Below are positions 1 through 64,000 of a DNA stretch of 64,000 nt, in pieces. Source of the stretch: Microbacterium invictum (lineage in GTDB: Bacteria; Actinomycetota; Actinomycetes; Actinomycetales; Microbacteriaceae). A program made the translations under genes and the position numbers. Location of the stretch: the NCBI RefSeq assembly GCF_014197265.1, contig NZ_JACIFH010000001.1, positions 1,674,001-1,738,000 on the forward strand. Direction: 5' to 3'. Position 1 is the first letter of the stretch, and every line of letters starts with the position of its first letter. The notes under the pieces were generated by a model that saw nothing but the letters and a program-made list of their open reading frames with translations, ran no database searches and had not been told where the DNA came from.

Positions 1-485
1 CAGCGACCGGCGCGAAGATCATGATGCTCACCAACGGCGCCGGCGGCATCAAGCACACCTGGAAGCCCGGGCAGCCCGTCCTCATCAGCGACCACATCAA
101 CCTCACCGGCGCGTCGCCGCTCGAGGGCGCGACGTTCGTCGACCTGACCGACCTGTACTCACTGCGCCTGCGCGACCTCGCACACCGCGTCGACCCCTCA
201 CTCGACGAGGGCGTCTACTGCCAGTTCCGCGGGCCGCAGTACGAGACGCCCGCCGAAGTGCGCATGGCCAAGACCATCGGCGGCCACATCGTCGGCATGT
301 CGACCGCGCTCGAGGCGATCGCCGCACGCCAAGCCGGCATGGAGATCCTCGGCTTCTCGCTCATCACGAACATGGCCGCCGGCATCCAGACCACTCCCCT
401 CAGCCACCGCGAGGTCATCGAAGCCGGTCAGCAGGCGGAGCCCGTGATCTCCGACCTGCTGGCGCGCGTGATCGGCCAGCTGTGA
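1..485 (+). CDS. punA: Purine nucleoside phosphorylase, 3' part (5' end outside window)
   Basis: The last 160 residues of a trimeric purine nucleoside phosphorylase (PNP/MTAP family), which splits purine (deoxy)nucleosides with phosphate into base and (deoxy)ribose 1-phosphate in the cytosol. Family motifs seen are LTNGAGGI, the loop NLTGASPLEG with FVDLTDLYS, the purine and phosphate pocket GPQYETPAEVRMA, and GMSTALEAIAARQAG followed by ITNMAAG near the end. The reading frame is open from base 3, so the true start lies upstream. The stop overlaps the start of the next gene (GTGA), which implies translational coupling with the phosphosugar mutase, a pairing also found in mycobacteria. Function is confident from the motifs; substrate preference is not readable here. 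Confidence 0.93.
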   Translation, partial: ATGAKIMMLTNGAGGIKHTWKPGQPVLISDHINLTGASPLEGATFVDLTDLYSLRLRDLAHRVDPSLDEGVYCQFRGPQYETPAEVRMAKTIGGHIVGMSTALEAIAARQAGMEILGFSLITNMAAGIQTTPLSHREVIEAGQQAEPVISDLLARVIGQL

Positions 486-2269
486 ACTCTGTCACGGCCG
501 CGCGCGCGTGGCTGAAACAGGACCCCGACCCCGTCACGCGGGCCGAGCTCGAAGAGGTGCTGGCGCGGGTGGATGCCGGTGACGCCGCCGCCGCTGCCGA
601 CCTCGACGACCGGTTCTCTTCACGTCTGGCCTTCGGCACGGCCGGGCTGCGCGGGCGCCTGGGTGCCGGCAGCAACCGGATGAACCGGGTCCTGATCGGC
701 CAGGCTGCCGCGGGACTCGCGGCGTACGTGCGGTCTCATTCGACCGACGCGACGCCGACGGTCGTGATCGGGTACGACGGGCGCCGCAACTCCGACGTGT
801 TCGCGCGCGACAGCGCCGAGATCTTCGCGGGTGCGGGACTGCGCGCCGTGCTGCTGCCGAGGCTCCTGCCGACGCCGGTGCTGGCGTTCGCCGTCCGGCA
901 CCTGGGTGCGGCCGCGGGCGTCATGGTCACGGCATCCCACAACCCTCCCGACGACAACGGGTACAAGGTGTATCTGGGCGGCCCGGACGGCGGGTCGCAG
1001 ATCGTGTCACCGGCCGACGCCGAGATCGCGGCGCAGATCCAGCGGGTGGCGGATGCCGGTGACCTCGCCGCCGTCCCCCGCTCGGACGCGTTCGAGCTCG
1101 CGGGCGAAGAAATCGTCGATGCGTACGTCGCGGCGACCGCGCTCGTCGCCCCCGCACCTGCGGGAGCCGCCGGGCTGACGTGGGTGTACACCGCCATGCA
1201 CGGGGTGGGGCACGAGACGCTCGCACAGATCCTCGAGGTGGCGGGGTACCCGCTTCCGGTGGTGGTGTCAGAGCAGATCGAGCCCGACGGGACGTTCCCG
1301 ACGGTCGCGTTCCCGAACCCCGAAGAGCCCGGGGCCATGGACCTGGCGTTCGCCACCGCACAGGCGGCGGGCGCCGAGGTGATCCTCGCGAACGACCCCG
1401 ACGCCGACCGGCTCGCGGTCGCGGTGCCCGATGCGTCCGCCCCGGGCGGGTGGCGCCAGCTGACCGGCAACCAGGTCGGGCTGCTGCTGGGCTGGCGCGC
1501 CGCGCGGCGGGCCGCGGGCAAGACCGGGGCGGCGGGCGCGGGCGAAGCGCCGGTGGGCAAGACCGGCGCGGCGGGCGCGGGCGAAGCGCCGGTGGGCGGG
1601 GGCGCCACGGCCGCGGGGCTGCAGGGCGCGATCACTCCGGACTCGGCGGCGGCGGCCTCGCTCGCCTGCTCCCTCGTGTCGTCGCCCGGGCTGCAGGTCG
1701 TGGCCGAGCACTACGGGCTGGACTTCCACTCGACGCTGACCGGGTTCAAGTGGATCTCGCGCGCTCCCGGCCTGGTGTTCGGGTTCGAGGAGGCGCTCGG
1801 CTACCTCGTCAACCCCGAGACCGTGCGCGACAAGGACGGCATCTCGGCCGCGATCGCGATCCTCGGGATGATCGCCGAGGCCCGCGAACAGGGTCGCACG
1901 CTCGGCGACCTGGTCACCCAGTTCCAGGAGACCTTCGGGTTCTTCGACAGCGGCCAGGTGTCGCTGCGGGTCGAGGACGTGTCGATCATCGGGCGCCTCA
2001 TGGCGACGCTGCGGGCCGCGCCACCGGCATCCATCGGCGATGTCGCCGTGGAACGCGTCGAGGATCTGCTGACCGTCGCGGACGGCGAGCCCTCGGGCGA
2101 CATCCTGCGGCTGTGGCTGGCAGACGGGTCTCGCGTACTGGTGCGCCCGAGCGGTACCGAGCCGAAGCTCAAGGTGTACCTCGACGTGCGCGGAACCTCG
2201 GCCGCCGACGCCGCCGCACGCCTCGCCTCTCTCGAGGCCGGCGCCCGCACCCTGCTCGCCGGCGCCTGA
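482..2269 (+). CDS. Phosphosugar mutase (phosphomannomutase/phosphoglucomutase family, PmmB-like)
   Basis: A 595-residue alpha-D-phosphohexomutase-family enzyme that moves phosphate between the C1 and C6 (or C5) hydroxyls of a sugar. The phosphoserine loop TASHNP places the catalytic Ser at residue 152, the metal loop DPDADR starts at 305, the sugar-binding loop GFEEALGYL is near 433, and the phosphate-binding RPSGTEPK is near the C-terminus. It starts with GTG, overlapping the phosphorylase stop. Because it is coupled to a nucleoside phosphorylase it may process ribose or deoxyribose 1-phosphate (phosphopentomutase role), but a hexose phosphate substrate is equally possible. An Ala/Gly-rich insert at about residues 346-371 is a 39-bp tandem duplication not expected in the family. 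Confidence 0.9.
   Translation: MNSVTAARAWLKQDPDPVTRAELEEVLARVDAGDAAAAADLDDRFSSRLAFGTAGLRGRLGAGSNRMNRVLIGQAAAGLAAYVRSHSTDATPTVVIGYDGRRNSDVFARDSAEIFAGAGLRAVLLPRLLPTPVLAFAVRHLGAAAGVMVTASHNPPDDNGYKVYLGGPDGGSQIVSPADAEIAAQIQRVADAGDLAAVPRSDAFELAGEEIVDAYVAATALVAPAPAGAAGLTWVYTAMHGVGHETLAQILEVAGYPLPVVVSEQIEPDGTFPTVAFPNPEEPGAMDLAFATAQAAGAEVILANDPDADRLAVAVPDASAPGGWRQLTGNQVGLLLGWRAARRAAGKTGAAGAGEAPVGKTGAAGAGEAPVGGGATAAGLQGAITPDSAAAASLACSLVSSPGLQVVAEHYGLDFHSTLTGFKWISRAPGLVFGFEEALGYLVNPETVRDKDGISAAIAILGMIAEAREQGRTLGDLVTQFQETFGFFDSGQVSLRVEDVSIIGRLMATLRAAPPASIGDVAVERVEDLLTVADGEPSGDILRLWLADGSRVLVRPSGTEPKLKVYLDVRGTSAADAAARLASLEAGARTLLAGA
1517..1594 (+). repeat. 39-bp tandem duplication inside the mutase gene
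   Basis: Two in-frame copies (1517-1555 and 1556-1594), nearly identical, encode 13 residues each (GKTGAAGAGEAPV). They sit between the metal-binding and sugar-binding loops, so they probably form a flexible surface insert. Seen directly; the structural effect is inferred. Confidence 0.85.
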
Positions 2270-2284
2270 CCCGCGCCCCTCCCG

Positions 2285-2345
2285 CCGAGCCGCATAGTGC
2301 CGTGCGAGCCGCCACGATCTGACCGTCCGACACCATGCGGCTCGG
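2285..2345 (+). terminator. Inverted repeat, candidate terminator of the punA-mutase operon
   Basis: Perfect 11-bp arms CCGAGCCGCAT (2285-2295) and ATGCGGCTCGG (2335-2345) lie 16 bp after the mutase stop. The 39-nt loop is long and there is no T run, so it could equally be a repeat element. The loop contains CGTGCGAGCC, which recurs in the next intergenic space near 4456. Confidence 0.4.
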
Positions 2346-2388
2346 ACAGAAGTAGCCGGCTCGCTGCGCTGCCCGTCACGCGCGCCAG

Positions 2389-2394
2389 TAGTCT
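2389..2394 (+). promoter_or_regulatory. -10 element TAGTCT for a leaderless acetyltransferase mRNA
   Basis: TAGTCT ends 6 nt before the GTG start at 2401 and no Shine-Dalgarno sequence precedes the start. The identical TAGTCT-N6-GTG arrangement occurs before the gene at 31202. Transcription would begin at or beside the start codon. Confidence 0.6.
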
Positions 2395-2400
2395 CGGAAC

Positions 2401-2973
2401 GTGCTGCTGACCGACACCATCGTCCTCGAGAACTCCCACGTGCGGTTGGAGCCGCTCGACCCCTCACACGCCGACGACCTCACCGAGGCCGCCCAGGGCC
2501 TGGAGTACGCCTGGTACACATCGGTACCGGCATCCGTCCCCGACGCGATCGCCGAGCGCCTGAGCAAGAGGGATGCCGGAACGATGAACCCGTTCGCCGT
2601 GATACAGGAGGGGCGCGCAGTGGGCATGACGAGCTTCTGCAACATCGACCAGCCCAATCGTCACGTCGAGATCGGCTACACCTGGCTCGCCGCGCGCGTA
2701 CAGCGCACCGCGGTCAACACCGCCGCCAAGCTGCTGCTGCTGGGGCACGCGTTCGAGGCGTGTGACGCGATCGCCGTCGAGTTCTGCACCCATTGGCACA
2801 ACCGGCAGTCCCGGGCCGCGATCGAGCGCCTCGGCGCCAAGCAGGACGGGGTGCTCCGCAACCACCGGATCGGCCCGGACGGCACACTGCGCGACACCGT
2901 CGTGTACTCGATCCTGCCGCACGAGTGGCCCGCCGTCCGCCTCGGACTGCAGTCGCGACTCGCACGTCGGTAG
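2401..2973 (+). CDS. GNAT-family N-acetyltransferase (RimJ/RimL type)
   Basis: A 190-residue GNAT protein of the RimJ/RimL branch, which transfers acetyl from acetyl-CoA to an amino group, often on a protein N-terminus or a small metabolite. The N-terminus has the typical LENSHVRLEPLDPSHADDL strand-helix. The centre carries EIGYTWLAARVQRTAVNT (the RGxGxA-like CoA loop is degenerate) and HWHNRQSRAAIERLGAKQDGVLR, the usual N-x-x-S-x-x-x-x-E/L-G motif. GTG 2401 is chosen because a -10 hexamer lies 6 nt upstream. It stands alone between the punA operon and an efflux gene. The substrate cannot be told. Confidence 0.82.
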   Translation: MLLTDTIVLENSHVRLEPLDPSHADDLTEAAQGLEYAWYTSVPASVPDAIAERLSKRDAGTMNPFAVIQEGRAVGMTSFCNIDQPNRHVEIGYTWLAARVQRTAVNTAAKLLLLGHAFEACDAIAVEFCTHWHNRQSRAAIERLGAKQDGVLRNHRIGPDGTLRDTVVYSILPHEWPAVRLGLQSRLARR

Positions 2974-2980
2974 CCCCTGC

Positions 2981-3006
2981 TACACTCCGTAACGCGATAT
3001 ATCTCG
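2981..3006 (+). promoter_or_regulatory. Promoter with overlapping palindrome upstream of the MFS pump
   Basis: A -10-like TACACT at 2981-2986 is followed by CGATATATCTCG (2995-3006), whose core GATATATC is a perfect palindrome. That places the palindrome at the expected transcription start, a common position for a repressor site such as PadR or TetR types. No regulator gene is next to it. Function is inferred. Confidence 0.35.
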
Positions 3007-3065
3007 ACCCGCCGGTGGCGATCTCCACCGAGGATCGGCCATCACACCCGCCACGAAAGCACCTC

Positions 3066-4436
3066 ATGAGTTCCACGCCGTCCACCGCCGACGCTCCCGC
3101 CGAACATCGCTGGGTGGGTCGCGTCGCGCTGTTCCTCAGCGGCCAGACGGTGAGCCTGCTCGGCTCGGCCCTGGTGCAGTACGCCGTGTTCTGGTACCTC
3201 ACGATCGAGTACAAATCGGGCTGGATCATGGCTCTCGCGGCCGTGTTCGGCTTCCTGCCGCAGGCGATCGTCTCGGTGTTCGGCGGCGTGTGGGCCGACC
3301 GCCACAATCGCAAATACCTGATCATCCTGGCGGATGCCGCGATCGCGGCCTCCACGCTCGCGCTCGCGCTCATCATGATGAGCGGATACGCCGAGGTGTG
3401 GCTGCTGTTCGCGGTCATGGCGATCCGTTCGGCGGGCGCCGGCATCCAGATGCCCGCGGTCGCAGCGCTCATCCCGCAGCTGGTGCCGACGTCGCAGCTG
3501 CTGCGGATCAACGGCATCAACGGGACCATCCAGTCGGCTATGGCGTTGCTCGCGCCCGCCGCCGGCGGCGCGATCTTCGCATGGTCCACCGCGTACTATC
3601 AGGGGTCGGCGGCCGCGCTGATCCCGATCTTCTTCATCGACATCGTCACGGCGGTCATCGGCATCGGTCTGATGTCGCTGATCGCCGTCGGTGCGGTGCG
3701 CACCGCGGGGCAGGAGACTCCGGGATACTTCGCCGACCTCGTCGACGGCGTGAAGTACATCGGCTCGCACAAGTTCGTGAAGTGGCTGATGCTGCTGTTC
3801 GCGATCATCTTCGTGCTGACGGTCGCACCCTCGAACCTCACCCCGCTCATGGCGGTGCGGTCCTTCGACGCCGGCGAGACCCAGAACGTCGTCAACCTGG
3901 CGGTGCTCGAGGTCATGTTCAGCGTCGGCATGATGCTCGGCGGGGCGCTCATCGCGACCCTGTTCGCGAAGCGCAGCCGGATCGGGCTCATCATCGTCTC
4001 GTCACTTCTGTTCGGAGTCCTCTCCGTCGGCCTGGGACTCTCCCCGAACATCTGGGTGTTCTTCGGGTTCATGTTCCTCGTCGGTCTCGCAGTGCCGTTC
4101 TTCTCGACGCCGTCGATGACACTGCTGCAAGAAAGCGTCGAGCCCGAGCGGCAGGGGCGCGTGTTCGGCTTCGTCGGCATCGTGATGGCCCTGGCGATGC
4201 CGCTCGGAATGGTCGTGTTCGGGCCGCTCGCCGACATCATGCCGATCGAGGTGCTCCTCGTGGGCGCGGGCGTCGCCACTTTCATCGTCGTCGGGCTCGC
4301 CGTCTGGCTTCCTTCGGGTCGACGCGCGATCGCCGCCGCCCGCGAGATCCAGGCCCGCTCGGCGCAGACCGCGGCCGAGCACCCCGGCGAACCCGCCGCC
4401 GACGCGGCGGCCGAGCACCCCGGCAGTCACGCCTGA
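3066..4436 (+). CDS. MFS efflux transporter (macrolide-efflux MefA-like, MFS_3)
   Basis: A 456-residue, 12-helix major facilitator resembling MefA/MefE-type drug-proton antiporters. The start FLSGQTVSLLGSALVQYAVF, with YLT following, and the loop between helices 2 and 3, GVWADRHNRKYLI (the GxxxDRxxRR/K signature), are typical. The last 40 residues are a charged, Ala-rich cytosolic tail. ATG 3066 is chosen because homologues begin just before the first helix; the open frame extends upstream into the acetyltransferase but without plausible sequence. A palindrome at the promoter suggests a drug-responsive repressor encoded elsewhere. Exported compound unknown. Confidence 0.85.
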   Translation: MSSTPSTADAPAEHRWVGRVALFLSGQTVSLLGSALVQYAVFWYLTIEYKSGWIMALAAVFGFLPQAIVSVFGGVWADRHNRKYLIILADAAIAASTLALALIMMSGYAEVWLLFAVMAIRSAGAGIQMPAVAALIPQLVPTSQLLRINGINGTIQSAMALLAPAAGGAIFAWSTAYYQGSAAALIPIFFIDIVTAVIGIGLMSLIAVGAVRTAGQETPGYFADLVDGVKYIGSHKFVKWLMLLFAIIFVLTVAPSNLTPLMAVRSFDAGETQNVVNLAVLEVMFSVGMMLGGALIATLFAKRSRIGLIIVSSLLFGVLSVGLGLSPNIWVFFGFMFLVGLAVPFFSTPSMTLLQESVEPERQGRVFGFVGIVMALAMPLGMVVFGPLADIMPIEVLLVGAGVATFIVVGLAVWLPSGRRAIAAAREIQARSAQTAAEHPGEPAADAAAEHPGSHA

Positions 4437-4455
4437 TCCGCGAGCCGTCCAGTCT

Positions 4456-4503
4456 CGTGCGAGCCGTCAACGTATGGCCGCATGAACGTAGGCGGCTCGC
4501 ACG
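4456..4503. terminator. Bidirectional terminator between convergent MFS and mtlR-like genes
   Basis: Perfect 11-bp arms CGTGCGAGCCG (4456-4466) and CGGCTCGCACG (4493-4503) with a 26-nt loop lie between the two convergent stops. A further GGCGGCTCGCG copy follows at 4510. The placement fits a shared terminator; the repeated GAGCCG word suggests a palindromic repeat family. Confidence 0.55.
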
Positions 4504-4556
4504 AAGGTAGGCGGCTCGCGGCGGGTGGCAGACGGGAGACGGGAGACGGCGCGGCG

Positions 4557-6485
4557 CTAGCCGTCCACGACGGCGACGAGCTCGTCCAGGAACGCCGCGA
4601 AGGTGGTGCCGCGACGCACGATCCGCTGGACGCTCTCGCGCTCGCTGAAAACCTCGACGAGCTGTTCGAACACCGTCTGGAACGCCGCGCGGTCGGACTC
4701 GCTGAACGCCACCATCGCGACGACCTGGACGCGGCCGTCGCCCCACGGCAGCGACGGGTCGGCGATGCCGATCGCGATCGCGGTGCGGGTGGCGGTCATG
4801 CCGAGCGCGTGCGGCACGGCGAGCGCGTCGGTGAAGGCGGTCGATGACAGCTTCTCGCGCTCGAGCGTGCGCTCGACGTAGTCGTCGTCGATCACCCCCT
4901 GGCCCACCAGTTTCGCACCGAGCTCGCGGATCACGGACTCTTCGGATCCCGCGACCGGGTGCACGAATGCGTCCGGCGAGAAGTAGCGCTCGAGCTCGGC
5001 ACGCAGCCGGGCGAGGCGCCGCGCGCGGCGCACCCGGGCGGCCGCCGCCTGCACGCGTTCGACATCGGCTTCCGTCAAGAACGGCTGGATCCACACGACC
5101 CGGTCGTCTCCGCCCGGCGCGTCGATCGTGGTGAGCACCAGGTCGGTGCCGAACGACGCCCAGTCCGGGTCGACCCGCGTCTCGACCTCGACGACGTGGA
5201 TCGCTTGGCCGAGCGACCGGTCCACGCTCGACCGCAGCAGCTCGTGGAGTTCGTAGTAGCCGGGGCAGACGATGGTCGCCGTCAGCAGCTCACCGGCGCG
5301 CCGGCTGCGTTCGAGCCGCCCGCCGACATGCATCGCGATGTACGCGATCTCGTCGTCGAGCAGCGGAATGCCCAGCAGTCCGCGCAGCCCGTCGGCGATG
5401 AACACCGCGACCTCGAAGATCATCGGGTACGTCGTCTTCAGCGACCGGGTCAGCGGGTTGCGCGACCACGCCTGCTCCCGCGCCCGCTCCCGCAGGTTCT
5501 GCACGTGCAGGGCCAGCCGCAGCACGAAGTCCTCGTGGTCGATGTCGACGAGGAACTCCGCCGCTGCCCGCGCCACGACATCCCGCACCGCGTCGGCCAC
5601 CTCCGGGGCGACGCGGTCGCGGATCACGGAGGCCGGCTGCGCCGCTCCCGGCGCGATCACGCGGGTCTGCACGAGCGCGGCCAGATGGCGCCGGTCGCCG
5701 TCGCCGAGGCGCACCCCCAGATGCTGGGTGCTGAGGCGGTCGAGCAGTGCGCTGATGGATGCCAGTGCCTCCGACTCCCCCGCCCCGGCGGTCTCCAGCG
5801 CATGACCGCGGGCGACTCGATCGGCCGTGATGGCGATGTGTACCATGACATCGCCGAGACCGAACTCGTTGACGAAGTAGCCGAGTTCGCCCAGGCCCGC
5901 GACCAGCTCGGTCTTGAACGGGCCGAAGGCCGCGGCGCCGAGCGACTCCTCCCCGAGCGCCCGTCGCAGTGCCTCGAGGTCGAACGCGGCGTCCTCGGTC
6001 TCATCGTGTGCGAGCCGGCTCAGCAGCCGCCGCTGCGCCATCTCGGTGCCGTGCAGTCGCGCCCGCGACGCGGTGCGCTCCAGCACCAGCTCGGTGCCGC
6101 CCAACAGTGCCCGCACTCGCCCCAGGTCTGCCTCGAGGGTCGCGGGACTCACGTGGAACTGCTCGGCCGTCTCGAACACGTCGATCCCGTCCGGCGCGGC
6201 GAGCATCGTGCGCACGATCCGGTGCAGCCGGTCGCGTGGCGTGGCGGGCTCGCTGACCCGCAGCGCCGCGTGCACGTCGGGTCCGGCCCGATACCCGTGC
6301 GGACCGGACTCGACCACGACGGCGCCCGGGACCCGCGCGTTGAGGGCCGTCACGTAGCTGCGGATGCTGCGCGGCGTCACACCGATCGTGTCGGCGAGCG
6401 CCGCGGCGGTGACCCATTCCCCATCGCGCATGAGTCCATCGCGCATCAGCAGAGTGGCGACCCGGTCCTGTCTGGCTCTGCTCAC
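4557..6485 (-). CDS. mtlR: PRD-containing transcriptional activator, MtlR type
   Basis: A 642-residue PTS-regulated transcription factor. In order: an HTH (residues 10-60, AAALADTIGVTPRSIRSYV), a second winged helix, two PTS regulation domains with conserved His (VMVHIAI near 220 and IAYIAMHVGGRLE near 350), an EIIB-like domain containing IVCPGYYELHELL, and a C-terminal EIIA-like domain with its phospho-His in AVPHAL at about residue 559. This is the architecture of MtlR and related activators, which are switched by phosphorylation from HPr and sugar-specific EII proteins. It begins at GTG 6485 and is divergent from the mannitol operon, with nested palindromes between the two. Sugar assignment rests on the adjacent mtlA, mtlF and mtlD. 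Confidence 0.88.
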   Translation of the reverse strand: MSRARQDRVATLLMRDGLMRDGEWVTAAALADTIGVTPRSIRSYVTALNARVPGAVVVESGPHGYRAGPDVHAALRVSEPATPRDRLHRIVRTMLAAPDGIDVFETAEQFHVSPATLEADLGRVRALLGGTELVLERTASRARLHGTEMAQRRLLSRLAHDETEDAAFDLEALRRALGEESLGAAAFGPFKTELVAGLGELGYFVNEFGLGDVMVHIAITADRVARGHALETAGAGESEALASISALLDRLSTQHLGVRLGDGDRRHLAALVQTRVIAPGAAQPASVIRDRVAPEVADAVRDVVARAAAEFLVDIDHEDFVLRLALHVQNLRERAREQAWSRNPLTRSLKTTYPMIFEVAVFIADGLRGLLGIPLLDDEIAYIAMHVGGRLERSRRAGELLTATIVCPGYYELHELLRSSVDRSLGQAIHVVEVETRVDPDWASFGTDLVLTTIDAPGGDDRVVWIQPFLTEADVERVQAAAARVRRARRLARLRAELERYFSPDAFVHPVAGSEESVIRELGAKLVGQGVIDDDYVERTLEREKLSSTAFTDALAVPHALGMTATRTAIAIGIADPSLPWGDGRVQVVAMVAFSESDRAAFQTVFEQLVEVFSERESVQRIVRRGTTFAAFLDELVAVVDG

Positions 6486-6495
6486 CTGACACAGT

Positions 6496-6547
6496 CAACC
6501 ACGGTGGCAGGGCAGGGTTTCCGCCCCCGCGGAAACACACGTGGTTG
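6496..6547. promoter_or_regulatory. Nested palindromes in the mtlR / mannitol operon divergent promoter
   Basis: Outer arms CAACCACG (6496-6503) and CGTGGTTG (6540-6547) enclose a near-continuous inner palindrome, GTTTCCGC-CCCC-GCGGAAAC (6517-6536). Both are perfect. The position in the only promoter region between activator and operon suggests the MtlR binding site, possibly with a second regulator. Confidence 0.5.
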
Positions 6548-6593
6548 TCCGTTCCCAGGATTTTCACAAGAATGAGCCACAGGAGGGCTGTCG

Positions 6594-6911
6594 ATGAAGA
6601 TCCTCGTGGTTTGTGGCGCGGGAGCGTCGAGCACGTTCGTCGCGCAGCGGTTGCGGCATGCGGCACAAGCGCGGGGTCGGGACATCAGCGCGATCGCAGG
6701 AACCGAGCAGTCGCTGCCGATCGATCTCGACGACGCCGACATCGTGCTGGTCGGGCCGCACCTGCACACGTCCCTCGAGCGCATCCGACGTCAGGCTTCC
6801 GTACGCGGGGCACGCGTGATCCTGCTGCCACCCGAGGCGTTCACCGACCTGGACGGCACCCGGACCCTCGACCTCGTCGACGCCGCGCTCAACGAAGACG
6901 GTGCACGATGA
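6594..6911 (+). CDS. PTS IIB-like protein (lactose/cellobiose family), orphan
   Basis: A 105-residue single-domain protein of the PTS lactose/cellobiose IIB fold. It has the P-loop VCGAGASSTF with the phospho-accepting Cys7, followed by a Rossmann-like alternation ending at LHTSLERIRRQA. Such domains take phosphate from a IIA and pass it to sugar in the matching IIC. No IIA or IIC of that family is present, and MtlA carries its own, different IIB. It is the first gene of the mannitol PTS operon, preceded by AGGAGGG. It may signal to the MtlR-type activator, or be a relic of another PTS. The fold is confident; the role is not. Confidence 0.8.
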   Translation: MKILVVCGAGASSTFVAQRLRHAAQARGRDISAIAGTEQSLPIDLDDADIVLVGPHLHTSLERIRRQASVRGARVILLPPEAFTDLDGTRTLDLVDAALNEDGAR

Positions 6912-6945
6912 TCACCGGCATCCACCCCCTCGAGAGGACACCCCG

Positions 6946-7218
6946 ATGACACAGGCCACCCGCACGATCCGGGTCGGATCGAAGAACGGACTCCACGCGC
7001 GCCCCGCGAAGCTGTTCGCCCAGGCGGTGAAGGATGCCGGGATTCCGGTCACGGTCTCGAAAGGCTCCGGGGCTCCGGTCAACGCCGCGAGCATCCTCGG
7101 CGTCATCGCGCTCGGCGTGGAGTACGGCGACTATCTGACCCTCACGGCCGAGGGCGACAGTGCCGAGAGCGTGCTGGACACCCTGGCCGAACTGCTGACC
7201 ACCGATCACGACGAATGA
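6946..7218 (+). CDS. ptsH: Phosphocarrier protein HPr
   Basis: A 90-residue HPr. The active-site His17 lies in NGLHARPAK, and the region around residue 46-51 (VNAASILG) is where HPr kinases act in Firmicutes; here Ser49 occupies about that place. HPr carries phosphate from Enzyme I to the sugar-specific IIA domains. ATG 6946 is chosen because GAGAGGA lies at correct spacing; an in-frame GTG at 6901 would overlap the previous gene. It is followed 25 bp later by Enzyme I. Having general PTS proteins inside a sugar-specific operon suggests that mannitol is the principal PTS sugar. Confidence 0.95.
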   Translation: MTQATRTIRVGSKNGLHARPAKLFAQAVKDAGIPVTVSKGSGAPVNAASILGVIALGVEYGDYLTLTAEGDSAESVLDTLAELLTTDHDE

Positions 7219-7243
7219 ACGTGAAGAACAAGGAGAACAGGAC

Positions 7244-8908
7244 ATGAGCGAACTGCGCGGAGTCGGAATCGGGCTCGGAGTGGCGCAGGGACCGGTAGCC
7301 CGCATGGCCGAGCCGCTGCCGGCGCCGGAGGACGTGGCCAGCGCCCTGTCTCAGGATGAGGAGCTCGCGCGGGTGCGCGAAGCGGTCGCCGGGGTGGCGC
7401 GAGAGCTCGAAGAGCGCGGGTCGAAGGCCGGCGGCGCCGCCCAGGAGGTGCTGGAGGCGCAGGCGATGATGGCCGAGGACCCCACGCTCGACCAGGAGGT
7501 CGCGACCCGGGTCGCCGCCGGCAAGACCGGCGAGTTCGCCGTGCACGACGCCTTCGCCACGTTCCGCGACATGCTCGCGGCGATGGGGGGCTATCTCGGC
7601 GAGCGCGCCGCCGACCTCGACGACGTCGCCCAGCGGGTCATCGCGCGACTGCGCGGCCTGCCCGCCCCGGGCGTCCCCGACCCCGGCCACCCGTTCGTGC
7701 TCGTCGCGAAGGATCTGGCCCCGGCCGACACCGCCCTGCTCGATCTCGACAAGGTGCTCGCCCTGGTGACCAGCGAGGGCGGGCCCACCTCGCACACCGC
7801 CATCCTCGCGCGGGAGAAGTCCATCGTCGCGGTGGTCGGCGTTGCCGAGGCGCCGGGTCTCGCCGACGGCGAGTCGGTGATCGTCGATGCCGCCAAGGGC
7901 GTCGTGACCACTCAGCCCACCGCTGATGAGCTCACTCAGGCGCAGAACCGTGCCGAAGCACGCCGCAACGCGGCATCCGCCCCCATCACCCCCGGAGCGC
8001 TCGCGGACGGCACCGCCATCCCGCTGCTGGCCAACCTCGGCAAGCCCGGTGGCGCGGCCGAGGCGGTCGAGCTCGGTGCCGAGGGCGTGGGCCTGTTCCG
8101 CACCGAGTTCCTGTTCCTGTCGGCGTCGCAGGCGCCCACGGTCGACGAGCAGACCAAGGCGTACACCGAACTGCTGCAGACGTTCCCGGGCAAGAAGGTG
8201 GTGGTGCGGGCGCTGGATGCCGGTGCCGACAAGCCGCTCGCCTTCCTCAACGACGCGCACGAAGAGAACCCGGCACTGGGCCTGCGGGGCCTGCGCGCGC
8301 TACGCGCCAGCGAAGACATCCTGCGCGAGCAGCTCACCGCGCTGGCGAACGCCGACAAGGCGACCGACGCCGACCTGTGGGTCATGGCGCCGATGGTCTC
8401 CACAGTGGAAGAGACCGAGTACTTCGTGACTCTTGCACGTGACTACGGCATCAAGACCGCCGGCGTCATGGTCGAGGTGCCGTCGTCGGCGATCATGGCC
8501 GACAAGGTGCTCGCGATCGCGGACTTCGCCTCGATCGGCACGAACGACCTGACGCAGTACACACTCGCCGCCGACCGCCTGCTCGGCTCGGTCGCCTCGT
8601 TCCAGGACCCCTGGCATCCGGCAGTCCTCAGCCTCGTCAAGGCCACCGCCGACGGCGGCGCGGCCAACGGCAAGCCGGTCGGCATCTGCGGCGAAGCCGC
8701 CGCCGACCCGCTGCTGGCCGTCGTGCTGGTCGGTCTCGGCGCCGCCACCCTGTCGATGGCGCCCACGGCTCTCGCCGACGTGCGCGCCAGCCTGCTGCAG
8801 TACACCCGCGACGATGCCGAGCGCATCGCCGCAGCCGCCCTCGCCGCGAGCGACGCGGCATCCGCCCGAACTGCGGCGCAAGCCGCGGCCGAAACGCCCG
8901 CGGACTGA
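7244..8908 (+). CDS. ptsI: PTS Enzyme I (phosphoenolpyruvate-protein phosphotransferase)
   Basis: A 554-residue Enzyme I, which autophosphorylates from phosphoenolpyruvate and hands the phosphate to HPr. The N-terminal HPr-binding and phosphohistidine domain holds the active His184 in GGPTSHTAI. The PEP-binding TIM barrel shows GLFRTEFLFL, the metal-binding MVEVPSSA, GTNDLTQY and the catalytic Cys in GICGEAAAD. Length is normal (about 570). The last 30 residues are Ala-rich. ATG 7244 follows AAGGAGAA. Position is third in the mannitol operon, directly before mtlA. Confidence 0.96.
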   Translation: MSELRGVGIGLGVAQGPVARMAEPLPAPEDVASALSQDEELARVREAVAGVARELEERGSKAGGAAQEVLEAQAMMAEDPTLDQEVATRVAAGKTGEFAVHDAFATFRDMLAAMGGYLGERAADLDDVAQRVIARLRGLPAPGVPDPGHPFVLVAKDLAPADTALLDLDKVLALVTSEGGPTSHTAILAREKSIVAVVGVAEAPGLADGESVIVDAAKGVVTTQPTADELTQAQNRAEARRNAASAPITPGALADGTAIPLLANLGKPGGAAEAVELGAEGVGLFRTEFLFLSASQAPTVDEQTKAYTELLQTFPGKKVVVRALDAGADKPLAFLNDAHEENPALGLRGLRALRASEDILREQLTALANADKATDADLWVMAPMVSTVEETEYFVTLARDYGIKTAGVMVEVPSSAIMADKVLAIADFASIGTNDLTQYTLAADRLLGSVASFQDPWHPAVLSLVKATADGGAANGKPVGICGEAAADPLLAVVLVGLGAATLSMAPTALADVRASLLQYTRDDAERIAAAALAASDAASARTAAQAAAETPAD

Positions 8909-8937
8909 CCCGCGGCCCACCCGAAGGAGATACCGCC

Positions 8938-10497
8938 ATGACAACGGCGTCAACGCCCGCCACGGGCACCAACAAGGCGCGAGTCGGAGTACAGCGCTTC
9001 GGCACGTACCTGTCCGGCATGATCATGCCGAACATCCCCGCGCTCATCGCCTGGGGCATCTTCACGGCGTTCTTCATCGACGTGGGCTGGACCCCCAACG
9101 CCGATCTCGCGACGATCGTCGGGCCGTTCATCCACTACCTGCTGCCGCTGATCATCGCGTACACCGGCGGCACGATCGTCTACGGCGTCCGCGGCGGCGT
9201 GGTGGCCTCGATCGCCACGATGGGCGCCATCGCCGGGTCGGACCTGCTCGTGGCGAACTTCAACGCGGCCCTGGCGGCCGGCGAGAAGGAACTCGGCCAG
9301 GTGCACATGTTCATCGGCGCGATGATCATGGCCCCGATCGCGGCGTACACGATGAAGTGGCTCGACAGCCTGTGGGAGGGCAAGATCAAGGCGGGCTTCG
9401 AGATGCTCGTCAACATGTTCTCGTCGGGCATCTGGGGGTTCGTGATGGCCGTCGTCGGGTTCTACCCGATCGCCTGGCTGGTCAACGGCCTCATGCAGGC
9501 CCTCGGCAACGCGGTCAACTGGCTCGTCGAGGCGAACCTGCTGCCATTGACGAGCATCCTCATCGAGCCGGCGAAGGTCTTCTTCCTCAACAACGCCATC
9601 AACCACGGCGTGCTCACCCCGCTCGGCATCCAGCAGGCGACCGAGGAAGGATCGTCGATCCTGTTCCTCCTGGAGGCCAACCCGGGTCCCGGTGTCGGAC
9701 TGCTGCTCGCGTTCACGTTCTTCGGCCTCGGCGCGGCGCGGGCATCGGCTCCCGGCGCTGCGGTCATCCAGTTCTTCGGCGGCATCCATGAGGTGTACTT
9801 CCCGTACGCGCTCATGAAGCCGGTCCTGATCGTGGCGCTCATCGCGGGCGGTATGACGGGTGTCACGACCAACATGCTGCTGGGCGGTGCACTCCGAGCC
9901 CCGGCGGCCCCGGGAAGTATCATCGCCGTGCTGGCGCAGACGGCGAACGGCGCCTACTTCGCCGTCATCCTGTCGGTGGTCCTCTCGGCCGCAGTGACGT
10001 TCATCGTCTCCGCGGTCATCCTGCGGGCCTCGCGTAAGCGCGACCTCGCGGCGATGGCGGCATCGGACGACGCGTTCGGTGCGGCGATCACGCAGACCGA
10101 GGCGGCCAAGGGCAAGTCGTCCGACGCGCTGAGCGGCCTGCGCGGCGGCGCCGCAACGGCTGCCGGCGCCGGCATCGAGCCGGCCACCATGGCGGTCAAG
10201 GACATCAAGAACATCGTGTTCGCCTGCGACGCCGGCATGGGCTCGTCCGCGATGGGTGCCAGCGTGCTGCGCAACAAGATCAAGAAGGCCGGCATCGAGG
10301 GGGTCACCGTCACCAACAAGGCGATCGCGAACCTCGACGCCTCGGCCGACCTGGTCATCACGCAGAACCAGCTGACCGACCGCGCCCGCGGCACCGCACC
10401 CGACGCGGTGCACGTCTCGGTCGACAACTTCATGAACTCGCCGAAGTACGACGAGGTCGTGGAGCTGGTGGTGGATCAGCAGAAGGGCGACGCGTAG
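8938..10497 (+). CDS. mtlA: PTS mannitol-specific IICB component
   Basis: A 519-residue MtlA that imports mannitol and phosphorylates it to mannitol 1-phosphate. Residues 15-345 form the membrane IIC domain; MIMPNIPALIAWGIFTAFF, the loop GGIHEVYFPY (usually GGIHEIYFPY, with the sugar-contacting Glu) and NHGVLTPLG are characteristic. A linker precedes the IIB domain, whose phospho-Cys430 is in FACDAGMGSSAMG. There is no fused IIA; that function is the separate MtlF gene. RBS GAAGGAGAT precedes ATG 8938. A GC-rich hairpin separates it from mtlF. Confidence 0.96.
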   Translation: MTTASTPATGTNKARVGVQRFGTYLSGMIMPNIPALIAWGIFTAFFIDVGWTPNADLATIVGPFIHYLLPLIIAYTGGTIVYGVRGGVVASIATMGAIAGSDLLVANFNAALAAGEKELGQVHMFIGAMIMAPIAAYTMKWLDSLWEGKIKAGFEMLVNMFSSGIWGFVMAVVGFYPIAWLVNGLMQALGNAVNWLVEANLLPLTSILIEPAKVFFLNNAINHGVLTPLGIQQATEEGSSILFLLEANPGPGVGLLLAFTFFGLGAARASAPGAAVIQFFGGIHEVYFPYALMKPVLIVALIAGGMTGVTTNMLLGGALRAPAAPGSIIAVLAQTANGAYFAVILSVVLSAAVTFIVSAVILRASRKRDLAAMAASDDAFGAAITQTEAAKGKSSDALSGLRGGAATAAGAGIEPATMAVKDIKNIVFACDAGMGSSAMGASVLRNKIKKAGIEGVTVTNKAIANLDASADLVITQNQLTDRARGTAPDAVHVSVDNFMNSPKYDEVVELVVDQQKGDA

Positions 10498-10513
10498 CCT
10501 CGGAAGACCGCCG

Positions 10514-10545
10514 CGGGGTCGGGCAGCGCGATGCACCCGGCCCCG
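10514..10545 (+). other. Intercistronic hairpin between mtlA and mtlF
   Basis: Arms CGGGGTCGGG (10514-10523) and CCCGGCCCCG (10536-10545) pair over 10 bp with one G-U and a 12-nt loop. It could protect the mtlA message or lower downstream expression. No T run follows, so full termination is unlikely. Confidence 0.4.
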
Positions 10546-10600
10546 TGGCCCCGCCGAATGGCATCCATTCATCTCGAAAGTCTCTGAAAGGAACAGCGAA

Positions 10601-11041
10601 ATGGCACGTGAGGTTCTGAACGTCGGACAGGTGCGGATCCACTCGGGCTCGGTCAGTCGCGACGACGCCATGCGCGAGGCCGCCGACATCCTCGAGTCGG
10701 CCGGCGCAGTGACGAGCGCCTACTTCGACGCGATGCAGCAGCGCGAGCAGACGGTGTCCACCTACATGGGCAACGAGCTCGCGATCCCGCACGGGACGAA
10801 CGAGACGAAGCAGGCCATCCTCGACTCGGCGCTGTCGCTGGTGCGATACGACGGCGGCGTGGACTGGGACGGCAACGCCGTGACCTTCGTCGTCGGCATC
10901 GCCGGCAAGGGCGACGAGCACCTCGAGATCCTGTCGCAGATCGCGCTGATCTTCTCGGACGAGGACGAGGTCGAAAAGCTGAAGCGGGCACAGACGCCTG
11001 AAGAGCTGTACGGGCTGCTGGCGTCGGTGAACGAAGGATGA
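10601..11041 (+). CDS. mtlF: PTS mannitol-specific IIA component
   Basis: A 146-residue mannitol/fructose-type IIA protein that takes phosphate from HPr-P and passes it to the IIB domain of MtlA. The phospho-His64 is in NELAIPHGT, and the region [20 protein letters not shown] matches the family. RBS GAAAGGA precedes ATG 10601. Its stop overlaps the mtlD start (ATGA), so the two are translationally coupled. Confidence 0.95.
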
Positions 11042-12189
11042 AGGCCGTCCACTTCGGCGCCGGAAACATCGGGCGCGGATTCGTCGGCCTGCTGCTGCAC
11101 GAGGGCGGGTACGACCTCGTCTTCTCGGACGTGGCGGGGCCGCTCGTCGACGCCATCAACGCCGTCGACGAGTACACGGTGCACGAGGTCGGCGAAGGCG
11201 GCACCGACAAGGTCGTGACCGGGTTCCGTGCCCTCAACAGCGCCGAGCACCCGCAGGAGGTGGCCGACGAGGTGGCCACGGCGAACGTGGTGACCACGGC
11301 GGTCGGGCCGACAGTGCTCAGGTTCATCGCCCCGCACATCGTCGCCGGGCTCGCGCTGCGCGATCCGTCGGCGCCGCCGTTGCAGGTCATGGCGTGCGAG
11401 AACGCGATCGGCGCCACCGACCAGCTGCGCGACGAGATCAGGGCGCAGGCAGGCGAGGCGTGGGACGCGCTGGCCGGACGTGCGGTCTTCGCCAACACCG
11501 CGGTCGACCGGATCGTGCCGGCCCAGCCCGAAGGCGGCGGGGTCGACGTGACGGTCGAACCGTTCTTCGAGTGGGCGATCGAGCGGCCGCCGTTCGGCGA
11601 CACTCCCCCGAACATCCCGGGCGCGCACTTCGTCGACGACCTGACGCCGTACATCGAGCGCAAACTGTTCACCGTGAACACGGGCCACGCGACCACGGCG
11701 TACTTCGGTGCGCAGGCCGGGGTGGAGAAGATCTCCGACGCGCTGGCCGACCCGGCGATCGCCGAGAAGGTCGCCGCGGCGCTCGAAGAGACCTCGGCAC
11801 TGCTGGTCGCCAAGCACGGCCTCGACCCCGAAGAGCTGGCAGAGTACCGAGCGACGATCCTGCAGCGCTTCGCGAACCCGGCGCTGCCGGATACGGTCGG
11901 CCGGGTGGGGCGGCAGCCGCTGCGCAAGCTCTCCCGCCACGAGCGCTTCATCGGCCCGGCCGCCGAGGCCGCCGAGCGGGGACTTTCGGTCGATGCCCTG
12001 GTCGCCGCGATGGGCGCCGCCCTGGCGTTCGACGACCCGGCCGACGAGCAGTCGGTCGAACTGCAGCAGCGCCTGCGGTCGTCGGATGCCGCAGAGCTCA
12101 CCGCCGCGGTCACCGGGCTCGAGCCCGCGCATCCGCTGTTCCCCCGCGTGCTCGCCGAGGTGCAGGCTCGCCAGTCCGCCCTGCGTTGA
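11038..12189 (+). CDS. mtlD: Mannitol-1-phosphate 5-dehydrogenase
   Basis: A 383-residue polyol long-chain dehydrogenase that oxidises mannitol 1-phosphate to fructose 6-phosphate with NAD. The N-terminus [13 protein letters not shown] is the NAD-binding glycine motif, and the catalytic region [16 protein letters not shown] (Lys, Asn, His) is intact, as is [10 protein letters not shown]. Length is normal (382 in E. coli). ATG 11038 overlaps the mtlF stop. It completes the pathway from external mannitol to glycolysis. A 20-bp tandem array begins over its stop codon. Confidence 0.96.
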
Positions 12190-12265
12190 GCGCGTATCGG
12201 GCGCGTTGAGCGCGTATCGGGCGCGCCGAGCGCATATGGCGTGGGTTGAGCGCGTAGATGCGAGA
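12186..12265 (+). repeat. 20-bp tandem array (4 units) at the 3' end of mtlD
   Basis: Two identical units TTGAGCGCGTATCGGGCGCG (12186-12205, 12206-12225) are followed by two diverged ones (12226-12245, 12246-12265). The first unit contains the mtlD stop codon. The period is exactly 20 bp. No spacers and no coding role; possible variable-number repeat or a protein-binding array. Confidence 0.85.
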
Positions 12266-12287
12266 TCAGGTGCGCGATGATGGAGCG

Positions 12288-13052
12288 GTGACCGCGACCT
12301 CGATTCCCCCGCGCCGCCGTCGACGCATCCTCTGGTGGGTGCTGGGCACCATCGGCGGCCTGCTCGTGGCCGCCGTCGTCGGCATCGTGATCTGGAGCCA
12401 GGTCGGCGTCTATGCCGCCGAACCGGAGCCATTGGCAGCCGTCCGCGCGGACCCCGGCATCCGGATCACGGACGACAGCGCCGGCATCATCATGGTGCCG
12501 ACCGAGACCGCGTCCACGGGCGAAGGGGTCGTGTTCATCCCGGGTGGCAAGGTCGACCCCTGGGCCTACGCGAGCACCCTGTCGGGGCTGGTGGCCGACG
12601 ACGGCATGACGGTCGTCATCACGAAACCATGGCTCAACCTCGCCTTCTTCGATCTGCGACCGCTGACCTCGTTCACCGATCTCGCCCCCGACGTCGGCAC
12701 CTGGCTCGTCGGCGGTCACTCGCTTGGTGGCGTACGTGCCTGCATGATGGCGACGGATGCCGACGGCCTGGCCCTGTTCGCCTCGTACTGCTCGACCGAT
12801 CTCTCCGACTCGGGGTTGCCGGTGTTGAGCCTGTCGGGCAGCGAAGACGGGCTGTCGACGCCTGAGAAGATTGCGGATGCCAGTGATCTGCTGCCGGCGG
12901 AGGCCATCTTCACCGAGATCCCCGGCGCCAGTCATGCGTCATTCGGCGCCTATGGCCCGCAGGCCGGCGACGGAACGCCGACGATCTCGCTCGAGGACAT
13001 GACCGTGCAGATCACCGAGAACGTCGGGGAGTTCGCCGCTGGCGGTCGTTGA
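12288..13052 (+). CDS. Membrane-anchored alpha/beta hydrolase
   Basis: A 254-residue protein with a basic N-terminus (RRRRR), one membrane segment (about residues 14-36, ILWWVLGTIGGLLVAAVVGI) and an extracytoplasmic alpha/beta hydrolase domain. The nucleophile elbow GHSLGG, acid in SGSEDGL and His in GASHASFG form a complete catalytic triad. It resembles the small Abhydrolase_5 proteins of actinobacteria; the substrate is unknown. I place the start at GTG 12288 because a -10-like GATGAT lies 6 nt upstream as in other leaderless genes here. An in-frame ATG at 12258 lies inside the tandem array and lacks an RBS. The stop lies in a palindromic repeat. Confidence 0.82.
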   Translation: MTATSIPPRRRRRILWWVLGTIGGLLVAAVVGIVIWSQVGVYAAEPEPLAAVRADPGIRITDDSAGIIMVPTETASTGEGVVFIPGGKVDPWAYASTLSGLVADDGMTVVITKPWLNLAFFDLRPLTSFTDLAPDVGTWLVGGHSLGGVRACMMATDADGLALFASYCSTDLSDSGLPVLSLSGSEDGLSTPEKIADASDLLPAEAIFTEIPGASHASFGAYGPQAGDGTPTISLEDMTVQITENVGEFAAGGR

Positions 13053-13119
13053 GCGAGCGGAGCGAGACGAAACGCGAACACATCCGTTTCGTCTCGTCGC
13101 GGAGCTCCTCGCTCAACGA
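13044..13119. repeat. REP-like palindromic element over the hydrolase stop codon
   Basis: Left arm 13044-13074 contains GTTGAGCGAGCGGAGCGAGA and ends ACGAAACG; right arm 13085-13119 reads back with a few mismatches, CGTTTCGTCTCG ... CTCGCTCAACGA. The loop is 10 nt. The same kind of palindrome (GAGCGAGCG...CGCTCGCTC) is, to my knowledge, common between genes in Microbacteriaceae. It probably also ends transcription of the hydrolase gene. Confidence 0.7.
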
Positions 13120-13207
13120 GGAGAGCAGGTCGAAATTCCGGATTCGGTTAATCGCGGCTAACATCGTTCCGTTCGAACCCATTCGATACGAGGGAGTGTC
13201 TGGGGAC

Positions 13208-14548
13208 ATGCGGGAGCAACGGGTGGCCATCATCGGCGCCGGTCCGTCGGGGCTGTCGGCCGCCCGTGCGCTGCAGCGGGCCGGCATCGCGTTCGACGGC
13301 TACGAGGCCTCGGCCGGCGTCGGCGGGCTCTGGGACATCGACAACCCCCGCTCGACGATGTACGAATCGGCGCACCTGATCTCTTCCCGCACGACGACCC
13401 AGTTCGCCGAGTTCCCGATGGGGACGGATGCCGATTATCCGAGCCACAAGGTCCTGATCCGGTACTTCCGCGACTTCGCCGACCACTTCGGCCTCACCGG
13501 CCGTTTCCGCTTCGACACCAAGGTCACCGCGGTGACCCGCGACGGCGAAGGCGGCTGGACTGTCACCGCCACCGGGCCAGACGGCGAGACCACCGAGCAC
13601 TACGCGAGCGTCATCCTCGCCAACGGCACGCTCGCCGAGCCGAACGTCCCGACCTTCCGCGGCGAGTTCACCGGCGAGCTGCTGCACTCGAGCGCCTACA
13701 AGCGAGCGACCCAACTCACCGGAAAGCGCATCCTCATCATCGGGGCCGGCAACTCGGGCTGCGACATCGCGGTCGACGCGGTGCACCACGCGGCATCCGT
13801 CGACATGAGCGTGCGCCGCGGCTACTACTTCGTGCCCCGGTACCTGTTCGGCCGGCCCGCCGACACCCTCAATCAGGGCCGCCCGCTGCCGGCGAAGATC
13901 AAGCAGTTCGTCGACAAGCGCGTGCTGCAGGCGTTCACCGGCGACCCCGTGAAGTTCGGCTTCCCCAAGCCCGACTACAAGATCTACGAGTCGCACCCGA
14001 TCGTCAACACGCTGATCCTGAACCACCTGGGCCAAGGCGACCTGCGCGTCCGCCCCGACATCGACCGTTTCGACGGTGACACCGTCCACTTCCGTGACGG
14101 CACGAACGGCCGGTACGACACGGTCCTGCTCGCCACCGGCTACACGCTCGACTACCCGTTCGCCTCCCGCGACGACCTGAACTGGACCGGCTTCAGCCCG
14201 GACTTGTTCCTCAACGTCTTCCCGCCGTCCTTCAACGGCCTGTACGTCATGGGCATGATCGAGGCATCGGGCATCGGCTGGCAGGGCCGCTACGAACAGG
14301 CCGAGCTCATCGCCGCCTACCTCACCGCTCCCGCCGACCGGCAGGCCGAGTTCCGCCGTCGCGTCGGCACCGAACCGTGGCCCGATCTCACCGGCGGCTA
14401 CCACTACCTCGGACTCGAGCGGATGTCGTACTACGTGAACAAAGACGCCTACCGCCGTGAACTCCACCGCGCGACCGAGTGGTTGACGGATGCCGGCACC
14501 TCGAGCCCCGGCATCCACTCGGCGACCGCTACACGCGCCGCGCGATAA
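13208..14548 (+). CDS. Flavin-dependent monooxygenase (FMO/NAD(P)-binding family)
   Basis: A 446-residue FAD- and NADPH-binding oxidoreductase of the flavin monooxygenase group. Two Rossmann motifs are clear: FAD site AIIGAGPSGLSAARAL near residue 8 and NADPH site ILIIGAGNSGCDIAVDA near 180. Between them is an FMO-like stretch ending in TTQFAEFPM, and LLATGYTLDYPF closes the FAD domain. Such enzymes hydroxylate soft nucleophiles (N or S) or perform Baeyer-Villiger oxidations. ATG 13208 is preferred, with GAGGGA 12 nt upstream; an in-frame GTG at 13196 is possible. The following gene is a BASS-type transporter with a 75-bp gap. Substrate unknown. Confidence 0.85.
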   Translation: MREQRVAIIGAGPSGLSAARALQRAGIAFDGYEASAGVGGLWDIDNPRSTMYESAHLISSRTTTQFAEFPMGTDADYPSHKVLIRYFRDFADHFGLTGRFRFDTKVTAVTRDGEGGWTVTATGPDGETTEHYASVILANGTLAEPNVPTFRGEFTGELLHSSAYKRATQLTGKRILIIGAGNSGCDIAVDAVHHAASVDMSVRRGYYFVPRYLFGRPADTLNQGRPLPAKIKQFVDKRVLQAFTGDPVKFGFPKPDYKIYESHPIVNTLILNHLGQGDLRVRPDIDRFDGDTVHFRDGTNGRYDTVLLATGYTLDYPFASRDDLNWTGFSPDLFLNVFPPSFNGLYVMGMIEASGIGWQGRYEQAELIAAYLTAPADRQAEFRRRVGTEPWPDLTGGYHYLGLERMSYYVNKDAYRRELHRATEWLTDAGTSSPGIHSATATRAAR

Positions 14549-14623
14549 CGCGAAACCTTCGCACCACCCGCGCCGCCCGAGAGCCCACCGCACCCGCACC
14601 CGACCCGCGACAGAAGGCATCCC

Positions 14624-15772
14624 ATGAATCCGGACGACGTCGTCCTGAACTTCACCCCCGGCACGCTCATGATCCTCAACGTCGTGCTCGGACTCATCAT
14701 GCTCGGCATCGCCCTGGACACCACCCCCGAGGACTTCAAGGTCGTCGCGCGCAAGCCCAAGCCGTTCGTCATCGCGATCCTCGCGCAGCTCGTCGTGCTG
14801 CCCGCGGTCACCTTCGGCCTCACCCTGATCCTGCCGATCCCGCCGTCGATGGCACTGGGGATGATCCTCGTGGCGTGCTGCCCGCCGGGAAACATCTCGC
14901 AGGTGCTCACCCATCGCTCCGGCGGCAACGTCGCGCTGTCGGTGTCGATGACCGCCGTCGGCAACCTCATCTACATCTTCACGCTGCCCCTGAGCCTCGC
15001 GTTCTGGGGGTCGCTGCACCCCACGGCCCGCACCCTGCTGGAGACCGTCGAGCTGAATCCGTGGCAGATGCTGCTGGAGATCTTCCTGATCATCGGCCTG
15101 CCGTTCCTGGCCGGCCTGGCACTGCGGGCGAAGTTCCCCGCGTTCGCCGCGAAAGTGCAGCCGTTCGTCAAGTGGTTCTCACTCATCGCGCTGCTCGGCT
15201 TCATCGTCGGCGCACTGGTGGGCAACTGGACGTACTTCGTCGCATTCCTCGGCATCATCATCGTCGTCGTCACGATCCACGACGCCGTCGCCCTCGCGAT
15301 CGGCTACGGGACCGCGGTGGCCGGCGGGCTCGGTACCCGCGAGCGCAAAGCCGTCACGTTCGAGGTCGGTATCCGCAACGCCGGCCTCGGACTGGGCATC
15401 GTCTTCGCCTTCTTCGGAGGCCTCGGCGGCATGGCCATCGTCGCCGGCTGGTGGGGTATCTGGGACATCGTCGCCGGCCTCATCCTCGCGACCCTGTGGG
15501 GCCGTCACACGAAGAAGCGCACGGGCTCGGCCACCGGCGACGCGTCCCGACACGCACGGGCGGTGGGTGCGGGCGCAACGGGGACGGATGCCGGCGCGCC
15601 GGCGTCCGGAGCGTCCGCGGCTGCCGGCGCGCCGGCATCCGGAGACTCCGCGGCCACTGGCGCACCGGCATCCGGAGACTCCGCGGCTGCTGGCGCGCCG
15701 GCATCCGGAGACTCCGCGGCCACCCGTGACTCCGCGCCACCCGCGGCCGACGACCTCGGCGGTGAGGCCTGA
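14624..15772 (+). CDS. Bile acid:sodium symporter (BASS) family transporter
   Basis: A 382-residue membrane protein with about ten helices in residues 10-305, matching the BASS fold, which imports organic anions with sodium. Characteristic segments are LGLIMLGIALDTTPEDFK, the unwound-helix region ACCPPGNISQVLTHRSGGN and EVGIRNAGLGLGIVFAFF, close to the sodium sites of the family. The C-terminal 75 residues are an Ala/Pro/Ser tail built from 33-bp repeats, not part of the normal family length (about 300-320). ATG 14624. The stop overlaps the next start by one base, so it is coupled to the epimerase gene. Substrate unknown. Confidence 0.85.
   Translation: MNPDDVVLNFTPGTLMILNVVLGLIMLGIALDTTPEDFKVVARKPKPFVIAILAQLVVLPAVTFGLTLILPIPPSMALGMILVACCPPGNISQVLTHRSGGNVALSVSMTAVGNLIYIFTLPLSLAFWGSLHPTARTLLETVELNPWQMLLEIFLIIGLPFLAGLALRAKFPAFAAKVQPFVKWFSLIALLGFIVGALVGNWTYFVAFLGIIIVVVTIHDAVALAIGYGTAVAGGLGTRERKAVTFEVGIRNAGLGLGIVFAFFGGLGGMAIVAGWWGIWDIVAGLILATLWGRHTKKRTGSATGDASRHARAVGAGATGTDAGAPASGASAAAGAPASGDSAATGAPASGDSAAAGAPASGDSAATRDSAPPAADDLGGEA
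15593..15724 (+). repeat. 33-bp coding tandem repeat in the BASS transporter tail
   Basis: Four consecutive 33-bp units (15593, 15626, 15659, 15692) encode GAPASG(A/D)SAA(A/T). Units 2-4 are almost identical at DNA level, indicating recent expansion. Each carries a GGCATCCGG or GGCGTCCGG word. Confidence 0.9.
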
Positions 15773-16728
15773 TGAGCGTCCGCGTCCTGGTCACCGGCGG
15801 CAGCGGCTTCCTCGGCTCGCACGTCGCGGCCGCGTTGGTGGCCGATCCGGGCGTCGAGCTCGTGATCGCCGGCGATGTCCGGCCGCCGCAGCATTCGGTC
15901 GAGGGGGTGGTCTACGAGGATGTCGACGTGACCCGGCCGATCGGGCTGGCCGCGCTGCTCGAGCGGCACGGCATCGACGTCGTCGTGCACCTGGCCGCGA
16001 TCGTCAGCCCGGGACGCGACCATGACCTGGAGTTCCGGGTCGACGTCGACGGCACCCGGCATGTGCTCGACGCCTGCGTCGAAGCGGGGGTCCGGCGGAT
16101 CGTGGTGTCGTCATCGGGCGCCGCCTACGGCTATCACCCCGACAACCCACAGTGGCTGCGCGAGGACGACCCGGTGCGCGGCAACGACGAGTTCCCGTAC
16201 GCCAAGCACAAGCGTCTCGTCGAGCAGATGCTCGGCGCCTTCCGGATGACGAACCCGGAGCTCGAGCAGGTCGTGTTCCGCATCGGCACGATCCTCGGCC
16301 CGACGGTGCAGAACCAGATCACGCGACTGTGGGACGGCCGCGCGCTGCTGGCGGTGCGCGGCTCGGAGTCGCCGTTCGTGTTCATCTGGGTCTATGACGT
16401 CGCGGCGGCGATGGTGCGTGCGGCGACCGACGGCCCGCCCGGCATCTACAACGTCGCCGGGGACGGCGCACTGACGGTGCGCGAGATCGCACGACGGCTC
16501 GGCAAGCCGGTGCTCACGGTGCCGGCGCCGGTGCTCGGTGCGGCCCTGCGGGTCGGGCGGGCGCTGCGACTGACCGTTCACGGCCCCGAGCAGGTCGGGT
16601 TCCTGCGCTACCGCCCGGTGCTCGCCAACGATGCACTGCGCGGCGACTTCGGCTTCACCCCCTCGAAGACCTCGGCCGAGGCCTTCGAGGCGTACCTCCA
16701 GACCCACCCGGACGTCGCCGGCCGCTGA
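15772..16728 (+). CDS. NAD-dependent epimerase/dehydratase (extended SDR)
   Basis: A 318-residue extended short-chain dehydrogenase/reductase acting on a nucleotide sugar or related substrate. The NAD motif VTGGSGFLGSHVAAAL is at the N-terminus, the catalytic pair is YAKHK (Tyr and Lys), and the upstream SSSGAAYGY supplies the Ser. The C-terminal substrate domain is present through VGFLRYRPVLAND. The start overlaps the transporter stop. Downstream is an inverted-repeat element. The substrate cannot be assigned; the family includes UDP-glucose 4-epimerase-like proteins and many unassigned members. Confidence 0.82.
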   Translation: MSVRVLVTGGSGFLGSHVAAALVADPGVELVIAGDVRPPQHSVEGVVYEDVDVTRPIGLAALLERHGIDVVVHLAAIVSPGRDHDLEFRVDVDGTRHVLDACVEAGVRRIVVSSSGAAYGYHPDNPQWLREDDPVRGNDEFPYAKHKRLVEQMLGAFRMTNPELEQVVFRIGTILGPTVQNQITRLWDGRALLAVRGSESPFVFIWVYDVAAAMVRAATDGPPGIYNVAGDGALTVREIARRLGKPVLTVPAPVLGAALRVGRALRLTVHGPEQVGFLRYRPVLANDALRGDFGFTPSKTSAEAFEAYLQTHPDVAGR

Positions 16729-16777
16729 GAGCTTCGCGGAGCGGCCCGCCCGCGGGGTCGTCGCACCCCGCCCGTGC

Positions 16778-16852
16778 TAACTCCTCTGATCTAGCGCCTT
16801 CCGCCCTCGAACGGCCCGAAAACAGCCGCGAAACCCCAGATCGAAGGAGTTA
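16778..16852. repeat. Inverted-repeat element, copy 1 (upstream of DUF559 gene)
   Basis: A 75-bp element with ends TAACTCCTCTGATCT (16778-16792) and AGATCGAAGGAGTTA (16838-16852), which are inverted repeats except for two bases. Copy 2 at 17823-17898 has the same length and ends. Read on the minus strand it begins AACTCCTTCGAT, as copy 2 does on the plus strand, and both can encode RNSFD. Confidence 0.75.
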
Positions 16853-16962
16853 CGCGACGGCCGCACCGCAACGTCTCCTCCACATTCGGCCGCCGTGCCG
16901 ATCCCTCCTCCGATCCGTGCCACAGTCACCTGTCGCGCCGGCTGACGCGGTGGGGTGTCCGT

Positions 16963-17865
16963 ATGTCCGAGAACACCACCCCGTGGCACCGAGCCCGTCA
17001 TGTCCTGCCCACCACCTTCCTCAGCACCCTTGCCCTCATCGAACAGGGGTTGACACCGCATGGGATACGCCGCGCAGTCACCCAGGGACGCCTCGTCCGG
17101 TTGCGCCGCGGCCGGTACGTCACACCCGACACCCACCCCCGTCTGGTCGATGCCGGACTCATCGGCGGCCGGCTGGACTGTGTGTCGCTGCTGGCTGCCA
17201 TGGGCGTCTTTGTGCGGGAACACGGCGACCGGCTGCACGTCCAGTTCGACATGGGGGCGAGCCGGCTCCCTCCGCGCAGTGCGGTAACGGCACACTGGCG
17301 TCGATCGGGCGCCGCGCGCGACCACCTCGCCGCCGACCTCATCGAGGCACTCGCACAGGCGTGCCGATGCCAGGGGCCACGCGAAGCAATCGCGACGCTG
17401 GACAGCGCGTGGCACCACGGGTTGGTCGACGAATCCCAGATCGCCGAGGTGTTCGCCCGGCTCCCCCGCCGGTACCGACGGCTGCGCGGCCTGCTCGACC
17501 CACGGGCCGAATCCGGGCCGGAGACGCTGATGCGGCTGATGCTGCGCGCACTGGGTTGCCATGTGGAGGTTCAGGTGGACATCCACGGGGTGGGACGGGT
17601 CGACTTCGTCGTCGACGGCTGGCTCATCGTGGAGTGCGACAGCCGCCAGTTCCACAGCGACTGGATCGCGCAGAAGCGCGACCGCCGACGTGACCTCGCC
17701 GCTGCAGCCCTCGGCTACACCACCGTGCGTCCGATCGCCGAGGACATCCTGGGGACGCCGGACACCGTGCTCGCGTCACTGAAGGCCGCCCTGGCCCACC
17801 CCGCGTCGCGCCGGGGTTCTCGGAACTCCTTCGATTCGGGCCATCGGCGCGCTCAGACCCGCTGA
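16963..17865 (+). CDS. DUF559 (Vsr/MutH-like) nuclease-fold protein with AbiEi-like N-terminus
   Basis: A 300-residue protein. Residues 15-55 (LSTLALIEQGLTPHGIRRAV, then LVRLRRGRYV) match the winged helix of AbiEi-type antitoxin proteins. Residues 180-270 match DUF559, a PD-(D/E)XK nuclease fold related to Vsr: Glu187 in ESGPETL, Asp214 in GRVDFVVDG and Glu224-Cys-Asp226 in LIVECDS, then KRDRRRD at 238-244. The catalytic set looks intact. Its biochemical role is not established; such genes are common in actinobacteria. The last residues, RNSFDS onward, are encoded by a palindromic element that also lies upstream of the gene. No toxin partner gene is adjacent. Confidence 0.8.
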   Translation: MSENTTPWHRARHVLPTTFLSTLALIEQGLTPHGIRRAVTQGRLVRLRRGRYVTPDTHPRLVDAGLIGGRLDCVSLLAAMGVFVREHGDRLHVQFDMGASRLPPRSAVTAHWRRSGAARDHLAADLIEALAQACRCQGPREAIATLDSAWHHGLVDESQIAEVFARLPRRYRRLRGLLDPRAESGPETLMRLMLRALGCHVEVQVDIHGVGRVDFVVDGWLIVECDSRQFHSDWIAQKRDRRRDLAAAALGYTTVRPIAEDILGTPDTVLASLKAALAHPASRRGSRNSFDSGHRRAQTR

Positions 17866-17898
17866 TCGGGCCGCCCTTGTGCCAGGTCGAAGGAGTTG
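17823..17898. repeat. Inverted-repeat element, copy 2 (3' end of DUF559 gene)
   Basis: Perfect 11-bp inverted ends AACTCCTTCGA (17824-17834) and TCGAAGGAGTT (17887-17897), matching copy 1. It supplies the last 14 codons and stop of the DUF559 gene and ends 22 bp before the 3' end of add. Confidence 0.8.
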
Positions 17899-17919
17899 CG
17901 TCGACGATACGCCGAACCG

Positions 17920-19035
17920 TCAGTCCGGGAAGCCGTCCGCGATGAGGGCGATGAGCTCCTCGCGCTCCTCCACCGACAGGAACGCCGCGGCGGCGGCGTT
18001 GAGCTGGAACGCCTGCAGGTCGTCGAGGGTGTAGTCGAACGCGTCGGCCAGCAGCTTCAGCTCGCGAGTGAGCGAGGTGCGGCTCATCGTGCGGTTGTCG
18101 ACGTTGACCGTCACCGCGAAGCCCAGCTGGTAGAGCAGGTCGAACGGGTGGTCCTCGAGCTGCGTGCCCCACTTCGCGATCGCGCCGGTCTGCAGGTTCG
18201 ACGACGGCGACAGCTCGAGCGGGATCTCACGGTCGCGCACCCAGCGCGCCAGGTCGCCGAACTGCACCAGCACCTCCTCACCCTCCTCCGAGACCACGTC
18301 GAGATCCTCGGCGATGCGCACGCCGTGCCCGAGGCGCAGCGCGCGCCCGTCGATGAGCGCAGAGCGGATCGAATCGAGCCCGGCGGCCTCGCCGGCGTGC
18401 ACGGTGACGGGGAAGAACTCGGATGCCAGATAGTCGAACGCCTCCCGATGGTTCGCCGCGGGGAATCCGTCCTCGGGGCCGGCGATGTCGAAGCCGGAGG
18501 CGCCGGCACCCCGGAACGCGACGGCGAGCTTGGCGATCTCGAGTGACCGGTCGGTGTGCCGCATCGCCGTGATCAGCTGGCCGACCCGGATGTCACGGTC
18601 GGTGGCATCCACGGCATCCTCCCCCGCTTCGATGCCCTCCTGCACGGCCTCGACGGCCTCCTCCAGCGACAGCCCGCCCGCAAGGTGCTGCTCGGGCGCC
18701 CAGCGCACCTCGCCGTAGATGACGCCGTCGGCGGCCAGATCCTCGACGAACTCCTGCGCGACGCGGCGCAGCCCCTCGCGGGTCTGCATGACGGCGGTGG
18801 TGAGGTCGAACGTCTTCAGGTATTCGACGAGCGACCCCGAGTCGCTCTGGTCCTCGAACCAGTCCGCGAGCGCACCGGCGTCGGTGGCCGGCACCTCGAG
18901 TCCGATCTCGTCGGCCAGCTCGATGATCGTCTGCGGGCGGACGGCGCCGTCGAGGTGATCGTGCAGCGAGACCTTCGGCAGGCTGCGGATCGACACGCCC
19001 TCCAGCTGGGGGTTGCTGTGCTGGTCGATGGCCAT
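17920..19035 (-). CDS. add: Adenosine deaminase
   Basis: A 371-residue adenosine deaminase converting (deoxy)adenosine to (deoxy)inosine. The zinc ligands HDHLDG near the N-terminus, VHAGEAAG (His), the catalytic LGHGVRIAED and the zinc Asp in VTVNVDNRTMS are present, as is ELSPSSNLQTG. The VNVDNR form (rather than NTDDP) also occurs in mycobacterial enzymes. ATG 19035 follows AAGGAGC. It is the last gene of a minus-strand nucleoside operon, 27 bp after deoA. Its product inosine is a substrate of the phosphorylase at the window start. Confidence 0.95.
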   Translation of the reverse strand: MAIDQHSNPQLEGVSIRSLPKVSLHDHLDGAVRPQTIIELADEIGLEVPATDAGALADWFEDQSDSGSLVEYLKTFDLTTAVMQTREGLRRVAQEFVEDLAADGVIYGEVRWAPEQHLAGGLSLEEAVEAVQEGIEAGEDAVDATDRDIRVGQLITAMRHTDRSLEIAKLAVAFRGAGASGFDIAGPEDGFPAANHREAFDYLASEFFPVTVHAGEAAGLDSIRSALIDGRALRLGHGVRIAEDLDVVSEEGEEVLVQFGDLARWVRDREIPLELSPSSNLQTGAIAKWGTQLEDHPFDLLYQLGFAVTVNVDNRTMSRTSLTRELKLLADAFDYTLDDLQAFQLNAAAAAFLSVEEREELIALIADGFPD

Positions 19036-19062
19036 GGTGGTGCTCCTTGCGTGGGTGCGGGG

Positions 19063-20358
19063 TCAGGCGGTGATGCGTTCGAGGACGAGCGGTGCCGGTG
19101 CAGCGGCCACCGCGTCGGCGTCCAGCTCCCAGGCGCCGTCGAGGGCGTCGAGGGCTCGGGTGAACCGCTGGTCATCATCGGCCAGCAAGGTGAACATGGG
19201 CTGACCGGCGCGCACGGTGTCGCCGGGCTTGACGTGCAGATCGATGCCGGCGGCGTGGACCACCGGGTCCTGCGCCCGGGCGCGCCCCGCGCCTAGGCGC
19301 CACGCGGCGACGCCGAACGGCAGCGCCTCCAGTCGGGTGACGACGCCATCGGTCTCCGCGGTGACGGTGTGCGTCTCACGGGCGGTGGGCAGTGCGGCAT
19401 CCGGATCCCCGTCCTGCGCCCGGATCATCGCGCGCCAGGAATCCATCGCCCGGCCGTCTCGCAGGGCCGTCTCGACGTCGGCGTCGGGCTGCCCGGCGAG
19501 CGCCAGCATCTCGCGGGCCAGCGCCACGGTCAGTTCGACCACGTCGGCGGGGCCGCCACCGGCGAGCACCTCGACCGACTCGCGGACCTCGTTCGCATTG
19601 CCGATCGCGAGGCCGAGCGGGGTGTTCATGTCGGTCAGCAGCGCGGTGGTGGCCACACCCGAGTCGGTGCCCAGGGCGACCATCGTGCGCGCGAGCTCGC
19701 GCGCCCGGTCGACGTCCTTCATGAACGCGCCCGAGCCGAACTTGACGTCGAGGACGAGCGCGTCGGTGCCCTCGGCGATCTTCTTCGACATGATGCTCGA
19801 CGCGATCAGCGGGATGGCTTCGACCGTGCCGGTGACGTCGCGCAGGGCATAGAGCCGCTTGTCGGCGGGGGCGAGGCCGGTGCCCGCCGCGCAGATGACG
19901 GCGCCGACGTCGCGCAGCTGCGCGGTCATCTCGTCGTTCGACAGCGCGGCACGCCACCCCGGAATCGACTCAAGCTTGTCGAGCGTGCCGCCGGTGTGCC
20001 CGAGGCCGCGACCCGACAGCTGCGGCACCGCCACGCCGAACGAGGCGACCAGCGGTGCGAGCGGCAGGGTGATCTTGTCGCCCACGCCTCCGGTGGAGTG
20101 CTTGTCGACCGTGCGCTTGCCGAGGCCCGCGAAGCTCATCCGCTCGCCGGAGGCGATCATCGCATCGGTCATGACGCGGATCTCGTCGCGCGTCATCCCG
20201 TTCAGCAGCGTCGCCATCGCGAATGCCGCCATCTGCGCGTCGGCGACGTACTCGCGGGTATAGGCGTCGATGAGCCAGCGCAGCGCATCCTCGGGGACGG
20301 CTCCCCCGTCACGCTTGATGCGGATGACGTCGACCGCGTCGAACGGCTCGACGCTCAC
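19063..20358 (-). CDS. deoA: Thymidine phosphorylase
   Basis: A 431-residue pyrimidine nucleoside phosphorylase that splits thymidine or deoxyuridine into base and deoxyribose 1-phosphate. The signature SGRGLGHTGGTLDKLESIPG, the phosphate site KHSTGGVGDK and the C-terminal PYNP domain (HVKPGDTVRAGQPMFTL) are clear. GTG 20358 overlaps the cdd stop (GTGA), so it is coupled to cdd, the enzyme that supplies deoxyuridine. Confidence 0.95.
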   Translation of the reverse strand: MSVEPFDAVDVIRIKRDGGAVPEDALRWLIDAYTREYVADAQMAAFAMATLLNGMTRDEIRVMTDAMIASGERMSFAGLGKRTVDKHSTGGVGDKITLPLAPLVASFGVAVPQLSGRGLGHTGGTLDKLESIPGWRAALSNDEMTAQLRDVGAVICAAGTGLAPADKRLYALRDVTGTVEAIPLIASSIMSKKIAEGTDALVLDVKFGSGAFMKDVDRARELARTMVALGTDSGVATTALLTDMNTPLGLAIGNANEVRESVEVLAGGGPADVVELTVALAREMLALAGQPDADVETALRDGRAMDSWRAMIRAQDGDPDAALPTARETHTVTAETDGVVTRLEALPFGVAAWRLGAGRARAQDPVVHAAGIDLHVKPGDTVRAGQPMFTLLADDDQRFTRALDALDGAWELDADAVAAAPAPLVLERITA

Positions 20359-20759
20359 CGTGCGACCTCGAGATCGCGAGGGCCGAACGCGTCGGGCAGG
20401 ACCTCGTCGATCGAGCGGATGCCGGAGACCGTCTCGAGCAGCATTCCGGGCAATGCGGCTTCGTACAGCAACTGCCGGCAGCGCCCGCAGGGCATGATCG
20501 TCTCACCCTGCCCGTTGACGCAGACGAACGCGACGAGCCGGCCGCCGCCGGACATGTGCAGGTCGCCGACGAGCGCGCACTCGGCGCAGAGGCCGACGCC
20601 GTACGACGCGTTCTCGACGTTGCAGCCTGACACGATCCGCCCGTCGCCGACCAGCGCCGCGGCGCCGACCTTGTAGTTCGAGTACGGCGCGTAGGCGCGG
20701 TGCATGGCTTCGGTCGCGACCGTGCGCAGCCGGTCCCAGTCGATGTCGGTCATCGTCAT
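20355..20759 (-). CDS. cdd: Cytidine deaminase
   Basis: A 134-residue homotetrameric-type cytidine deaminase that converts (deoxy)cytidine to (deoxy)uridine. The zinc site is CAECALV (Cys and catalytic Glu) and PCGRCRQ (two Cys), and the substrate motif is GCNVENASYG. It starts at ATG 20759, overlapping the stop of the upstream permease (ATGA), and overlaps deoA downstream. Confidence 0.96.
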   Translation of the reverse strand: MTMTDIDWDRLRTVATEAMHRAYAPYSNYKVGAAALVGDGRIVSGCNVENASYGVGLCAECALVGDLHMSGGGRLVAFVCVNGQGETIMPCGRCRQLLYEAALPGMLLETVSGIRSIDEVLPDAFGPRDLEVAR

Positions 20760-22039
20760 CCCTTGATATATGGCTTGCCCGACGCGGCGGGCCCTCTGAT
20801 CTGCCCGGCGAAGCCGGCCACGGCGAGGATCGTCACGACGTAGGGCAGCATCAGCATGAACTCACTGGGGATCGGCGTCTTCAGCACCGTGAGCAGGTTC
20901 TGCAGGTTGGTCGCGAAGCCGAACAGCAGACCCGCAAGTGCCGCGCGGATCGGGTCCCAGCGTCCGAAGATGACTGCGGCCAGCGCGATGAAGCCGAGGC
21001 CCGCGGTCATCTCCTTGCCGAACTGCGGCACCGACACGAGCGTGAAGTAGGCACCGCCGATGCCGGCGATCGCGCCAGCCAGAGAGACGTTCCAGAACCG
21101 CGACGTGTTGACCCGGATGCCGACGGTGTCGGCCGCCTGCGGGTGCTCGCCCACCGCCCGGAGCCGAAGCCCCCACCGGGTGCGGTACAGCGCCCAGGCG
21201 ACCACCGCGACCGTCACGTACATGAGGTAGACGATGAACGTCTGGTTGAACAGCACGGGCCCGATGATCGGGATTTCCCCGAGCAGCGGGATCTCGATGC
21301 GCGTGAATCGCACCGGGTTGTTCAACTCAGCCTCGTTCGGTGCGAGGAGGGCACCGTAGAGGAAGCCGGTGAGGCCGGTGACCAGCACGTTCAGCACGAC
21401 GCCTACGATCACCTGGTCGACGAGGTACTTGATCGAGAACGCCGCGAGGACGAATGCGACGAGGACCCCGCCCACCATCGCACCGAACAGACCGACGAAC
21501 GGGTTCCGGGTGATGCTCGACAGCAGCGCAGCCGCGAACGCGCCGAGCAGCAGCTGTCCCTCGATGGCGACGTTGATGACGCCGACGCGTTCGCCGATGA
21601 CGCCGCCCAGGGCGCCGAACACGAGCGGCACCGACAATGACACCGCGCCGAACAGCAGGCCGGTAACGGGGACCAACCCGCCGGCGGCCGCCCAGGTCAG
21701 GAACGCGAATACCCCCAGCACCGCGAACACGATGGTGAGCCAGAGCCCGGAGCGGCGGTACGACCAGGCGTCCCACGCCGACCACAAGGTGAGCAGCACC
21801 AGCAGCGCGACTACGGTCCAGCAGGTCGCCGCCGCAGGCACTGAGACGTCGGGCAGGGCGATGGACGAGCCACGGTCACCCAGGCGGAAAGTGCTCACCC
21901 CGTCGCGCGGGGCGAACAGGAACAGCGCCGCCAGCAACAGCGTGACCGCCGCCAGCGTGATCGGTACTTTCATACTGCGCTGCCGGACGGTCGTCAGCTG
22001 GATGGCTTCGCCCGCTGCGGCTGGTGCGATCGCGCTCAT
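20756..22039 (-). CDS. Nucleoside ABC transporter permease 2 (YufQ/NupQ-like)
   Basis: A 427-residue permease of the BPD_transp_2 family, with an N-terminal extension of about 100 residues holding extra helices. The core, from about residue 140, includes INVAIEGQLLLGAFAAALLS and GLRLRAVGEHPQAADTVGI, the conserved cytosolic EAA-like loop. It pairs with the preceding permease to form the channel of a BMP-dependent nucleoside importer. ATG 22039 overlaps the upstream permease stop. The family is established; purine versus pyrimidine specificity is not readable. Confidence 0.9.
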   Translation of the reverse strand: MSAIAPAAAGEAIQLTTVRQRSMKVPITLAAVTLLLAALFLFAPRDGVSTFRLGDRGSSIALPDVSVPAAATCWTVVALLVLLTLWSAWDAWSYRRSGLWLTIVFAVLGVFAFLTWAAAGGLVPVTGLLFGAVSLSVPLVFGALGGVIGERVGVINVAIEGQLLLGAFAAALLSSITRNPFVGLFGAMVGGVLVAFVLAAFSIKYLVDQVIVGVVLNVLVTGLTGFLYGALLAPNEAELNNPVRFTRIEIPLLGEIPIIGPVLFNQTFIVYLMYVTVAVVAWALYRTRWGLRLRAVGEHPQAADTVGIRVNTSRFWNVSLAGAIAGIGGAYFTLVSVPQFGKEMTAGLGFIALAAVIFGRWDPIRAALAGLLFGFATNLQNLLTVLKTPIPSEFMLMLPYVVTILAVAGFAGQIRGPAASGKPYIKG

Positions 22040-23379
22040 GCGGACACCGCCTTCTCTTCGGTCTGCTCGGATCGCTTCTTCGCGTTCTTCGCGCGGGCCT
22101 TGGCCGCCTTCTCCGCGTCGGTCTTCGGCAGGAAGAAGATCGTGCGCAGCAGCGGTGGCGCCGCGATGAACAGGACGATGAGCGACTGCACCACCAGGAC
22201 GATGTCGACCGGAATGCCCTGCGCCTGCATCGAGAACGAGCCCGCCTTGAGCGCGCCGAACAGGATGCCCGCCGCGAATATGCCCCAGGCGCGACTGCGT
22301 CCCAGCAGGGCGACGGTGATGGCGTTGAACCCGATGCCGGCGTCGATCAGCCCGTCGAATCCGCTCACCACCGAGCCCTGGATCTGGTTCATGGCCGCGA
22401 GGCCCGCGAGGCCGCCGGCGAACAGCATCGCGTAGATGTACATGCGCTGCACCGAGATGCCCGCCGCCTGCGCGGCGTGCGGATTCTCACCGACTGCCCG
22501 CAACCGGAATCCGAGGCTCGACCGCTCCACGAGCCACCACACGAACACCGTCGCGGCGATCACGACCACGAAGCCCCAGTCCAGCAGGGGGAAAGCGGGT
22601 CCCAGCAGGTCGGGGAACTGCGCGTTGCCAGGTGTCGGCGACGAGATCGGCTGGTCGCCGGCGGGTCGTTGCAGCAGCCGGGTGTCGCGCACCATCCAGG
22701 TCACCAGATAGAACGCGATGTAGTTGAGCATGATCGTGAGGATCACCTCGTGGGCGCCGGTGCGCGCCTTCAGCAGCCCGACGATCCCACCCCAGATCGC
22801 GCCGCCCGCGATGCCGGCCGCCAGGGTCAGCGGCAGTTGCAGGAACATCGGCAGATCGAGGTTGAAGGTCAGCAGCGCGGCCGTGGCGGCACCGATCAGC
22901 ATCTGCCCGCGGCCGCCGATGTTGAACAGGCCGGCCCGGAACGCCAGGCCGACGCCGAGCGCGGCAGCAATGAGCGGCGCGGCGTAGCCGAGACTGTTGG
23001 TCAGCGGCCTGATCTGAGCGGCGAAGTCCGCCCCGCGCGGGTTGAACACTGCGCCCCGGAACAGCGCCTCGTAGCCGCCGTACACCGCTCCCCAGATCGC
23101 GACGAAGGTGTCGCCGGGTCGGGCGAAGAAGTAAACGGATGCTTCGCGGACGTCGTCATCGGTGATGGCGATCAGGATGCCGCCGACCACCATCGCCAGG
23201 AAGATCGCGAGGATCGTGGTGACGGCGCTGCCGCGCAGCAGCTCCTTGATGAACACGTTCTGCCGGGGCGGGGGCGGCACGTCGTCGGGTGTTCCGGTGA
23301 GCGGTCCGGACACGTGCGGAAGCTGCTCGGGCGGAAGGGGGCTGCGCGCGTCGTCGGCGCCGGGGGTCGGGCCGCTCAT
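22036..23379 (-). CDS. Nucleoside ABC transporter permease 1 (YufP/NupP-like)
   Basis: A 447-residue BPD_transp_2 permease. An N-terminal cytosolic stretch of about 35 residues precedes the helices; FNIGGRGQMLIGAATAALLT and LGFRLRAVGENPHAAQAAGI are the family-typical regions, and the C-terminus is a Lys/Ala-rich cytosolic tail (EKAAKARAKNAKKRSEQ). It starts at ATG 23379, overlapping the ATPase stop (ATGA), and overlaps the next permease. The tight overlaps indicate one transport complex. Confidence 0.9.
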   Translation of the reverse strand: MSGPTPGADDARSPLPPEQLPHVSGPLTGTPDDVPPPPRQNVFIKELLRGSAVTTILAIFLAMVVGGILIAITDDDVREASVYFFARPGDTFVAIWGAVYGGYEALFRGAVFNPRGADFAAQIRPLTNSLGYAAPLIAAALGVGLAFRAGLFNIGGRGQMLIGAATAALLTFNLDLPMFLQLPLTLAAGIAGGAIWGGIVGLLKARTGAHEVILTIMLNYIAFYLVTWMVRDTRLLQRPAGDQPISSPTPGNAQFPDLLGPAFPLLDWGFVVVIAATVFVWWLVERSSLGFRLRAVGENPHAAQAAGISVQRMYIYAMLFAGGLAGLAAMNQIQGSVVSGFDGLIDAGIGFNAITVALLGRSRAWGIFAAGILFGALKAGSFSMQAQGIPVDIVLVVQSLIVLFIAAPPLLRTIFFLPKTDAEKAAKARAKNAKKRSEQTEEKAVSA

Positions 23380-24890
23380 GCTGTCACCTCCGGCTGCGGC
23401 TCGCCGGCCATCATCAGGCCGAGGCGGTCGCGGGGCGTGTCGGCGGGCACGATGCCGACTATCGACCCGCGGTACATGACGGCGATGCGGTCGGCGATGG
23501 CCGTCACCTCATCCAGTTCGGTGGACACGACGATCACGGGCACCCCAGCATCCCTGGTCTCGATGATGCGTTTATGGATGAACTCGATCGATCCGACGTC
23601 CACGCCACGGGTGGGCTGTGCGGCGACCAGAAGCCGCAGCTCACGGCTCATCTCCCGCGCGATGACGACCTTCTGCTGGTTGCCGCCCGACAGCGTGCCG
23701 GCCGCAGCCTGCGGACCCTGCGTCCGGATGTCGTACTCGGCGATCCGCTCTCGGGCGAACGCGTCGAGCACGCGGCGGCGGATGGTGCCACCGCGGACGA
23801 ACGCGGCATCGGAGGAACGATCGAGGATGAGGTTCTCGGCCACCGAGAACGCGCCGACCAGGCCGTCTTCGTTGCGATCCTCGGGCACGAACCCGACACC
23901 GGAGTCGAGGATGCCGCGCACGCTCTTGCCCACGAGCTCTTCGCCGTCGAGACGGATGGACCCGTCGACGCGGTCGGCGAGTCCGACGATCGCTTCGACC
24001 AGCTCGGTCTGGCCGTTTCCCTGGACGCCCGCGACGGCGAGCACCTCCCCCGGGCGCACGTCGAAGCTCACGTCATCGACGACGATGCTGCCGCCGGGAG
24101 TCAGCACGCGTAGCCCCTCGACGTGCAGGCCGCCATCGCCGATGGTGGGCGCGTTCTTCTGCACCGTCAACTCGACTGCACGGCCGACCATCAGCGAGGC
24201 GAGCTCCGCATTCGTCGCGGTCGGCGAGGCCTCGCCCACCACAGTGCCGAGACGGATGACGGTGATCCGATCGGCAACCTCGCGAACTTCACGAAGCTTG
24301 TGGGTGATGAAGACGATCGAAGTGCCGTCGTCCCGGAGCTGGCGCATGATGCCCATCAGCTCATCTGTCTCTTGCGGGGTGAGCACCGCGGTCGGCTCGT
24401 CGAACACGAGGACCTTCGCATCGCGCGCCAGCGCCTTGATGATCTCGACCCGTTGCTGCACGCCGACCGGCAGGTCGCCGACGACGGCATCTGGGTCGAT
24501 GTGGAAGCCGAAGCGCTCTGCGACCTCGCGGACGAGCTCGCGCGCCTTGGCGAGATTCAACGCACCGAGGGCGTTGGTGCTCTCGTGACCGAGCATCACG
24601 TTCTCAGCGACGGTGAACACCGGGATCAGCATGAAGTGCTGGTGGACCATTCCGATGCCGGCGACCATGGCATCGCCCGGACCTCGGAAGTGCTGGACGA
24701 CATCGTCGAGCAGGATGTCGCCTTCATCGGCCTGGTAGAGACCGTAGAGGACGTTCATGAGGGTGGACTTGCCTGCGCCGTTCTCACCGAGGAGCGCGTG
24801 GATCTCCCCCGGCTGGACCACCAGGTCGATGTGGTCATTGGCGACGAGGCTGCCGAATCGCTTGGTGATCCCGCGGAGCTCGAGCTTCAT
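23376..24890 (-). CDS. Nucleoside ABC transporter ATP-binding protein (two ABC domains)
   Basis: A 504-residue duplicated ATPase like YufO/NupO and RbsA. The first domain has a full Walker A, GENGAGKSTLMNVLYG, with signature LPVGVQQRVEI and Walker B VLVFDEPTAVLT. The second has the degenerate Walker A GVQGNGQTELVEA and signature LSGGNQQKVVIARE. One active and one altered site is usual for this group. ATG 24890. A hairpin lies between it and the upstream binding-protein gene, which likely makes the ATPase less abundant than the lipoprotein. Confidence 0.93.
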   Translation of the reverse strand: MKLELRGITKRFGSLVANDHIDLVVQPGEIHALLGENGAGKSTLMNVLYGLYQADEGDILLDDVVQHFRGPGDAMVAGIGMVHQHFMLIPVFTVAENVMLGHESTNALGALNLAKARELVREVAERFGFHIDPDAVVGDLPVGVQQRVEIIKALARDAKVLVFDEPTAVLTPQETDELMGIMRQLRDDGTSIVFITHKLREVREVADRITVIRLGTVVGEASPTATNAELASLMVGRAVELTVQKNAPTIGDGGLHVEGLRVLTPGGSIVVDDVSFDVRPGEVLAVAGVQGNGQTELVEAIVGLADRVDGSIRLDGEELVGKSVRGILDSGVGFVPEDRNEDGLVGAFSVAENLILDRSSDAAFVRGGTIRRRVLDAFARERIAEYDIRTQGPQAAAGTLSGGNQQKVVIAREMSRELRLLVAAQPTRGVDVGSIEFIHKRIIETRDAGVPVIVVSTELDEVTAIADRIAVMYRGSIVGIVPADTPRDRLGLMMAGEPQPEVTA

Positions 24891-24926
24891 GGTTGAACCC
24901 TATCCAGTCCGTGTTCTGGCAGAAAG

Positions 24927-24969
24927 GACGGCGGCCGGCGGGACGCTGGGCATCCGGCCGACCGCCGTC
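24927..24969 (-). terminator. Attenuating hairpin between the BMP lipoprotein and ABC ATPase genes
   Basis: GACGGCGGCCGG (24927-24938) can pair with CCGGCCGACCGCCGTC (24954-24969) with a 3-nt bulge and 15-nt loop. It lies just after the lipoprotein stop on the minus strand, the usual place of a partial terminator that raises binding protein over transporter. Confidence 0.55.
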
Positions 24970-24980
24970 GAATCACTCGA

Positions 24981-26120
24981 TTACGGCGAGCTGGGCGAGG
25001 TGACCTCGAGGTCACCGGCGATGATCGCGTCGCGCAGCGCCGCGATCTCGTCGGTCAGCCCCGCGGGCAGCTGCGACTCGAACGCGCCGAAGCCGGACAG
25101 GCCGACGCCTTCGTTCTCGAGTGTGCCGACGTACGGGGTCACGTCGAAGTCACCGCTGGCTGCTTCGAGCGTGGCCTCGTAGACGGCCGAGTCGATGCGC
25201 TTCAGGATCGATACGAGCACCTGGTCGGCCACCGACGGGTCGGCCACGGCCAGGTCGGAGTCGACGCCCAGGATCACCGCATCCGAGCCGCCGTCGGCAA
25301 TGGCCGCTGACGCACTCTGGTAGATCGGGCCGCCGACCGGCAGCAGCACGTCGGCACCCTGATCGAGCACGCCCTGCATCGCCTGCTTGGCGGTGTCGTT
25401 GGCCTCGAAGCCGCCGGTGAAGGAGCCGTTCTGCGCGGCGACGTCCCAGCCGAGAGTGGCGACAGCCGCGCCCTTGTCCTCGTTGTACTTGGCGACGCCG
25501 TCGATGAAGCCATCCATGAAGATGGTGACCGGCGGGATCGGGATGCCGCCGACGGTGCCGACCTTGTTGACACCGGACTGGGCAGACCATGCCGCCGCGG
25601 CGTAACCGCCGAGGTACGCGGCCTGGACCGTGTCGAACATCAGCGGCTTGATGTTGGGTGCGTCAGTGACCTGGTCGCCAATGTCGTTGCCGTCATCGTC
25701 CTTCGCGCCGGTGTTGTCGGCCCAGTCGTCGATGATCGCATAGTCGATCTCGGGGTTGGCCAGCGCAGAGGTGATGGTGTCTGCGGAGAGCTTGAAGCCC
25801 ACTGACACGATGAACGTGCAGCCTTCCGAGACAGCCGTCTCGAGGTTGCCGGCGTAGTCGTTGGCCGACGTCGACTCCATCTCGAGCGGCGTGACGTCGA
25901 GTTCCTCGGCGGCGCGGTCCATGCCTTCCTTGGCCGACTGGTTGAACGACTTGTCGTTCCAACCTCCCTCGTCTGAGATGAGGCAGGGCAAGAAGTCGTC
26001 GACAGCCTCGGGAGCGCCGGACGTGTCGCCTTCGGGTGCGGTGCCGCAGCCGGCGAGGGCCAGGAGAAGGGCTGCGGCGCCGGTGACGCCGAGAACCTTC
26101 TTGGGGATCGAGATGGTCAA
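24981..26120 (-). CDS. BMP-family nucleoside-binding lipoprotein
   Basis: A 379-residue substrate-binding lipoprotein of the basic membrane protein (BMP/PnrA) family. The signal peptide LTISIPKKVLGVTGAAALLL ends in the lipobox LALAGC, so the mature protein is lipid-anchored. GGWNDKSFNQSAKEGMDRA and SVGFKLSADTI form the typical nucleoside-binding start, and ILGVDSDLAVADP the hinge region. I choose the TTG start at 26120 because GGAGG lies 5 nt upstream and the signal peptide then has the right length; a GTG at 26132 overlaps that RBS. First gene of the nucleoside uptake and salvage operon. Confidence 0.92.
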   Translation of the reverse strand: MTISIPKKVLGVTGAAALLLALAGCGTAPEGDTSGAPEAVDDFLPCLISDEGGWNDKSFNQSAKEGMDRAAEELDVTPLEMESTSANDYAGNLETAVSEGCTFIVSVGFKLSADTITSALANPEIDYAIIDDWADNTGAKDDDGNDIGDQVTDAPNIKPLMFDTVQAAYLGGYAAAAWSAQSGVNKVGTVGGIPIPPVTIFMDGFIDGVAKYNEDKGAAVATLGWDVAAQNGSFTGGFEANDTAKQAMQGVLDQGADVLLPVGGPIYQSASAAIADGGSDAVILGVDSDLAVADPSVADQVLVSILKRIDSAVYEATLEAASGDFDVTPYVGTLENEGVGLSGFGAFESQLPAGLTDEIAALRDAIIAGDLEVTSPSSP

Positions 26121-26213
26121 AGCAGCCTCCACGTGAATGGGCCCGCGGATCTCGCGGGACAGACATTGCTGGGCCCGCGCGGAACTCGCGGGGACACTAG
26201 AAGTTACCTTTTG

Positions 26214-26239
26214 TTTCGCATGGCTTGCATGCTGCGAAA
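26214..26239. promoter_or_regulatory. Palindrome upstream of the nucleoside operon
   Basis: TTTCGCA (26214-26220) and TGCGAAA (26233-26239) are perfect inverted arms around a 12-bp centre that itself contains CATG-type symmetry, about 95-120 bp before the lipoprotein start. The AT-rich flanks stand out in this GC-rich DNA. Probable operator for a nucleoside-responsive regulator (DeoR, LacI or GntR type); inferred. Confidence 0.45.
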
Positions 26240-26330
26240 CGTTTTCCACCGGAAAGGTTACAAAGCCGCAATGTATCCGCCCGTCGGCAGGCATCCTGCG
26301 TGCTGAGGGGGTGGATGCCGCGGCGCCGCG

Positions 26331-27446
26331 TCAGAGGACGTCGCCGCGCCCGGTGAGCTTGAGCGCGTCGACGACACCCTTGACGCGCTGGGCGTGCTCG
26401 CTCGTGGTCACCAGCAGCGCATCGGGGGTGTCGACCACGACGATGTCTTTGACGCCGATCAGGCTGATGACGCGTTGCGTATGGCTGACGACGATGCCGC
26501 TGGCGGCGTCGGAGAGGATGCGCGCGTTCTCGCCCAGGATGGCCAGGTCGTTCTTGCGGCCGTGCGAGTTGAGCTTGGCGAGGCTCGCGAAGTCGCCCAC
26601 GTCGTCCCAGTCGAAGTGACCGGGGACGACGGCGAGCCTGCCCTTCTCGGCGGCCGGCTCGGCGACGACGTAGTCGATGGCGATCTTCGGGAGCTTGGGC
26701 CATACCCGGTCGACGACGGGCCCGCGGCGATCGCGGTCGTCCCAGGCTTCGGCGAGCTCGATGAGCCCGGCGTGCAGTTCGGGGTTGTTCGCCTCGATCT
26801 CGGCGAGCAGCACATCGGCGCGCGAGATGAACATGCCGGCGTTCCACAGGTAGTCGCGCGATTCGAGGTACTGCTTGGCGGTGTCGAGGTCGGGCTTCTC
26901 GACGAAGCGCTCGACGAGGGCGCCCTCCGGCGCCCCGTCGATGCTGAGCATGGCGGACTTCTTGATGTACCCGAACCCGACCGACGGCTCGGTCGGGGTG
27001 ATGCCGATCGTGCAGATCAAGCCCTCGCGGGCGATGGTCACGGCCTGCTGGACGGCCCAGTGGAAGACGGGAAGCACGCGGATGACATGGTCGGCGGCGA
27101 ACGACCCGATGATCACGTCGGGTTCGCGGCGGTGCAGGATGGCGGCGGCCAGCCCGATGGCGGCGGCCGAATCGCGCGGCTCCGACTCGAGGAACACGTT
27201 GCGGTCCGGAACCCCGGGCAGCTGCTCCTCCACGGCCGCGCGGTGGGCACGTCCTGTCACCACGGCGATGCGGTCGGGCCCGGTGAGCGGCTCGAGCCGA
27301 TCCCAGGTGTCGCGCAGCAGCGAGTGGCCCGAACCGGTCAGGTCGTGAAGGAACTTGGGGGCGTCGGCGCGCGACAGCGGCCAGAGCCGGCTGCCCACGC
27401 CGCCGGCGGGGATCACGGCGTACAAGTCCTCGATGCGGTCGACCAT
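26331..27446 (-). CDS. manC: Mannose-1-phosphate guanylyltransferase
   Basis: A 371-residue nucleotidyltransferase forming GDP-mannose from GTP and mannose 1-phosphate. The signature GGVGSRLWPLSRADAPKFL sits at residues 15-33, and VERFVEKPD and NAGMFISRADVLL follow as in the family. The C-terminal isomerase domain of bifunctional AlgA/ManC proteins is absent, as usual in actinobacteria. ATG 27446 with GGGAG upstream. It feeds synthesis of mannosylated glycolipids or glycans. It stands alone, divergent from sdhC. Confidence 0.93.
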   Translation of the reverse strand: MVDRIEDLYAVIPAGGVGSRLWPLSRADAPKFLHDLTGSGHSLLRDTWDRLEPLTGPDRIAVVTGRAHRAAVEEQLPGVPDRNVFLESEPRDSAAAIGLAAAILHRREPDVIIGSFAADHVIRVLPVFHWAVQQAVTIAREGLICTIGITPTEPSVGFGYIKKSAMLSIDGAPEGALVERFVEKPDLDTAKQYLESRDYLWNAGMFISRADVLLAEIEANNPELHAGLIELAEAWDDRDRRGPVVDRVWPKLPKIAIDYVVAEPAAEKGRLAVVPGHFDWDDVGDFASLAKLNSHGRKNDLAILGENARILSDAASGIVVSHTQRVISLIGVKDIVVVDTPDALLVTTSEHAQRVKGVVDALKLTGRGDVL

Positions 27447-27484
27447 GCTCCCGAGGGTACCCGGGCGGCCACCACGGCCCGGAA

Positions 27485-27510
27485 TATCTTGATGTCGAGA
27501 TACTTAGGGT
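27485..27510 (+). promoter_or_regulatory. sdh operon promoter region with palindromic site
   Basis: An 18-bp imperfect palindrome, TATCTTGATGTCGAGATA (27485-27502), is followed by a -10-like TAGGGT at 27505-27510; a second -10-like TAGGAT lies at 27543-27548. An activator or repressor of the TCA-cycle operon may bind here. The regulator is unknown. Confidence 0.45.
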
Positions 27511-27642
27511 GTCCTTCCTCGCCCCTGCCCCGCGGACGGTCATAGGATGGCGGTGCGCCCGTATGCGACGACGGGGCCCTCCTCCGGGAGTCGAAAGGCC
27601 CACGCCGTGCGAGGCGCCCGTTCACACCAAGGGAGGACGACC

Positions 27643-28077
27643 GTGTCTGCAGCAGCACGCGTCACACCATCGGTATCCGAGACCACCTCACGCACACCGC
27701 GCGGCACTCTGTACCGCGGCCGTGAGGGCATGTGGTCGTGGGTCCTGCACCGCATCACCGGCGTCGCGATCTACTTCTTCCTGCTCGTCCACGTGCTCGA
27801 CACGGCGCTCATCCGCGTGTCGCCCGAGGCGTACGACGCAGTCATCGGCACCTACAAGAACCCGATCATGGGGCTGGGCGAAGTCGCCCTCGTCGCCGCG
27901 ATCGTGTACCACGCGTTCAACGGCCTGCGCATCATCGCCGTCGACCTGTGGCCGTGGGCCACCCGTCATCAGCGGCAGTTGTGGTGGGGCGTTCTCGCCG
28001 TCTGGGCCGTGACCGTGGCCGGGTTCTCGGCCCGTCATATCCCGAATGTGTTCTCGCAGATCGGAGGGACGCACTGA
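27643..28077 (+). CDS. sdhC: Succinate dehydrogenase cytochrome b556 subunit
   Basis: A 144-residue membrane anchor of respiratory complex II. Three helices are visible (about 32-55, 75-95 and 105-130); the segment beginning SWVLHRITGVAIYFFLL, with VHVL after it, is the SdhC signature and supplies a haem-ligand His candidate. GTG 27643 is chosen because GGGAGGA lies at correct spacing; an open frame further upstream has no membrane character. The stop overlaps sdhD by one base. Confidence 0.93.
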   Translation: MSAAARVTPSVSETTSRTPRGTLYRGREGMWSWVLHRITGVAIYFFLLVHVLDTALIRVSPEAYDAVIGTYKNPIMGLGEVALVAAIVYHAFNGLRIIAVDLWPWATRHQRQLWWGVLAVWAVTVAGFSARHIPNVFSQIGGTH

Positions 28078-28523
28078 TGACTGCCGACACGCTCGCCGCC
28101 CCCCGCTCCCCGCAGGTGCGCGCCAAGGGCGCCAACCTCGAGAAGTGGGGCTGGATCTACATGCGCGCCTCCGGCGTGGTGCTGGTCGTCCTGATCTTCG
28201 GGCACCTGTTCGTGAACCTCATGCTGGGCGAAGGCATCCACGCCCTCGACTGGGGATTCGTCGCCGGGAAGCTCGCCAACCCGTTCTGGCAGTGGTGGGA
28301 CATCCTCATGCTGTGGCTCGCGCTGATCCACGGCGCCAACGGCATGCGCACGATCGTGAACGACTACGTGACCGGTGAGAAGGTCCGCAAGGTCCTCGTC
28401 TGGGCGATCTTCGTGTCGTCCGCTCTGCTCATCATCCTGGGCACACTGGTGGTCTTCGCGTTCGACCCGTGCAACGGCGTGACCACCGACAGTGCGTTCT
28501 GGGACGCCTGCCAGGCTCTGTGA
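28077..28523 (+). CDS. sdhD: Succinate dehydrogenase membrane anchor subunit
   Basis: A 148-residue second anchor of complex II with three helices (about 28-50, 65-88 and 100-125). [19 protein letters not shown] and [17 protein letters not shown] are typical of actinobacterial SdhD and carry the His residues expected at the haem and quinone sites. ATG 28077 overlaps the sdhC stop. Confidence 0.93.
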
Positions 28524-28569
28524 GCCGGCAGGACGACACAGGCAAGAAGAAGACAAGAGGCATTCTGAC

Positions 28570-30395
<1,826 letters not shown>

Positions 30396-30396
<1 letters not shown>

Positions 30397-31151
30397 TGAC
30401 CCTCGTCGCAGAAGAGGCCGTCGTCGACAGCGACACCGGCATCCAGTCATATCTCGTCACCTTCATCATCCGCCGCTTCGACCCGGAGCAGGACGCCGAG
30501 CCCCGCTGGGTCGACTACGACGTCGAGATGTACCCCACCGACCGCGTCCTGGACGCGCTGCACAAGATCAAGTGGGAGGTCGACGGCTCGCTGTCGTTCC
30601 GCCGGTCGTGTGCGCACGGGATCTGCGGATCGGATGCCATGCGCATCAACGGCCGCAACCGTCTGGCGTGCAAGACGCTGATCAAGGACCTCGACATCTC
30701 CAAGCCGATCTACGTCGAGGCGATCAAGGGGCTGCCGCTCGAGAAGGACCTCATCGTCGACATGGAGCCGTTCTTCGCGTCGTACCGCGAAGTGCAGCCG
30801 TTCCTCATCGCAGGCTCCGCACCCGAACCGGGCAAGGAGCGCGTCCAGTCGATCACCGACCGTGCGATCTTCGACGACACCACCAAGTGCATCCTGTGCG
30901 CAGCGTGCACCTCGTCGTGCCCCGTGTTCTGGACCGACGGCCAGTACTTCGGTCCGGCGGCGATCGTGAACGCGCACCGGTTCATCTTCGACTCGCGCGA
31001 CGACGCCGGAGACATGCGCCTCGACATCCTCAACGACAAGGAGGGCGTGTGGCGCTGCCGCACGACCTTCAACTGCACCGAGGCGTGCCCCCGCGGCATC
31101 GAGGTGACCAAGGCGATCGCCGAGGTCAAGCAAGCCGTCATGCGCCGTTGA
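30396..31151 (+). CDS. sdhB: Succinate dehydrogenase iron-sulfur subunit
   Basis: A 251-residue electron-transfer subunit. The [2Fe-2S] site is Cys72-x4-Cys77-x2-Asp80-x11-Cys92, with Asp in the third position as in other SdhB proteins. The C-terminal ferredoxin domain has CILCAACTSSCPV and CTEACPRGIEVTK for the [4Fe-4S] and [3Fe-4S] clusters. It closes the sdhCDAB operon. Confidence 0.97.
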
Positions 31152-31189
31152 CCGGCGATCCGCTGCCCGCACCCGTGGCCCGCCGTCGC

Positions 31190-31195
31190 TAGTCT
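31190..31195 (+). promoter_or_regulatory. -10 element TAGTCT for leaderless yihY-like mRNA
   Basis: TAGTCT-N6-GTG, identical in sequence and spacing to the signal before the gene at 2401. No Shine-Dalgarno sequence before GTG 31202. Confidence 0.6.
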
Positions 31196-31201
31196 GGCAC
31201 C

Positions 31202-32449
31202 GTGACTCAGAAGGAGCGGCGCGCGACGCACAGCGATGCGCAGGGTGCCGCTGCTGCTGCCGCCCGCGAGGAGGAATCGCTCCGCGAACGATGGGAGCTG
31301 ACCCAGAGCGCGCTGCGGGAGCGGCTCGACGAGCCGATCGCCCGGGCGACGGCGATCACCAAACGCACGCTGGCATGGTTTCCCGTGCGCGTGTGGCGCC
31401 ACTTCCTGCAGCACAACGGGTTCCTGCTCGCCGCCGGGGTGAGCTACCAGGCCCTGTTCGCCGTGTTCGCCGCCATCTACGTCGCCTTCGCGATCGCGGG
31501 TCTGTGGCTGGGCGGCAGCGAAGAAGCCATCAACGCGCTCATCGCCGCCATCAACAGCTATATCCCGAACCTGATCCTCCCCGAGGGTGAAGGCGGGCTG
31601 TTCACGACCGAGCAGGTCGCCGCGATCGCCACGCAGAGCGCCGGAGTCCTCGCGATCACCGGTGCGATCGCGATCATCGTGGCCGCCTGGACGGCCATCG
31701 GATTCGTGACCTTCGCCCGGCGCGCGGTTCGCGACATCTTCGGGCTGCGGCCGGATCTGCGCAACTACATCGTCCTGAAGGCACGCGATCTGGTCGCGGC
31801 GCTCGTCTTCGGCGTGGCACTCATTGCGGGCTCTGCGATGAGCGCCGCCGGAACATGGGCTCTCGAGCTCGTCTTCGGGCTCTTCGGCTGGGACACGCGG
31901 TCGGGGTGGTTCGGATTCGGCGTTCGCATCGCGTCCGTCGTCGTGTCGTTCGCGCTGTACACGTTCGCGCTCGGCGCCCTGGTGCGGTATCTCACCGGCA
32001 CCTCGCTGCGATGGCGCTCGATCTGGGGCGGGGCGATGCTGGGCGGGGCGGCGCTGACGCTCCTGCAACTCGCCGCCGGCATCCTGCTGTTCTACACGCC
32101 GTCCAATCCGCTGCTGGCCACGTTCGCCGTGTTCATCGGGTTGCTGCTGTGGTTCCGGGTGGTCGGCATCATCATCCTCGTTGCGGCCGCGTGGATCGCC
32201 GTGGGCGCCAAGGACGGCGACCTGCCGCTGGTCGAGCTCACCAAGGCGGAGCGCGTCGCCGCCGAGCACCAGGCGCTGCTGCTGGCCGCGAAGGTGCGGC
32301 TGCGCACGGCACACGAGGCGCGCGAGACGGCGCCGTGGTATCGGGTGTGGGTGGCCGATCGCGCCGTCCGCGAGGCGGTCGAGGAGCTGCACGCGGTGGA
32401 GGCGGTCGCTCCCCCGCCCCAGGTCAAGAGGGAGACACTGCTCGAATGA
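31202..32449 (+). CDS. YihY/BrkB-family inner membrane protein
   Basis: A 415-residue membrane protein of the YihY/virulence factor BrkB family (formerly annotated RNase BN). A charged N-terminal 60 residues precede RHFLQHNGFLLAAGVSYQAL, the family signature; about six helices follow to residue 335, with GAMLGGAALTLLQLAAGILL and FYTPSNP before the last pair. A cytosolic tail of about 75 residues ends the protein. Function of the family is unsettled. The start GTG 31202 is supported by a -10 hexamer 6 nt upstream. Confidence 0.88.
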   Translation: MTQKERRATHSDAQGAAAAAAREEESLRERWELTQSALRERLDEPIARATAITKRTLAWFPVRVWRHFLQHNGFLLAAGVSYQALFAVFAAIYVAFAIAGLWLGGSEEAINALIAAINSYIPNLILPEGEGGLFTTEQVAAIATQSAGVLAITGAIAIIVAAWTAIGFVTFARRAVRDIFGLRPDLRNYIVLKARDLVAALVFGVALIAGSAMSAAGTWALELVFGLFGWDTRSGWFGFGVRIASVVVSFALYTFALGALVRYLTGTSLRWRSIWGGAMLGGAALTLLQLAAGILLFYTPSNPLLATFAVFIGLLLWFRVVGIIILVAAAWIAVGAKDGDLPLVELTKAERVAAEHQALLLAAKVRLRTAHEARETAPWYRVWVADRAVREAVEELHAVEAVAPPPQVKRETLLE

Positions 32450-32482
32450 GCCGTGTCGGCGGTCGCCGTTAGGCTGGCGGGC

Positions 32483-33325
32483 GTGTCTCGTCGCCTCCGC
32501 ATCGCCTCCGTCAATGTCAACGGCATCCGTGCCGCCGCCCGCAAGGGCATGCACCCGTGGCTCGAGCAGGCGGATGTCGACATCCTCACACTGCAGGAGG
32601 TGCGTGCCGACGCCGACACCCTCGCGGCGGCACTACCGGGCTGGCACGTCGTCGGCGACGAAGCCCTCGCCAAGGGACGAGCGGGTGTCGCGATCGCGAC
32701 GCGTGAGCCGCTCGATGTGTGGCGCATCGAGCTCGGCGACGACTCTTTCGACTCGCGGGGCCGCTGGATCGAGGCGGACGTCGACGTCGACGGCGAGCTG
32801 GTGACCGTCGTCAGCGCGTACGTGTACACCGGTGAGGACGGCACCGAGAAGCAGGTCGCCAAGTACGCGTTCCTCGATGCGATGGAGAGGCGGATGCCGG
32901 AGCTCGGCGATGGCCTGGCCGTCATCACGGGCGACCTCAACGTCGGCCACCGCGAGCTCGACATCCGCAACTGGAAAGGCAATGTCAAGAGGGCCGGGTT
33001 CCTGCCGCGCGAGCGCGCCTACTTCGACCGGTTCACCGCTCCGTCCGGTGCCGAGGTCGCCTGCGTGGACGGCTCGACCGGCACGGGGCTGGGCTGGGTG
33101 GACGTCGGCCGGCAGTTCCACGGCGAGGTCGACGGCCCGTACTCGTGGTGGTCCAGCCGGGGCAAGGCATTCGACACCGACACCGGTTGGCGGATCGACT
33201 ACCACCTGGCCTCGCCGACGCTGGCCGAGCGGGTCACCGACTACCGCATCGTGCGGGCACCCTCGTGGGACACACGCTGGAGCGACCACGCTCCGGTGAT
33301 CGCGGACTACACGCTCGGCTCGTAG
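32483..33325 (+). CDS. xthA: Exodeoxyribonuclease III (AP endonuclease)
   Basis: A 280-residue exonuclease III-family enzyme that incises DNA at abasic sites and trims 3' ends. The motifs IASVNVNGIRAA (metal Asn), LQEVRA (catalytic Glu), GDLNVGHRELD (catalytic Asp/Asn) and SDHAPVIADY (catalytic Asp-His) are complete. GTG 32483 is supported by TAGGCT 7 nt upstream. It lies between a membrane protein and trpS, and close to the Fpg/Nei glycosylase, another base-excision repair gene. Confidence 0.94.
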   Translation: MSRRLRIASVNVNGIRAAARKGMHPWLEQADVDILTLQEVRADADTLAAALPGWHVVGDEALAKGRAGVAIATREPLDVWRIELGDDSFDSRGRWIEADVDVDGELVTVVSAYVYTGEDGTEKQVAKYAFLDAMERRMPELGDGLAVITGDLNVGHRELDIRNWKGNVKRAGFLPRERAYFDRFTAPSGAEVACVDGSTGTGLGWVDVGRQFHGEVDGPYSWWSSRGKAFDTDTGWRIDYHLASPTLAERVTDYRIVRAPSWDTRWSDHAPVIADYTLGS

Positions 33326-33376
33326 CGCGACGCCCCGGCATCCACTCCCCTCCGGCAGCCCCCGTAGGATTGACCG

Positions 33377-34381
33377 GTGACCAAACCGCGCCTCTACTCC
33401 GGAATGCAGCCCTCGGCCGACTCGCTTCAGATCGGCAACTACATCGGGGCGCTCATGCAGTGGCGCGATCTGCAGACGGCCTACGAGGCGTACTTCTCGG
33501 TCGTCGACCTGCACGCGCTGACGCAGCCGAACGACCCGGCCGAACTGCGGGCGAAGACCCGGCGCACGGCCGCGCAGTACATCGCGGCGGGCATCGAGCC
33601 GTCGAAGTCGACACTGTACGTGCAGTCGCATGTGCGCGCGCACGCCGAACTCGCCTGGATCCTGTCGACGATCACCGGCTACGGCGAGGCCGGCCGCATG
33701 ACCCAGTTCAAGGACAAGTCGCAGCGTCACGGCGCCGATGCGACGAGTGTCGGGCTGTTCACCTACCCGGTGCTGATGGCCGCCGACATCCTGCTGTACC
33801 AGACCGACATCGTCCCGGTCGGCGACGACCAGAAACAGCACGTCGAGCTCACCCGCGACCTCGCCGAGCGGTTCAACTCGCGCTACGGGAAGACCTTCAC
33901 GGTGCCGATGCCCGTGATCCAGAAGGACACTGCGCGCATCTACGATCTGCAGAACCCGGCCGCGAAGATGTCGAAGTCGGCCGAGTCGGATGCCGGAGTG
34001 CTGTGGCTGCTGGATGACCCGGCCGTCTCAGCGAAGAAGGTCATGCGCGCCGTGACCGACTCGGAAGGCTCGGTGCGCTACGACCGCGAAGCCAAGCCCG
34101 GCGTCTCGAACCTCCTGGTGATCTACGCGGCCCTGACGGGTCGGCAGATCCCGGCGATCGAAGACGAGTACGCGGGCCGCGGCTACGGCGACTTCAAGAA
34201 GGGCCTGGCCGAGGTGGTCGTGGATGAGTTCGGCCCGGTGCGCGAGCGCGCACTCGATCTGCTGTCGGATCCGGCCGAACTCGACCGCGTGCTGGCCGCG
34301 AACGCGGCGCGCGCCGACCAGGTCGCCGACAAGACCCTGGCCGACGTGTACGACAAGGTGGGCCTGCTCCGCCGCGTGTGA
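33377..34381 (+). CDS. trpS: Tryptophanyl-tRNA synthetase
   Basis: A 334-residue class I synthetase. The HIGH-like motif is PSADSLQIGNYIGAL and the KMSKS motif is AAKMSKSAES; GDDQKQHVELTRDLAERFN is the tryptophan/ATP region. Length is normal for bacterial TrpS. GTG 33377 is supported by TAGGAT exactly 6 nt upstream and the lack of an RBS, so the message is probably leaderless. No T-box or attenuator is visible in the 51-bp gap before it. Confidence 0.96.
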   Translation: MTKPRLYSGMQPSADSLQIGNYIGALMQWRDLQTAYEAYFSVVDLHALTQPNDPAELRAKTRRTAAQYIAAGIEPSKSTLYVQSHVRAHAELAWILSTITGYGEAGRMTQFKDKSQRHGADATSVGLFTYPVLMAADILLYQTDIVPVGDDQKQHVELTRDLAERFNSRYGKTFTVPMPVIQKDTARIYDLQNPAAKMSKSAESDAGVLWLLDDPAVSAKKVMRAVTDSEGSVRYDREAKPGVSNLLVIYAALTGRQIPAIEDEYAGRGYGDFKKGLAEVVVDEFGPVRERALDLLSDPAELDRVLAANAARADQVADKTLADVYDKVGLLRRV

Positions 34382-34412
34382 GGCTCACGCGGACCGCCCC
34401 TAGGATCTAGGG

Positions 34413-34976
34413 ATGCAACCGGTCACGCTGCACACCGAACGGCTCGAGCTCTCGGTGCCGACCGCCGACGATGTCGATGAGATCTACACGGCATGCCAGG
34501 ATCCGCGCATCCAGCAGTACACCACCGTGCCGGTGCCGTACGAGCGCACGCACGCCGAGGGATTCATCGACCTGGCCGCCGGATGGTGGGACGCCGGTTC
34601 GGAGACGACGTGGGCGATCCGCCACCATGGCCGCCTCGTCGGAATGATCGGTGTTCACCACCTCGGCAAGGGCGACGGCGAGATCGGGTACTGGATGGCG
34701 CCCGATGCCCGCGGCGCGGGCATCCTCACCGAGGCGGCACGCGCGGTGATCGACTGGGCATTCGCCGCCGACGGGCTCGGGCTCGCTCGGCTCGAATGGC
34801 GCGCCGTGGCCGGCAACACCGCGTCGGCACGATCGGCCCGCGCGCTCGGATTTCGCTATGAGGGTCTGCTGCGCCGCTCCCTTGTCAGCCACCGCGGGCA
34901 TGAGGACGGATGGGTCGCGGGCCTGCTGCCCGAAGACGACCGCATACCGCAGCCCTGGCCGGTCCTCCCCGACTGA
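34413..34976 (+). CDS. GNAT-family N-acetyltransferase
   Basis: A 187-residue RimJ/RimL-type acetyltransferase. LHTERLELSVPTADDVDEIY opens the fold; EIGYWMAPDARGAGILTEAARAV contains the acetyl-CoA loop, and GNTASARSARALGFRYEGLLRR is the conserved C-terminal part. Target unknown. ATG 34413 has TAGGAT 6 nt upstream. It sits alone between trpS and the glycosylase gene and is only distantly similar to the acetyltransferase at 2401. Confidence 0.85.
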   Translation: MQPVTLHTERLELSVPTADDVDEIYTACQDPRIQQYTTVPVPYERTHAEGFIDLAAGWWDAGSETTWAIRHHGRLVGMIGVHHLGKGDGEIGYWMAPDARGAGILTEAARAVIDWAFAADGLGLARLEWRAVAGNTASARSARALGFRYEGLLRRSLVSHRGHEDGWVAGLLPEDDRIPQPWPVLPD

Positions 34977-35009
34977 CCGCACGTCGTCCGACCGTGGCAG
35001 GATGCCGGT

Positions 35010-35888
35010 ATGCCTGAGATGCCGGAAGTGCAGGGTCTCGTCGACTTCCTCGCCGAGCGCACCAACGGCCTGACCGTGACGAAGGTCGCTGTCGCGAACA
35101 TCGCGGCGCTGAAGACCTACGACCCGCCGATCGACGCGCTCACGGGTCGCCGGGTGAGCGCCGCGGCGCGTCACGGGAAGTTCATCGACCTCGAGACGAC
35201 GTCAGAGGGGGATGCCGGAGCCATCCACCTCGTCTTCCACTTGGCCAAGGCCGGCTGGCTGCGCTGGTACGACCAGCTGGCCTCGACGGTCATTCGACCG
35301 GGCAAGACCCCGATCGCACTGCGTGTCGGGTTCAACGACGGATCCGGCTTCGACCTGACCGAAGCCGGCACGAAGAAGTCGCTCGCGTACTACGCGGTGC
35401 GCGCGCCTCAGGACGTACCCGGCATCGCCCGGCTCGGGCCCGATCCGCTCGGCCCGGACTTCGCGCGCGACACTCTCGCCGCGCTGCTGGCCGGTCGGCG
35501 CACTCAGATCAAGGGGGTGCTGCGCGACCAGTCGATCATCGCCGGAATCGGCAACGCGTACTCCGATGAGATCCTGCACGCCGCACGCATGTCGCCCTAC
35601 GCTCTGGCCGCCACCCTCGACGAGGCCGAGGTCGACCGCCTCTACGACGCGATGCGCGCGACGATCACCGAGGCGATCACCGAAGCGACCGGCAAACCTC
35701 CCGCGGACCTCAAGGACGCGAAGCGGCGCGGCATGGCGGTCCACGGCCGGCGCGGCGAGAAGTGCCCCGTCTGCGGCGACGAGGTGCGCAGCGTGTTCTT
35801 CGCCGACAACTCGCTCGAGTACTGCCCGACGTGCCAGACCGGCGGAAAGATCCTCGCCGACCGCCGCCTGTCCCGCCTCCTGAAGTAG
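35010..35888 (+). CDS. Fpg/Nei-family DNA glycosylase
   Basis: A 292-residue formamidopyrimidine-DNA glycosylase/endonuclease VIII-family protein. The N-terminal MPEMPEVQ corresponds to the family MPELPEVE, so the catalytic Pro2 and Glu3 are intact and fix the start at ATG 35010 rather than the in-frame ATG at 35019. The H2TH region is QSIIAGIGNAYSDEILHAA, and the C-terminal zinc finger has CPVCGD and CPTCQTGG. It removes oxidised bases and cuts the strand. The exact subfamily (Fpg versus Nei) is uncertain. CAGGAT lies 6 nt upstream. Confidence 0.92.
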   Translation: MPEMPEVQGLVDFLAERTNGLTVTKVAVANIAALKTYDPPIDALTGRRVSAAARHGKFIDLETTSEGDAGAIHLVFHLAKAGWLRWYDQLASTVIRPGKTPIALRVGFNDGSGFDLTEAGTKKSLAYYAVRAPQDVPGIARLGPDPLGPDFARDTLAALLAGRRTQIKGVLRDQSIIAGIGNAYSDEILHAARMSPYALAATLDEAEVDRLYDAMRATITEAITEATGKPPADLKDAKRRGMAVHGRRGEKCPVCGDEVRSVFFADNSLEYCPTCQTGGKILADRRLSRLLK

Positions 35889-35897
35889 GAGCAGACC

Positions 35898-37433
35898 TCA
35901 GTCGACGGTCCCCGCCAGAATCCGGGCGTCGTCGTCGACCCAGTCGAGCGACTTGGACACGGCCTTCTGCCACATCCGGTAGCGGCGATCGACTTCGTCC
36001 TGCGGCATCCGCGGCTCGAACGTGCGGTCCACCTGCCAGTGCGCGCGCAGCGCGTCGAAGTCGGGCCACACTCCGACAGCGAGTCCCGCGGCATACGCGG
36101 CGCCGAGCGCGGTCGTCTCCACCACGCGAGGCCGCACGACCGGGATCCCGAGGATGTCGGCCTGGAACTGCATGAGGGCGTCGTTGCGGGTCATCCCGCC
36201 GTCGACCCGCAGCTCCTCCAGGGGCCGCCCGGTGTCGGCCACGACCGCCTCGATGACATCGCGGGTCTGGAACGCGGTCGACTCGAGCGCGGCCCGCGCG
36301 ATGTGCCCCTTGTTGACGTACCGCGTCAGTCCGACCAGCGCGCCGCGTGCATCCGGCCGCCAGTACGGGGCGAACAGCCCCGAGAACGCGGGCACGAAGT
36401 AGGCGCCGCCGTTGTCGTCGACCGTGGCGGCGAGCGCCTCGATGTCCTGCGAGCGCTGGATGATGCCGAGGTTGTCGCGCAGCCACTGCACGAGCGACCC
36501 GGTGACCGCGATCGATCCCTCCAGCGCGAAGCGGGCCGGTTCGTCGCCCACCCGGTACGCGACCGTCGTGATCAGCCCGGCGTCCGATCGCACGATCTCG
36601 GTGCCCGTGCCCACCAGCAGGAAGTTGCCGGTGCCGTAGGTGTTCTTCGACTCCCCCGCCTCGAACGCGGCCTGGCCGAACGTCGCGGCCTGCTGGTCGC
36701 CGATCATTCCGGCGATCGGCACCCCGCGCAGCACACCCGGCAGCTGCACTTCGCCGACCACTGCGGACGACGAGCGGATCTCGGGCAGCATCGAGCGCGG
36801 CACGCGCCACCGCTGCAGCATCTCGTCCGACCAGTCGAGGGTCTTCAGATCGAGCAGCTGCGTGCGGCTCGCGTTGGTGACATCGGTAACGTGGATGCCG
36901 CCGTCGCGACCCCCGGTGAGGTTCCAGACCACCCAGGTGTCGGGCGTGCCGAACATCAGGTCACCGGCCTCGGCGGACTCGCGCGCGCCGTCGACGTGGT
37001 CGAGGATCCAGGCGAGCTTCGACGCCGAGAAGTACGCCGCCAGCGGCAGTCCGGTGATGTCGGCGTACGCGTCGACGCCGTGTTCGGCGATCAGCTCGTC
37101 GATCCGCGGCTGCGTGCGGGTGTCCTGCCAGACGAGCGCGTTGTGGATGGGCCGGCCGGTGCGACGGTCCCAGACGATCGCGGTCTCACGCTGGTTGGTG
37201 ACCCCGACGGCGGCGATGTCGGCGGCGGTGAGACGCGCCTGCTTCTGCGCGTCGGCGAGCACCCACTGGGTGTTGGTCCAGATCTCGACCGGGTCGTGCT
37301 CGACCCGTCCGGCGCGGGGGAAGATCTGCTCGTGCTCGCGCTGCGCAGTGGCGACGATGGCCCCCGCCGCGTCGAAGACGATGGCCCGCGTCGAAGTCGT
37401 TCCCTGGTCGATCGCGATCACATGGTCGGCCAC
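35898..37433 (-). CDS. glpK: Glycerol kinase
   Basis: A 511-residue FGGY kinase phosphorylating glycerol to glycerol 3-phosphate. The ATP motif [15 protein letters not shown] is at residues 6-20; THEVTNASRT-like [15 protein letters not shown] and [16 protein letters not shown] are the FGGY signatures, and [17 protein letters not shown] is near the end. ATG 37433. It follows glpD by 46 bp on the minus strand. No glycerol facilitator gene is adjacent, so uptake is encoded elsewhere or passive. Confidence 0.95.
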
Positions 37434-37479
37434 GTCGTCTCCTCCTCGAGCATCGACTCCGGGTGGGGATGCCGTGGTT

Positions 37480-39228
37480 TCACGCTATCGCGTCGGCACC
37501 GGCGGCTCTGGTTGTCTGCGCCCATCCGGCCGGGTCGGCCGCATGCACCGCCGCGAGCGCCCGCTCGACCTCGGCGGCCTGCGACGCGGCGTCCCACCCG
37601 CACACTTCGGCGACAGCAGTCGCGGCTTCGGCGGCGGCGTCGGCCGAGGCGCCGCCGGTGAAGGCGATGCCGGTGCGCCGCAGCAGCAGGTCTTCGAGGT
37701 GCACGACCTGCTCGGTGCGGGCCAGATGCCGCAGCTCTGCGCTGCTGTACTCCGGTGCGTGCGACAGCGCCGCGTCGGACGGGTCGGCGAGGATCGCGGC
37801 GATCACATCCGCGGCGGTCGTGCCGTAGCGGTCGAGCAGTTGCGTCGCCCGCGCGTAGCCGACGCTCGACGCATACGGCAGCAGCCACTGCCGCCGTGCG
37901 CGTTCGGTGGTCGGGTACCCCGCACCTCCGCCGATCGGCACGCCCTTCGTGCTGCGCCGGCGCGGCACGGCCAGCAGCTCGAGCACCCGGTCGGTGACGT
38001 GCGCAGCTGAGGCCCGGAACGTGGTCCACTTGCCCCCCACGAGGCTGAGCACGGTCGCGCGGGACGCCCCCGGCATCCGCTTCGCCTCGATGCGATAGTC
38101 CCGCGACACGAACCCGGGCGCGAGTTCGCCGTGCCCGGGCAACGGCCGGACGCCCGAGAACCGGTAGACGATCTGCGAGCGCTCGACCCGGATCGAGGGC
38201 AGCACCTGCAGGATCAGGTCGAGGAAGTAGTCGACCTCCTCCTCGGTGCACACGATCGGATCGCGCATGTCGTGTTCGAGATCGGTGGTGCCCACCAGCA
38301 CCCGGCCCTTGAGCGGGTAGATCAGCACGATGCGCCCGTCGGAGTGCTCGAAGAACAGCTCGCGGCCGCCGGTGGCCTGCAGCAGCTCATCGTGATCGAG
38401 AACGATGTGCGATCCCTTGGTGCCGCCCATGTACTGCGTCGGGTCGCCGAGCGCGTCGTTGGTGAGGTCGGCCCAGGGCCCCGAAGCGTTGACGATGACG
38501 GATGCCGTGAACGCGAACTCCTCGCCCGACTCGAGGTCGCGCAGCACGACCCTGCCATCGTCGGCCGCGACCGCCTCGACGTAGTTCGCCGCACGGGCAC
38601 GCTCTGCGCCGGCGTGCCGCCCGTCGCGCAGGACGTCGATCGCGAGTCGCTCGGGATCGTGCAGCGAGGCGTCCCAGTACGTCGCGGTGTACCGGATGGA
38701 GGGGTTCAGCTGCGGCAGCTTCGCGAGCGAGCGGCGACGACCGTCGAACTCGTGGCGCGGCACGGTGCCCTTGCCGAGCAGGCCCCCGCCGCGCGAGAAC
38801 GAGTCGTAGATGACCAGACCGATCTTGATCAGCACGGCCCCGCGCTCGCGCGGCTTGCCGGCGCCGTGGCGCAGGAAGCGCAGCGGCGCGGAGAGGATGC
38901 CCGAGAACGTCGAGAAGATCGGGATCGTCGTCTGCAGCGGGCGCACGTAGTGCGGTGCGGTCTTCAGCAGCGCGTTGCGCTCGGTGACCGCCTCGTGCAC
39001 GAGGCGGAACTCGCCGTTCTCGAGATACCGGATGCCGCCGTGGATCATGTGGCTGGATGCCGCGGACGCGCCCGAGACGAAGTCTCCGCGCTCGACGAGC
39101 GCGACGTCGACTCCCTGCATCGCGAGATCGCGGAATGTCGCGAGCCCGTTGATGCCCCCGCCGATGACGAGCACGTCGGCGTACGGGCGCTCGCGCAGCT
39201 CCGCCGCTGGCCTGATCGGTCTGTCCAT
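37480..39228 (-). CDS. glpD: Aerobic glycerol-3-phosphate dehydrogenase
   Basis: A 582-residue membrane-associated flavoenzyme oxidising glycerol 3-phosphate to dihydroxyacetone phosphate and passing electrons to quinone. FAD motif [18 protein letters not shown] at residue 20 with [18 protein letters not shown], then [10 protein letters not shown] and [15 protein letters not shown], and a C-terminal helical domain. I choose ATG 39228, with GGAGG 8 nt upstream, over the GTG at 39237 which overlaps that RBS. First gene of the glpD-glpK operon, divergent from the riboflavin locus. Confidence 0.94.
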
Positions 39229-39333
39229 CGATCGCACCTCCCCGCCCTCAAGGCTACGTGGTCCCGGTGGTCATACGCGGAAGGCGAAGGTGACGTCGCG
39301 TGGCGGGAATGCGGCGCACATCGACGCGTTGAG

Positions 39334-39339
39334 TACACT
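39334..39339 (+). promoter_or_regulatory. -10 element TACACT for the riboflavin operon
   Basis: TACACT lies 14 bp before the riboswitch, so transcription would begin a few bases upstream of its first stem. The same hexamer occurs before the MFS gene at 2981. No convincing -35 element is seen. Confidence 0.5.
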
Positions 39340-39353
39340 CGAGAGCAAAGCAA

Positions 39354-39492
39354 CGTGCTCCGGGGTCGGTGAGAATCCGAACCGGCGGTGACAGTCCGCG
39401 AACTCCTCGATCACTCGGGGGGTCGATCCGGTGGAATTCCGGGACCGACGGTGATGCGACGTGAGTCGCGAGTCCGGATGGGAGGAAGCACG
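39354..39492 (+). ncRNA. FMN riboswitch (RFN element)
   Basis: The conserved core is complete: closing stem CGTGC (39354) with GCACG (to 39492), then GGGGTCGGTGAGAATCCG, AACCGGCGGTGACAGTCCGC, a variable stem, GACCGACGGT and AGTCCGGATGGGAGGAAGCA. It binds flavin mononucleotide and lowers riboflavin gene expression when FMN is plentiful. The following 73 nt hold small hairpins, including GCCTG-N7-CAGGC, and the ribD start region. No T-rich terminator is seen, so control of translation initiation is more likely than of termination. Confidence 0.96.
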
Positions 39493-39565
39493 AGCGACGC
39501 CTGGTTGTGTCAGGCGGCGCCCGCGGTGTCATCCGCGCCCCCGGAGTCAGACCGAAGGACCAGGG

Positions 39566-40645
39566 ATGAGCGCGACGGACGCCGAGCAGGCCGCGATGCG
39601 CCGCGCTCTCGCGCTCGCGCAGAAAGGGCCACGGGGAGTCAACCCGCAGGTCGGCGCCGTCATCCTCGACGCCTCCGGTGCCGTGCTGTCCGAAGGGTGG
39701 CACCGTGGCGCCGGCACCGCGCACGCCGAGGTCGACGCGCTCTCGAAGCTGACACCCGGCGCCGCGCGCGGCGCGACCGCCGTCGTCACCCTCGAGCCGT
39801 GCAACCACACCGGCCGCACCGGGCCGTGCGCCGAGGCGCTCATCGCCGCCGGCGTCGGTCGCGTGGTCTACGCCGTCGACGATCCGGGACGCGCATCGTC
39901 CGGCGGTGCCGATCGCCTCCGCGCCGCCGGCGTCGAGGTCGCCGCAGGGACGCTCGCACGTGAGGGCGCGGCGCTGCTGGACTCCTGGCTCACCGTGCAG
40001 CGACTCGGGCGGCCGCACGTGACCGTGAAGTGGGCGCAGTCCCTCGATGGCCGCGCGGCCGCGGCCGACGGCACCAGTCAGTGGATCACAGGCCCCGACG
40101 CCCGCGCCGACGTCCACCGTCGCCGCAGCGAAGCCGATGCCATCGTCGTCGGCACCGGCACGCTCCTGGCCGATGACCCCGCCCTGACCGCGCGCCGGCC
40201 GGACGGCTCACTCTACGAGCGCCAGCCGGTCCCGGTCGTGCTCGGCGCGCGCGCGATCCCCGACGCCGCCGCCATCCGCAGCCACCCGCACCCCGTGCTG
40301 CACCGCGACGGCGGCAACCTGTTCGCGGAGCACGCCGGCACCGCCGAGTCCGACTCGGTGCTGGCCGAGCTGCGCGCACGCGGCGTTCAGCGCGTGTTCG
40401 TCGAGGGCGGTCCGACGATCGCGAGCGCGTTCCTCCGCGCGGGCCTGGCCGACGAGATCCTCGCCTACATCGCTCCCACGCTGATCGGCGCCGGCATGGA
40501 CGGCACCGACCGGCCCGCGCTGGGCGGCCTCGGCGTCGCCACGATCGCCGACCAGCACCACTTGACCGTGGCATCCATCGACAGACTCGGCGAGGACCTG
40601 CTGATCGTCGCCCACCCGGCATCCACCTCGAAGGAGACCGTCTGA
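39566..40645 (+). CDS. ribD: Riboflavin biosynthesis deaminase/reductase
   Basis: A 359-residue bifunctional enzyme that deaminates and then reduces the pyrimidine intermediate of riboflavin synthesis. The N-terminal deaminase has HAEVDAL (zinc His, catalytic Glu) and EPCNHTGRTGPCAEAL (two Cys ligands). The C-terminal reductase begins near residue 150, VTVKWAQSLDGRAAAADG, and contains GGPTIASAFLRAGLADE. ATG 39566 with GAAGGA upstream, directly below the FMN riboswitch. The stop overlaps ribE by one base. Confidence 0.95.
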   Translation: MSATDAEQAAMRRALALAQKGPRGVNPQVGAVILDASGAVLSEGWHRGAGTAHAEVDALSKLTPGAARGATAVVTLEPCNHTGRTGPCAEALIAAGVGRVVYAVDDPGRASSGGADRLRAAGVEVAAGTLAREGAALLDSWLTVQRLGRPHVTVKWAQSLDGRAAAADGTSQWITGPDARADVHRRRSEADAIVVGTGTLLADDPALTARRPDGSLYERQPVPVVLGARAIPDAAAIRSHPHPVLHRDGGNLFAEHAGTAESDSVLAELRARGVQRVFVEGGPTIASAFLRAGLADEILAYIAPTLIGAGMDGTDRPALGGLGVATIADQHHLTVASIDRLGEDLLIVAHPASTSKETV

Positions 40646-41286
40646 TGTTCACCGGAATCATCGAAGAGCAGGGCGAGGTCACCGCCGTCGCACCCGCCGG
40701 CGACGGCCTGCGGCTCACCGTGCGCGCGCCCCTCGCGGTGTCGGATGCCGGACACGGCGACTCCATCGCGATCAGCGGAGTCTGCCTCACCGTCGTCGAC
40801 CAGACACCCGAGGGCTTCACCGCCGACGTCATGAAGCAGACCCTGGACATGACGACGCTCGGTCGCGTGGGAGCGGGTACCCGCGTCAACGTCGAACGGG
40901 CCATGGCCGCGCACGGCCGCCTCGGCGGGCACATCGTGCAGGGCCACGTCGACGGCACCGGAGAGGTGCTCGAGGTGCGTCCGGGAGCGCAGTGGCGCGT
41001 CATCCGGGTGGGGATGCCGGCATCCCTCGCCCCGCTCATCGTCGACAAGGGGTCCGTCGCGCTCGAGGGAGTCTCGCTCACCGTCAGTGCCACCTCGGCC
41101 GCCGACGCGCGGACGCACTGGTTCGAGGTGTCGCTGATCCCCGAAACGCTCGAGGTCACCACCCTCGGTGTGCTCGCCGCCGGCGACCGCGTCAACCTCG
41201 AGACCGACATCCTCGCGCGCCACGTGCAACGCATGCTCGCCTTCACCACCCCGACAGACCCGACGAACGAAGGAGGCTCCCGATGA
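40645..41286 (+). CDS. ribE: Riboflavin synthase alpha chain
   Basis: A 213-residue riboflavin synthase, which dismutates two lumazines to riboflavin. Two homologous lumazine-binding domains are visible: MFTGIIEEQGEV with SGVCLTV, and GGHIVQGHVDGTGEV with LEGVSLTVS. Length is normal. It starts at ATG 40645 over the ribD stop and overlaps ribBA downstream (ATGA). Confidence 0.95.
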   Translation: MFTGIIEEQGEVTAVAPAGDGLRLTVRAPLAVSDAGHGDSIAISGVCLTVVDQTPEGFTADVMKQTLDMTTLGRVGAGTRVNVERAMAAHGRLGGHIVQGHVDGTGEVLEVRPGAQWRVIRVGMPASLAPLIVDKGSVALEGVSLTVSATSAADARTHWFEVSLIPETLEVTTLGVLAAGDRVNLETDILARHVQRMLAFTTPTDPTNEGGSR

Positions 41287-42563
41287 GCCTTTCCCCCATC
41301 CCCGAGGCCCTCGACGCGCTGCGCGCCGGCAAGCCGGTCATCGTCGCCGACGACGAAGACCGCGAGAACGAGGGCGACATCATCCTCTCGGCGGCCCTCG
41401 CCACCCCCGAGTGGCTCGCCTGGACGATCCGCTGGTCGAGCGGGTTCCTGTGCGCGCCGATGCCGGCCGATTGGGCCGACCGCCTCGACCTGCCCCCGAT
41501 GGTCGCGGTCAACGAAGACAGCCGCGGCACCGCGTACACCGTCAGCGTCGATGCCGCCGACCGCGTGTCGACCGGGATCAGCGCGGCCGACCGCGCGCAC
41601 ACGCTGAACGTGCTGGCGAACCCCGAGTCGACGCCGGCGTCGGTCATCCGTCCCGGCCACATCCTGCCGCTGCGCGCCGTGGACGGCGGCGTGCGCGAGC
41701 GCGCGGGGCACACCGAAGCGGCCGTCGACCTCATGAAGCTCGCCGGTCTGCCGCCGGTCGGCGCGATCGGCGAGGTCGTGGCCGAGGACGGCAGCATGAT
41801 GCGCCTGCCCGGCCTGATCGAGATGGGTCAGCGCGAGGGAATCCCGGTCATCACGATCGAGCAGCTCATCGCCCACCTGAACGACCTGCCGTCCGACCCG
41901 GGCACCGAGGCGCACATCGACAAGTCCTCGAAGCGCCGCGTGAGCCTGCGCGCCGAAGCGCAGGTGCCGACCGCGCACGGGACGTTCCGGTTCCTCGCGT
42001 ACAAGGATCGCGTCACCGGCACCGACCACATCGCGGTCGTCGCCGGCGACCTCACCGAGGCGGCACCGCTGGTGCGCGTGCACTCCGAGTGCCTCACCGG
42101 CGAGGCGTTCGGCTCGCTCAAATGCGAATGCGGCCCTCAGCTCGACGCCGCGCTCGAGGCCGTCGCGACCCGCGGTGGTCTCGTCATCTACATGCGCGGC
42201 CACGAGGGGCGCGGCATCGGCCTCATCAACAAGCTGCGTGCCTACAGCCTGCAGGAGCAGGGTCTCGACACCGTCGACGCCAACCTCGCCCTGGGCCTGC
42301 CCGCCGACGCCCGCGACTACGCCGCGGCAGCCGGCATCATGGCCGACCTCGGCATCGAGAAGCTGCGCCTGCTCACCAACAACGCCGACAAAGTCGGCCA
42401 GCTGCGCGATCTCGGCCTCGACATCGTCGAGCAGGTGCCGCTGCTGGTCGGCGTCGGTGCGAACAACCACCAGTACCTGAGCACGAAGCGCGACCGGATG
42501 GGGCACCTCATCGACACCGCCGCGCTCGACGCCGCCCTGGCCCGAAGCGAGGAGAACGCATGA
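41283..42563 (+). CDS. ribBA: DHBP synthase / GTP cyclohydrolase II fusion
   Basis: A 426-residue fusion. The N-terminal half makes 3,4-dihydroxy-2-butanone 4-phosphate (DDEDRENEGDI acidic loop, RAGHTEAAVDLMKLAG). The C-terminal half opens the GTP ring (zinc site HSECLTGEAFGSLKCECG; YMRGHEGRGIGL; LTNNADKVGQLRDLG). ATG 41283 overlaps the ribE stop. Both precursors of riboflavin therefore come from one protein. The stop overlaps ribH. Confidence 0.96.
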   Translation: MSLSPIPEALDALRAGKPVIVADDEDRENEGDIILSAALATPEWLAWTIRWSSGFLCAPMPADWADRLDLPPMVAVNEDSRGTAYTVSVDAADRVSTGISAADRAHTLNVLANPESTPASVIRPGHILPLRAVDGGVRERAGHTEAAVDLMKLAGLPPVGAIGEVVAEDGSMMRLPGLIEMGQREGIPVITIEQLIAHLNDLPSDPGTEAHIDKSSKRRVSLRAEAQVPTAHGTFRFLAYKDRVTGTDHIAVVAGDLTEAAPLVRVHSECLTGEAFGSLKCECGPQLDAALEAVATRGGLVIYMRGHEGRGIGLINKLRAYSLQEQGLDTVDANLALGLPADARDYAAAAGIMADLGIEKLRLLTNNADKVGQLRDLGLDIVEQVPLLVGVGANNHQYLSTKRDRMGHLIDTAALDAALARSEENA

Positions 42564-43048
42564 GCGGACACGGAGCACCCGAGACCCAGATGGTCGACGC
42601 GACCGGGCTGGACCTTGTCGTGGTCGCCGGCCAGTGGCACGACGTCATCACCGACGGGCTGATCGCCGGCGCGAGCCGCACGCTGGACGCCTCCGGCGCG
42701 AGCTGGCGGCTCGTGCGCGTGCCGGGCTCGTTCGAGCTGCCCGTCACCTGCAAGGCGGCGCTGGATGCCGGGGCCGACGCCGTCGTCGCACTGGGCGTCA
42801 TCATCCGCGGCGGCACCCCGCACTTCGAGTACGTCTCGGCGGCGGCCACCGACGGTCTGACCCAGGTCGCGCTGGCCACCGGCAAGCCGGTCGGATTCGG
42901 CGTGCTGACCCTCGACGACGAGCAGCAGGGACTCGACCGGGCGGGCCTGCTCGGCTCGAAGGAGGACAAGGGCGCCGAGGCTGCGGATGCCGCACTGCGC
43001 ACGGCGCTGCTGCTGCGCGAGCTTCGCGATGTGACGCCCGGGGCCTGA
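42560..43048 (+). CDS. ribH: 6,7-dimethyl-8-ribityllumazine synthase
   Basis: A 162-residue lumazine synthase joining the two riboflavin precursors. VPGSFELPVTCKAAL, GVIIRGGTPHFEYV (phosphate loop and catalytic His) and PVGFGVLTLDDEQQ are family signatures. ATG 42560 overlaps the ribBA stop, with GGAGAA upstream. It is the last gene of the riboflavin pathway set. Confidence 0.95.
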   Translation: MSGHGAPETQMVDATGLDLVVVAGQWHDVITDGLIAGASRTLDASGASWRLVRVPGSFELPVTCKAALDAGADAVVALGVIIRGGTPHFEYVSAAATDGLTQVALATGKPVGFGVLTLDDEQQGLDRAGLLGSKEDKGAEAADAALRTALLLRELRDVTPGA

Positions 43049-43193
43049 CCCACCGATCCGCACCTACTGGTGGCAGCTGATCCTCGGCACGTTCATCGTG
43101 CTGGCGACGTACGTGCTGTTCTCCCTGATGGCGAACTTCCCGCTCTCGTACGGCACACCCAACCTTCAGTCCAACATAAGGTACGGTGAGGGC

Positions 43194-43544
43194 ATGGAAA
43201 CCCTGCGCCACGTCGTCCTTCTGGTCCACCTCGTCGGCTTCGCCATGCTGTTCGGCGGCTGGGTCGTCGAATTGATCGGCAAGCGCGGCATCAACCGCGT
43301 CATGCACTGGGGCCTGGCCGTCGCGGCCGTCGCCGGCCTGGCCCTCGCCGCCCCGTGGGGCATCGACTACGACATGAACTACGCGAAGATCGGCACGAAG
43401 CTGGTCATCCTGATCGTGATCGGCGCGCTGCTGGGCATCGGCACCGGTCGCGCCCGCAAGTCGGGCTCGGTGCCGCCGGTCATCTTCTGGCTCATCGGCC
43501 TGCTCACCCTCGCGAACGCGGCGATCGCCGTCCTCTGGCGCTGA
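43194..43544 (+). CDS. Small integral membrane protein of unknown function
   Basis: A 116-residue protein with four predicted helices: LRHVVLLVHLVGFAMLFGGW, VMHWGLAVAAVAGLALAAPW, LVILIVIGALLGIG and VIFWLIGLLTLANAAIAVL. I do not recognise a named family, though the organisation resembles small four-helix proteins near riboflavin genes in actinobacteria. ATG 43194 is chosen because TACGGT lies 6 nt upstream. The same frame stays open back to 43035 and encodes another hydrophobic segment but offers only GTG 43098 as a start; that start would give 148 residues. Confidence 0.65.
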   Translation: METLRHVVLLVHLVGFAMLFGGWVVELIGKRGINRVMHWGLAVAAVAGLALAAPWGIDYDMNYAKIGTKLVILIVIGALLGIGTGRARKSGSVPPVIFWLIGLLTLANAAIAVLWR

Positions 43545-43585
43545 CGAACCCTCACCCGCAGCGGCTGCGTGCTCGATACGGGACG

Positions 43586-44416
43586 TCAGTCCAGGAAGAG
43601 AGCCCGCAGCCGCTTCGTCGTGAAGACGAGCCCGATGGCGATCATCACGACGTAGTAGAGGACGTGCCAGAGCATGTCGGAACTGAGGATCCCCGTGGTG
43701 AGGCCGCGGATCAGCTCCACACCGTGCCACAGCGGGAACGCCATGACGATCGCCTGCACCGCCTCGGGGTACACGGTGATCGGGTAGAAGGTGGCGGAGA
43801 ACAGGAACATCGGCAGCAGCACGAAGTTGATCCAGTCCATGTGCTGGAACGTCTTCATGTAGCTGGTCACCGCCATGCCGAGGCTGGCGAACCCGAAGGC
43901 GATCAACAGGACCGCCGGGATCGCCAGGATCGCGGTGGGCGCGAGGTTGAGCCCGAGGATCTGCATGATGATCATGAAGCCGGTCGCGTAGAGCAGGCCG
44001 CGCAGCAGCGCGTAGAGGATCTCACCCAGGGCGACATCGAGCGGGCCGAGCGAGGTCGAGAGCATGCCTTCGTAGAGCTTGCCGTAGTTGAGCTTGAAGA
44101 AGACGTTCCAGGTGGAGTCGTAGATCGCGCCGTTCATCGCCGACACCGCCAGCAGCGCCGGGGCGATGAACGCGGCGTAGGGCACCTCGACGCCCTGCGA
44201 GGTCTGGACGTCGCCGACGAGCGCCCCGAGCCCGATCCCCATGGATGCCAGGTAGAAGACCGGCTCGAAGAATCCCGACAGCACGACGATCCAGCTCGAC
44301 GAGCGCGCGGCGATGAGGCCGCGCTGCACGACGGCGCCGGGGTTGCCCGCCCAGAGCGCGCGCACCCCGCCGCGCCGCGCGGCATCGGTGCCCGCGTCAC
44401 TGTGCACGACGGTCAC
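43586..44416 (-). CDS. ABC-2 type transporter permease (second permease of exporter)
   Basis: A 276-residue ABC-2 permease with about six helices, resembling NodJ/DrrB-type drug or polysaccharide exporters. SWIVVLSGFFEPVFYLASMGIG begins the membrane part; FLFSATFYPITVYPEAVQ and FPLWHGVELIRGL form the family signature. GTG 44416 overlaps the stop of the preceding permease (GTGA). With the other permease and the ATPase it forms a three-gene exporter operon. Exported compound unknown. Confidence 0.88.
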   Translation of the reverse strand: MTVVHSDAGTDAARRGGVRALWAGNPGAVVQRGLIAARSSSWIVVLSGFFEPVFYLASMGIGLGALVGDVQTSQGVEVPYAAFIAPALLAVSAMNGAIYDSTWNVFFKLNYGKLYEGMLSTSLGPLDVALGEILYALLRGLLYATGFMIIMQILGLNLAPTAILAIPAVLLIAFGFASLGMAVTSYMKTFQHMDWINFVLLPMFLFSATFYPITVYPEAVQAIVMAFPLWHGVELIRGLTTGILSSDMLWHVLYYVVMIAIGLVFTTKRLRALFLD

Positions 44417-45269
44417 TTCGCGAGCCTCTCGACGAACACGCGCCGGCCCCACACGTAGCCGGCCACGCACAGCACCACCAGGTAGCCGATGTGCACGGCG
44501 ATCATCCCCGGCGCGACCGGGGCACCGTACGTGGCGACGCGGCCGAGTTCGGCGCCGTGCCAGAGCGGCGAGATCCATCCGATCCACTGCAGCCATGCCG
44601 GCAGGGTGTCAAGCGGGTAGAACGTGCCCGAGAACAGGAACATCGGCATGAAGACGAACCGCTGCACGAGCGCGAACTGGCCCCTGTCGTCTTCGATCGA
44701 CCCGGCGTATGCCATCAGCGGAATGCCGAACGCGAGCCCGGCTGCGACGCCGGCGAAGATCGACAGCCAGCCGGTCTCGGGGTGCGGGACGGCGCCGAAG
44801 ATCCAGATGAACACGTAGTACGCGGCGACCGCGACCACCATGCGCGCGGCCGCCCCGGCGATCACGCCGTTCGCGATCTGCGGGCTCGACAGCGCCGATG
44901 CGTTGAACCCGTAGAAGTACCGGCGCCACTTGAATCCGGCCATGACCGGGTAGGTCATCTCCTCCGACGCGACCGAGATGGCCGCGGTCACCAGCAGCGC
45001 CGGCGCAACGAACACCAGGTATGAGACCTGCACGCCACGGTCGTCGATGGGCGCGTCGATGAGCATCGCCAGACCGATGCCCAAGCCGAGCAGATAGATG
45101 ATCGGCTGCCCGAGCGCGCCGACGATGATCGTCCAGCCGTAGGCGCGCATCGCGCGGACCCAGTGCTCGGTGACGTACCAGCTGCCGAACCGGCGCGGCT
45201 TGCGGCCCCATTCGAGGGCCTCGGCGCGCAGCTCGTCGATCGACGGGTGCGCGGTGAGGGCGTCGGCGC

Positions 45270-45273
<4 letters not shown>
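44413..45273 (-). CDS. ABC-2 type transporter permease (first permease of exporter)
   Basis: A 286-residue ABC-2 permease, related to its neighbour. MPMFLFSGTFYPLDTLPAWL and ISPLWHGAELGR carry the family signature; about 60 cytosolic residues precede the first helix. ATG 45273 overlaps the ATPase stop (ATGA). The two permeases probably form a heterodimer, as genes for NodJ-like partners usually occur singly and a pair suggests distinct halves. Confidence 0.88.
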
Positions 45274-46211
<938 letters not shown>

Positions 46212-46217
46212 CGGACT

Positions 46218-46284
46218 ACCCTAACGCCACCCACCGAACGTCAACACGGGTTGACGGGTGTCGTGGACGTCAACTACGGTTGAC
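46218..46284. promoter_or_regulatory. Divergent promoters with two GTCAAC-N4-GTTGAC operators
   Basis: Operator 1 is CGTCAACACGGGTTGACG (46239-46256) and operator 2 is GTCAACTACGGTTGAC (46269-46284); both are perfect palindromes with 4-bp centres, 29 bp apart centre to centre. For the regulator gene, -35 TTGACG (46251-46256) lies in operator 1 and -10 TACGGT (46275-46280) in operator 2, 18 bp apart. For the minus-strand ATPase gene, -35 TTGACG also lies in operator 1 and -10 TAGGGT is at 46223-46218. Binding would block both promoters. Confidence 0.75.
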
Positions 46285-46288
46285 CCCC

Positions 46289-46498
46289 ATGAGCGACGTG
46301 CACACGATGACCGGCGCCGCTGAAGCCGAGCCGCCGCTGCGGCTGATCCAGGAGATCACCCGGCAGCGCCGCGAACTCGAGCGCGCCGAGGAGGCCGCCG
46401 TGCGCCGCGCCCGCGTCGCCGGGTACTCCTGGCAGGCGATCGCGATGTCGCTGGGCGTGAGCAAGCAGGCGGTCCACAAGAAATACGGGCGAAGATAG
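46289..46498 (+). CDS. Small helix-turn-helix regulator
   Basis: A 69-residue protein. An Arg/Glu-rich helix (LIQEITRQRRELERAEEAAV) is followed by a clear HTH, GYSWQAIAMSLGVSKQAVHK, at residues 44-63. It resembles small actinobacterial HTH proteins that I cannot tie to a characterised member. ATG 46289 is chosen because the operator and -10 element end at 46284. It is divergent from an ABC-2 exporter and 74 bp before an ABC exporter; two palindromic sites lie over its promoter, so it is most simply an autorepressor and repressor of the exporters. Confidence 0.75.
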   Translation: MSDVHTMTGAAEAEPPLRLIQEITRQRRELERAEEAAVRRARVAGYSWQAIAMSLGVSKQAVHKKYGRR

Positions 46499-46572
46499 AT
46501 CCCGGAGGCGCCTGCGCCCGGCATCCACTCTCCCGGCATCCATCCCCACCCCCGACTCTCGAGGACGCACAC

Positions 46573-48474
46573 ATGTCTACCGACACCGGCCGCCGCCGCG
46601 GCCTCCGCCGTCGCCGCACCGACGATGGCCCGCGCGCGTCGCTGCGACAGCTGCTGCCGTTCCTGTTCGAGCACACCGGGGTGCTCGTCGTCGTCACGGT
46701 GCTCAGCATCCTCGGCGCCCTGGCCACGCTCGGTCAGCCACTCGTCGTCGGCCAGCTGATCGAACGCGTGCAGTCCGCGACCCCGCTCGGCTGGCTCGTC
46801 TGGGCCCTGGTCGTCCTCGTCGTGCTGTCCTCTGTCATCAGCGGCTATCAGCACTACCTGCTGCAGCGCACCGGTACGGCGATCGTGTTCTCGAGCCGCC
46901 GGCGTCTGATCGCGCGTCTGCTGCATCTGCCGGTGCAGGAGTATGACGCGCGGCGCACCGGCGATCTCGTCTCGCGGGTGGGCACCGACACGACGCTGCT
47001 CTATGCCGTCCTCACCCAGGGACTCGCCGATTCGCTGGGAAACGTCCTGCTGTTCGTCGGCGCGATCATCGCGATGCTCGTCATCGACCCGGTCCTGCTG
47101 CTGCTGATCCTCATCGTGATCGGTGTGTCCGTCGCCGTCGTGGGCGCGCTCAGCGGGCGCATCCGCTCAGCGACCGAGGTGCAGCAGGAGCAGGTGGGCC
47201 ATCTCGCCTCCGGGGTCGAGCGCGCCATCGGCTCGGTCCGCACGATCCGTGCGGCCGGTGCCGCGGAACGCGAGCGCGCCTCGATCGAGGGCACCGCCGG
47301 GGCCGCCTACGAGGCCGGAGTGAAGGTCGCGAAGGCCTCCGCGCTCGTCGTCCCGGTCGCCGGCGTCGCGATGCAGCTCTCCCTGCTGGTGGTGCTGGGT
47401 GTGGGCGGCTTCCGCGTGGCATCCGGAGCGATCACGATCGCCGAGCTCGTGACGTTCGTGATGTTCCTGTTCTTCCTCATCGCGCCGCTCGGCTCGTTCT
47501 TCGGCGCGATCACCTCGGTGAACCAGGCGCTGGGCGCCCTCGGGCGCATTCAGGAGGTCCTCGACCTGCCGACCGAGACGCAGGCCGACGCCGAGATCGC
47601 GGCATCCATCGCCTCGCGCGCGGCGATCGCCGCCGACGTTCCGGCCGCTGCCGGGTCGGCGGCGATCGAGTTCCGCGACGTGCACTTCTCGTATCCGGAT
47701 GCCGTGGTCGCGGCGCGCCGCACCGCGGAGACCGAGGCGCTCAAGACGCTCACCGAGGTGCACGCCGACGCCATCGATGTCGAGGATGCCGAGGGCGGCG
47801 TGCTGCGTGGCGTGTCGTTCCGGGTGCCGCGCGGTGCGCGCGTCGCGCTGGTCGGGCCCTCGGGAGCCGGCAAGTCGACCACGCTCGCCCTGATCGAGCG
47901 GTTCTACGACCCGGCATCCGGTGCCGTGCTGCTCGACGGCGAGGACGTCCGCACGCTCGACCGCGGTGTGCTGCGCGCGCAGCTCGGCTACGTCGAGCAG
48001 GATGCGCCGACCCTGGCCGGCACGATCGCCGACAACCTGCGGCTGGCGTCGCCGCTTGCGTCGGATGAGGACTGCGAGCGCGTGCTGCGCGCCGTGAACC
48101 TCGGCGATGTGCTCGAACGCAGCCCCCTGGGCCTGCAGGCACCGGTCGGCGAGGCGGGTGTCATGCTCTCGGGCGGCGAGCGCCAGCGGCTCGCGATCGC
48201 GCGGGCGCTGCTGGCGGCTCCCCCGATCCTGCTGCTCGACGAGTCGACCTCGTCGCTCGACGGACTCAACGAGCAGCGCATGCGCGACGCGATCGACGCC
48301 GTGGCGACCGGCCGCACGCTCATCGTGATCGCTCACCGCCTGTCGACGGTCGTCGACAGCGACCTCATCGTGGTGCTCGACCACGGCGAGGTCGTGGGGC
48401 AGGGCACGCACGCCGAGCTCGTGGCATCGGTGCCGCTGTACCGCGACCTGGCGGCCCGGCAGCTCTTGGTGTGA
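46573..48474 (+). CDS. ABC exporter, fused membrane and ATPase domains
   Basis: A 633-residue half-transporter of the MsbA/LmrA type. Six helices span about residues 30-310. The ATPase domain has Walker A VGPSGAGKSTT near residue 428, signature MLSGGERQRLAIARALL, Walker B PILLLDESTSSLDG and the H-loop IVIAHRLSTV. A 32-residue insert rich in Ala and Glu lies between the first ATPase strand (FSYPDA, residue 377) and GVLRGVSF; other exporters have only a few residues there. It would work as a homodimer unless a partner exists elsewhere. Probably co-transcribed with the small HTH gene. Confidence 0.9.
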   Translation: MSTDTGRRRGLRRRRTDDGPRASLRQLLPFLFEHTGVLVVVTVLSILGALATLGQPLVVGQLIERVQSATPLGWLVWALVVLVVLSSVISGYQHYLLQRTGTAIVFSSRRRLIARLLHLPVQEYDARRTGDLVSRVGTDTTLLYAVLTQGLADSLGNVLLFVGAIIAMLVIDPVLLLLILIVIGVSVAVVGALSGRIRSATEVQQEQVGHLASGVERAIGSVRTIRAAGAAERERASIEGTAGAAYEAGVKVAKASALVVPVAGVAMQLSLLVVLGVGGFRVASGAITIAELVTFVMFLFFLIAPLGSFFGAITSVNQALGALGRIQEVLDLPTETQADAEIAASIASRAAIAADVPAAAGSAAIEFRDVHFSYPDAVVAARRTAETEALKTLTEVHADAIDVEDAEGGVLRGVSFRVPRGARVALVGPSGAGKSTTLALIERFYDPASGAVLLDGEDVRTLDRGVLRAQLGYVEQDAPTLAGTIADNLRLASPLASDEDCERVLRAVNLGDVLERSPLGLQAPVGEAGVMLSGGERQRLAIARALLAAPPILLLDESTSSLDGLNEQRMRDAIDAVATGRTLIVIAHRLSTVVDSDLIVVLDHGEVVGQGTHAELVASVPLYRDLAARQLLV

Positions 48475-48520
48475 AACGGACCCCACCGCCGAGACGCCCA
48501 CTCTTTCTCTCTCGCGCCGA

Positions 48521-48647
48521 GATGGCCAGTCTCGCTGCGAGATGGCCAGTCTCGCTGCGAGATGGCCAGTCTCGCTGCGAGATGGCCAGTCTCGCTGCGA
48601 GATGGCCAGTCTCGCTGCGAGATGGCCAGTCTCGCTGCGAGATGGCC
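48521..48647 (+). repeat. 20-bp tandem array A (6 full units plus partial)
   Basis: GATGGCCAGTCTCGCTGCGA repeated six times without a mismatch (48521-48640), then a partial unit GATGGCC. It begins 47 bp after the ABC exporter stop. No spacers. The unit shares GAG(A/G)TGGCC with the reverse strand of array B. Confidence 0.95.
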
Positions 48648-48648
48648 G

Positions 48649-48748
48649 GCCACCTCGGCGCGCGGGAGGCCACCTCGGCGCGCGGGAGGCCACCTCGGCG
48701 CGCGGGAAGCCACCTCGGCGCGCGGGAAGCCACCTCGGCGCGCGGGAG
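48649..48748 (-). repeat. 20-bp tandem array B (5 units), opposed to array A
   Basis: Five units of GCCACCTCGGCGCGCGGGAG with A/G variation at the last base. On the minus strand the unit carries GAGGTGGCC, the counterpart of GAGATGGCC in array A. The two arrays meet at GAGATGGCCGGCCACCTC (48639-48656), a near-perfect palindrome. The 52 bp from 48749 to the pckG stop show nothing further. Confidence 0.93.
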
Positions 48749-48800
48749 GCTGCAGCGGGAACGGTCAGGCCGGCCAGGCGGGGGCGTGGAAGGCCCGGAC

Positions 48801-50696
48801 TCAGGCGGTCTGTGCGCGCTTGAGGCGGTAGCGCAGTGCGGCGAGCTCCGCGTGCAGCGCCGGCGGCACCTTGCCCTCGAAGGTCTGGTAGAACTCCTCG
48901 GTCAGGTCGGCCTCCTGCAGCCACAGCCCGGGCTCGATGGCGAACAGCTCGTCGAGGTCCTCCTGCGGGACGTCGATGCCGTCGAGGTTGAGGTCGCTCG
49001 TCTGCGGCAGGCGGCCGATCGGACTCTCGACCGCGCCGACGGTGCCGTCGATGCGGCGGATGATCCAGTCGATGACGCGTGAGTTGTCGCCGAAGCCAGG
49101 CCACAGGAAGCGGCCGTCTGAGCCCTTGCGGAACCAGTTGACCTGGAAGATCCGCGGGGCACGGTCGAAGCGCAGCGCCTGCCCGACCTTGAGCCAGTGC
49201 CCGAAGTAATCGGCCATGTTGTAGCCGCAGAACGGCAGCATCGCGAACGGGTCGCGGCGCAACTCGCCGACGGTGCCTTCGGCGGCGGCGGTGCGCTCGG
49301 ACGAGATGTTCGAGCCCATGAACACGCCGTGGGTCCAGTCGGTTGCCTCGACCACGAGCGGGACGTTGGTGGCGCGGCGGCCGCCGAACAGGATCGCGTC
49401 GAGGGGCACGCCCTCGGCGGCGTCCCAGTCGCTCGCGATCTGCGGGCACTGGGCCGCGCTGACGGTGAAGCGCGAGTTGGGGTGGGCGGCGGGCTTGCCT
49501 GCGGCCGGGGTCCAGGGCTTGCCCTCCCAGTCGGTGAGCTCGGCGGGGGTCTCGTCGGTCAGCCCCTCCCACCAGACGTCGCCGTCGGGGCGGAGCGCGA
49601 CGTTCGTGAAGATCGTGTTGCCCCAGAGTGTCTCGACGGCGGTGACGTTGGTCGACTCGCCGGTGCCGGGCGCGACGCCGAAGAAGCCGGCTTCGGGGTT
49701 GATCGCCCACAGGCGTCCGTCCTCGCCGGGCCGCAGCCACGCGATATCGTCGCCGATGGTCTCGACGCGCCAGCCGGGGATCGTGGGGCGCAGCATCGCG
49801 AGGTTCGTCTTGCCGCAGGCCGACGGGAACGCGGCGGCGACGTGGTAGGCCTTGCCGGCCGGGTCGATGACGCGGATGAGCAGCATGTGCTCGGCGAGCC
49901 AGCCCTCGTCGCGGCCGATGACCGATGCGATGCGCAGCGCGAAGCACTTCTTCGCCAGGATCGCGTTGCCGCCGTAGCCCGAGCCGTACGACCAGACCTC
50001 GAGCGTGTCGGGGAAGTGGACGATGTACTTCTCGTCGTTGCACGGCCACTCGACATCGTGCTGGCCAGGCTCGAGCGGCGCGCCGACCGAGTGCACGGTC
50101 TTGACCCACGGCTTGCCCTCGGCGATCTGCTCGAGCACGGCGGTCCCGACGCGGGTCATGATGCCGATGGATGCCACGGCGTAGGCGCTATCGGTGACCT
50201 GGACGCCGATGTGCGACAGCGGGCCGCCGACGGCGCCCATCGAGAAGGGGACGACGTACATCGTGCGGCCGCGCATCGAGCCGTCGAACAGCGGTGTGAT
50301 GGTGGCGCGGATGTCGTCGGGTGCCGCCCAGTTGTTGGTGGGACCGGCATCTTCTTCACGCTCGGAGGCGATGAACGTGCGACCCTCGGTGCGGGCGACG
50401 TCGCTGGGGTGGGAGCGGGCGAGGTACGAACCGGGGCGCCACTCGGGGTTGAGCTTGATCAGCTTGCCCTCGTCCACCATCTCGCGCAGGAGCGCCTCGT
50501 TCTCGGCGCGCGAGCCGTCGACCCAGTGCACCCGGGCGGGCTTCGTGAGCGCGGCGATCTCGTCGACCCATGCCTCCAGGTCTGCCATGCCCGCGCCGGA
50601 CAGCTCCGGTCGCTCCCCATACGCGGTGGCCCGGCGCGGCGCGGCGGTGGGCTGGGCGATGGGCGCGGTCCGGGTGAAGATGTCGGCGATGGCCAT
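48801..50696 (-). CDS. pckG: Phosphoenolpyruvate carboxykinase (GTP)
   Basis: A 631-residue GTP-dependent PEP carboxykinase, the first step of gluconeogenesis from oxaloacetate. The P-loop [12 protein letters not shown] holds the hyper-reactive Cys294; [13 protein letters not shown] is the second metal motif, and [24 protein letters not shown] and [16 protein letters not shown] are conserved. ATG 50696 is chosen because AAGGAG lies 6 nt upstream. It is divergent from a RamB/PrpR-type regulator, which fits control by acetate or propionate metabolism. Confidence 0.95.
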
Positions 50697-50821
50697 GTCG
50701 GCTCCTTCGAAGTCATGGTCGAGGTCGAGGTCTCGTTCCTGTTCCACTCTGCGCCTCATGCGCGCGGTCTTTCACTGGGCATCCACGTCAAGAATCTTGT
50801 TTCTTTCAGTATGCTCAAGGA

Positions 50822-52264
50822 ATGGCTCCCTCGTCCCTGGAACTGTCCACGCTCGGCCATCGGATCCGTCATCACCGCACTGCGCACGGGTACACCCTCG
50901 ATGAGCTCGGTGGGATCGTGGGCGTCGCGGGCAGCCAGCTGAGCCTGATCGAGAACGGCAAGCGCGAGCCGAAGCTGTCGCTGCTGCAGGCCATCGCGCA
51001 CGCCACCGGGACCGATGTCACCGACCTGCTGTCGGCCGAGCCGCCGAACCGCCGCGCCGCCCTCGAACTCGAACTCGAGCGGGCGCAGGCGAGCCCGGTG
51101 TTCCGGCGGATGGGCGTCGAGCCGGTGCGGGTGACCAAGACGATGAGCGACGAGACGATCGAGTCGATCCTGGGGCTGCACCGCGAGCTGCTGCGCCGCG
51201 AGCGCGAGGCCATCGCGACGCCCGAAGAGGCGCGCCGCGCCAATACCGAACTGCGACTGCGGATGCGGGAGCGCGGCAACTACCTCGGCGACATCGAGAA
51301 GCTCGCCGAGAAGCAGCTCAAGGCGGCCGGGCACGTGTCAGGGGCGCTCACGCACCGGACGGTGAGCATCATGGCCTCCCAGCTCGGCTTCGAGCTGCTG
51401 TACGTCAACGACCTGCCGCATTCGGCGCGCTCGGTCACCGATCTCGAGAACGGCCGGATCTACCTGCCCCCGGCATCCATCCCCGGCGGACACGGACTGC
51501 GATCGATGGCGCTGCAGGCGATGGCGCACCGGCTGCTCGGCCACACTCCGCCCACCGACTACGCCGACTTCCTGCAACAACGGCTCGAGATCAACTACTA
51601 CGCCGCGTGCTGCCTCATGCCCGAAACCGCGTCGGTCGCCTTTCTCACGCAGGCCAAGAAGGATCGCAACCTCGCCGTCGAGGACTTCCGCGACGCGTTC
51701 GGGGTCACCCATGAAGCTGCCGGCATGCGGATGACGAACCTGCTGACCGAGCATTTCGGCATCAAGCTGCACTTCCTGCGCGTGGACGGCACGGGCGCGA
51801 TCAGCCGCGTGTACGAGAACGACGAGCTGCCGCTGCCGATGGACGTCACCGGCGCCGTCGAAGGCCAGGTCGTGTGCCGCAGCTTCGCGGCACGGTCGGC
51901 GTTCGGACAGCAGAACCGCACCACCGAGCACTACCAGTACACCGACACCCCGGCGGGGACCTTCTGGTGCTCGAGCCAGACCGGGTCGACCGCCGAGGGC
52001 GAGTTCTCGATCACCGTCGGGGTGCCTTTCGACGACGCCCGCTGGTGGCGGGGCCGCGAGACGCAGAAGCGCGCCGCCTCGACCTGCCCGGACGAGTCGT
52101 GCTGCCGGCGCCCCGACAGCGCGCTGACCAGCCGGTGGGAGGGCAAGGCGTGGCCGAGCGCGCGCGTGCACATGCAGATGTTCACGCCGCTCCCCCGCGG
52201 AGCCTTCCCGGGGGTCGACGACGGTGAGGTCTACACGTTCCTGGAGCGGCACGCGGCCCGCTGA
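50822..52264 (+). CDS. RamB/PrpR-type transcriptional regulator (XRE HTH + ImmA/IrrE-like)
   Basis: A 480-residue regulator. HTH at residues 10-65 (LGHRIRHHRTAHGYTLDELG, then LSLIENGKREPKLSLL). The middle (residues 160-290) is the ImmA/IrrE-like domain without a clear HExxH. The C-terminal third is the short-chain fatty acyl regulator domain, with three cysteines in CPDESCC plus Cys at about 341 and 365; M. tuberculosis PrpR carries a [4Fe-4S] cluster there. RamB and PrpR control acetate and propionate genes, so the divergent pckG is a likely target. TATGCT lies 6 nt before ATG 50822. Confidence 0.88.
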   Translation: MAPSSLELSTLGHRIRHHRTAHGYTLDELGGIVGVAGSQLSLIENGKREPKLSLLQAIAHATGTDVTDLLSAEPPNRRAALELELERAQASPVFRRMGVEPVRVTKTMSDETIESILGLHRELLRREREAIATPEEARRANTELRLRMRERGNYLGDIEKLAEKQLKAAGHVSGALTHRTVSIMASQLGFELLYVNDLPHSARSVTDLENGRIYLPPASIPGGHGLRSMALQAMAHRLLGHTPPTDYADFLQQRLEINYYAACCLMPETASVAFLTQAKKDRNLAVEDFRDAFGVTHEAAGMRMTNLLTEHFGIKLHFLRVDGTGAISRVYENDELPLPMDVTGAVEGQVVCRSFAARSAFGQQNRTTEHYQYTDTPAGTFWCSSQTGSTAEGEFSITVGVPFDDARWWRGRETQKRAASTCPDESCCRRPDSALTSRWEGKAWPSARVHMQMFTPLPRGAFPGVDDGEVYTFLERHAAR

Positions 52265-52485
52265 CCGCGGCCACGTGACCGTCGCGCTCTCCGGCTGCCG
52301 GCGAGGCGTGATCGATCAGTGGCGCTGCAGCTCACTGAATCGCAGCGGTGCCGCCTCGCAAGGTCGCGACGATCAGCAGCGACCACTTGTCGCCGACGCG
52401 GTTGAGCACGTCGCGGACGGCTCGCCCCTCGGCGTCTCCGCTTGCGCGCTGGCAGGATCTCTCGTAGGGCGTCAGCGGCTCGCTG
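52265..52485 (-). pseudogene. HxlR-family regulator relic
   Basis: Three frames on the minus strand carry pieces of one HxlR winged helix in order: LTPYERSC then DVLNRVGDKWSLLIVATLRG in one frame up to a stop, RFSELQRH and SITPR in the next frame with a stop between, and ERDGHVAA in the third. These match the family core (VGDKWTLLI, RFNELQR, GISPR, LERDGLV). Frameshifts, a stop and loss of about 10 codons show decay. The remainder is missing at the 3' end of the regulator gene at 52264. No intact HxlR copy is nearby. Confidence 0.65.
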
Positions 52486-52502
52486 CTCGGGGCACCGCGC
52501 CG

Positions 52503-53570
52503 TCAGCCGGTGATGAAGCGGGCGAAGCGCGCGAGCGCGTCGGCGACCGCGGGTGCCGGGGCGGCGCCGGGTGTGAACAGTTCGGGCACCGGGTCGAGGT
52601 GATGCCTGCCCACGGCGACGGAGTGCGTCCACGCACCGATGACCTCGCCGTCGGCGAGCAGCACCGGCCGCACGAGACCCTGCAGGCTGGGCCCGACCGT
52701 CGGGGTGAACTCGGGTGGGCAGGGCACCGAGCGGTCGGCATACGAGAGGTAGTACTCCTCGAACGGCGGCAGAGCCAGAACCTCGGGTAACGCCGAGCGA
52801 CGCGGCCGCGGACCGGCGGCGGTATACAGTCCCTGCTCGACCTCGACGACGCGGTCTCCCGCAGCATCCACCGCCGCACGCGCCATGCCCAGCGGCACGC
52901 CTGCCCACCAGCGGAAATCGGCGACGCCGGCCGGGCCATGCGAAGCGATGTAGTGCACGAACATCTCGGCGAGCGGGTCGGCCGGGGCCGTGGCATCTGA
53001 GATCCACTCCTCGGCCAGCACGACGTACTGGTCGCGGCTGGGTGCACCGTCGCGCGGCACGACCGGGCCGAGGCACGTCACCTGGCGCAGGCACATCATC
53101 ACCAGGATGTGGTTGCCGCGCATCCCCGCCGTGTCGATACCGGCGGCCTGCAGCACCTCGGCGAACTCGCGCCGGGTGAGCCGGTTGCCGCCGGACAGTG
53201 CGGCGCGCACGGCGCGCTCTGCCGTCGTCAGGGTGGATGCCGTGATCGCGGCATTGCGCAGCGGCGCGGCGTACTGCTTCTCCTGCCGCGCCCCGGTGAC
53301 GGCCAGCAGCCATCCGAGGTCTGCCGGTCGCAGGATGTGCAGGGTGCCGCGCTGCGTCCACGACCGGATCAGCCGGCCACGCTCGAACTCGGCATCCACC
53401 CCACTCAGCCGCAGCTCGCCGCGCGTCCGGGCCGCCAGCGCCCAGCGCCCGCCCCAGAACTCCTGCGCCTGCGTCGCGGTCATGTGGGCGGCCGCGTCGA
53501 CGACGCTCGCGGCCGGCGCGGTCAGGCGATGTGAGCGCAGGCGCTCGCTGCGCAGCCGCGAGATGTCCAT
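52503..53570 (-). CDS. Winged-helix DNA-binding domain protein (HTH_42/AlkZ-like)
   Basis: A 355-residue protein of the HTH_42 family, which includes the DNA glycosylase AlkZ/YcaQ. Conserved parts are RLTAPAASVVDAAAHMTATQ, SWTQRGTLHIL near residue 75 (AlkZ QxQ-like region, not exact) and the C-terminal FEEYYLSYADR with SLQGLVRPVLLADGEVIGAW. Members are mostly uncharacterised; a DNA-repair or DNA-binding role is possible. ATG 53570 is chosen because CATGAT lies 6 nt upstream; another ATG at 53585 would add five residues. Confidence 0.8.
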   Translation of the reverse strand: MDISRLRSERLRSHRLTAPAASVVDAAAHMTATQAQEFWGGRWALAARTRGELRLSGVDAEFERGRLIRSWTQRGTLHILRPADLGWLLAVTGARQEKQYAAPLRNAAITASTLTTAERAVRAALSGGNRLTRREFAEVLQAAGIDTAGMRGNHILVMMCLRQVTCLGPVVPRDGAPSRDQYVVLAEEWISDATAPADPLAEMFVHYIASHGPAGVADFRWWAGVPLGMARAAVDAAGDRVVEVEQGLYTAAGPRPRRSALPEVLALPPFEEYYLSYADRSVPCPPEFTPTVGPSLQGLVRPVLLADGEVIGAWTHSVAVGRHHLDPVPELFTPGAAPAPAVADALARFARFITG

Positions 53571-53641
53571 GGGGCCATCATGCCCGGTGGCCCCGACGAC
53601 CGCGGGACACACGCCACCCCGAGCCCGCGCGCCGCCCGGGC

Positions 53642-53783
53642 TTCATCCGGCCCGAAGTGTCGCCACCCCACGCCATACCGACACGAAGCGACGGATGAAC
53701 CCCGAGCCCGCGCGACACCCCGGCCTTCATCCGGCCCGAAGTGTCGCCTCGCCGCGCTATGACGACGCGAAGCGACGGATGAA
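53642..53783. repeat. Two direct copies of a cruciform-forming element
   Basis: Each copy (about 53642-53699 and 53726-53783) has outer arms TTCATCCG and CGGATGAA. Copy 1 also has inner arms GTGTCG (53657) and CGACAC (53679). The left parts CTTCATCCGGCCCGAAGTGT are identical. The right arm is the unit that is then amplified in the adjoining 30-bp array. Confidence 0.8.
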
Positions 53784-53915
53784 CCCCGCCGCGGGCGCGA
53801 AGCGACGGATGAACCCCGCCGCGGGCGCGAAGCGACGGATGAACCCCGCCGCGGGCGCGAAGCGACGGATGAACGCCGCCGCCGGAGCGAAGCGACGGAT
53901 GAACGCCCGCCTCCG
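53766..53915 (+). repeat. 30-bp tandem array (5 units)
   Basis: Units start at 53766, 53796, 53826, 53856 and 53886, each with GAAGCGACGGATGAACC followed by CCGCCGCGGG; the last two are slightly diverged. The array ends at the stop of the aldehyde dehydrogenase gene. No spacers, so not CRISPR. Confidence 0.92.
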
Positions 53916-53917
53916 GC

Positions 53918-55390
53918 TTACCCGAAGGGGTTGGGCGTCAGGGTGTACTTGGTCTGCAGGTATTCGTGGATGCCCTCGGCGCCGCCCTCGCGACCGAGGC
54001 CCGACATCTTCCAGCCGCCGAAGGGAGCGGCGGCGTTGGAGACGACGCCCATGTTCAAGCCCATCATCCCGGTCTCGAGCCGCTCGATCATCCGCTGCCC
54101 GCGGGCGAGGCTCTCGGTGAACACGTACGAGACGAGGCCGTACTCGGTGTCATTCGCGATGCGCACCGCGTCGTCTTCATCGTCGAACGGGATGATCGCG
54201 AGCACCGGGCCGAAGATCTCCTCGCGCAGGATGTCCGAGCCGGGCTGCACGTCACTGACGACGGTGGGCTCGAAGAACGACCCGTCGCCGTCGATCGCCT
54301 TCCCGCCCGTGCGCAGCGTCGCCCCGCGCCCCACAGCGTCCTGGACCAGGTCGTTCGCCTTCGCGACGGCACGGTCATCGATGAGCGGACCGATGACGAC
54401 ACCGTCCTCGGTGCCGCGGCCGATCTTCATCCCCTGCACCCGCTCGGTCACCCGGGCGGCGAACTCGTCCGCGACCGACCGGTGCACGATGAACCGGTTC
54501 GCGGCGGTGCAGGCCTGCCCGACGTTGCGGAACTTCGCGGCGATCGCCCCGTCGACGGCCTTGTCGAGGTCGGCGTCGTCGAACACGACGAACGGGGCGT
54601 TGCCGCCCAGCTCCATGGAGGTGCGCAGCACACCCTCGGCGGCCTGCTCCATGAGCGCCTGCCCCACCGGGGTCGACCCGGTGAACGACAGCTTCCGCAG
54701 CCGCGGGTCGCGGATGATCGGCTCGGACACCGCGTTCGACGTCGACGTGGTGATCACGTTGACCACACCGGCCGGCAGCCCGGCATCCTCCAGCAGCTTC
54801 ACGAACAACAGCGTGGTCAGCGGCGTGAGCGCGGCCGGCTTGATCACGACCGTGCAGCCTGCCGCCAGCGCGGGGGCGATCTTGCGGGTCGCCATGGCCA
54901 GCGGGAAGTTCCATGGGGTGATCAGGAAGCACGGCCCCACCGGGTGCTGCGACACGATCATCCGGCCGGTGCCCTCGGGGTTCTGCCCGTACCGGCCCTG
55001 AATGCGGGGGGCCTCCTCGCTGAACCACCGCACGAACTCACCCCCGTACGCGACTTCGCCGCGCGCCTCGGCGAGTGGCTTGCCCATCTCGATCGTCATC
55101 AGCAGCGCGAAGTCCTCCTTGCGCTCCTGGAGCAGATCGAATGCGCGGCGCAGCAGCTCGGCACGCTCGCGCAGCGGCGTGGCCGCCCAGGCCGGGAACG
55201 CGGCATCCGCGGCATCCAGCGCGGCCATGCCATCGGCCGGCGAGGCCGACGCGATCTCCTTGATGAGCGCCCCGGTCGCCGGGTCGTGGACCTGCAGCGT
55301 CGTGCCACTCTCGGCTGGCCGCCATTGGCCGCCGATGAACAGCCCGTCCGGGACGGACGCCAGCAGCTCGGTCTCACGGTTCTCGCTCAT
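53918..55390 (-). CDS. gabD: NAD(P)-dependent succinate-semialdehyde dehydrogenase
   Basis: A 490-residue aldehyde dehydrogenase closest to GabD-type succinate-semialdehyde dehydrogenases. Catalytic Cys294 is in VGQACTAANR and Glu260 in MELGGNAPF; PWNFPLAMATRKIAPALAAG and KLSFTGSTPVGQ (NAD site) follow the family pattern. ATG 55390 with GAGGGAG upstream. It is divergent from a thiamine-diphosphate enzyme, with a TCGTATACGA palindrome between. The palindrome recurs before a transporter and a FAH-RraA fusion at 62.5 kb, which suggests a shared degradation route. Assignment to succinate semialdehyde rests on family resemblance. Confidence 0.85.
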   Translation of the reverse strand: MSENRETELLASVPDGLFIGGQWRPAESGTTLQVHDPATGALIKEIASASPADGMAALDAADAAFPAWAATPLRERAELLRRAFDLLQERKEDFALLMTIEMGKPLAEARGEVAYGGEFVRWFSEEAPRIQGRYGQNPEGTGRMIVSQHPVGPCFLITPWNFPLAMATRKIAPALAAGCTVVIKPAALTPLTTLLFVKLLEDAGLPAGVVNVITTSTSNAVSEPIIRDPRLRKLSFTGSTPVGQALMEQAAEGVLRTSMELGGNAPFVVFDDADLDKAVDGAIAAKFRNVGQACTAANRFIVHRSVADEFAARVTERVQGMKIGRGTEDGVVIGPLIDDRAVAKANDLVQDAVGRGATLRTGGKAIDGDGSFFEPTVVSDVQPGSDILREEIFGPVLAIIPFDDEDDAVRIANDTEYGLVSYVFTESLARGQRMIERLETGMMGLNMGVVSNAAAPFGGWKMSGLGREGGAEGIHEYLQTKYTLTPNPFG

Positions 55391-55437
55391 ATCGACTCCC
55401 TCGTCACGTGTGGATGCCGGTGCCGCACCCCTCCTGA

Positions 55438-55449
55438 ATCGTATACGAT
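55438..55449. promoter_or_regulatory. Operator ATCGTATACGAT upstream of gabD-like gene
   Basis: A perfect 12-bp palindrome 48 bp before the gabD-like start. It fits the GTNNAC-centred sites of FadR-type GntR repressors. A copy with one change is at 62540-62551, and the core TCGTATAC also occurs at 55533-55540. Confidence 0.6.
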
Positions 55450-55530
55450 CACGCGTGGGGGCGGGTCACTGCTACGGATGCCAGTATGACGGCCGCGCCC
55501 GGCCGGCACGGTCGGCAACCGGCACCCATC

Positions 55531-55541
55531 ACTCGTATACT
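55531..55541 (+). promoter_or_regulatory. Promoter -10 TATACT with half-operator, ThDP-enzyme gene
   Basis: ACTCGTATACT contains a consensus -10 TATACT (55536-55541) overlapping the TCGTATAC core seen in the two palindromes of this putative regulon. It would give a leader of about 115 nt before the ThDP-enzyme gene. No good -35 is visible. Confidence 0.45.
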
Positions 55542-55665
55542 CGGATCGTCCGGCGGCGATGCGAGCCGCCGGTGCTCGAAAAATGGGCACGCAGCCGCCC
55601 CGGCAGGGGTCAGGGCGCGCGAGACACACACGGCATCTTTCCGTTCGTCTCGAAGGAGCATTCCC

Positions 55666-57333
55666 ATGCCCACCGTCTCCGCCCACGTCGCCCAGACCCT
55701 CGCACGTCATATCGACCATGTCTTCGGCGTGATGGGCAACGGCAACGCCCACTTCCTCGATGCGCTGGAGCGCTCGACCGCCGTCACCTACACCGCGGTG
55801 CGCCACGAGGCTGCCGGTGTCGTGGCCGCCGATGCCTACCATCGTGCGGGCGGAGGCCTCGCCGCCGCCACCGCGACCTACGGCGCCGGGTTCACCAATA
55901 CGCTGACCGCGCTGGCCGAGTCAGTGCAGGCGCACGTCCCGCTGATCCTCGTCGTCGGCGACGAGCCGACCTCCGGCCCGCGGCCGTGGGACGTCGACCA
56001 GATCGCCCTGGCCTCGGCGGTCGGTGCCCGCACCTACACGGTGGGACGGGCCGATGCGGCGGCGACGACGATCATCGCGATCGAGCACGCTCTGTCGTAC
56101 CGGGTGCCGACGGTGCTCGCGATTCCGTATGACGTGGCGAAGGTGGATGCCGGTGAGGTGCCGCCCGTGCCCGCCCCACAGCTGCCGTCACCACTTGCCC
56201 CCGCCGGCCCGTTCGCCCGGCAGACGATCCGCGACCTGGCGGGGGCACTGGCGCACGCCTCACGTCCCTTCCTGCTCGCCGGTCGCGGGGCGTGGACCTC
56301 AGGCGCCGGAGACGTGCTCGGCGAGCTCGCCGAGTTGACCGGCGCGGTCACCGCGTCGACGGCGCTCGGCCGAGGGACCTTCCCCGCGAGCGCGTTCGAC
56401 CTCGGGGTGACGGGAGGCTTCGGCGCGGAGGGCGCGATGGAGCTCGTGCGCACCGCCGACATCGCCGTCGTGTTCGGCGCTTCGCTCAACCAGTTCACGA
56501 TGCGGTTCGGCGACCTGTTCGCCCCGGGCACGCGCGTGTTCCAGATCGACACCGCACCGGCGGCCACCCATCCGCATGTGAGCGGATTCATCCGGGGAGA
56601 CGTTCGGCTCGTCGCCGGCATGATCGCCGACGAGCTGCGCATCCTCGGCCCGGAGCCGAGCGGCTGGCGCGAGTCCGTCGACGTTCCCGCGCTTCGCGCG
56701 TATGACCGCGGCGAACGCGTCGCCGCCGACGGTCGGCTCGATCCGCGCTCGGTCGCCGAGCGCATCGGCACGGTGCTCGAGAGCACCGGCGAGCTCCGTG
56801 ACCGGGTCGTCGTCACCGACGGCGGTCACTTCATCGGCTGGGCGAACATGTACTGGCCGGTCGCCTCGCCCGACCGGATGATGATGGTCGGCACCGCGTA
56901 CCAGGCGATCGGACTCGGGTTCGGATCGGTGCCCGGCGCGGCTCGGGCGAAACCGGCATCCACCATCGTCCTGTCCAGCGGCGACGGCGGTGGCCTCATG
57001 GCCCTCGCCGACCTCGAATCGGCAGTGCGCGTCGCCGGTGGACGCGGCCTCGCCGTCGTCTGGAACGACGCCGCCTATGGCGCCGAGGTCAACCTCTACG
57101 GGCTGCAGGGCCTGGCCACCGAGCCGATGCTGATCCCGGAGGTCGACTTCGCCGGGTTCGCGCGCGCCGTCGGCGCGGAGGGCGTCGTGGTGCGCACGCT
57201 CGACGACCTGGCCGCCCTCGACGAATGGGCCGCGACGCCGGCCGGCGAACGGCCCTTCCTGCTGCTGGACTGCCGCGTCTCGACCTCGGTGATCGCGCCG
57301 TACCAGCAGGAGATCATCCGCGTGAACTCCTGA
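55666..57333 (+). CDS. Thiamine-diphosphate-binding enzyme (acetolactate synthase-like)
   Basis: A 555-residue ThDP enzyme with the three-domain acetohydroxyacid synthase/decarboxylase layout. The catalytic Glu48 is in VRHEAAGVVAADAY, the central domain starts near residue 185, and the ThDP-metal motif is GDGGGLMALADLESAV (Asp440) followed by NDAAYGAE. Typical AHAS FAD-binding sequence is weak, so a decarboxylase, carboligase or oxidase acting on a 2-oxo acid is more likely than acetolactate synthesis. ATG 55666 is chosen with AAGGAG 7 nt upstream. It is divergent from the gabD-like gene and probably in the same regulon. Substrate unknown. Confidence 0.82.
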   Translation: MPTVSAHVAQTLARHIDHVFGVMGNGNAHFLDALERSTAVTYTAVRHEAAGVVAADAYHRAGGGLAAATATYGAGFTNTLTALAESVQAHVPLILVVGDEPTSGPRPWDVDQIALASAVGARTYTVGRADAAATTIIAIEHALSYRVPTVLAIPYDVAKVDAGEVPPVPAPQLPSPLAPAGPFARQTIRDLAGALAHASRPFLLAGRGAWTSGAGDVLGELAELTGAVTASTALGRGTFPASAFDLGVTGGFGAEGAMELVRTADIAVVFGASLNQFTMRFGDLFAPGTRVFQIDTAPAATHPHVSGFIRGDVRLVAGMIADELRILGPEPSGWRESVDVPALRAYDRGERVAADGRLDPRSVAERIGTVLESTGELRDRVVVTDGGHFIGWANMYWPVASPDRMMMVGTAYQAIGLGFGSVPGAARAKPASTIVLSSGDGGGLMALADLESAVRVAGGRGLAVVWNDAAYGAEVNLYGLQGLATEPMLIPEVDFAGFARAVGAEGVVVRTLDDLAALDEWAATPAGERPFLLLDCRVSTSVIAPYQQEIIRVNS

Positions 57334-57392
57334 TCAGGCCGATGTCGCCGGGGCTGCCCACGCTCGGTCACGACCACGTCACCGGCCGCCGT

Positions 57393-58019
57393 TCAGATCC
57401 AGCCCTTGTCCTGCGCGATCCGCACCGCCTGAGCCCGGCCCGTCGCCCCCACCTTGCCGATCGCCGCCGACAGGTTGTTGCGCACGGTCCCGGCCGAGAG
57501 GTACACCTCTGCGGCGATCGCGGCCGCGCTGCGCCCGTCGGCGGCGAGCCGTAGGATCTGCCGTTCCCGGTCGGTGAGCGGATTCGCGCCCTCGAACAGA
57601 CTCGCCTCGGCAAGCACCGGATCGACCACGCGCAGCCCCGCGTGCACACGCCGCACGGCGTCGGCGAGCTGCTCGGCCGGGGCGTCCTTGACGACGAATC
57701 CGCTGGCTCCGGCCTCCAGCGCGGCCCGCAGGTATCCGGGCCGCGCGAATGTGGTGACGATGAGCACCCGGGTGTCCGGACTCGCCGCGCGCACGGCGCG
57801 GGTCGCCTCGATGCCGTCGGTGCCGGGCATCTGGATGTCCATGAGGCAGACATCTGGAGCGGATTCCGCGACCACGCGCACCGCTTCGTCTCCGTCGCCG
57901 GCCGTCGCGACAACCTGCATGTCGGACTCGAGATCGAGCAGCGCCGACAGTGCGCCGCGCAGCATCGCCTGATCGTCGACGATCACCAGCCGGATGGGCT
58001 GCACTGCCCCGCTCACCAC
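57393..58019 (-). CDS. LuxR-type (NarL) response regulator
   Basis: A 208-residue response regulator. The receiver domain has phospho-Asp61 in CLMDIQMPG with acidic pair VDDQ near 15, the conserved Thr in VLIVTTF and Lys in VVKDAP. The DNA-binding domain (about 148-205, LTDRERQILRLAADGRSAAA) is of the LuxR/NarL type. GTG 58019 overlaps the sensor-kinase stop, so the pair is coupled. It probably controls the ABC exporter encoded just upstream on the same strand. Confidence 0.93.
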   Translation of the reverse strand: MVSGAVQPIRLVIVDDQAMLRGALSALLDLESDMQVVATAGDGDEAVRVVAESAPDVCLMDIQMPGTDGIEATRAVRAASPDTRVLIVTTFARPGYLRAALEAGASGFVVKDAPAEQLADAVRRVHAGLRVVDPVLAEASLFEGANPLTDRERQILRLAADGRSAAAIAAEVYLSAGTVRNNLSAAIGKVGATGRAQAVRIAQDKGWI

Positions 58020-59194
58020 GTCACCTCCACCCGCGTGCCGCCTTCGGCCTCGGCGGTGACGGTCAGCGTCGCGCCGGCGGTACTCGCCCGCTCGCGCATT
58101 CCGCGCACGCCGTTGCCTTCGGCCCCGCCGAACCCGACGCCGTCATCGATCACCGTGAACCTGCCGGGAGCGATGCGCACGGTGACAGCGCCGGCCGAGG
58201 CGTGTCGAAGGATGTTCGTCGTCGCCTCGCGGAGGATCCATCCCGCTGTGAGCGACTGAGCCGGCGACAGCGCCCCGACCTCGCCGTCGACCCGCAAAGC
58301 GATGCCGGCCCCCTGCAGCACCCCTCGGCAGCTCACCAGCTGATCGGCAAGGGTGGCGCTGCGGACCCCCGCGACCGTCTCGCGCACGCCTGCGATCGCC
58401 TCGGCGGTGAGCGCCTCGATGTCGGCCAGTTCCGCCTTCGCCTTCTCGGGATCGCTGTCGATGAGGCGGCGGGCGAGCTGACTCTTCAGGCGCACCACGG
58501 TCAAGGTGTGTCCGATCAGGTCGTGCACGTCGCGCGCCACCGCTTCGCGCCCCTCGCTCGTGGCCAGTTCCAGACCCAGCCGTTCCGCCTGGGCGGAGCG
58601 GATGATGAGCGTCGTGGACACCGTGTTGACCACGCCCAGCAGGGCGACGATGGCGAGGATGGAAATATAGTCGAGGCCGCCAGGGGTCAGAAGCACGACC
58701 GCCGCGGTGACCCCGACGCCGCCCACGAGTATCAGCCAGTGCGCCGCACGCGTGAGTCCGTATGAGGCGAACGACATGATGAACGGCACGAAGCTCAACG
58801 CGTTCCCGCCCACGGCGGGGATCGTCACGAGGGCACACACGATGAGCAGGGCGAGCACCATCCACTGCACCGGCTTCGGCGAGCTCGTCAGTCCGCCTCC
58901 GGAGAACGTCATGCCGTTGACGAAACCCGCCACGTAGATCACGACGAATGCGGCCAGCCCGATCCACCCGGCGACGATCCACCCCGGGTCGGCCTCCGAG
59001 CGCAGCAGCGCCAAGAGCGGGTAGATGAGGAACACCATCCAGATGGCCGCCATGACCCAGCCGTACCGCTCCCACGCCGAGCGCGTGCCGCGACGGCCGC
59101 TGCCGCTCCCGGCCATCGCCCACGCCGCAGGTGCGGCGCCGGCGGCCGAAGCGATCGCGCCGTCGCCCGCACCCGATGTCGCGTCGTCGGTCAT
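58013..59194 (-). CDS. Sensor histidine kinase (HisKA_3, DesK/NarX type)
   Basis: A 393-residue membrane kinase. About six helices (residues 45-190) have almost no outside loops, as in intramembrane-sensing kinases that detect envelope stress or antibiotics. The phospho-His is in AVARDVHDLIGHTLTVV and the C-terminal ATPase ends with GVRGMRERASTAGATLTV. I choose ATG 59194 because TAGGGT lies 7 nt upstream; the open frame adds eight residues from GTG 59218. The -10 element overlaps the stop of the upstream permease, so the kinase-regulator pair may have its own promoter. Confidence 0.9.
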   Translation of the reverse strand: MTDDATSGAGDGAIASAAGAAPAAWAMAGSGSGRRGTRSAWERYGWVMAAIWMVFLIYPLLALLRSEADPGWIVAGWIGLAAFVVIYVAGFVNGMTFSGGGLTSSPKPVQWMVLALLIVCALVTIPAVGGNALSFVPFIMSFASYGLTRAAHWLILVGGVGVTAAVVLLTPGGLDYISILAIVALLGVVNTVSTTLIIRSAQAERLGLELATSEGREAVARDVHDLIGHTLTVVRLKSQLARRLIDSDPEKAKAELADIEALTAEAIAGVRETVAGVRSATLADQLVSCRGVLQGAGIALRVDGEVGALSPAQSLTAGWILREATTNILRHASAGAVTVRIAPGRFTVIDDGVGFGGAEGNGVRGMRERASTAGATLTVTAEAEGGTRVEVTW

Positions 59195-59204
59195 GGCCTC
59201 GACC

Positions 59205-59972
59205 CTATCGGCGGGCACGCGACCGCTTCACGCCGACGCCGACCAGCACCACGAACACCGCCAGCCAGACGGCGACGTTCAGCACGAGGGCCCACAGCGG
59301 GTCGGTCTGCCCGGTCGTGAGCGTCCCTTCGGTGAGCGGCCAGCGGGCCAGCGCGACGTAGCCGTACAGCGGCGTGAAGCGGGCGATGTCGAGCATGACG
59401 CCGTCGAGCGGCATGAACACGTTGCCGAAGAAGGCGAAGAAGGTCATCGAGATGGATGCCAGTGCCGCAGCCGTGTCGGAGTTGAAGAACAGCCCGACCC
59501 CGAGCCCGTACAGGCCGTAGATGAGACCGACTCCGAGCATGATCCCGCCGCAGGCGAACCAGCGCCACGCATCGGTGGCCTCGGCCCCGGTCAGCATTCC
59601 GGCGACGAACACCGCCACCATGGCGAGCGCCGCGAACGAGACGGCGGTGATCAGCTTGGTCGCGGCGTACCCGGCGGTACTCAGCGGCGTCATCGCGAGC
59701 TGCCGACCCCAGCCCTGCCCTGCCTCGGTGGCGGCCAGCGACGTGATCGAGCTCATCGCCACGGCTGTGCCGTAGGCGGCCATCGAGACCATGATGTAGA
59801 ACGCGACGTTGCCGTTTCCGGCGGGCAGCGAGCCGTAGCCCATGCTCGCCCCGAACAGCAGGTACATCGCCACAGGCATGCCGAGGGTGAACGCGAGGGT
59901 GTATGGGTTGCGGATCTGGCGCAGGGCCTCGATCCGCAGCATGGTGGGCGAGATCATCAGTGAGTTCGACAT
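59205..59972 (-). CDS. ABC-2 type transporter permease
   Basis: A 255-residue ABC-2 permease with six helices: residues 20-45, 55-80, 100-130, 140-165, 170-195 and 225-245. FFAFFGNVFMPLDGVMLDI lies in the position of the family signature. ATG 59972 is chosen because GGAGG lies 6 nt upstream. It starts one base after the ATPase stop. With the two-component genes it forms the common actinobacterial layout of antibiotic- or peptide-responsive exporters. Confidence 0.9.
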   Translation of the reverse strand: MSNSLMISPTMLRIEALRQIRNPYTLAFTLGMPVAMYLLFGASMGYGSLPAGNGNVAFYIMVSMAAYGTAVAMSSITSLAATEAGQGWGRQLAMTPLSTAGYAATKLITAVSFAALAMVAVFVAGMLTGAEATDAWRWFACGGIMLGVGLIYGLYGLGVGLFFNSDTAAALASISMTFFAFFGNVFMPLDGVMLDIARFTPLYGYVALARWPLTEGTLTTGQTDPLWALVLNVAVWLAVFVVLVGVGVKRSRARR

Positions 59973-59973
59973 G

Positions 59974-60924
59974 TCAGTCCTCCGTGAGAGTCGTGAAGGC
60001 GGTTTCGAGGGTGGGTGCGACGATCTCCAGATCGCGTGCGCCGGCGCGCAGCAGGGCGGCTGCCACTGCATCCGAGTCGACGGCGCGCAGGCTGAGTCGC
60101 CCGGCATCCACTCGCAGGTCGGTGACGCCGTCGGTCGCCGTCAGCTGCCCGACGAGATCGGCCGTGGCCGAGGCGGGCAGAGTGGCGGAGACCCCGCGGG
60201 CGCCCAGGCCGGCACGCAGCTCGGCCGTCGGGGCGTCGGCGACGATCCGGCCGTGGTGCATGACCACCGTGCGGCGGGCGAACTGCTCGGCCTCTTCGAG
60301 GTAGTGGGTGGCGAACACGATCGTGCGCCCGGCATCCGCGTCGGCGCGCATCACGTCCCAGAAGCGCCGCCGGGCGGTGACGTCCATGCCGGCGGTCGGC
60401 TCGTCGAGCACGAGGATGTCGGGGTCGGCGACCAGCGCGAGCGCGAACTTGACGCGCTGCTGCTCGCCGCCCGAGCACTTCGCGATGCGGCGACGGGCGA
60501 GGTGGTCGAGCTGGGTGCGCTCGAGCACCGACGGCACCCGCGACAGGGCGTCGCGGCCGTGCAGCGAGGCGATGACCTCGACGGTCTCACGGACGGTGAG
60601 GTCCGAGAGCAGCCCGCCGGTCTGCAGCACCGCCGCGATCGAGCCGGATGCTGCGGCCTTAACCGCCGGCCCGCCGAGTACCGTCACGGTGCCCGAACTG
60701 GGCGAGGCGAGCCCGAGCAGCATGTCGAGCGTCGTGGTCTTGCCGGCGCCGTTCGGGCCGAGGAGGGCAACCATTTCGCCGCGGTCGATGCGCAGGTCGA
60801 CGCCGTCGACGGCTTTCACTGTGCGATCGCCCGCACCGAAGTGCCGGCGCAGGTCGGTGAGTTCGATCACGGCATCGGTCGTGACGCGGGACTCGGGTGC
60901 GAGGGTGTCAGGTGCGGTGTGCAT
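59974..60924 (-). CDS. ABC transporter ATP-binding protein (drug-export type)
   Basis: A 316-residue ATPase. Walker A ALLGPNGAGKTTTLDMLLGL near residue 56, Q-loop VLQTGGLLSDLTVRE, signature CSGGEQQRVKFALAL, Walker B ILVLDEPTAGMDVTARR and H-loop FATHYLEEAEQF. The first 18 residues before the fold are of low complexity; ATG 60924 has GGAGG too close (1 nt), so an internal GTG (VTTDAVIEL) could be the true start. First gene of the exporter and two-component set. Confidence 0.9.
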   Translation of the reverse strand: MHTAPDTLAPESRVTTDAVIELTDLRRHFGAGDRTVKAVDGVDLRIDRGEMVALLGPNGAGKTTTLDMLLGLASPSSGTVTVLGGPAVKAAASGSIAAVLQTGGLLSDLTVRETVEVIASLHGRDALSRVPSVLERTQLDHLARRRIAKCSGGEQQRVKFALALVADPDILVLDEPTAGMDVTARRRFWDVMRADADAGRTIVFATHYLEEAEQFARRTVVMHHGRIVADAPTAELRAGLGARGVSATLPASATADLVGQLTATDGVTDLRVDAGRLSLRAVDSDAVAAALLRAGARDLEIVAPTLETAFTTLTED

Positions 60925-61026
60925 GCCTCCAGCCTGGCTGTCACCGGCCGCCGAGTCCGGAGGGCTGCGTCACGCACTTGGCATGACACGTGTCACGCGG
61001 ACATCGCCTGGAGCTCCCACAGGGGT

Positions 61027-61061
61027 GATGGATGCCGGGGCTGCGGACCCCGGCATCCATC
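61027..61061 (-). terminator. Strong hairpin terminator after the MFS transporter gene
   Basis: Perfect 14-bp arms GATGGATGCCGGGG (61027-61040) and CCCCGGCATCCATC (61048-61061) with a 7-nt loop, 8 bp after the MFS stop on the minus strand. The T run is absent, as usual in actinobacteria. The arms contain the GGATGCC word that is abundant throughout the window. Confidence 0.75.
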
Positions 61062-61068
61062 GCCGTGA

Positions 61069-62454
61069 TCAGGCCTTGGACATGCCGTAGATCGGGCTGA
61101 CCTGCTGCTCGGCCTCGTGGTCGGGTCCCAGCGGAATGCCGCTGCGGTCGCGGAGCATCAGCGTCGCGAGCAGGCCGATCACCGTCATGCCGGCGAGGTA
61201 CCAGGTGACCGAGATGGTGGTGCCGGTCGCCTGCACCAGCGCGGTCGCGATGGTCGGGGCGAACGCGCCGCCCACGATCGCGCCGATCGCGTACGAGATC
61301 GAGACGCCCGAGAAGCGGATGGATGCCGGGAACAGCTCCGTGTACAGCGCCGCCTGCGGGCCGTAGGTGAATCCGAGCCCGATCGTGAGGATCGCCAGAC
61401 CCGCGAACAGCAGCCAGATGTCGCCGGTGTTCACGAGCGGGAACAGCAGGAACACGCCGGCGAGCTGCAGGACCCAGCCGATGAGGTAGGTGGTGCGACG
61501 CCCGATGCGGTCGGAGACCCAGCCGGCGGCGAGCGTCGACAGCAGCCACGTGACGGCCGAGCCGGTCACCGCCCACAGCACCGGTCCGCGCTCGAGTGCC
61601 AGCGGTCCGTCGGGGTTCGTCGAGTACCCCTGGATGTACCCGCCGGTGGTCATGTACCCCACCGCGTTGTTGCCCGCGAAGACGAGTGCGGCGATGATCA
61701 CGAGCGGAGTGTGCTTCGCGAACAGCTGCACGATCGGCATCCGCGCCTTCTCCTTGCGCTCGGCGAGCTCGGTGAACACGGGGCTCTCCTCGACCTTGCG
61801 GCGCACGTAGTAGCCGACGAGGATCAGCACGACGCTCAACAGGAACGGGATGCGCCAGCCCCACTGCAAGAAGGCATCGCCGGGCGCGATGATCGTCATC
61901 AGGGCCATGACGCCCGACGCGAGCAGCAGGCCCAGCGGCACGCCGATCTGCGGCGAGGCGCCGAAGATGCCGCGGCGCTTCTTGGGTGCGTGTTCGACGG
62001 CCATCAGCACCGCGCCGCCCCACTCACCGCCGGCCGAGATACCCTGCAGGATGCGCAGCAGCACGAGCAGGATCGGCGCCGCGATGCCGATCGCCTCGTA
62101 GGTCGGCAGCACGCCGATCAGCGCGGTGGCCGCGCCCATCAGGATCAGCGTCCACATGAGCACGACCTTGCGCCCGAACTTGTCGCCGAAGTGGCCGGCG
62201 AGGAAGGCGCCGAGCGGGCGGAACAGGAAGCTCACGCCGACCGTGGCGAATCCGATGATGGCGCTGTTGGCGCCCAGCGGGGCGAAGAACAGCTGACCGA
62301 ACACGAGGCCGACGGCCGTCGCGTAGATGAAGAAGTCGTACCACTCGACGGTGGTGCCGACGACCGTGGCGAAGACGACGCGGCGCCTGTCCACGGTGCT
62401 GGCGATCGTTCCGGTGGGGGTGAACCCCTCGGGGGTGGGCTGCGTTGCGCTCAT
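61069..62454 (-). CDS. MFS metabolite:proton symporter (ShiA/ProP family)
   Basis: A 461-residue, 12-helix member of the metabolite:H+ symporter group. TVVGTTVEWYDFFIYATAVGL at the first helix, FGDKFGRKVVLMWTLILMG between helices 2 and 3, RILQGISAGGEWGGAVLM and RRGIFGASPQIGVPLG are hallmarks. Substrates of the group include shikimate, citrate, proline and aromatic acids. ATG 62454 is chosen because GGGAG lies 8 nt upstream; an ATG five codons earlier overlaps that RBS. It is divergent from the FAH-RraA gene across an operator, so it probably imports the substrate degraded by that enzyme. Confidence 0.9.
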   Translation of the reverse strand: MSATQPTPEGFTPTGTIASTVDRRRVVFATVVGTTVEWYDFFIYATAVGLVFGQLFFAPLGANSAIIGFATVGVSFLFRPLGAFLAGHFGDKFGRKVVLMWTLILMGAATALIGVLPTYEAIGIAAPILLVLLRILQGISAGGEWGGAVLMAVEHAPKKRRGIFGASPQIGVPLGLLLASGVMALMTIIAPGDAFLQWGWRIPFLLSVVLILVGYYVRRKVEESPVFTELAERKEKARMPIVQLFAKHTPLVIIAALVFAGNNAVGYMTTGGYIQGYSTNPDGPLALERGPVLWAVTGSAVTWLLSTLAAGWVSDRIGRRTTYLIGWVLQLAGVFLLFPLVNTGDIWLLFAGLAILTIGLGFTYGPQAALYTELFPASIRFSGVSISYAIGAIVGGAFAPTIATALVQATGTTISVTWYLAGMTVIGLLATLMLRDRSGIPLGPDHEAEQQVSPIYGMSKA

Positions 62455-62522
62455 TCTGAAGACTCCCATGTCGTGCGACTCCGCTGTCTGGATTGTTCCG
62501 GCACACGTCCTGAGGGGATCGC

Positions 62523-62551
62523 TTGCCGGATGGGACCCGATCATATACGAT
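62523..62551 (+). promoter_or_regulatory. Promoter and operator of the FAH-RraA gene
   Basis: -35 TTGCCG (62523-62528), a 17-bp spacer and -10 TACGAT (62546-62551). The -10 lies inside ATCATATACGAT (62540-62551), which differs by one base from the palindrome before the gabD-like gene. A bound repressor would cover the -10 element. Confidence 0.6.
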
Positions 62552-62593
62552 TTGAGATACGACACAAGAGTGGATGCCAGGGCGAGGGAGCTC

Positions 62594-64000
62594 ATGACCG
62601 AGAACATCACGCAGACGGATGCCGCGGATCGGCGCTTCTCGGGACTCCCGGGACGCCCCGGCAAGATCATCGCCGTCCACCTGAGCTATCGGTCCCGCGC
62701 CGACCAGCGCGGGAGGACACCGGCCGCTCCGTCGTACTTCTTCAAGGCCTCCAGTTCCGTGGCCGCCTCCGGCGGAACCGTCGAGCGCCCGGCCGGCACC
62801 GAGCTGCTCGCCTTCGAAGGCGAGATCGCGCTCGTGATCGGCACCGCCGCCCGCCACGTCCCCCTTGCCGACGCATGGGACCACGTCGGTTGGGTCACGG
62901 CGTCGAACGATCTCGGGCTCTACGACCTGCGCCAGGGCGACAAGGGCTCCAACGTCCGCTCGAAGGGCGGCGACGGCTTCACCCCGATCGGCCCGCACCT
63001 GATCGACGCGCGGGCTGTCGACCCCGCGGCGCTGCGAGTGCGCACGTGGGTCAACGGCACGCGTGCCCAGGACGACGACACCTCCGGGCTCATCTTTCCG
63101 CTCGCGCAGTTCGTCGCCGACCTGTCGCAGCACTTCACGCTCGAACCCGGCGATGTCATCCTCACCGGCACCCCGGCCGGATCATCGGTCATCGTGCCGG
63201 GCGACGTCGTCGAGGTCGAGGTCGACTCCCCTGCCACCGGCGCCACCTCGGGCCGGCTGGTCACGACTGTCGTGCAGGGCGAGGGCCCGGCGTTCGACGA
63301 CACGGTCGGCTCGCTGCCGGCCGTCGACGACACGCAGCGCGAAGAGGCGTGGGGCTCACGCGAGGCGGCCGGGCTTCCGGCTTCGACGACCGAGGCGCCG
63401 GCGGCGCCGGCATCCATCCTCTCGCCCGACCTTCGGGCGAAGCTCGCCGAGGCTCCCGTCGCGGGCCTGTCGGCCCAGCTGCGCAAGCGCGGCCTGAACA
63501 ACGTGACGATCGACGGCGTCCGCTCGAATCATCCCGACCGCAAGATCGTCGGCACCGCGAAGACCCTGCGCTTCGTCCCGAATCGGGAAGACCTGTTCAC
63601 CAGCCACGGCGGCGGCTACAACGCGCAGAAGCGCGCATTCGATGCGGTCGGCGAGGGCGAGATCATCGTGATCGAGGCCCGCAGCGAGACCGGCTCGGGC
63701 ACGCTCGGCGACATCCTCGCCATCCGCGCCCACGCGAACCGCGCCGCCGGCATCGTCACTGACGGCGGCGTCCGCGACGCCGATGCGGTGGCGGCCGTGG
63801 GCATCCCGGTGTACTCGTCCGGCGCGCACCCGGCCGTCCTCGGCCGCAAGCACGTGCCGTGGGATGCCGATGTCACCATCGCCTGCGGCGGCACCACGGT
63901 GCAGCCGGGCGATGTCATCGTCGGCGACGCCGACGGGGTCATCGTCATCCCTCCGGCCCTTGTCGAGGAGGTCGTCGACGCGGCCCTCGCGCAGGAAGAG
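62594..64000 (+). CDS. Fumarylacetoacetate hydrolase-family / RraA-family fusion (3' end outside window)
   Basis: 469 residues are visible with no stop before the window end. Residues 20-250 are a FAH-family domain (acylpyruvase, decarboxylase or hydratase type): LLAFEGEIALVIG with metal-binding acids, VGWVTASNDLGLYDLR, GDVILTGTPAGS. After a 35-residue Ala/Pro linker, residues 290 onward form an RraA-family domain related to 4-hydroxy-4-methyl-2-oxoglutarate aldolase: GGGYNAQKRAFDAVGEG, ILAIRAHANRAAGIVTDGGV then RDADAV, and QPGDVIVGDADGVIVIP. RraA-type aldolases release pyruvate, and FAH proteins act just before such a step in meta-cleavage routes, so the fusion may couple two steps. ATG 62594 follows AGGGAG. 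Confidence 0.88.
   Translation, partial: MTENITQTDAADRRFSGLPGRPGKIIAVHLSYRSRADQRGRTPAAPSYFFKASSSVAASGGTVERPAGTELLAFEGEIALVIGTAARHVPLADAWDHVGWVTASNDLGLYDLRQGDKGSNVRSKGGDGFTPIGPHLIDARAVDPAALRVRTWVNGTRAQDDDTSGLIFPLAQFVADLSQHFTLEPGDVILTGTPAGSSVIVPGDVVEVEVDSPATGATSGRLVTTVVQGEGPAFDDTVGSLPAVDDTQREEAWGSREAAGLPASTTEAPAAPASILSPDLRAKLAEAPVAGLSAQLRKRGLNNVTIDGVRSNHPDRKIVGTAKTLRFVPNREDLFTSHGGGYNAQKRAFDAVGEGEIIVIEARSETGSGTLGDILAIRAHANRAAGIVTDGGVRDADAVAAVGIPVYSSGAHPAVLGRKHVPWDADVTIACGGTTVQPGDVIVGDADGVIVIPPALVEEVVDAALAQEE

Follow-up and report, generated by a model that had tools for sequence, protein, structure and literature searches.

A gene for a helix-turn-helix (HTH) protein of only 69 residues, which is preceded by two palindromes and lies between two exporter loci in Microbacterium invictum, raises the question of what this small protein controls and whether a regulator of its kind is already known. 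The window, i.e., the whole stretch of 64,000 nucleotides that was analysed, had been described as holding a divergent three-gene ABC-2 operon and an MsbA-like exporter on either side of the regulator, and this arrangement was confirmed by the open reading frames (ORFs) and their domains. The features of the locus are listed below, the promoter elements being proposals from the sequence.

43586-44422, minus strand: ABC-2 permease 2
44413-45282, minus strand: ABC-2 permease 1
45270-46211, minus strand: ABC-2 exporter ATPase, the divergent neighbour, DrrA/NodI-like but below the cut-offs of those models
46218-46223, minus strand: proposed -10 (TAGGGT) of the ABC-2 operon, with the GTG start codon 6 nt further on
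46240-46255, no strand: operator 1, GTCAACACGGGTTGAC, exact GTCAAC-N4-GTTGAC, its right arm forming the proposed -35 of the HTH promoter
46251-46256, plus strand: proposed -35 (TTGACG) of the HTH promoter, geometry kept in 78 of 88 distinct loci
46269-46284, no strand: operator 2, GTCAACTACGGTTGAC, exact GTCAAC-N4-GTTGAC, with the proposed -10 at its centre
46275-46280, plus strand: proposed -10 (TACGGT) of the HTH promoter, geometry kept in 78 of 88 distinct loci
46289-46498, plus strand: HTH protein of 69 aa, a stand-alone relative of the ClpC2 N-terminal HTH
46573-48474, plus strand: MsbA-like ABC exporter (ABC_membrane and ABC_tran), the next gene, 74 bp past the HTH stop codon

Operator pair and proposed promoter of the HTH gene

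Both palindromes are perfect, with centres at 46247.5 and 46276.5 and a distance of 29 bp, in agreement with the initial annotation. They are real and far above chance, as the exact motif GTCAAC-N4-GTTGAC occurs twice in the whole 3,580,260-bp genome, both times at this locus, as opposed to 0.078 expected copies (independent bases, window G+C 0.697); an origin by chance was rejected on this comparison. When up to two mismatches are allowed, the window contains five sites against a shuffle mean of 1.91, and 5 of 100 shuffles reach five, so that such weaker sites are not remarkable and only the exact pair stands out. A dispersed regulon in the M. invictum genome was likewise rejected, since there is no further exact site and the two additional sites with one mismatch both fall within ORFs (353 and 441 codons).

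In the window, the proposed -35 and -10 of the HTH promoter are separated by 18 bp, and the ATG follows 8 nt past the -10. This start codon gives the protein of 69 aa, and an alternative TTG 9 bases upstream would give 72 aa. A strict sigma-70 scan of 46150-46650 returned no promoter, because the hexamers fall under the cut-off of the scan. The homologue loci described in the next section include 91 with an operator pair, which after removal of three identical contexts leave 88 distinct loci. The palindromic form of both sites is preserved in these, and site 2 has a TA-rich centre. TANNNT is found within site 2 at 78 of the 88, in line with the earlier claim that operator 2 holds the -10 of the regulator gene, and the spacer between TTGACN of site 1 and TANNNT measures 17 bp (47 loci), 18 bp (29), 16 bp (1) or 19 bp (1). 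Among the loci with operators at a distance of 27 bp, 16 of 18 have the -10 one position further along site 2, by which the promoter spacer stays constant, and this constancy indicates that the operator spacing is set at least partly by RNA polymerase. Cooperative binding, which had been suggested on account of the spacing of about three helical turns, is possible but not implied, because the promoter geometry accounts for the 29 bp; as a proof of cooperativity the spacing was therefore rejected. The first in-frame start codon lies 6-7 nt past the -10 at 50 of the 78 loci, as expected of a leaderless mRNA, which the HTH transcript likely is.

Association of the palindromes with the HTH gene

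Of 58 genomes of relatives, the own genome included, 29 gave a homologue of the HTH protein. The comparison of upstream regions comprised 30 loci from relatives (own included) and the best 80 of 587 relatives in named genomes, where 595 stretches matched the search pattern and the best 80 were kept; these 110 loci do not represent 110 independent genomes, as some overlap (e.g., L023 is identical to L107) and genomes recur across the searches. Two sites with at most two mismatches each, 24-32 bp apart and upstream of the HTH gene, were counted as a pair. Such pairs are present at 91 of the 110 loci (27 of 30 in the relatives and 64 of 80 among the best 80 of 587), with a spacing of 28 bp (46 loci), 29 bp (25), 27 bp (19) or 30 bp (1). 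Homologues without the palindromes, which had been named as a result that would refute the original proposal, form a minority: 19 of the 110 loci have no pair, and 12 of these lack any site. Among the other pairless loci, L072, L075 and L091 have one upstream site, L032 has one weak site, and two sites at other distances occur in L071 (40 bp) and in L092 and L104 (19 bp each). The divergent homologues L031 and L034 are preceded by pairs with an altered left arm, AGCAAC-N4-GTTGAC, at 27-28 bp, possibly a second specificity class.

The reverse direction was covered by a scan that is independent of the protein. Among 394 genomes of the class, 53 contain a perfect pair, and the reversed pattern had no match among the matches listed. 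At 30 loci taken from the 53 genomes (own included), the HTH gene adjoins the pair in 30 of 30 cases, 29 of them recognised by motif scan and one (L235), in which the HTH gene is succeeded by a Clp-N-like frame, by its reading frames. The 58 relatives have 30 perfect single palindromes, and 26 of these precede an HTH homologue (coordinates compared by eye); one of the other four is a site next to a TetR gene, described below, and stray palindromes occur, among others, in G018 (contig 9), G032 and G040. In a viral collection, three contigs (L244, L246, L247) carry arrays of perfect GTCAAC-N4-GTTGAC at regular steps: three of four copies at 30-bp steps in L244 and L246, and five copies at 27 bp in L247, which has a pair elsewhere as well. 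No such HTH gene was detected by motif scan beside the sites of the four viral-collection contigs with perfect pairs.

A comparison within the genus separates the regulator gene from the exporter gene. The msbA-like gene is present in 33 of the 58 genomes, 32 of them of the same genus (own included), and 29 of the 30 loci examined could be judged, the incomplete locus L196 being left out. The pair is present at 14 of 14 msbA loci with an HTH gene in front and at 0 of 15 without it, where no site with up to two mismatches lies within 700 bp. Three of these 15 genomes (G002, G020 and G033) have an HTH homologue elsewhere, with its own pair, and an msbA gene without operators; two of the three homologues may be paralogues, namely that of G002, with 39% identity and two mismatches in each site, and that of G020, with 49% identity. 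These observations mean that the operators go with the regulator gene and not with msbA. Taken with the 91 of 110 loci and the 30 of 30 of the reverse scan, this co-loss within the genus supports the initial annotation in assigning the palindromes to the small HTH protein, to which they would belong as binding sites.

The HTH protein, ClpC2 and two-gene Clp-N operons

The 69-residue protein is predicted to consist of a long helix (residues 16-43) followed by the HTH (48-55 and 59-67). Its homologues carry mixed labels (AsnC-like, sigma-like, hypothetical), two of which were rejected. The label of a sigma-70 region 4 or ECF sigma factor is contradicted by Pfam scores below the cut-offs (Sigma70_r4_2 with 20.2 bits, cut-off 25.7; Sigma70_ECF with 14.7, cut-off 21.1) and by the lack of a Pfam match to sigma region 2, and the label AsnC/Lrp by the lack of an AsnC match in Pfam or NCBIfam and by a length of just 69 aa. 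PADLOC assigned the HTH protein to no known defence system and gave generic ATPase matches alone for the two transporter proteins scanned. A fold search with the protein returned no match at E≤0.001, and a weak match to Fis of E. coli concerns the fold only and may reflect no more than a frequent arrangement. Fis itself acts globally, as a nucleoid factor, and at sites of another kind. The protein had been called the only DNA-binding protein nearby, which is correct for the nearest few kb and not beyond, because another HTH protein, an XRE/Cro-type regulator, is encoded at 50822-52264, 4.3 kb away.

The view that no regulator with this operator pair has been characterised does not hold, as an N5 form is known from mycobacterial ClpC2. 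In the available sections of the study on this protein, ClpC2 is described as repressing itself at CGTCAAC-n5-GTTGACG, with binding to the N5 operator demonstrated by EMSA and accompanied by reporter data (PMC10030653). The operator is duplicated in many of the organisms analysed there and overlaps the -35 and -10, the mRNA is probably leaderless, and cyclomarin A relieves the repression (PMC10030653). The profile of the HTH family aligns with the ClpC2 N-terminus with an hhalign probability of 96.8 (pairwise E 2.5e-10, 34 columns), as opposed to 0.4 for the Clp-N part. The M. invictum gene and ClpC2 thus share the duplicated GTCAAC...GTTGAC palindrome over the -35 and -10, a homologous HTH, N-terminal in ClpC2, a likely leaderless mRNA and, as proposed here, autorepression. 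They differ in the operator spacer, which is N5 in ClpC2 and N4 at the 69-aa HTH gene, in the Clp-N sensor/decoy domain of ClpC2, for which the 69-aa protein has no match, and in the exporter gene that comes next in M. invictum. By homology, the 69-aa protein corresponds to a DNA-binding module of the ClpC2 type that occurs on its own. Clp_N is found in one ORF only of the own genome, which at 851 aa has the length of ClpC.

This relationship bears on the question of which part of ClpC2 reads the DNA. DNA binding was assigned to the C-terminal domain on the basis of R185A/R189A, and in the complementation experiments the N-terminal dimer mutant R57A raised clpC2 mRNA 4.6-fold, a stronger derepression than the 2.0-fold rise with the C-terminal double mutant (PMC10030653). 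The terms “helix-turn-helix” and “HTH” are absent from the text of the paper (PMC10030653). The N-terminal crystal structure comprises residues 4-72 (PMC10030653), and in the 72-residue chain of 8ADA the profile match stops at position 58, at the expected start of the recognition helix, which the crystallised fragment therefore seems to lack. We favour the HTH as the probable reader of the operator site, because HTH genes without Clp-N have nearly the same site.

Clp-N is associated with the operators in two arrangements. Fused ClpC2 genes (13 of 19 loci examined) carry exact N5 pairs 28-29 bp apart in 8 of 8 cases and no N4 site. In the set of small Clp-N loci (27 of the 30 best-matching loci examined, the three ClpC-length loci L162-L164 being left out), the HTH gene lies directly upstream in 26 of 27, with N4 sites that are paired at 25 loci and single at one. 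These two-gene HTH + Clp-N operons of Actinomycetota have the same small HTH protein and the N4 operators (paired in 25 of 26) in common with the M. invictum locus, but their downstream gene encodes a Clp-N protein and not an exporter. Since N4 or N5 pairs are found at the fused, the two-gene and the alone or exporter-linked loci, three settings share one operator logic. The literature searched yielded no description of the stand-alone HTH form or of the two-gene form; a small Clp protein, ClpC3, is mentioned beside ClpC2 (PMC10864484; PMC10914731).

Probable autorepression, the exporters and other readings

The best explanation of the locus, which we hold with high confidence, is that the 69-aa protein acts as a dimeric autorepressor, a free-standing ClpC2-type HTH, on the promoter-embedded N4 pair, and autoregulation as such is very likely. 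From the sites, the promoter geometry, the co-occurrence with the gene and the homology to the ClpC2 HTH we infer the binding, dimerisation and repression, as well as the read-through into the exporter gene. A dimer of the protein would bind the two GTCAAC-N4-GTTGAC copies, which supply both the -35 and the -10 of the promoter for the protein's own, probably leaderless, mRNA. Repressor on these sites would keep RNA polymerase away and vice versa, so that operator binding should compete with RNA polymerase and thereby cause repression. In Microbacteriaceae the regulated HTH transcript probably runs on into the MsbA-like exporter gene, by which derepression would raise export; outside this family the same regulator stands before a Clp-N decoy-like gene, or alone. 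Read-through is likely in the window, because the gap is only 74 bp and no terminator-like site was found between the HTH gene and msbA.

The original proposal went further, to a minimal autoregulated switch in which the HTH protein represses both the ABC-2 operon and the MsbA-like exporter through cooperatively bound operators. Its autoregulatory part is supported by co-occurrence and co-loss, whereas the control of the exporters is the weaker part, with operators that follow the regulator and not msbA, and as a whole we regard the switch as a tentative and rather unlikely reading. On the msbA side it is favoured by the lack of a terminator and by the gene order, as an msbA-like gene directly follows the HTH gene at 35 of 80 loci (best 80 of 587 relatives, at the thresholds used), while the rest have a Clp-N gene (12), a broken msbA-like form (1, L102) or neither detected (32); these neighbour calls rest on tblastn and reading, the crude ORF caller being prone to errors in GC-rich DNA. 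The separation of HTH gene and msbA without operator in three genomes of the same genus speaks against it, as does the operator spacing, for which the promoter geometry accounts. On the ABC-2 side, operator 1 lies 28 bp from the start codon, and a reading of its left arm as a -35 is possible, as in the earlier claim that operator 1 provides the -35 of both promoters. This applies to the HTH promoter and less clearly to the ABC-2 promoter, where minus-strand TTGACG (46244-46239) and TAGGGT (46223-46218) are separated by a spacer of just 15 bp. A TAGGGT-like element just ahead of the start codon is seen in many relatives (by eye), but the distance between operator 1 and the ABC-2 start is 36-137 bp in 18 relatives and over 800 bp in 4 (22 loci with a divergent ATPase gene judged, with extrapolated starts), and since this distance differs, the use as a divergent -35 is not conserved. 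Among the genomes seen, the double use of operator 1 would be particular to M. invictum, with a poor spacer, and control of the ABC-2 operon by operator 1 in the window is possible.

Several observations concern the surroundings of msbA. The motif TACGGTCG is retained before msbA in 11 of the 15 same-genus loci without an HTH gene in front (by eye; among L185-L213). The same letters encode Tyr-Gly-Arg near the end of the HTH gene at 13 of the 35 msbA-linked loci and at none of the 45 others (best 80 of 587), the window having TACGGGCG at this place. As a piece of the HTH C-terminal coding region, the motif before msbA may be the remnant of a lost HTH gene, an msbA promoter, or both, and in genomes with no HTH gene in front, expression of msbA probably does not depend on the HTH promoter. 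In L102, from a Nesterenkonia MAG, a short ORF after the HTH gene (497-925) resembles an MsbA-like exporter of which just the two ends are left, the middle being absent, and looks like a broken gene or an assembly fault. Downstream of msbA in the window, two adjoining tandem arrays of 20-bp units with 6.9 and 5.2 copies occupy 48510-48750; the gene beyond them, on the side opposite the msbA-like gene, is presumably PEPCK-like.

A broader reading, which we judge improbable though worth stating, is a stress or drug-peptide circuit throughout Actinomycetota, in which one mini-HTH with its operator pair would be combined with exchangeable outputs: a Clp-N decoy that is fused (ClpC2, N5) or encoded as a second gene, an MsbA-type exporter in Microbacteriaceae, and a beta-lactamase-family hydrolase in one Cryobacterium genome. 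In the exporter form the cell's own ClpC would serve as the sensor, e.g., via turnover of the HTH protein, and poisoning of ClpC would then switch on export. In the Cryobacterium breve locus (L072:8368-8439), a beta-lactamase-family (PF00144) gene located downstream of the HTH gene is preceded by two perfect GTCAAC-N4-GTTGAC sites at a distance of 56 bp and is a possible second target. The Clp-N, exporter and hydrolase partners would fit a defence circuit whose outputs can be exchanged.

It is very unlikely that the palindromes are operators of another regulator, e.g., of the TetR type, that is encoded elsewhere and has the HTH gene as a mere target. In G034, a relative in whose genome no HTH homologue was found, a TetR gene and the gene of an FAD-binding enzyme flank a perfect palindrome (L131:1501-1516), and 7 of 8 Nonomuraea homologue loci have no sites, both of which fit such a regulator; the HTH gene adjoins the perfect pair at 30 of 30 loci examined, the sites disappear with the HTH gene inside one genus, and fused ClpC2, whose HTH is the same, binds to the N5 operator in vitro (PMC10030653), all of which argue against it. 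The seven Nonomuraea proteins (L047, L054, L058, L062, L067, L069 and L083) are 52-58% identical and have no palindrome at the gene, while the eighth locus, L114, has the pair. Several of the seven upstream regions end in CTACCTTTAG, of which L067 has a similar repeat.

The antitoxin RelI gives the sole clear PDB sequence match of the 69-aa protein (9SDC; phmmer E 5.2e-05, profile E 1.4e-08). It is likewise a short actinobacterial HTH protein, matching across the HTH, and is described as related to the HTH of ClpC2, in which an HTH region is spoken of (PMC13284704). Its partner is the toxin RelS, and the available part of the paper reports no evidence of DNA binding and no inverted repeats upstream of relSI (PMC13284704), in contrast to the paired operators here. 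The literature searched held nothing usable on RelI in Streptomyces or on this palindrome with a regulator. Despite this match and the described relation to ClpC2, a RelI-kind antitoxin HTH that has lost its toxin and retains DNA binding as a relic is the least probable reading, as the neighbours in the window are ABC exporters with no RelS or toxin-like gene and the operators, of which relSI has no counterpart, are highly conserved.

The ClpC2 autorepressor with its duplicated N5 operator was already known, and what is new is the stand-alone, N4, exporter-linked form preferred here. It ties orphan small HTH genes to the ClpC2 response against antibiotics that target ClpC1, and the DNA site of these orphan proteins is predicted to the base. 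Genomes can be searched for the system with the promoter-embedded operator pair as a specific sequence tag, and the split between N4 and N5 provides a ready case of co-variation between protein and operator. For ClpC2 itself, the location of DNA binding becomes testable.
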